From assembly GCA_010031735.1 (NCBI GenBank), contig RGZB01000016.1:1-36138 (forward strand): a stretch of 36,138 nt of DNA, given 5' to 3'. Every line of letters starts with the position of its first letter. Positions within the stretch are counted from its first letter, which is position 1. Under the pieces are notes generated by a model. The model had not been told where the DNA came from and did not search any database. It saw only the letters and a program-made list of their open reading frames with translations. The position numbers and the translations under genes were made by a program. The DNA is from Pseudomonadota bacterium. Lineage in GTDB: Bacteria > Pseudomonadota > Alphaproteobacteria > Rickettsiales > RGZB01. Shown in pieces: positions 1 to 36,138 of the stretch.

Positions 1-372
1 ACCGTACCCCTCGGTGATAAGATCGCTCACATACGCGATAAGGCAAAACTCACCGGTCCGGAAGCGGGTGCCCTCCAAACCATTGCGGATATTGCACTGA
101 CTGAAGATGCGCGCGGTTATCTCTTCCGTTTCAATACGAACGGCCAGGTGGCAAAGAGGCTTGGCTACCGGGATGATGGTTCCGATAAGGGTACGCTTGC
201 GGCACTTTCCGAGAAACTGAGGGCACTCGATGGCTTTGGCCATTTGGAGGGTCTTATCACGGTTCAGGATAGCGGTCCCCAAAAGCTGCTCATCGTGGAT
301 AAGCGCGTGTTTGAGCATGCGCTGGAACGTGAGCCGCGACGGCCGATGGGCTTCCGCCCGGTGGGTGAATAA
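1..372 (+). CDS. C-terminal fragment of an uncharacterised protein; N-terminus lies before the window
   Basis: Frame 1 is open from base 1 (TVPLGDKIAHIRDKAKLTG...) to the stop at 372, so the listed ATG at 148 is probably internal. Confidence 0.6.
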   Translation, partial: TVPLGDKIAHIRDKAKLTGPEAGALQTIADIALTEDARGYLFRFNTNGQVAKRLGYRDDGSDKGTLAALSEKLRALDGFGHLEGLITVQDSGPQKLLIVDKRVFEHALEREPRRPMGFRPVGE

Positions 373-450
373 TAGGCCCGGAACCAAAACAGAGGGTTTT
401 GCTTGTAATTACCCTCCAAAACCCCTTAAAATCCCTTTGGGAACAGAATT

Positions 451-1728
451 ATGGTTACAGAAAACACAGCCAAGCGCTCCGTGCTGCTGATTGTCACGGG
501 CAGTATCGCCGCCACGAAAGTGCCGGAGCTCATTCGCTTACTCAAAGACAAAGCGATGGATGTTACTGCCGTGCTCACGGAGGCGGGGGGCTACTTCATC
601 TCACCGCTCACACTTGCGTCGCTTACGGGCAAACGTGTCTACAGCGAACTTTTCTCCATCGATGAAGAAACCGAGATGGGGCACATCCAGCTCTCACGCA
701 AATCCGATCTGATTGTCGTGGCACCTGCGACTGCGAACACGATCGCGAAAATGGCGCAGGGCATTTCGGATGATCTCGCCTCCACGATATTGCTCGCGAC
801 GGATAAGCCCGTGCTTGTCGTGCCGGCGATGAACGTGCGTATGTGGGAGCATCCCGCGACCCAGCGTAATGTGCAGACACTCCGCAAGGACGGTGTCGTA
901 TTTGTGGGTCCCTCTAAGGGTGCGCTTGCCTGTGGGGAAGAAGGGCATGGCCGCATGGTGGAGCCTTCCGAGATCGTGGATGAGATCCAGCGCTTTTATG
1001 ACTTCAAGAAACTTGGCCGTCCGCTTCAAGGCAAGAAAGCACTTGTCACCAGTGGTCCGACGGTCGAGGCGATCGATCCGGTGCGTTATATTGCGAACCG
1101 TTCGTCCGGCAAGCAAGGACATGCGATTGCTGCAGCCTTGAAGGCGCTTGGCGCCGATGTCACCCTTGTCTCCGGCCCTACGGCACTTCCCGATCCGGTC
1201 GGGGTGAAGATGGTGAAGGTCGAATCCGCGCGTGAGATGTTAGACGCATGCTATAAGGCGCTTCCGGTAGATATGGCGGTATGTGCCGCGGCGGTGTCTG
1301 ATTGGCGCTCCTCGAACCTTTCCGAACAGAAGATCAAGAAACCCGCCAAGAAATCCATGAAGCCGGAAGATATGCTCACCTTTACCTTCATGGAAAACCC
1401 CGACATCTTGGAGTGCCTCGGCAAGCATGGGGACAAACGCCCGCAACTCGTGGTCGGTTTCGCGGCAGAGACTGAAAATGTGGTGAAGAACGCCAAAGCG
1501 AAGATGCAACGTAAGGGTTGTGACTGGATACTCGCGAACGATGTATCTGGCGGCAGCGTATTCGGTAGTGAGGATACCGAGATTCATTACATCACCGTGG
1601 ATGGCGAAGAGCACTGGCCGCTCATGAGTAAGCGCGACGTGGCTTTCACCCTTGCTTCCCGCATGAGTGATTATTTCAGTATCGATCCGAAACTGCGTAA
1701 GAATAACGTCACCAAACTTCTGCTGTAG
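451..1728 (+). CDS. coaBC: Bifunctional phosphopantothenoylcysteine decarboxylase / phosphopantothenate-cysteine ligase
   Basis: 425 aa; N-terminal flavoprotein fold ([58 protein letters not shown]) and CoaB half ([27 protein letters not shown]). Confidence 0.97.
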
Positions 1729-1780
1729 ACAGGTGCGCGGTAGGCACGTTATGGTGTCGACCAGTCATATACGAGGTGTT

Positions 1781-2242
1781 ATGAAAACGAAGACTGTCCA
1801 AGTAGGTTTTAAAGTACTCGAACACGGCAAGGATCTGCCGGTTCCTTCCTATGCGACCGCTTCCAGTGCGGGTATGGACCTTTACGCCGCGGTCAAAGAA
1901 GACGTGGTGATCAAACCCTCCGAACGTAAACTGCTCCCGGCGGGTTTCTCGATGGCGCTGCCGGAAGGCTACGAAGCCCAAGTGCGCCCGCGCTCTGGTC
2001 TTGCACTCAAAAATGGTATCACGGTGCTGAACTCCCCGGGCACGATCGATGCGGATTACCGCGGTGAGGTTTGTGTGATTCTGATCAATCTCGGACAAGA
2101 ACCCTTCACCATCACGCGCGGTATGCGCATGGCACAGATGGTGATTGCACCGACCAGCCACGCAACCTTGGTGGTCGTAAACGACCTTGATGAAACGGCG
2201 CGCGGCAAAGGTGGTTTCGGTTCAACCGGTACGCACGGGTAA
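1781..2242 (+). CDS. dut: dUTP diphosphatase (dUTPase)
   Basis: Trimeric dUTPase motifs: [62 protein letters not shown] at 1781 preferred over the longer ORF start at 1667. Confidence 0.96.
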
Positions 2243-2250
2243 TCATAACG

Positions 2251-2697
2251 ATGCACACACTTTCCAAAAAGGCCTTCGTTGCCATTGAAGCGGTGCTTTA
2301 TATCGCACTGCATAGCGGTGTTGAACCGGTCTGCGGCAAGAATATCGGTCGTTACCAAGGTGTGGCATCCCGCTATCTCGAACATATTCTACAAGCGTTG
2401 GTCCATGCCGGTATCCTGCGCGGCCAGCGGGGGCCTAAAGGTGGCTATTTCCTTGCACGTGAGCGGCGCAAGATTACACTGGGCGAAATTTACGAAGCAT
2501 TGATGAAAATCGATGCCGAACCGCATATCGATCATCCCCTTTCCGCACTAAACACCAAGGTGATCGAGCCGATCTGGGAAGAGGTGCAGAAACACCTGGT
2601 CACGGAATTGGCGAAAGTAACGGTGCAGGATCTCTGCGACCGTGCAACGAAGCAGGGACTTGAAGCGGAAACCAAGAAGCCTGATTTCACCATCTAG
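2251..2697 (+). CDS. Rrf2-family winged-helix transcriptional regulator
   Basis: 148 aa; Rrf2 HTH pattern (ASRYLEHILQALVHAGILRGQRGPKGGYFLARERRKITLGEIYEAL); lacks the IscR three-Cys cluster. Confidence 0.9.
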   Translation: MHTLSKKAFVAIEAVLYIALHSGVEPVCGKNIGRYQGVASRYLEHILQALVHAGILRGQRGPKGGYFLARERRKITLGEIYEALMKIDAEPHIDHPLSALNTKVIEPIWEEVQKHLVTELAKVTVQDLCDRATKQGLEAETKKPDFTI

Positions 2698-2839
2698 CCA
2701 CGCGAAAACGCGGCGCAAAACAAACCATCAATAACCTTTTTCTCTATGGGGATTTATTGTTTAAAACGCTTGGATTCTTATGATAGAAGCGCTATAAACG
2801 GTCTTCCTTTAGGGACATCATTTCAACAAGGAGCCTCCC

Positions 2840-3826
2840 ATGACAGCAGCCGCAAAAATCCCCAATACCCACGTGCACTACAAAACCAAGGGTCGCGGTA
2901 AAGTATATTCCAATATCATCGAGACCATTGGCGATACGCCGATGGTGAAACTGAATCGCATCGCAAAAGAAGCAGGATGCGTAGCCGATGTGTATGCGAA
3001 ACTCGAATTCTTCAATCCCCTTGCTTCGGTGAAAGACCGTCTTGCGATCGGCATGATCGAAGATGCGGAAGCAGCAGGCGTGCTGAAAAAAGATTCCGTC
3101 CTGGTCGAGCCGACTTCAGGCAACACGGGTATCGCACTTGCGTTCATCTGCGCGGCGAAAGGCTATAAACTGATCCTCACCATGCCGGAAAGCATGTCGG
3201 TCGAACGCCGTAAAATGCTGAAATTCCTGGGAGCGCAATTAGAGCTCACGCCAGCGGCAAAAGGTATGCGCGGTGCGATCGAGAAGGCCGAAGAGATCCT
3301 GAAAGGCAATCCGAAAGCGTTGATGCTGCAGCAGTTCAAGAACCCAGCGAATGCTGCGATTCACCGTAATACCACCGCGGAAGAAATCTGGAACGATACG
3401 AACGGTAAAGTCGATGTGTTCATCGCGGGTGTCGGTACGGGCGGTACGGTGACGGGTGTAGCACAGGTACTGAAACAGAAAAAGCCATCTGTCAAAATCA
3501 TCGCGGTGGAACCGGAAGACAGTCCCGTACTCTCGGGTGGCCAGCCGGGTCCGCATAAAATCCAAGGTATCGGCGCCGGTTTCGTGCCGGATGTACTCGA
3601 CAAAAACCTGATCGACGAAGTCGTGCAGGTGGGTAACCAGACGGCATTTAACACGGGCCGTAAACTTGCGCAACTCGAAGGTATCCCGGGTGGTATTTCC
3701 TCGGGGGCTACGGTGGCAGCGGCACTTGAAGTGGCTGCGCGTCCCGAGATGAAGGGTAAGACCGTGGTAGTGATTCTGGCATCGTTTGCAGAGCGCTACC
3801 TCTCCACCGACCTCTTCGCTGAGTAA
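2840..3826 (+). CDS. cysK: Cysteine synthase A (PLP-dependent O-acetylserine sulfhydrylase)
   Basis: [56 protein letters not shown] motifs. Confidence 0.97.
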
Positions 3827-3832
3827 TCACGC

Positions 3833-4600
3833 TTGAAACTGAGTGATCCTGCCCGCCGCCGTTATGCGCGGAATATCGTGCTGCCGGAAATCGGCGTCGC
3901 GGGACAGGAGAAGCTCCTTTCTGCGAAGGTACTGGTCATCGGTGCCGGCGGTCTCGGCTCTCCACTTTTGCTTTATCTTGCGGCAGCAGGCGTTGGCACG
4001 ATTGGCATCGTGGATAGCGACAAGGTCGAGCTTTCGAACTTGCAGCGCCAGATCGCGTTCGAGACAGCGGATATCGGGCGCAGTAAGACCGAAAGTGCCG
4101 CCGATGCGGTGAATGATTTAAATCCCGATATCCGCGTTGTCCAGCATCCCGTTCGGTTAACCGTTGAGAATGCCCGGACCCTTATTTCTGGGTACGATAT
4201 GGTCGCGGATGGCAGCGATAACTTCGAAACCCGCTTTTTGGTACATGACACCTGCTTTTCGCTCAGAAAGCCCGTGATTTCTGCGGCGGTGGTGGGTTTT
4301 AAGGGGCAATTATCCACCTATAAGGCGTACGAGGGGGCTAAAAACCCGTGTTACCATTGTTTTATCCCGGAAACCCCGCCGGCCGAGATCATGCCGAACT
4401 GCGCGGATAATGGGGTTTTGGGAGCGGTGGCAGGGGTCATGGCCTCGCTTCAGGCGACCGAGGTGATAAAGGAACTTCTCGGTATCGGAAAGTCGCTTTC
4501 TGGCTCTGTGGTTGTATTTGATGCACTTGATGCTATACTGCGCGCCACCCAATTACGACGGGATCCGGCTTGCCCGTTTTGCAGTAAACAGGCCGCGTGA
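3833..4600 (+). CDS. moeB: ThiF/MoeB/HesA-family sulfur-carrier adenylyltransferase
   Basis: 255 aa; VLVIGAGGLGSPLLLYLAAAGVGTIGIVDSDKVELSNLQRQ, ADGSDNFETRFLVHD, zinc Cys pairs (CYHC, CPFC). TTG start 6 nt after the cysK stop. Confidence 0.9.
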   Translation: MKLSDPARRRYARNIVLPEIGVAGQEKLLSAKVLVIGAGGLGSPLLLYLAAAGVGTIGIVDSDKVELSNLQRQIAFETADIGRSKTESAADAVNDLNPDIRVVQHPVRLTVENARTLISGYDMVADGSDNFETRFLVHDTCFSLRKPVISAAVVGFKGQLSTYKAYEGAKNPCYHCFIPETPPAEIMPNCADNGVLGAVAGVMASLQATEVIKELLGIGKSLSGSVVVFDALDAILRATQLRRDPACPFCSKQAA

Positions 4601-4623
4601 TAAAAAACCTACATGAGGACGAT

Positions 4624-5130
4624 ATGAAAAAGGCGCTCAAATTCGGAATTCTGGCTCTCACGGCTGCTGCTAGCATTGCAGTGGTATCGCAGCTTGCGAT
4701 CGCAGGTGACAAAAAAGCCGACGCGAAAAAAACCGATGATAAAAAACCGGGCATCTTCGTGCTGGATACGAACAAAGATGGCGTGATCACCTTGGATGAA
4801 ATGAAAGCGCGTCCCAACAAAAGTAAACAACCGCGTTCTCCGGAAGCCGAACAACGTATCGAAGAGCGTTTCAAAGAACTCGATAAAAACAACGACGGCA
4901 AAATCGACGCTGCTGAAATCGAGAAATTCAAAGAAGAGCGGAACAAGCCGATCAGCAAAAAAGAGTTCATGAGCAAAGCGAATGAACGTGCAGAGAAAGC
5001 CTTCGATAAACTGGATACCAACAAAGACGGTACCATCGATGCGAATGAGCGTCAGTCTGCACGCGAAGCACTCCGTAAGAAAATCGAAGAGCGTCGCGCG
5101 GAGCTCCAGAAAGAACAGAAGAAGAACTAA
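4624..5130 (+). CDS. Secreted EF-hand calcium-binding protein
   Basis: N-terminal signal peptide and three EF-hand loops: DTNKDGVITLDE, DKNNDGKIDAAE, DTNKDGTIDANE. Confidence 0.88.
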   Translation: MKKALKFGILALTAAASIAVVSQLAIAGDKKADAKKTDDKKPGIFVLDTNKDGVITLDEMKARPNKSKQPRSPEAEQRIEERFKELDKNNDGKIDAAEIEKFKEERNKPISKKEFMSKANERAEKAFDKLDTNKDGTIDANERQSAREALRKKIEERRAELQKEQKKN

Positions 5131-5789
5131 GGATATAACGTCAACACGTTATCCTTTACTTCGTAGCTGCGTAATTTCTCCAGGAAACTCATCCCGAGGA
5201 GTGGCGTATCGAGTGATGCGCCATTCACCGATGCCCGCACGTTCCGGATAGTGATCGACCCTACGGTGATCTCATCGAGTGTGATCGGGGCGCCCTTCAC
5301 CGTACCGTTCGCGGTATTCGAGAGTTGATTGAACACCAGGCGGGAGGTATCGATACCAAGGCGTATCGCAACCTCTTTATCGATCACGGTTTGCGTAGCA
5401 CCCGTATCCACCATGAAGCGTACCGGCTTCCCATTCACCCGCGCACTGATATAGTAATGCCCATCCGTCGCGGCCCGGATTTCAATAGCGCCGTTCTGTT
5501 CGATCGGCGCACTGGGGTTGATGAAGCCGATTACGGTGTTCTGGTTTTTCTGGTAAAACCCGTAGCCGATCATGAGCACGCAGATAAGAATGATCCATAT
5601 CGCAGCATATTGAAAACCTTGCGAGGCACGGCCTTTGAAATGCAGGAATACGGAACTGCCGAGCATCGGGATCAGGAGCAGATAGTAAGCAAGGGATTTG
5701 GTATCGCCCGAGACGGCATCTGGGAATTGGTGGTAGAGCAGCGCGGTAAGCGCGATAAGTCCAACCAATGTCAGTATCGCGTACCGCAT
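5127..5789 (-). CDS. Membrane-anchored retropepsin-like aspartic protease (TIGR02281/clan AA type)
   Basis: N-terminal TM helices, then YYISARVNGKPVRFMVDTGATQTVIDKEVAIRLGID and LLGMSFLEKLRSYEV. Start MRYAILT, coupled TAATG to the upstream ABC gene. Confidence 0.88.
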   Translation of the reverse strand: MRYAILTLVGLIALTALLYHQFPDAVSGDTKSLAYYLLLIPMLGSSVFLHFKGRASQGFQYAAIWIILICVLMIGYGFYQKNQNTVIGFINPSAPIEQNGAIEIRAATDGHYYISARVNGKPVRFMVDTGATQTVIDKEVAIRLGIDTSRLVFNQLSNTANGTVKGAPITLDEITVGSITIRNVRASVNGASLDTPLLGMSFLEKLRSYEVKDNVLTLYP

Positions 5790-7618
5790 TATAATCCCGC
5801 TGCATCCGGCAGGAATCCACCTGCCTGCATGTTCCACAGCTTGGCGTAATGTCCCGCAGCCTTAAGCAATTCGGCGTGCGTACCATTCTCGATGATCTCC
5901 CCCTCCTTGAACACCAGGATGCGGTCCATCTCCGCAAGCGTCGAAAGGCGGTGCGCGATTACGATCGTGGTGCGGCCTTCCATCAGGGTATAGAGCGTTT
6001 CCTGGATGTATTTCTCGGTAATGGAGTCGAGCGAAGAGGTGGCTTCATCCAGAATCAAGATCGGCGCGTTCTTTAAGATCGCGCGTGCGATGGCGATACG
6101 TTGGCGCTGGCCACCGGAGAGTTTGATGCCCCGTTCACCGACCAGCGCTGAATAACCACCCGGCACTTCCTGGATGAAGGCATCGCATCGCGCCTGGCGT
6201 GAAGCGGCAAACACCTCGGCATCCGTTGCTTCTGTGCGGCCATAGCGGATGTTTTCCATGAGTGTACGGTGGAACAGTGTCGTATCTTGGGGGATCATCG
6301 AGATTGAATGGCGCAGTGAATCCTGTGTCACGGTTTTGATATCCTGCCCGTCGATCAGAATGCGGCCACCCTCGACATCGTAGAGACGCAGTATCAGATT
6401 CACGAACGTACTTTTGCCGCTGCCGGAGAAGCCGACGAGTCCTACTTTCTCCCCGGCTTTGATGGTGATGCTTTTGTTGCGGAAGATATCCTTACCCGCG
6501 ATGTAATGGAACTGTACGTTGTCGAAAACGATCTCGCCTTTTTTCACTACGATGGGTTTGGCATCCGGCACATCCGTCACGTCATGTGCGCGGTTGATGA
6601 TGGAAAGTGCCTGCTTCACCGTGCCGATGGAGCTGAAGAAATCCGGCAGCTCGGTGGATAACATCCATACCACATGCAACACGCCCATACCGGTCGAGAT
6701 CACGAACACCACATCGCCGATGGTCATCCAGCCCATCTGCCAGCCGTGGATGGAATAAAGCATCAAGGCGATCGCGGTGAAGAGTGCAGGGAGTTCCATC
6801 GCCATCCGTACATTCCACATCGAGACGAGCACGCGGCGGTGGCTTTTCTTTTCGATATCCTGCGAAACGCCGACATAACTCCGTTCGTAGAGCGAGCGGG
6901 AGAACAGGCGCATGGTGGTGATATTGGTGAGCACATCCACGATATGGCCTTGCAGGATGTTGCGATTCTCAGCACTGATATTGGCGTAATGATCGACTTT
7001 CTGACCCATGAAATACGCGATGGAAAGCTGCACGCACACCCAAAGGCAGATGATAGCGGAGAAGATCGGGCTCACGACCGCGAGCATGATGATGGCGGCG
7101 AGCGTCACCGAGACCGTGGTGATGATACGCCAGCGCACGAAATCCAGCGTCGATTGTGTATAGCGTGGAAGGTCGGCGATCTTACCGGCGATGCTGCCCG
7201 CGAAATGATCGGCGAAATATTGGTGTGAGTGCTGCTTGACGTAATCGAAGGCCGTCATGCGGATATCCGCTTGGAATTTCGGCCAGGTATGCGTGCCCAC
7301 CCATTCCTGGATACGCCAGTTCACCACCCAGGCGACCCACACTGCAAAATATAAGGTGATGGGGCCGGAGAGCACCGACATCACTTCGGCTTTAGGGCCC
7401 GTATAGTTCGTAAGTGCATCGACGATGAGTTTCAACGCGTACGGCAGCACGTTGCTTTCAAGCACATGGGCGACCGGGGCAATCAAAAGCACGATGAATG
7501 CCGCACGGTAAGGGCGCATGAAGTAACGGATGAAGGCAAAGATCGTGGAAGGTAGATGCTGCGGCGTGTTCATGCCTTCCAGCATTAACATAAACGCCCG
7601 ATTTGTCGAGCCTTTCAA
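5789..7618 (-). CDS. ABC transporter, fused permease and ATP-binding subunit (exporter type)
   Basis: TM domain then Walker A (GFSGSGKST), signature (LSGGQRQRIAIARAIL), Walker B (ILILDEATSSLD). Confidence 0.95.
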   Translation of the reverse strand: MKGSTNRAFMLMLEGMNTPQHLPSTIFAFIRYFMRPYRAAFIVLLIAPVAHVLESNVLPYALKLIVDALTNYTGPKAEVMSVLSGPITLYFAVWVAWVVNWRIQEWVGTHTWPKFQADIRMTAFDYVKQHSHQYFADHFAGSIAGKIADLPRYTQSTLDFVRWRIITTVSVTLAAIIMLAVVSPIFSAIICLWVCVQLSIAYFMGQKVDHYANISAENRNILQGHIVDVLTNITTMRLFSRSLYERSYVGVSQDIEKKSHRRVLVSMWNVRMAMELPALFTAIALMLYSIHGWQMGWMTIGDVVFVISTGMGVLHVVWMLSTELPDFFSSIGTVKQALSIINRAHDVTDVPDAKPIVVKKGEIVFDNVQFHYIAGKDIFRNKSITIKAGEKVGLVGFSGSGKSTFVNLILRLYDVEGGRILIDGQDIKTVTQDSLRHSISMIPQDTTLFHRTLMENIRYGRTEATDAEVFAASRQARCDAFIQEVPGGYSALVGERGIKLSGGQRQRIAIARAILKNAPILILDEATSSLDSITEKYIQETLYTLMEGRTTIVIAHRLSTLAEMDRILVFKEGEIIENGTHAELLKAAGHYAKLWNMQAGGFLPDAAGL

Positions 7619-7639
7619 GGTGATATGCGGCTTTCCGGA

Positions 7640-7654
7640 TTAATAATCTATTAA
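7640..7654 (+). promoter_or_regulatory. CtrA-box-like element TTAA-N7-TTAAC
   Basis: TTAATAATCTATTAAC; two TTAA half-sites with 7-bp spacer, 45-59 bp upstream of the ATG at 7699. Confidence 0.6.
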
Positions 7655-7698
7655 CCTATTGATGCTACTCTCAATTTATAACGATATCAGGATGCAAT

Positions 7699-7887
7699 AT
7701 GGAAATTGAAAAACTGGCGCTTCTTAAAAGCTATACCGAAGGCCGTTTGAGCTGGCGCGAGGCGGCATTGTCGCTCGAGGTCGATGGCTATGAAGCACTG
7801 ATGGAACTCATGGAAACCATGGGGCTCACATGCCGTATGCCGCAGAAGGCTAGTAGCAGCTGGGCAAATCTGGTGGCTAAGAAATAA
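7699..7887 (+). CDS. Small 62-aa protein, helix-rich, weakly resembling UPF0175/Phd-like antitoxins
   Basis: KLALLKSYTEGRLSWREAALSLEVDGYEALMELMETMGL resembles the UPF0175 pattern (YxxGxLSxxxAAxxLxxxxxExLxLLxxxG). Followed by TAAGATG coupling to the next ORF. Confidence 0.6.
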   Translation: MEIEKLALLKSYTEGRLSWREAALSLEVDGYEALMELMETMGLTCRMPQKASSSWANLVAKK

Positions 7888-7888
7888 G

Positions 7889-9094
7889 ATGGTCGATCAG
7901 CGCGATGAAATATATGGCAAGTTAGAGGCCGCCCAGCGCGTGATCGAGCATGCCGATACGTGTTCGATCCCGAAAGGCGATCCAGTCACAGGCTTAGAGG
8001 CCAAGCGCGATGTGATGACGGGTACGGGCCTCATGGCTTCGAGTTATCTCATGCCGTATCAGGCAAGCTGGGAACAGGCCAAAGGCATGTGTTCCGATAT
8101 CGTACTTGCATCACGCGCGGCATGCCGTCTGCTCGGCATCAAACTCGTGCGCCCGCAGACCGCCATCGGCAAGATGATGGAAACCGCGCGGGGCGAGATG
8201 TGGCATCCGGGCGAGGGCGACTTCCACGAGTATCTCGAGAAGACCGACCATCGTCGTTGGTTCATGGATGTGGAGACCGCGCATTGTGCAGAGTTCATGG
8301 CGCGACTTACGAAGACAGGCAGTGATGGCAAGAAGAGCATCCTGGGTGATACCTTGCTCCCGGTCGTAGCGACCTTAGAGCGGATCGGTCATAAGAATGC
8401 GAATGACCTAAGCGGCCCTGATATGCGCAGTTGGCGCGAAGCGCTCGGTGCCACGGACCATCCATGGCCTTCCGAGGTCGTGACCCGCACATCGTTTGCG
8501 AACCATCAGGTGAATGCCAACAAGGTGAAGCTCTATGCCTTTACCATCACGGGCCTGCTCTATCCGGACAGGCTGGCAAAGATGGAGATCACCGACTTCC
8601 GTGATTTCCCGCTCATCAATCCTGAAACCAAAGAGATCGATGACCCCGTTGTGATCCAGGCGATGAAGATGCAAGGCGACCTATGGGAGTTCGTGATCGA
8701 CAGCAAGCGCCTTAAATCGGCGCAAGCAGATTGCGCAGACCATGCGCTTGCCGATTATGTCACCGATTATTTCCCGAAAGAGCCAAAAGATGCACTGCTG
8801 GTGATCGTAACGGACGACCATAAGAATCACGAACGGCTGCAGCAAAGGGTGAAGGAAACCGGCATGGCTGACCGTGCGCTGATCCTCACTTCTGAGTCTG
8901 TTCCGCTCTATCTCCGCACATCAGCGGAGTATGTGCGTAATGAGATCAAATCTCACGCTTCGGTGGACGGTAAGCTGAAAGCGATGGAAGCAAGCGCTGC
9001 CAAGGTCGAAGCGGCTGTGCAGAAAGCCAAGGCGAACGGCAACGGCAAGAATAAGAACGGCACGGGCGAACACGCTCCCGGTGGCTGGCTATAG
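7889..9094 (+). CDS. Hypothetical 401-aa protein; C-terminal region possibly PIN/DUF3368-like
   Basis: Full-length ORF starting 1 nt after the upstream stop; segment DCADHALADYV...DALLVIVTDDHKNHERL resembles the terminal acidic motifs of PIN nucleases. No confident family. Confidence 0.7.
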   Translation: MVDQRDEIYGKLEAAQRVIEHADTCSIPKGDPVTGLEAKRDVMTGTGLMASSYLMPYQASWEQAKGMCSDIVLASRAACRLLGIKLVRPQTAIGKMMETARGEMWHPGEGDFHEYLEKTDHRRWFMDVETAHCAEFMARLTKTGSDGKKSILGDTLLPVVATLERIGHKNANDLSGPDMRSWREALGATDHPWPSEVVTRTSFANHQVNANKVKLYAFTITGLLYPDRLAKMEITDFRDFPLINPETKEIDDPVVIQAMKMQGDLWEFVIDSKRLKSAQADCADHALADYVTDYFPKEPKDALLVIVTDDHKNHERLQQRVKETGMADRALILTSESVPLYLRTSAEYVRNEIKSHASVDGKLKAMEASAAKVEAAVQKAKANGNGKNKNGTGEHAPGGWL

Positions 9095-9095
9095 C

Positions 9096-9857
9096 CTAGT
9101 GGTTCCCGGCTTTCTTTGAACTGAGCAAAATACCCACAATCATAATGACGGCGATCACGGCCGATGAACTGTAGCGGCTCAGATCCAACCCGCCATGATC
9201 ATACGGCTTCGTGAGAATATCGCCGAGCGTCGCACCGAGCGGGCGCGTTAAGATGAAAGCAGCCCAGAACAGAAGCGTATGCGATAGATGGGTAAAATAA
9301 TACGCCGCTGCGATCAGCACCAGCACGCCCCCGAAAACCAACGCGCCGCCTTCGTATCCGATGCCTGGCGTGTCAGCTAGGAAGTCGCCGAGTGCCGTAC
9401 CGAGCGTGTTAGAGAAAAGAATGGTCGCCCAGTAGAAGGCCTCCGCCTTCGGTGTGGTGATCGTATCGACGGAGACGGAGCCGAGCGAAAAATGCCAGAG
9501 CGCCAGCACTATCATAAGTGCGATAAAAAGGATAAGCGAACCGCCCGTATAACCGATACCCATCGACCGTGTCGCGAAATCGGCCATGGTGGTGCCGACG
9601 GTCGTGGTGGTCACGATCACCGCCCAATAAAGGAAAGGGTGGTAGGATTGGGTTTTGGTCTGGGCTATCACGCTTGCCAAGAAGAACACCGCGAATATGC
9701 CGGTGCCGGCGGCATAGCCCAGGTTCATCGTCATGGAAACCGCATCGCCCGCCGTTTCGCCAAAGGTGGTGGCAGCGATCTTGATGAGCCAGAAGGCGAG
9801 GGTAACCGCCGGGACTTTCCGAATGGTACCAACTGCTGAGTTTGATAACTGCTGCAT
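9096..9857 (-). CDS. COG4705-type integral membrane protein with four internal repeats
   Basis: Four repeats: KIAATTFGETAGDAVSMTMNLGYAAG / VIVTTTTVGTTMADFATRSMGIGYTGG / ILFSNTLGTALGDFLADTPGIGYEGG / FILTRPLGATLGDILTKPYDHGG. Confidence 0.85.
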   Translation of the reverse strand: MQQLSNSAVGTIRKVPAVTLAFWLIKIAATTFGETAGDAVSMTMNLGYAAGTGIFAVFFLASVIAQTKTQSYHPFLYWAVIVTTTTVGTTMADFATRSMGIGYTGGSLILFIALMIVLALWHFSLGSVSVDTITTPKAEAFYWATILFSNTLGTALGDFLADTPGIGYEGGALVFGGVLVLIAAAYYFTHLSHTLLFWAAFILTRPLGATLGDILTKPYDHGGLDLSRYSSSAVIAVIMIVGILLSSKKAGNH

Positions 9858-9892
9858 AGGCCTTGATTTATAACATAAATCAAGGCCTATGC
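9854..9892. repeat. Perfect 17-bp inverted repeat, 5-nt loop
   Basis: GCATAGGCCTTGATTTA-taaca-TAAATCAAGGCCTATGC; contains the start codon (CAT at 9855-9857) of the minus-strand membrane gene. Confidence 0.95.
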
Positions 9893-9909
9893 TAAATGGT
9901 ATTTAGATA

Positions 9910-11553
9910 TTAAGCGGAGCGTATCGTGTGGAGGAAGTCTGCAACCCTCTGTTTGAGGGTTCCGGACTGCTGATTCAGGTTCTTGGCAGATTCCAAGACC
10001 TGCATGGCAGTAGTACCGGTTTTTTCGGCGCCACGTTCTACCTCAACCATATTGCGTGATATTTCCTGGGTGCTGGTGGAGGTACGACTGACGTTCTGTG
10101 CAATCTCGGTCATGACTGCGGATTGTTCTTCTACAGCCGATGCTACAGCGGATGCGCTTGCGGTCACCTGATCGATAATGCCGACAATCTGCACCACGGA
10201 TTCCACGGAAGATTTAGTGGCTGACTGCATTTCACTGATCTGGAATGTGATTTCCTCTGTAGCTTTTGCCACCTGGCTCGCTAGGTTCTTCACTTCGCTT
10301 GCCACCACGGAGAATCCTTTTCCGGCATCGCCGGCGCGCGCAGACTCGATGGTCGCATTAAGGGCCAACAAGTTGATTTGCCCGGCGATATCGGTAATCA
10401 CCTCAATCACTTCGCTGACGTTATTTGATTTATCCGACAATGCATCGATAGTCGTGCGTGCCGCTTTGGCAGTCTCTGCGGCCTGAGCAGCAATTTGGCT
10501 GGATTTTTGTGTTTGTGCACTGATCTCGCGTATCGCATTCGTCATCTCTTCGGATGCGGCCGCCACCTGGGTGGACATATGTGCCGCCTCGTTCGATGCC
10601 GTAACCACTAAATTCGAGCGCTTCTTGGTGTCTTCTGCAATACCGGTTACATTTTGGGCACCCGACTGCATTTGTGTCGCAGCGGTTGCCACTTGGGATA
10701 CCACATCCGTCACCGAAAGCTCAAAGCTATCCGCGAGTTTGTTCATAGAAGCCCGTTTTTGTTTTTCGGCCTCTATCTTCAACTGTTCTGCTTCTTTGTT
10801 CATTAACTCGATTCGAAGTGCGTTATCCTTGAACACCTGCACGGTGCGTGCCATATCCCCCATTTCATCCTTACGTTCACTGTAAGGAATGGTGATGCTG
10901 GTATCGCCTTTTGAAAGTGATTGCATGGATTGCATCATAGCGTTCAGTGGATTGAAAATCGAAAACATCGCATATACCGGTAGTCCGATCGCAATGATAA
11001 ACAAGCAGATCAGAGCGATTTTAAGCGCGGTGCCTATTATTTCTGATGATTTATGTAGCGCTTGAGACCATGCGAGGATCATGTCTGTCGCTTTGTCTTG
11101 ATCTTCTTCCAATACACTAAATACTTTATTGAATTCTGGCAGCATGGCGTTGGCCGAATCAAAATCGGTCTGTTGACTGATTTTCTGGCTATAGGAGGCA
11201 TAGGTAATAACGGATTCTTTGATTTTAACAAACTGTGCACGGATATCGTCCGGTATGTCGGTCGCGATATTCAGGTCCGTGTTTTTGACAAAATCCGCTG
11301 ACATATTCTTCACTTCGTCGGCGGATTCCTTATAAAGTTTTGTATCACCGGTTTTCATCGCAACCATGGCACTGTAGACGTTGCCACGAATGCCATCGTG
11401 TTTCATATCCGAATCCATATGGCGCTGGATGAGCTCAACCGATATCTTCTGCTGATTTGAAATGATGCTATCTTTATAATTCAGCCACTCTGTCATAAAA
11501 ACGATCACAACCAGTGTTGCGCCAAGACAGATAAATTTTGTTTTCAATTTCAT
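9910..11553 (-). CDS. Methyl-accepting chemotaxis protein
   Basis: TM, periplasmic sensor, HAMP ([45 protein letters not shown]) and signalling hairpin ([41 protein letters not shown]). Confidence 0.96.
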
Positions 11554-11567
11554 AATATATTCATCTT

Positions 11568-12836
11568 CTAGAAGTTAATATCGAATCGAATGCCGAATAT
11601 GGTTACGTTGTCCGTGACCGTATCCGTGCCCGGGTTAATGATGTATTGGAAGTCCGGCTGAACCGTGATGCCTCTTCCGAGCGTATCGCGGTAGTAAAGT
11701 TCAAACCCGTACTCATTGTCGTTTGCCACTCCTGCCACCGAATCAAGATACGTGTCGCCATTGTGTGCTTGTGTGAAGCCGACACCGATTTCGCTGTCCG
11801 GGCGTGTGGGTACCCAACCGTTCCCCACGATACCAAACTCGTAGTCCCACAAGGTTTGGGCGGTTTCGCCGTCGGCGATGCCGCCGCGCAGGAACACGCC
11901 GAGATCATGTCCTGTATTCTTATCATGATAAATCTGGTAGCTGGAAAGCAGATAGGCGCCCGCCATGCGACTCTTCAAAGGATTGCCATTCGCATCGACA
12001 TCGACGAGATGGTCCATTTTCTGTGTATAGGTCCAGGCGCCCAGTGCGAATTTATTCACTTCGCCCTCAACACCTTCGGCGGCTTTGGGTGTATATCCCG
12101 CTTCGGTGATGAGGAGCAGGCCATCCTCGCTCTCAAAATCGATATGCGTGCCATGCGGGCGATTCACATTACCTGGAACGCCATCAAATACGGCGGCAGA
12201 AATGTAAGTATTCTCGACCGGTACGACTTTGATGCGCGCTGCGACCGATGTCGTCGGGAAGATGGAGGGGCCATTTTTCCCGCTTTGCGCAAAGGTCTGG
12301 CCGATCTGCATCGTCGGTTTGATGAAATTGGCAGAGAGGTCAGTCACAGCAAATTCAGAATTCAAATCATGCAACCCTACGAGAATCGCGAGTTTATCAT
12401 CGAGGAAACTTTGCTCATCCCACAGTTCGTAGAGTTTGAACGTTGGCGTCCCCACTTCGATATTATCCATGCCCTCAATGCTGCCGACGCGGCTTTCGTT
12501 GGGTCTGCTTCCGTTATTGTTGATGAAGTAGATGAGCGCTTTATTGCCCTTGATCCCTAATAATTTTTTGCCGTCGAGGGCAAATTTGATGTCCAGGTTA
12601 TCAAGATAGTTGTTGCCGCGTTTAAGGCCACCTGAGGCAACGCTCCAGAAATCTGCCTTATATTCGATCGTGGTATCAATCCCTGCTTCTGCAAGTTTAT
12701 TGCGTTTCCCGCCCATATCACCCAGTAACGTATCCTGATAAGGATCTTTCTTATCTTCGGCGTGTGATAATGCAGGTAAAGCGGTAAGGGAGGTGCCTGC
12801 GATGATAAAAATTAGTTTCTTTGTAAAGTATGCCAT
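11568..12836 (-). CDS. OprB-family (carbohydrate-selective) porin, copy 1
   Basis: Signal peptide, beta-barrel with C-terminal F ([10 protein letters not shown]); long collinear identity with the ORF at 14345..15613. Confidence 0.85.
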
Positions 12837-13076
12837 TTTACACCTCGAAAGTGGTTACATGAGAAATTTCCTGCAACTTTAATACTTGGCGATGCAGTTT
12901 GAGTGTGAGGTAATAAAGATCGATGCTGAGTAAGAGTGTATGGATATCTACAAATAAGGATTTGATAATTTCGGTAACTTCTACCCTACTTTTATATTTT
13001 CCTGACATACTTAGATAAATTCCCAACTACACGACATGTTTGTACAAGCATTATGGTGTGAATCAGGATGTAAATA

Positions 13077-14087
13077 CTAGTTAGTTAGTGCCACTTTTAA
13101 GCGATTAATGCCATGTTTTGTTACGCCGATACGGTTCGCCATTCTCAGTGTTTGAGAGGGTGATTCCCCAAAGGCTTTAGCATAGTCCCGGCTGAAGCGC
13201 CCGTGGTCCAGGAAGCCACATTCTAAAGCAATTCGGGTAACCGTTTTATCTTCAGCATTTAGTAACATTTGTCGGGCATGTCGAAGCCTGACCTGCTTGA
13301 CAAAATTCAACGGTGAATAACCACGATGTTGTTTGAAGATGCTAAAGATACTGCGTGTACTGCAGTTAGTGATGGCTACCAGGTCTTCGATAAGAATCGG
13401 TTGGTTCCAATTTGCTTCGATATAGGCCTCTACCTGTCTTATTTCTCGTGGTGTGGCATAGGGGGATTGCCTCTCCAATATCGAACTCCAGCTATTAGAG
13501 ATAGAACACAAAATGCTAGTCAACAAGGTTTGCTCCAATTCAGCCAGCACAAAAGCCGGAATATGTTCGGTTGATGCCCCAATCAGTTGTTCGATGAAAT
13601 CGAACGTCTGCTTGAAGCGCTCAAAATGATGGTTTTTGTGGTCGAATATGGAGTCAAACTCAAGCGAAGTCGGCAGTGGCATTCCGGTAAGTGCGAATGC
13701 TTTCTGTGTCAGCTTCTCAAGACTTACCCGCAGAACCTTTTGCTGGAAATTAGGGCCGAATTGGATCTGTGCATCGGCTTTACTTATAACGGCTTGGGTG
13801 GGTTTTATGGAATAATTCTCCCCACGAATCTTTGTGCTACCCTGACCATTGACATGGAATTGAATTCTGAAATAGTCACTTTCGGGAAATTGTAGCGTGA
13901 TAGGTGCCCCATAAGAGCAGAACCATAAATCGGTGGTGGCGATAGAATGCTTGTATGCTTTAACGTCGAGCATGTGTTCGCTTTTTGGTAAATCAACGAT
14001 CTTTCCATTCAGTGTCGACCCGACAAAATGCTCCAGTTCGTTTAAACCTTTAATATTCAAGAAAGACGGAATCGTCTGAGTCACCAT
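13077..14087 (-). CDS. AraC-family transcriptional regulator
   Basis: C-terminal double HTH: ILIEDLVAITNCSTRSIFSIFKQHRGYSPLNFVKQVRLRHARQMLL...TRIALECGFLDHGRFSRDYAKAFGESPSQTLR. Confidence 0.95.
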   Translation of the reverse strand: MVTQTIPSFLNIKGLNELEHFVGSTLNGKIVDLPKSEHMLDVKAYKHSIATTDLWFCSYGAPITLQFPESDYFRIQFHVNGQGSTKIRGENYSIKPTQAVISKADAQIQFGPNFQQKVLRVSLEKLTQKAFALTGMPLPTSLEFDSIFDHKNHHFERFKQTFDFIEQLIGASTEHIPAFVLAELEQTLLTSILCSISNSWSSILERQSPYATPREIRQVEAYIEANWNQPILIEDLVAITNCSTRSIFSIFKQHRGYSPLNFVKQVRLRHARQMLLNAEDKTVTRIALECGFLDHGRFSRDYAKAFGESPSQTLRMANRIGVTKHGINRLKVALTN

Positions 14088-14238
14088 TTCATTTCCTACT
14101 ATGGGTAATAACCGTTACAAGTAAACGCTTTTACACAAAATTCAACGTAACTCATATTTACATATGTGAGCACACGTAAACCTTACATCGCTACGATGCA
14201 TGCAAAGAAAAATATGAACCCTATGACTATTAGCCATA

Positions 14239-14286
14239 GATTAGCCACTGCGTCATTGACCTTGGTCAAGTACACAGTGGCTAATC
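14239..14286. repeat. Nested inverted repeat containing an FNR/FixK-like palindrome
   Basis: GATTAGCCACTG (14239-14250) / CAGTGGCTAATC (14275-14286) enclose TTGACC-tt-GGTCAA (14256-14269). Confidence 0.85.
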
Positions 14287-14344
14287 TGAAATGTAGGAAA
14301 TACAGGCTTAAAGGATTTTTTAAGCGCAAGCAGTCGGGGGCAGA

Positions 14345-15613
14345 TTAGAAATTGATATCGAAACGCACACCCAGGATCGTGGTGTTGTCCGTACCCTGAT
14401 CCATTCCGGGATTGATGATGTATTGGAAGTCAGGTTGCACGGTGATGCCTTTTTCGAGCTTGTCGCGGTAGTAGACTTCCAGGCCGTATTCGTTCCGGTC
14501 CGCTGCACCACCCACCGAATCCATATAGGTATCGCCGTTATGGGATTGGGAAAGGCCTGCGCCGATCTCGCTATCCGGACGGGTGGGAACCCAGCCGTTG
14601 CCGACGACACCGACCTGGTAATCCCAATCCACTTGCAGGGCATCATCGTTGGCGATGTCGCCACGCAGGAACAGACCCAGTGTATGTCCCGCGCGGGCAT
14701 CGTTATAGATTTGATAGCTTGAAAGCAAATACGCGCCTGCCTGACGGTCTTTCACGGGGTTGCCGTTGCTATCCACCTCCACCAGATTATCAGCCTTCTG
14801 GCTATACACCCATCCACCCACAGCGAATTTATTGACTTGGTATTCTACGCCTTCGGCGGCTTTCGGCGTGTAGCCGGCTTCTGCGATCATCAGCACGCCA
14901 TCCGAGCTTTCAAAGTCGATATGGGTACCATGCGGTCGGTTCACATTGCCTGGAACGCCATCGAATACGGCAGCGGAAACATAGGTTGTTTCGGTCGGTG
15001 CGACTTTCACACGGGCAGCGACCGAGGTGGTCGGGAACAGGGAAGGACCATTTCGCCCGCTTTGCGCGAAGGCCTGGCCGATCTGCATCGTCGGTTTAAG
15101 GAAATTCTTACTTAAATCCGTTACCGCGAATTCGGAGTTGAGGTCATGCAGACCCACGAGTACAGACAGTGTATCGCCGAAGAAGCTCTGTTCGTCCCAG
15201 GCCTCAAGCAGTTTGAATGTGTCGTGTATCACTTCAACATTGTCGATACCCTCTATGCTGCCCACACGGGAGGCACTGGGTTTGCTACCGGCATTGCTCA
15301 CGAAATAGATGAAGGCTTTATTCCCGTTGATACCGAGTAGTTTCTCGTTATCGAGTGTGAACTGGATATCCAGGTTGTCGAGGTAATTGCTGCCGCGCTT
15401 CAGGCCGCCGGATACCACGTCGAACATATCGGCCTTGTAATCGACGGTTACGTCTACGCCGGCATGCGAGAGTGTGCTCCGGTAACCCGCCACGTCACCG
15501 AGCAAGGTGTCGGCGTAAGGATCCTTTTCTTCTGCCGCATGGATAGGCTGTGCAATAGCGGCAAGCGCAGTGCTGAGCAGGAACACCGATAGTTTCTTGC
15601 AGTACATTTTCAT
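14345..15613 (-). CDS. OprB-family porin, copy 2
   Basis: 422 aa, signal peptide, C-terminal F; paralogue of 11568..12836 (shared [57 protein letters not shown]). Confidence 0.85.
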   Translation of the reverse strand: MKMYCKKLSVFLLSTALAAIAQPIHAAEEKDPYADTLLGDVAGYRSTLSHAGVDVTVDYKADMFDVVSGGLKRGSNYLDNLDIQFTLDNEKLLGINGNKAFIYFVSNAGSKPSASRVGSIEGIDNVEVIHDTFKLLEAWDEQSFFGDTLSVLVGLHDLNSEFAVTDLSKNFLKPTMQIGQAFAQSGRNGPSLFPTTSVAARVKVAPTETTYVSAAVFDGVPGNVNRPHGTHIDFESSDGVLMIAEAGYTPKAAEGVEYQVNKFAVGGWVYSQKADNLVEVDSNGNPVKDRQAGAYLLSSYQIYNDARAGHTLGLFLRGDIANDDALQVDWDYQVGVVGNGWVPTRPDSEIGAGLSQSHNGDTYMDSVGGAADRNEYGLEVYYRDKLEKGITVQPDFQYIINPGMDQGTDNTTILGVRFDINF

Positions 15614-15671
15614 GCTATCCTTACTGAATGGTTACGTAAGGAATGTCTAGCGGATTGCACGATCAAATGCA

Positions 15672-15684
15672 AATGATAATCATT
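15672..15684. promoter_or_regulatory. Fur-box-like palindrome upstream of porin copy 2
   Basis: AATGAT-A-ATCATT, matching the core of the Fur consensus GATAATGATAATCATTATC; about 60 bp upstream of the start at 15613. Confidence 0.6.
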
Positions 15685-15717
15685 ACCTATACTAATAGGC
15701 TGATTAATATAGGTAAT
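15682..15717. repeat. 10-bp inverted repeat next to the Fur-like box
   Basis: ATTACCTATA (15682-15691) / TATAGGTAAT (15708-15717). Confidence 0.8.
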
Positions 15718-15786
15718 ATTTTGTATTCTACATAATATAATGCTGTAGCCCGCGTAAACCGGCCCATGTGGGTAGTGGATAAACGG

Positions 15787-16218
15787 CTAGGCGCGGGTGG
15801 TCGTCTTTACGTCCACGCTTGCTTTGATGGCATTGGAGTAGGGGCAGATACCATGGGTGGTTTCGACCAGCTTTTCCGCTTCCGTTTTCGGTAATCCCGG
15901 CAGATACACATCCAGCTCCGCGGTGATACCGAATCCGCCTTCGGAGCGCGGGCCGATACCGATCGTAGCGGTAACGGTGGTGCCGTTGGGGATTTTGATT
16001 TTGGTTTGCGAGGAAGCCACGCGCAGTGCGCCGAGGAAGCAGGCGGAATAACCCATGGCAAAGAGTTTTTCCGGGTTTGCGCCATCTCCACCGGGTCCGC
16101 CGAGCTCTTTCGGTACGACGAGGTTGAACGCCATGGTGCCATCAGCCAGTTCGGTTTTGCCATCGCGGCCGCCGCCGCTTGCAGTGGCAGTGGTTTTGTA
16201 TTTTGCATCAACAGTCAT
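15787..16218 (-). CDS. ohr: Organic hydroperoxide resistance protein (Ohr/OsmC family)
   Basis: TATASGGGRDGKTELADG, NPEKLFAMGYSACFLGAL, GICPYSNAIK (two redox Cys). Confidence 0.94.
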   Translation of the reverse strand: MTVDAKYKTTATASGGGRDGKTELADGTMAFNLVVPKELGGPGGDGANPEKLFAMGYSACFLGALRVASSQTKIKIPNGTTVTATIGIGPRSEGGFGITAELDVYLPGLPKTEAEKLVETTHGICPYSNAIKASVDVKTTTRA

Positions 16219-16270
16219 AATGTCTCCTTTGTGTAATTCAGTTCGCAGGTGATTTTTTGAACAGTTGGGG

Positions 16271-16360
16271 TGGCGGAAGCGGTGAGATTCGAACTCACGG
16301 TACCGTTGCCGGTACGACGGTTTTCAAGACCGTTGCCTTAAACCACTCGGCCACGCTTCC
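16271..16360 (-). tRNA. tRNA-Ser (anticodon UGA), CCA encoded
   Basis: Reverse strand GGAAGCG...GTCTTGAAAACC...GTTCGAATC...CGCTTCCGCCA; acceptor stem GGAAGCG/CGCTTCC, anticodon loop CTTGAAA, long variable arm. Confidence 0.95.
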
Positions 16361-16423
16361 GTAGGAATTCAGTGTTCTATCAAGGATATAGCAATATATC
16401 AAGTACTTATGAAAGAGACTTTG

Positions 16424-16460
16424 TTAAGGTTTTATTAAGGCTTTATTAACATTATCTTAA
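16424..16460 (+). promoter_or_regulatory. Tandem CtrA-like array: four TTAA half-sites at exact 11-bp period
   Basis: TTAAggttttaTTAAggctttaTTAAcattatcTTAA; half-sites at 16424, 16435, 16446, 16457. Confidence 0.7.
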
Positions 16461-16464
16461 GTAA

Positions 16465-16498
16465 TCCCCCTTAGAATAAAAGGTGCGAATAAGGGGGA
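16465..16498 (+). promoter_or_regulatory. SD-sequestering hairpin ahead of the 1422-aa ORF
   Basis: TCCCCCTTA (16465-16473) / TAAGGGGGA (16490-16498), perfect 9-bp stem covering the AAGGGGGAGA Shine-Dalgarno; ATG at 16506. Confidence 0.75.
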
Positions 16499-16505
16499 GA
16501 GTTTT

Positions 16506-19500
16506 ATGGTTGAATCAACGCTTAATGCGTCGGTAACGGAACGTTCGTTTGATAGCTCGCAGCTCGCGAACTTCCAATTCATAGCAACCGGTGCAGGGCT
16601 TACGCGCCAGGATATGATTTCCGTTAATCCAGACAATGGCGGTTTCACTGTCAATCTTACCGAACAAGAGCAAGCCAAGTTTACGAGCCATGCTGAACAA
16701 TTAATGGATGGCGTACGCCGTACAAATGGCGTGATTGCTCCCGGTGTGGAAGACATGGTGGCAGCGCTGAACGGCCGCGATACTACAGCACCGGAACCAG
16801 AAGTTGAACAAACAGAACCTGCAAGCGTTTATGACCGGATGATGGCTTCAGATGGCTTAAAGCCTGACGAGAAAGAAGTGGTCACCATGCTGCGTGACCG
16901 CATCCAGGGTGCTCCGAAGGCAGTAGAAGATCTTTTAAATGATGGCCAATATCCAGAAGAAGTCGCTGCAAGTATGCGCGATGCCGCGGCGGACGGCTTG
17001 CAGACCGAGGATAAACAACTCACCCGAATACTTACCGAATACCGAGATGCAAAACGAAACGGTATGTCGCAGGAAGATTTCATCATCAAGAAATTCGGTA
17101 AGGGTGCACTTGAGAAAGACCAAGCAGTAGATAGTCCGGCCGTCGAAGCAGAACCGCCCGTGGTTGACGCACAAGCGACGAGCACGGATGCACCCGGTAT
17201 CCCGGATGTTCATGATCTGGTTCTCAAACGTAATGCGGAGTTGGGAATCACGGATGAAGGCACGGTGGAGCTGCCGAACGGCGATTTTGCACTGAGTGTC
17301 CCGCGCGAGAAAGAAGGCGCGCTCAAAAAAGAGCTCGAGGACTCGGGCGCTAAACTGGGTGAAAACTTCAGGATGCAGCGCGATACGAACAGTACACGCT
17401 TCGTGATGAATGAAGAGACGCTTGATAAGCTTTCAGCCTACACTAGCGAACAAGCAACGAAAGAGCGCGATGCGATGGTTGCTGAGCAACCGGCTGCGCT
17501 CCCGACACAGGGCGAGCTTGTAACCCAGCGTCTGTCGGATCTGGGTCTCACGCCGGAAAATCGTAGCGAGGGTGCCGATAAAACCAAAACCGTTTTCACT
17601 GTGCCGCGCGAGAAGGAAGCCGACCTTAAAGCCTTCCTCGATGATAACAACGTGGGTTACGGCAACGAATATAAGATGCAGCGTGATTCGAACGGCACCA
17701 CGCGCTTCGAATTGAATAAGGATGCGATGGATGTCGTCATCGAACGCGTTATTAAAGATGCAAGAGAAGAAGTTGCAGCGCGTGATGCTGCCCCACAGCA
17801 GGTGGTTTCATCGGGCCCGGGTCTTGGCGATGCGACACTCGCGGTATTGGATGGTAACGCAGGTGAACTCACGAGCGAGCAGGCGCTTGCTAATGGGGAT
17901 CTTGCACTGCCAGGCAATGATAAACTCCCGGATCCTACCACGGCAGAGATCGATCCGAACACTTCAGCACTGATCGGCGGTGATGAAAGGGGTCTCAATC
18001 AGCTTCCGATCAACGACAAGACAGAGCGCGATGCGGCTAGTATGATCCGTACGGATGACGGCCAGTTCGTCAACGCGGGTACGGCACTCCGCCAAATGGA
18101 ATTCTATCCGAACGTCACCAATGGTGGTGATGATATCCTGCGTGCAGAAATCCCGGCCGGTATGAACAAGGATGATGTTCTGAAAGCGGTTCGCGATGCG
18201 TTGCCGATGGTAGATCCGGATTCCATGAGTCTTGTGAAAAGTACAGAGATGGGTGGTGCTGATACGCTTCGCATCACGGGCGCTGAGAATATTGCACAGT
18301 TCAAGAGCCAGGTGAAGGGCGTGCCGATCACTTTCCATGAAAATACCTATACCGAAGTGCAAGCAGAGAGAAAAACTGCTGCCGAGCAGGCACTAGGTGA
18401 TATGGAGTTCTATCCGAATAAAACCAATGATGGCCAGGATATTCTCCGTGCCGAGATACCGGAGGGCGTAAATAAAGAAGAGCTGCTCGGGCAAGTGAAG
18501 AAGATGCTCGCTGATAAAGGCGTCGATCCGGAATCAGTCACCCTGCGTAAAAGCGTAGAAATGTCTGCAGTGCGCGGGGAAGATGTTGAGACGCTCCGCA
18601 TCACAGGCGCAGAGAATATTGCGAAGTTCCAGGAAGCACTGGGCGAGCTGACCACTAGTCATAAACACTCCTTTACGCAAGAAGCGAAGGTGCAGGAAAC
18701 ACTTGAGACTAAAACGCCTGCAGATGCAGAAAGACTCATCGGTAGTTTTATCACCGATGGTACATTAAAAAGTGAAGACAGGGCAGGTCTCCAGGATGCG
18801 GCGTATGAAAAGGCCGGAAAAATGGATGTTCTTGAAGCCCGCCGTGCAGGTCCTGCATTCGAAGTAGTGGAGGATGCCCCGGCTCCAAAAGATAAAAGCA
18901 CCGCTAAGGCGACAATCATGTCGCCTGAAGAGATCAAGGCAGAAAACCTTAATGAACTCTCGAGTGCCTTTACGGATTATAGTGTGAATGTCCCGAAACA
19001 GGGCCGTGGTACGGAAGAGGGGTATCTTGACCGTGCAGAACTGGTATTCGATGTCGCTGAAGGTAAAGGTGATCAGGCGCAGTATGCTATGAAGCGTATG
19101 CAGAAAAAGCTCGATGACGCCGGTATCGAAGGCGTTGAAATGCGCTACAATGCTGAGACCAACCAGGTGGTCATGCAGGTGCAGGGCGGTGATGATATGT
19201 ATCCTCCGAAAGAAATGGCCGGTAAACTCGCCGAAGCGGCAGAAGCTATTGGTTTCATTGAGACGGATGAAGTCAAACAAGATGTAAAAAGGGGGGCGAA
19301 AGTACCGAATGAAGATCGTCCGGATCCAGCGCTGCCATCTACCTGGATGGAACGCCGCATGGAGGGTTTACAGCAGATGGCAGACTCTATAGAACAAGCT
19401 GCAAACGATTTTGGTGAATTTGTTGTTGATAACAAAGTCACGCGTGCGGTGGATAGCGCCTATAAAGGTGTCTCTTCCTTCCTGTCTGCGGTGAAAGGTT

Positions 19501-20774
19501 TCGTCACCGACCCGTTCGGCGATAAGGCGGTCGAGGCGGATTTACAGAAACACCGTGATAGGCAAGCCGATGCTGCAGGCAAATATTTCGAGGATATCGA
19601 GAAGGGTACTGCAACGGAAGTTGAACAACCGCAGAAAGCTGCTGCGAAAAAGCAAAATGCCGAAGCTGAGCTTGATGAAGTCGACGAGAAGCCGAAGAAA
19701 GCAGCTGCTCCTAAGAAGAAACCGGTAGAAGCCGAAGTGGATGAAGTCGAGAAACCGACGAAGAAACCGGCGACGCGTAAAGCGGCAGTGAAGGAAGATG
19801 GCCCGGTCACCGAGGCAGATCAATTCGCGGCGATGATGGAATCAGGCAACCTACCGGATAGGAAGCCGCGTGGTTCCGATATCGATCAACCGAACAATCC
19901 GTTCGTTGGTATGACGAGTTCTCAAGAAGTGCGCGATGCGAACGATAAGTCCAATGCTCCTGTAAAAGATGATGGTGCAGCAGTAGAATTCGGTGCGATG
20001 ATGGGTTCAGGCGATCTGCCGGACAGAAAACCGCGTGGCTCCGATATCGATCAGCCGGACAATCCATTCGTTGGTATGGTCGCTACTGCGCAAGTACGTG
20101 ATGCATTAGAAAATGCGAATGCCCCGGTTCTGGAACCTGTAGATGGTCCGGATATCGAGGCGGATATCGAAGAAGGTCGCGCCCGCGATGAGGCAAGGAA
20201 AAGCGAAAGAGAAGCAGACCTGAAGAATGTTGCTGCGAATCTTGAAGGTCTTGATGGCGTTACTGATGGTGTGCCGATGGCTGAAGAGGTGGTAGATATC
20301 GAGGCGGATATCGAAGAAGGTCGCGCCCGCGATGAGGCAAGGAAAAGCGAAAGAGAAGCAGACCTGAAGAATGTGGCTGCGAATCTCGAAGGTCTTGATA
20401 AACCGCCGGAAGAAGTCGATCCGAATGCCGTGACCCAAGTAAGCGATCCGGAAGCGGTAGATCTGGAAGGTAGAGAAGGTGTTTCTGCGGCAGATACCGC
20501 TACGAATCTGGCTGGTGATACCAGTACGAATCTTGATAAGGATGGTAATGGCATCCCGGATCCGCAATCGATGGATGCTGGCGACAAGTTCGCGGCAGCG
20601 ATGACGAACGGTACTACGAATATTGAAGAACAGGTATCGCGTGCAGAGCTGGATGGTGTTGATTTGAATGCCTTCAGGTTCGATGATGCTCCGGCGGAAA
20701 CGGCGCCTGATCAATCAATGGCTAGTAAGGTTTCAGGCAAGGGCGGCGGCAAACAGGCAGCCGCTAGCCGTTAA
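16506..20774 (+). CDS. Giant 1422-aa acidic, internally repetitive orphan protein
   Basis: Single ORF with strong SD; several internally duplicated modules; Lys/Ala/Pro-rich linker; DKDGNGIPD motif near the C-terminus; no signal peptide or TM seen. Confidence 0.9.
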   Translation: MVESTLNASVTERSFDSSQLANFQFIATGAGLTRQDMISVNPDNGGFTVNLTEQEQAKFTSHAEQLMDGVRRTNGVIAPGVEDMVAALNGRDTTAPEPEVEQTEPASVYDRMMASDGLKPDEKEVVTMLRDRIQGAPKAVEDLLNDGQYPEEVAASMRDAAADGLQTEDKQLTRILTEYRDAKRNGMSQEDFIIKKFGKGALEKDQAVDSPAVEAEPPVVDAQATSTDAPGIPDVHDLVLKRNAELGITDEGTVELPNGDFALSVPREKEGALKKELEDSGAKLGENFRMQRDTNSTRFVMNEETLDKLSAYTSEQATKERDAMVAEQPAALPTQGELVTQRLSDLGLTPENRSEGADKTKTVFTVPREKEADLKAFLDDNNVGYGNEYKMQRDSNGTTRFELNKDAMDVVIERVIKDAREEVAARDAAPQQVVSSGPGLGDATLAVLDGNAGELTSEQALANGDLALPGNDKLPDPTTAEIDPNTSALIGGDERGLNQLPINDKTERDAASMIRTDDGQFVNAGTALRQMEFYPNVTNGGDDILRAEIPAGMNKDDVLKAVRDALPMVDPDSMSLVKSTEMGGADTLRITGAENIAQFKSQVKGVPITFHENTYTEVQAERKTAAEQALGDMEFYPNKTNDGQDILRAEIPEGVNKEELLGQVKKMLADKGVDPESVTLRKSVEMSAVRGEDVETLRITGAENIAKFQEALGELTTSHKHSFTQEAKVQETLETKTPADAERLIGSFITDGTLKSEDRAGLQDAAYEKAGKMDVLEARRAGPAFEVVEDAPAPKDKSTAKATIMSPEEIKAENLNELSSAFTDYSVNVPKQGRGTEEGYLDRAELVFDVAEGKGDQAQYAMKRMQKKLDDAGIEGVEMRYNAETNQVVMQVQGGDDMYPPKEMAGKLAEAAEAIGFIETDEVKQDVKRGAKVPNEDRPDPALPSTWMERRMEGLQQMADSIEQAANDFGEFVVDNKVTRAVDSAYKGVSSFLSAVKGFVTDPFGDKAVEADLQKHRDRQADAAGKYFEDIEKGTATEVEQPQKAAAKKQNAEAELDEVDEKPKKAAAPKKKPVEAEVDEVEKPTKKPATRKAAVKEDGPVTEADQFAAMMESGNLPDRKPRGSDIDQPNNPFVGMTSSQEVRDANDKSNAPVKDDGAAVEFGAMMGSGDLPDRKPRGSDIDQPDNPFVGMVATAQVRDALENANAPVLEPVDGPDIEADIEEGRARDEARKSEREADLKNVAANLEGLDGVTDGVPMAEEVVDIEADIEEGRARDEARKSEREADLKNVAANLEGLDKPPEEVDPNAVTQVSDPEAVDLEGREGVSAADTATNLAGDTSTNLDKDGNGIPDPQSMDAGDKFAAAMTNGTTNIEEQVSRAELDGVDLNAFRFDDAPAETAPDQSMASKVSGKGGGKQAAASR
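20151..20399 (+). repeat. Near-identical 105-bp direct repeat (20151-20255 and 20295-20399) inside the giant ORF
   Basis: Encodes DIEADIEEGRARDEARKSEREADLKNVAANLEGLD twice; only two mismatches seen by eye. Confidence 0.93.
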
Positions 20775-21670
20775 TCCGAGAGCTTGATCCACGTCAGTTC
20801 GTGCTTGTTGCAGGAGAGGTGAAGAAGTCTGCTGCCCTCGATCGCCGCGAATTGTTTTGCGGTCGCGTGGTCGGTCGGCCCCTGGAATTTCAGCGTACAG
20901 ATGAAGTTCTTACAGTTACCTGCCTTCAGCCATTCATTTACTAATCGCAGCAGCCTTTCTGGATAGCAGGCGATATCGCAGCACATCCAGTCCACTTCGC
21001 CAAAAACCTCCGGCTTGATGCCGAAGGCGCTCTCCTTGCGGAACGCGATGTTCTTCATCTTCGCGATATGGGGCTCAAGCGGTGCTTTATCGACACTGAT
21101 CACGTCCGCACCGGTCTTTGCAAGCACCCAACTCCACCCCCCCGGACAGGCACCGAGATCGACACAGGTTTCGCCTTTTTTCGGCAGGCGTTCGATGAGT
21201 GTGAAGGCTTCCCAGAGTTTGAGATAGGCACGGTTCGGCGGTGTTTCTTTGTCTTCCACGAAATGCACTTCGCCATGGATATACGGGCTTGCGGTTTTAG
21301 CGGCGAATAACATCGCATCAGGTGCGATGAGTGTCCATGCACCGAGCGGTGCTTTCGGCAACGGTGAAGGGAACTCCACCGGCTTTGCCGAGATATGTGG
21401 CAGGTTTTCCTGGATGAGCGCCGCACGACGATGGAAGTCGTGTGAATAAACGCTCCAGTTGCGCTGGATGGCACGCAGTTGTTTCGCGGCATCCTTGATG
21501 GATGCAACGGGCGCACGCTGCACATCGTACCAGACGTTCTGTGCCCAGTAAGCAGGTTTGGCGTCGCCCCGCATCAGTACAAGATTGCCGTAGATTTCTT
21601 CAGGGGTTCCAAGCTCTTCAAGCAGTGGTTCCAAGTAACCATCGGCGGCAAGGTATGCGGTTTGGGTCAT
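20771..21670 (-). CDS. FtsJ-like SAM-dependent rRNA methyltransferase (RlmM/COG2933-like)
   Basis: GETCVDLGACPGGWSWVLAKTGADVISVDKAPL SAM site, VDWMCCDIACYPERLL, CTLKFQGPTDH. Confidence 0.85.
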   Translation of the reverse strand: MTQTAYLAADGYLEPLLEELGTPEEIYGNLVLMRGDAKPAYWAQNVWYDVQRAPVASIKDAAKQLRAIQRNWSVYSHDFHRRAALIQENLPHISAKPVEFPSPLPKAPLGAWTLIAPDAMLFAAKTASPYIHGEVHFVEDKETPPNRAYLKLWEAFTLIERLPKKGETCVDLGACPGGWSWVLAKTGADVISVDKAPLEPHIAKMKNIAFRKESAFGIKPEVFGEVDWMCCDIACYPERLLRLVNEWLKAGNCKNFICTLKFQGPTDHATAKQFAAIEGSRLLHLSCNKHELTWIKLSD

Positions 21671-21672
21671 GA

Positions 21673-22242
21673 TTATCGGCCGGTGTTTTCTGGCGCGGGT
21701 GTGGGCTCTTCAGTCGGCGCGGTGGTAGCGGGCATAACAGGCGCGGGTGCCGGGGTGGTTTTGCCGCATGGCACCACGAAGAGGTAATTGATGAATTGAT
21801 TGCGTGCACGCACGATGTCTTTATCGTTGCTGGCACCGATCTCGCTTAAGGCATTGAAGGCTTCCTCATTGATGGGGCCGATGGCGAACAAGGTCGCCGC
21901 CGCTTCGAATTGCAAGCCATCTTCCTTGCTTCGGAGTGCAGCAGCAAGCGGCGCGATCGCGGGCGCGAATTCCGATTTATCAGGGCATGCGGTGCCGGTA
22001 AGATGCGACTGTGCGATTTCGTTGTTACGCATCACGGCAAGGCTACCGATACGGTAAGCCGCCTCCTGTTTTTCTATCCCTTCACCGAAAGCAAGGAACT
22101 GCAGCAGATCCGGCAGGCTGCTGTCTTTCATTTTCTCGGCGGCCTTGGCTTTGTCGCCCGCGGGGTTCGCCATGGGTTCGATAGTGATATGGCTGCAAGC
22201 AGCCAGCAGGATAAGGGTAAATAGGACGGTGATGATGCGCAT
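21673..22242 (-). CDS. Predicted lipoprotein, helical repeat-like
   Basis: Lipobox LLAACSH; start at MRIITV rather than 22260. Confidence 0.7.
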   Translation of the reverse strand: MRIITVLFTLILLAACSHITIEPMANPAGDKAKAAEKMKDSSLPDLLQFLAFGEGIEKQEAAYRIGSLAVMRNNEIAQSHLTGTACPDKSEFAPAIAPLAAALRSKEDGLQFEAAATLFAIGPINEEAFNALSEIGASNDKDIVRARNQFINYLFVVPCGKTTPAPAPVMPATTAPTEEPTPAPENTGR

Positions 22243-22337
22243 GCGAACTATATACATCACAGCCCGTATAAGAAAAACAGTTATATTGTGGGACGTTGCC
22301 GATATCGAAACCGGAAGGCTATGACTAACCTACTGTA

Positions 22338-22353
22338 TTAAGACATTATTAAC
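22338..22353 (+). promoter_or_regulatory. CtrA-box-like element TTAA-N7-TTAAC
   Basis: TTAAGACATTATTAAC, about 23 bp upstream of the ATG at 22376. Confidence 0.6.
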
Positions 22354-22375
22354 TAATCTTTGTTACGATGGTGGT

Positions 22376-23356
22376 ATGTCAGAACCATTGCCACAAACGA
22401 CCTATCCGCAGAAAATAACCACGCCGCGCGGCAACGCGCCCCATATCGTGCTCATGCCGGAATTGGTGAAATTCTGTCAGCACCATGCGATGACGTTCTA
22501 TCCCATGCGCGGTCAACACGGAAAAGCCGATGAGGCGATGGCGCACGCCGTAGCCTACGCAGAAGCAGAGATCAAAAAAGCCTATAACATTGTGCGGTTC
22601 GGCATTGATGCGAAAGTGCCTATGTTACAGGGCAGGAAAGACATCCCGATTTTATACATCCCGAAAAGCGGCATCCTCCAGGCGGAGGGGACGCGGTTAG
22701 CGGTCGAAGAGCTGACCGATGCCACGCCGCATATATTTAAGGTTGCAACACGGATCGGTGAGCGAAAACTAGCGCCAATGTATTACAAGATCCCGCCGGA
22801 ATGCATCGAGATGGCGAATGCAAACGGATTATTGATCGCGGTCGACGAGACGATTTCCACCGGCAAGCACATGTCCTGTACGTTGCTGATCGCGGAGCAA
22901 ATGGGGCTGAAGGCCAACCTGCTGGTGAGCGCGAACCGGATGTATAAAGAAGCTGATGTGGCCATCAGCCAAAAACTGGAAAGATTGAAACACCAAGGCT
23001 TTCAGGCCTACGCGGCGACGGCAGAATATATCAAACACGAGAAAGGTACATTGGTGAATAACTACGGTGATACGGTAGACGACGTGACGAATAATCTCGC
23101 GTCTATATTCAACACCTTGCATTTCATCGAAGAACAAGTACTCAAGCAATGCATGAAACATATCGATCCAAACTCGCCGGTGGTCGGAGTCTTAAAGGAT
23201 CTTGCAAGCGGTGCATCAGCTGATCTATTGGATAGTGTCGTTCGCGCGGCAGGAGAAAGCAGCGGGCATTTTGTGCCAGGCGCTACGAGCCTTAATCTTG
23301 CACGATTGGCGGAGGCGGCGGTTCAATATCGCCCCAACCATCCGTTCATAGTGTAG
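22376..23356 (+). CDS. Divergent type-I phosphoribosyltransferase-like protein
   Basis: 326 aa; ILYIPKSGILQAEG and GLLIAVDETISTGKHMSCTLLIAEQMG resemble the PRPP-binding loop (VDDxxxTGxT) on a Rossmann-like core. Confidence 0.55.
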   Translation: MSEPLPQTTYPQKITTPRGNAPHIVLMPELVKFCQHHAMTFYPMRGQHGKADEAMAHAVAYAEAEIKKAYNIVRFGIDAKVPMLQGRKDIPILYIPKSGILQAEGTRLAVEELTDATPHIFKVATRIGERKLAPMYYKIPPECIEMANANGLLIAVDETISTGKHMSCTLLIAEQMGLKANLLVSANRMYKEADVAISQKLERLKHQGFQAYAATAEYIKHEKGTLVNNYGDTVDDVTNNLASIFNTLHFIEEQVLKQCMKHIDPNSPVVGVLKDLASGASADLLDSVVRAAGESSGHFVPGATSLNLARLAEAAVQYRPNHPFIV

Positions 23357-23377
23357 TCCAGTTGCATTCAACGACAT

Positions 23378-23411
23378 AAAAAAAGGCGGATGTATTTCTA
23401 CACCCGCCTTT
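23378..23411 (-). terminator. Rho-independent terminator downstream of the helicase gene
   Basis: Minus strand AAAGGCGGGTGTA-gaaa-TACATCCGCCTTTTTTT. Confidence 0.85.
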
Positions 23412-23433
23412 CGTTTATAAACCAGCGTTGTAA

Positions 23434-25413
23434 CTACGCTGCTGATTTATCATCGTCACTGTTCGTGAAATGATTGCGTGTCTTCGGTTTATCGCCGCGG
23501 TTGCTGCGGTTATCATTACCCGCAGAACGGGTATCACGTTTCGGGCCACCGAAATGCGAACCTTTGCCGCCGTTATGACGGCCACGCGGTTTGCCGCCGC
23601 CCGGACGGTCGTTGCCGCCGTTGCCATCACGATGGTCACGGTTGCTGCGTCCCTCGAATTTACGGTCTCCACGTTCGCCTTGCGCGCGGTCTTCGCGGTT
23701 TCCGTACTGGCGATTGCCATCGCGTTCGCCTTGGAAATCACGTTTTTTGTGATCACGGTCGCGGTTGCCACCTTGTTCGCGGTTACCGTCGCGTTCGCCG
23801 CGGAAATCACGCTTCTTATGGTCGCCAGCGAATTTGCGGTCACCGAATTGGCGTTCGCCACGGCCTTCACCGCGATTCTCGCCACGTTCACCACGCTCGC
23901 TACGGCCTTCGAACGTACGTTCGCCATAACCACGGTTATTGCGATCGCCATTGCGGCCATTCGGGTGGCGCGGTTTGCGCTCCGAGCGATCACGGCGATG
24001 TTCGCGACCTTCGTCGTTACGACGTTCCGAGCGGTGTTCAGAACGCTGCTCTGAACGCTCAGCACGTTGTTCATGACGTGGAGTGCGTTGTTCTACATGC
24101 TCGGTACGTTCTGCGCGCGGTGCATGTTCGCTTGCCGCTTGTTCAGATACGGCTTGTTCAGGTGCAGTCTGTTCGACAGGTTTGCTGTGTTCCTGGCGAT
24201 CATTGCGTTCATGGCGCTGGCCGCCTTGACCACGGTGGGTGTTATTGCCCCGTTGGCGGTTGCCGCCACCCTGACCATAACCGCCGCGAGCGCGGTGGCT
24301 ATTCTCATGCTTCACCGGTTCCGGTTTTGCATTCGGGTTGATTAAGCGTTGGATCGCGCGCCATTTGAGGCCGTCTTCACCCGACACCAGATTCACCGCT
24401 GCACCTTCCGCGCCTGCGCGAGCGGTGCGTCCGATACGGTGGATGTAATCTTCCGGAGCTTGCGGCAGATCGTAGTTGATCACGTGTTCGATGTGCGGGA
24501 TATCCAGGCCGCGCGCCGCGATATCGGTCGCCACCATGATACGGTGCTTTTTCCCGCGGAATGCCTGGATCACGCGGTCACGTTGATTCTGGCGTAAGTC
24601 GCCGTGGATCGCATCGGCGCTATGGCCCTGCTTACGCAGTTTGTCCGCCATTTTCTCCGCACCCCATTTCGTTTTCACGAAGATGATGATGGAGCCTTCA
24701 CGCTTCTCGATCTGGTTGAGCAGTTCATCGAACTTGCCTGCAGAAGAAACGTGGATCACTTCCTGGTTGATGTTCGCGATCGGCGTATTGTTGGAACCGA
24801 CGGCGATACGCGTCGGGTTGGTGAGGTATTTCTCCGCGAGCTTCATGATATTGTGCGGAAGCGTGGCAGAGAACATCATCGTCTGGCGTTGTTTCGGCAG
24901 GTACTTCACGATCTTCTCGAGCTGAACGCCAAAGCCCATATCGAGCATACGATCGGTTTCATCGAGAACGAGATAGTTTGTGTCGTGCAGCATCAGGGTG
25001 CCGCGTGCAAGGTGGTCGTTGATACGGCCCGGCGTACCGACGATCACGCGCGGACGCATGCGCAGTTGTTGCAGCTGCTTCGGCATCGAATCGCCGCCGA
25101 TGATCAGCGCGGTTTTGATAGAGGTCGGTTTGCCGAGCATTTTAGTGATCGCTTCTAACACCTGTACCGCGAGTTCGCGGGTCGGGGTGAGAACCATTGC
25201 AGAGCCGCGCGGGCTTGCGAGTAATTTCGCAACGAGCGGTATACCGAACGCGCCGGTTTTACCGGTGCCGGTCTGGGCAGAGCCGAGTACGTCCTTACCT
25301 TCGAGCGCCAGCGGGATTGCTTGCGCCTGGATCGGGGTAGGGGTAGAGAAATTCATTTGTTGAAGAGCATTCATCAACGCCGGGGGTAACCCCAGTGACT
25401 GGAAGTTTTCCAT
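23434..25413 (-). CDS. rhlE: DEAD-box RNA helicase (RhlE-like) with a roughly 300-aa charged RG/ER-rich tail
   Basis: Q-motif, AQTGTGKT, PTRELAVQ, VLDETDRMLD (DETD variant), SAT, HRIGRTARAG; tail of GGNRDRDHKKRDFQGERDGNR-type repeats. Confidence 0.95.
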   Translation of the reverse strand: MENFQSLGLPPALMNALQQMNFSTPTPIQAQAIPLALEGKDVLGSAQTGTGKTGAFGIPLVAKLLASPRGSAMVLTPTRELAVQVLEAITKMLGKPTSIKTALIIGGDSMPKQLQQLRMRPRVIVGTPGRINDHLARGTLMLHDTNYLVLDETDRMLDMGFGVQLEKIVKYLPKQRQTMMFSATLPHNIMKLAEKYLTNPTRIAVGSNNTPIANINQEVIHVSSAGKFDELLNQIEKREGSIIIFVKTKWGAEKMADKLRKQGHSADAIHGDLRQNQRDRVIQAFRGKKHRIMVATDIAARGLDIPHIEHVINYDLPQAPEDYIHRIGRTARAGAEGAAVNLVSGEDGLKWRAIQRLINPNAKPEPVKHENSHRARGGYGQGGGNRQRGNNTHRGQGGQRHERNDRQEHSKPVEQTAPEQAVSEQAASEHAPRAERTEHVEQRTPRHEQRAERSEQRSEHRSERRNDEGREHRRDRSERKPRHPNGRNGDRNNRGYGERTFEGRSERGERGENRGEGRGERQFGDRKFAGDHKKRDFRGERDGNREQGGNRDRDHKKRDFQGERDGNRQYGNREDRAQGERGDRKFEGRSNRDHRDGNGGNDRPGGGKPRGRHNGGKGSHFGGPKRDTRSAGNDNRSNRGDKPKTRNHFTNSDDDKSAA

Positions 25414-25503
25414 GTGGATTCCTTGAAATTTGGATAAAGTACGGCCTTAAGGTGCTACGCGACGCGCAGCACCCGGCATACTTTTTATTGGTAACAGATG
25501 AAA

Positions 25504-25713
25504 CTAGGCAGCGATGAGTTTCAGATTCGTCGCAGAGGTTTTGCCTTTTTCGCTGGTGAGTTCGTAGCTCACGCGTTGGCCTTCATCGAGAGATGCAAAA
25601 CCAGCATCTTTTACAGCGGTGATGTGAACGAAGATGTCAGAACCACCCGCTTCCGGTTGAATGAAGCCATAACCTTTAGTCGGATTGAACCATTTTACAG
25701 TACCGTTAGCCAT
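25504..25713 (-). CDS. Cold-shock domain protein (CspA family)
   Basis: MANGTVKWFNPTKGYGFIQPEAGGSDIFVHITAV; ATG at 25713. Confidence 0.97.
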   Translation of the reverse strand: MANGTVKWFNPTKGYGFIQPEAGGSDIFVHITAVKDAGFASLDEGQRVSYELTSEKGKTSATNLKLIAA

Positions 25714-26032
25714 TTTAGTCTCCTTAAGTCGTTTGTGCCGCCTCACCATGAGGGGGCTTTAAGAGTTCATTCTCCCACCACTTTTGTGGGGCACTCTTGG
25801 TCAAACGCTGTAGGATCAACTAGTAAAAGCCAGATCGCTTTGTATCCTCGGATACACTGCCTAAATATACGTTGTGGCAGCCTGCACATGCAAAGAGTAG
25901 TGATTAAACTCGGGGTAGAACATACAATATTTACCACCAAAGTCAAGGGTTATAGGCTTCAAACCCGCAGTTATTCTGTATCCTGTCATTTTTGGACTAG
26001 AGAAACGGTGTGATTGCTGGTAATTTTCCGCC

Positions 26033-26461
26033 ATGTTAGAGCGAAACATCACATTAGCTAGGGTTTTAGCGTATCTGAGTACACTACCGCTAGTGGCTGC
26101 GAGCATAGGCCAACTGGTGGGCTTTGATGCGATCAACATGCCGCTCGTCGCCTGTGCCTACGCTGCCGTCACTATCGCTTTCATCGCAGGCATCCACTGG
26201 GCGATGTATCTTTTCTATGAATCGAAGTGCCCGCACAACCTGATGCTCTCGAGTTCGCTTTTGGTGCTCTTATCCTGGTCGACGATGCTGGTGAATCTGA
26301 TGTCGATGATGCTCTTGGTGCAGGCGGGCTGTTTAGTGTTCCAGCTCTTCATCGACTTCGGGTTGAAGCGCCGTGGTTTCTATCCACAGTGGCTGTTCAC
26401 CGTCCGCCGCAACGCCACGATCATCTCGGTCGTGATGCTTATCATCCTTGCGGTGCTTTAA
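26033..26461 (+). CDS. DUF3429-like integral membrane protein
   Basis: 142 aa, four predicted TM helices; IAFIAGIHWAMYLF. Confidence 0.75.
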   Translation: MLERNITLARVLAYLSTLPLVAASIGQLVGFDAINMPLVACAYAAVTIAFIAGIHWAMYLFYESKCPHNLMLSSSLLVLLSWSTMLVNLMSMMLLVQAGCLVFQLFIDFGLKRRGFYPQWLFTVRRNATIISVVMLIILAVL

Positions 26462-26560
26462 AGTCACCGTACAGAAAAAAACATTTCCCTGGTTACCGTT
26501 CAGATTGAGCACAGAAAAAATCCATAGTAAAAATGTAGAACCAAAATAAAACAATGGAGA

Positions 26561-27028
26561 GTGTGGGTGAGGGGTTTTTTAGCGTTGCTGGTTTTAGTTG
26601 CTACGGTTTCAGGTTGCACGCATGGCAAATTCACCGTCTTCGAACCGCTGCAATGTGTGCCGTATGCCCGCGATGTCTCCGGCATCGAGATATACGGCGA
26701 TGCCTACACCTGGTGGGATAAAGCACCGAAGGAATATTCCCGCGGTCACAAACCGCGCCAGGGTTCCGTGATCGTACTTTCGAAAACTGAGCGTCTGCCG
26801 TACGGGCACGTGGCAGTGGTGGAACGGGTGGTCAGTAATCGTGAGATTCAGGTTACGCACGTCAATTTCGGCCAGGACTACAACAGCCGCCGCGTCGTCT
26901 ATCACGATATGACCGCCATCGATACATCGGCAAAAAATGACTGGTCACGCGTGCAATTCGTCATGCCGAACGGTGGCACCAGCCGCATCTACCCCGTGAG
27001 TGGTTTTGTCTACAATACGCCGCATTAA
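26561..27028 (+). CDS. CHAP-domain lipoprotein / putative peptidoglycan amidohydrolase
   Basis: GTG start; lipobox VSGC; LQCVPYARDVSG with catalytic Cys, PYGHVAVVERV with catalytic His. Confidence 0.85.
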   Translation: MWVRGFLALLVLVATVSGCTHGKFTVFEPLQCVPYARDVSGIEIYGDAYTWWDKAPKEYSRGHKPRQGSVIVLSKTERLPYGHVAVVERVVSNREIQVTHVNFGQDYNSRRVVYHDMTAIDTSAKNDWSRVQFVMPNGGTSRIYPVSGFVYNTPH

Positions 27029-27114
27029 TCGATGGATATTGCTAAAAGTGTTGACCTTTCAGCCGCTTGAAGGCAACATACCTTCAACAAATTCTAAGCT
27101 CATAAGGATTCCTC

Positions 27115-27591
27115 ATGAAAAAGTTTTTCTTCCTGATACTCATCATCGTCGCAGCTTTCCTCGGTTATGCCGCGATGCAACCGACAGAATTCAAAGTCTC
27201 GCGCGACGTGTCGATCTCGGCTCCGGCGGGCATCATCTTCCCGCTCGTGAACAACCAGAAGAAATGGGCGGATTGGTCTCCGTGGGCGAAAAAAGATCCG
27301 GCAGCGAAATGGACGTTCGAAGGTAAGGACGAGGGCGTAGGTTCCATCGTACGCTGGGAAGGCAACATGGAAGTAGGTGTGGGTAGTTCCACGATTGTAA
27401 CGAGCACGCCGAACGAAAAAGTGGTGTTCCAGCTCGATTTCCAAAAACCGCTTCCCCGCAGCGCCCGCAGCAGAAGTTCCAGCGGCGGTGGCTCCGGCTG
27501 CTCCTGCAGAAGCTGCTCCGACCGCTCCTGCTGCCGCACCCGCGGCTCCTGCAGCAGCACCGGCTCCTGCGCCAGCACAATAACACATTAG
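27115..27591 (+). CDS. SRPBCC/polyketide-cyclase-like membrane-anchored protein, C-terminus apparently out of frame
   Basis: N-terminus MKKFFFLILIIVAAFLGYAAMQPTEFKVSRDVSISAPAGIIFPLVNNQKKWADWSPW is SRPBCC-like; after QKP the frame becomes Ser/Cys/Arg-rich while the +1 frame reads an Ala/Pro tail. Confidence 0.6.
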   Translation: MKKFFFLILIIVAAFLGYAAMQPTEFKVSRDVSISAPAGIIFPLVNNQKKWADWSPWAKKDPAAKWTFEGKDEGVGSIVRWEGNMEVGVGSSTIVTSTPNEKVVFQLDFQKPLPRSARSRSSSGGGSGCSCRSCSDRSCCRTRGSCSSTGSCASTITH

Positions 27592-27605
27592 GAATGTAAC
27601 TATTC

Positions 27606-27640
27606 AACCCCTCCCTGTTTTACTGCAGGGAGGGGTTTTT
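27606..27640 (+). terminator. Rho-independent terminator
   Basis: AACCCCTCCCTG-ttttactg-CAGGGAGGGGTTTTT. Confidence 0.88.
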
Positions 27641-27652
27641 CATGGCTTGGGT

Positions 27653-36138: not shown

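Follow-up and report, generated by a model that had tools for sequence, protein, structure and literature searches.

What acts on a row of four TTAA half-sites set at perfectly even intervals in front of a giant orphan gene, and do all four take part? Within the window (the whole stretch of 36,138 nucleotides that was analysed) TTAA occurs at 16424, 16435, 16446 and 16457, forming an exact TTAA-N7-TTAA-N7-TTAA-N7-TTAA over 16424-16460 that reads TTAAGGTTTTATTAAGGCTTTATTAACATTATCTTAA directly in the sequence. The initial annotation had placed these half-sites in perfect 11-bp phase, on about the same helical face and just upstream of a giant open reading frame (ORF), and each of these points holds. 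The match is exact, the helical drift computed at 10.5 bp per turn is about 51 degrees in total over the four sites, and 45 bp separate the end of the array from the ATG at 16506 of a 1422-aa ORF. Four sites in 11-bp steps give the periodicity of a phased multi-half-site operator, and they are the only TTAAs in the 145-bp gap between the ORF and a tRNA-Ser gene. The four-fold pattern has a single match in the window even when two mismatches are allowed; the 2.38-Mb genome contains one exact four-fold array and just two further triples. The features of the locus are as follows:

16271-16360, minus strand: divergent tRNA-Ser(TGA), from ARAGORN
16424-16438, plus strand: distal CtrA-like box 1 (half-sites 1 and 2), TTAAGGTTTTATTAA, direct sequence; no -10 at +26 on either strand
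16435-16449, plus strand: middle, overlapping CtrA-like box 2 (half-sites 2 and 3), TTAAGGCTTTATTAA, direct sequence; no -10 at +26 on either strand
16446-16460, plus strand: gene-proximal CtrA box 3 (half-sites 3 and 4), TTAACATTATCTTAA, N7 spacing, with a -10 exactly +26 from its start
16472-16477, plus strand: -10 element TAGAAT, which fits the genome-specific TAnnnT at +26 from the box start
16484 (about ±2 bp), plus strand: predicted transcription start, about 7 bp downstream of the -10, which would put the box start near -38
16493-16499, plus strand: Shine-Dalgarno sequence GGGGGAG, direct sequence
16506-20774, plus strand: gene of the 1422-aa orphan protein, an open frame without relatives or convincing domains and the predicted promoter target

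Gene-context statistics were collected from 398 kb of the genome together with the window (434 kb, an 18% sample), with genes called by a simple codon-usage model and TTAA pairs counted at spacings 0-30. N7 proved to be the single enriched TTAA-Nk-TTAA spacing in this sample. There are 44 such pairs, all of them intergenic (44/44) and 42 of them upstream of a gene, against an average of about 4.5 at other spacings, coding pairs included. The window alone holds six TTAA-N7-TTAA pairs where shuffling predicts 0.31, and none of 100 shuffles reached six. When boxes were oriented to downstream genes within 130 bp, 24 of 45 promoters had a TAnnnT -10 beginning at +26 relative to the start of the box, and any other offset accounted for at most 7. 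The combined pattern TTAAN7TTAAN11TANNNT has 76 matches genome-wide, 16446-16477 among them, as against one for a reversed control, and the remaining N7 boxes of the window (7640, 22338 and 35207) all carry the -10 too. The 76 exact promoter matches show that this lineage applies the classical layout of CtrA promoters to a large set of genes. Its order is probably Rickettsiales, since the ctrA DNA of one order-mate matches that of a Wolbachia endosymbiont at 82% identity (G092). The same pattern is in strong excess over its control in several other families of the order (for example 53:0 in G010 and 103:7 in G023); many others show no strong excess, and control counts are high in several.

At the array, this layout singles out the gene-proximal box. 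The -10 scores are 4.8 for box 3, 0.4 for box 1 (which has CATTAT at +26) and -14.5 for box 2 (GTAATC), and every minus-strand register scores below -2. Box 3 is the predicted activating site because it alone has a -10 at the modal offset of the genome. Its full score of 21.7 is average for the training boxes, which range from 13.3 to 30.4, and its downstream end is TTAAG, not the commoner TTAAC. If transcription starts near 16484, as predicted, the leader would be about 22 nt long, with a strong GGGGGAG ribosome-binding site. Box 3 alone has the -10 at +26 together with this ribosome-binding site, and therefore forms an ordinary promoter core that points to the orphan gene and not to the tRNA. 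Boxes 1 and 2 were rejected as independent promoters, as neither is followed by a -10 at +26, whichever strand is read. The divergent tRNA-Ser is apparently no CtrA target either; its control by CtrA was rejected, since the minus-strand registers of the array lack a -10. A perfect 8-bp inverted repeat (CCCCCTTA / TAAGGGGG, 16466-16497) extends across the -10 and the predicted start to the ribosome-binding site. Since the left arm precedes the predicted start, the mRNA would not fold in this way, and the repeat may be due to chance.

A CtrA ortholog is encoded at C1:60878-61546, scoring 394 bits against a curated cut-off of 350. Its DNA-binding domain is 69-78% identical to those of eight alphaproteobacterial CtrAs compared outside Wolbachia and Holospora, and the recognition-helix region is near-identical to that of the CtrAs compared. 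The ctrA gene is itself preceded by TTAA-N7-TTAA, with the box ending 73 bp upstream of the start, and the genome also contains a ChpT homolog (a PF10090 match above cut-off). Six further OmpR-type regulators fit the CtrA model over nearly their full length, and a similar site could be shared with them. The earlier description of three full CtrA-like boxes thus stands in part. That these are CtrA sites has strong support from their spacing, their intergenic location, the -10 geometry and the fact that the genome encodes both CtrA and ChpT, but the boxes are not equivalent, and the proximal one alone is placed as the CtrA-activated promoters of this genome need.

We consider it very probable that the array serves as a CtrA operator and that CtrA activates a promoter of the orphan gene at 16506 through it. 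The analysis shows the sequence, the spacing statistics and the -10 geometry, and that CtrA and ChpT are encoded; from these we infer binding, activation, the start site and any role of the distal half-sites. A chance origin in AT-rich sequence, or use by another regulator, with no part for CtrA, is highly improbable; the region is 68% AT and other OmpR-type regulators are encoded, but the genome-wide N7 and -10 geometry statistics argue against it, as do the N7 boxes at 7640, 22338 and 35207, which likewise come with a -10. As a CtrA operator, the array would work through a phosphorylated CtrA dimer on the proximal box (16446-16460), whose two TTAAs, separated by roughly a helical turn, would each take one DNA-binding domain; the dimer would overlap the -35 region. 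CtrA bound there would recruit RNA polymerase to the -10 TAGAAT (16472-16477), with transcription starting near 16484. The distal half-sites at 16424 and 16435 would add one distal dimer site and an overlapping, competing register; if they are active at all, the likeliest effect would be a modest shift in CtrA occupancy.

The Caulobacter full motif begins near -35, for example at -39 at ctrA P2 (PMC4287350). The locus resembles the CtrA-activated full-motif promoters of Caulobacter crescentus (PMC4287350) in its motif and spacing and in where the motif stands with respect to the -10 and the start, and the genome likewise has a CtrA ortholog and a ChpT homolog. Unlike them, it has two further in-phase upstream half-sites, and its target is an orphan gene of a deep lineage, probably Rickettsiales. 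A predicted CtrA promoter of a known kind is well supported, and the two extra upstream half-sites appear to be a rare local extension of unproven function.

Chance alone accounts poorly for that extension. A quad arose in 3.5e-5 of simulations under a Markov-1 model of the AT-rich intergenic region. TTAA occurs at 0.0058 per position in the intergenic flanks of single boxes, and, given isolated CtrA boxes, this flanking frequency yields a probability of about 0.012, a post hoc value, that a set of about 118 boxes includes one quad or more. The four-fold array is thus unlikely to be a chance product of single CtrA sites (about 0.01, post hoc). This genome has 3 clusters of at least three sites where 1.4 would be expected by chance (P about 0.16). 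Units 1 and 2 agree at 10 of 11 positions (TTAAGGTTTTA / TTAAGGCTTTA), and unit 3 (TTAACATTATC) has diverged. Because of the near-identity of units 1 and 2, an 11-bp tandem duplication could account for one extra site, and the distal half-sites at 16424 and 16435 probably arose at least partly by duplication of an 11-bp unit.

It may well be, although we stop short of calling it probable, that the distal half-sites are neutral: slippage in AT-rich DNA would have duplicated 11 bp from a single CtrA promoter, with no consequence for regulation. The similarity of units 1 and 2 is in keeping with this, as is the near-chance number of clusters of at least three sites; the divergence of unit 3 tells against it, since duplication would then directly yield at most one extra site and the phase of all four sites would remain partly coincidental. 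Neutrality also agrees with the order-mates, where phased extra sites are not enriched among the matches listed. A selected phased architecture should give an excess of third half-sites at offset 11 elsewhere. We tallied upstream TTAA offsets at the CtrA promoters of 21 genomes of the order, among 150 matches listed, the array of the window itself being counted. Offset 11 has six in-phase third half-sites where the offsets average 7.1, and the single boxes of the 434-kb sample of this genome have none; a selected architecture is therefore not supported among the matches listed. The cooperative or graded binding first proposed for the phased array is accordingly plausible but unsupported, as in-phase extra half-sites are not enriched at the CtrA promoters of the order-mates and an 11-bp duplication is possible. 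Among the matches listed for the same 21 genomes, extra upstream TTAAs seem somewhat commoner at distances of 8-9 and 19-22 bp, counted from the start of the box (as many as 15, where the mean is 7.1), possibly reflecting a second CtrA dimer in a different register.

Across the class, quads were found in 24 of 395 alphaproteobacterial genomes, with 39 matches against 20 control matches, and many of them come from genomes rich in AT or from simple tandem repeats. In one other alphaproteobacterial family, two genomes have four phased TTAAs, aligned with each other, in front of the same HpcH/HpaI-like gene (L141:1501-1537 and L142:1501-1537), a better candidate for conservation of such arrays. 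A further quad stands upstream of an MshEN-glycosyltransferase gene at a locus of 58% GC (L147). The quads at L141, L142 and L147 lack a -10 at the distance seen in this genome. Neither the class-wide quad search nor the offset tally among the matches listed supports a general CtrA architecture of phased arrays.

These data also bear on whether the four half-sites form a functional operator, with two CtrA dimers in tandem on half-sites 1-2 and 3-4, binding cooperatively or hierarchically as in tandem pho boxes, so that the promoter would respond to CtrA~P more sharply or earlier. We regard this as unlikely. Its attractions are the exact 11-bp phase over four sites, single in the genome and with a post hoc chance of about 0.01, and the aligned quads before the same gene at L141 and L142. 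The pho boxes of the OmpR/PhoB family are 11-nt direct repeats bound head-to-tail by a winged-helix response regulator, and the array shares their half-site periodicity and regulator type (PMC4415409). The half-site sequence is different, however, and TTAA is palindromic, so its orientation cannot be read; the likeness lies in the 11-bp periodicity, and selected tandem occupancy is not supported for the array. Against a four-half-site operator stand the offset-11 count among the matches listed for the 21 genomes of the order (6, where the mean is 7.1), the absence of in-phase third sites at single boxes in the sample of this genome, and the rarity of quads among the 395 alphaproteobacteria, at about twice the reversed control.

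The Caulobacter pilA promoter, with four CtrA sites, is likewise built from one -35 CtrA site and upstream CtrA sites (PMC11264516), and the extra upstream sites there alter affinity and timing, which lends the four-half-site operator some further support. The direction of the pilA effect leads to another reading, in which the distal sites would be inhibitory: a CtrA dimer occupying the middle register (16435-16449), or one further upstream, would compete with, or delay, productive binding at the proximal box. The upstream pilA sites lower and delay expression, and three closely spaced tandem copies had the lowest activity in that study (PMC11264516). The middle register, both of whose half-sites are common to the neighbouring boxes 1 and 3, shares one with the proximal box. 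The pilA sites are not phased like the array, however, being degenerate and irregular (31, 3 and 78 bp apart; PMC11264516) where the array has contiguous consensus half-sites in 11-bp phase. We regard inhibition as unlikely. The array is a natural test piece for whether the number of CtrA half-sites tunes output, with Caulobacter pilA as the closest studied case found.

The predicted target encodes a protein without recognisable kin. Relatives of the 1422-aa protein were absent from 96 order-mates, seven genomes with close CtrA relatives, a collection of genome contigs, viral contigs and plasmids; there was no Pfam match, and NCBIfam, PHROG and PDB gave insignificant matches only. The protein has no cysteine and a net charge of -116, and a k-mer scan found several internal repeats, for example an exact 35-aa repeat (1216-1250 / 1264-1298). 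It fits its regulon. Of 22 genes tested downstream of a CtrA box, six match a Pfam domain. Among genes that lack a box, the figures are 15 of 18 where the upstream gap is long (Fisher P = 0.0005) and 17 of 17 in a random control set. The CtrA regulon, with loci such as 22338 and 35207 in the window and C1:41684, is in this sample strongly biased to proteins without a known domain, and because of this bias CtrA boxes offer a route to lineage-specific genes. In its most ambitious form, two CtrA~P dimers bound head-to-tail on one DNA face would make an ultrasensitive or hierarchical switch for a lineage-specific protein, in a CtrA regulon rewired towards orphan proteins; we think this quite improbable. 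The regulon includes a VirB8-like gene with a CtrA box 25 bp upstream. Basic C-terminal tails give no sign that regulon proteins are type IV secretion substrates, as mean C-terminal charge is nearly equal in box-controlled and other proteins. The window has a GC content of about 53%, and flagellar and chemotaxis genes were found, traits that recall the free-living basal families described in PMC9352585.
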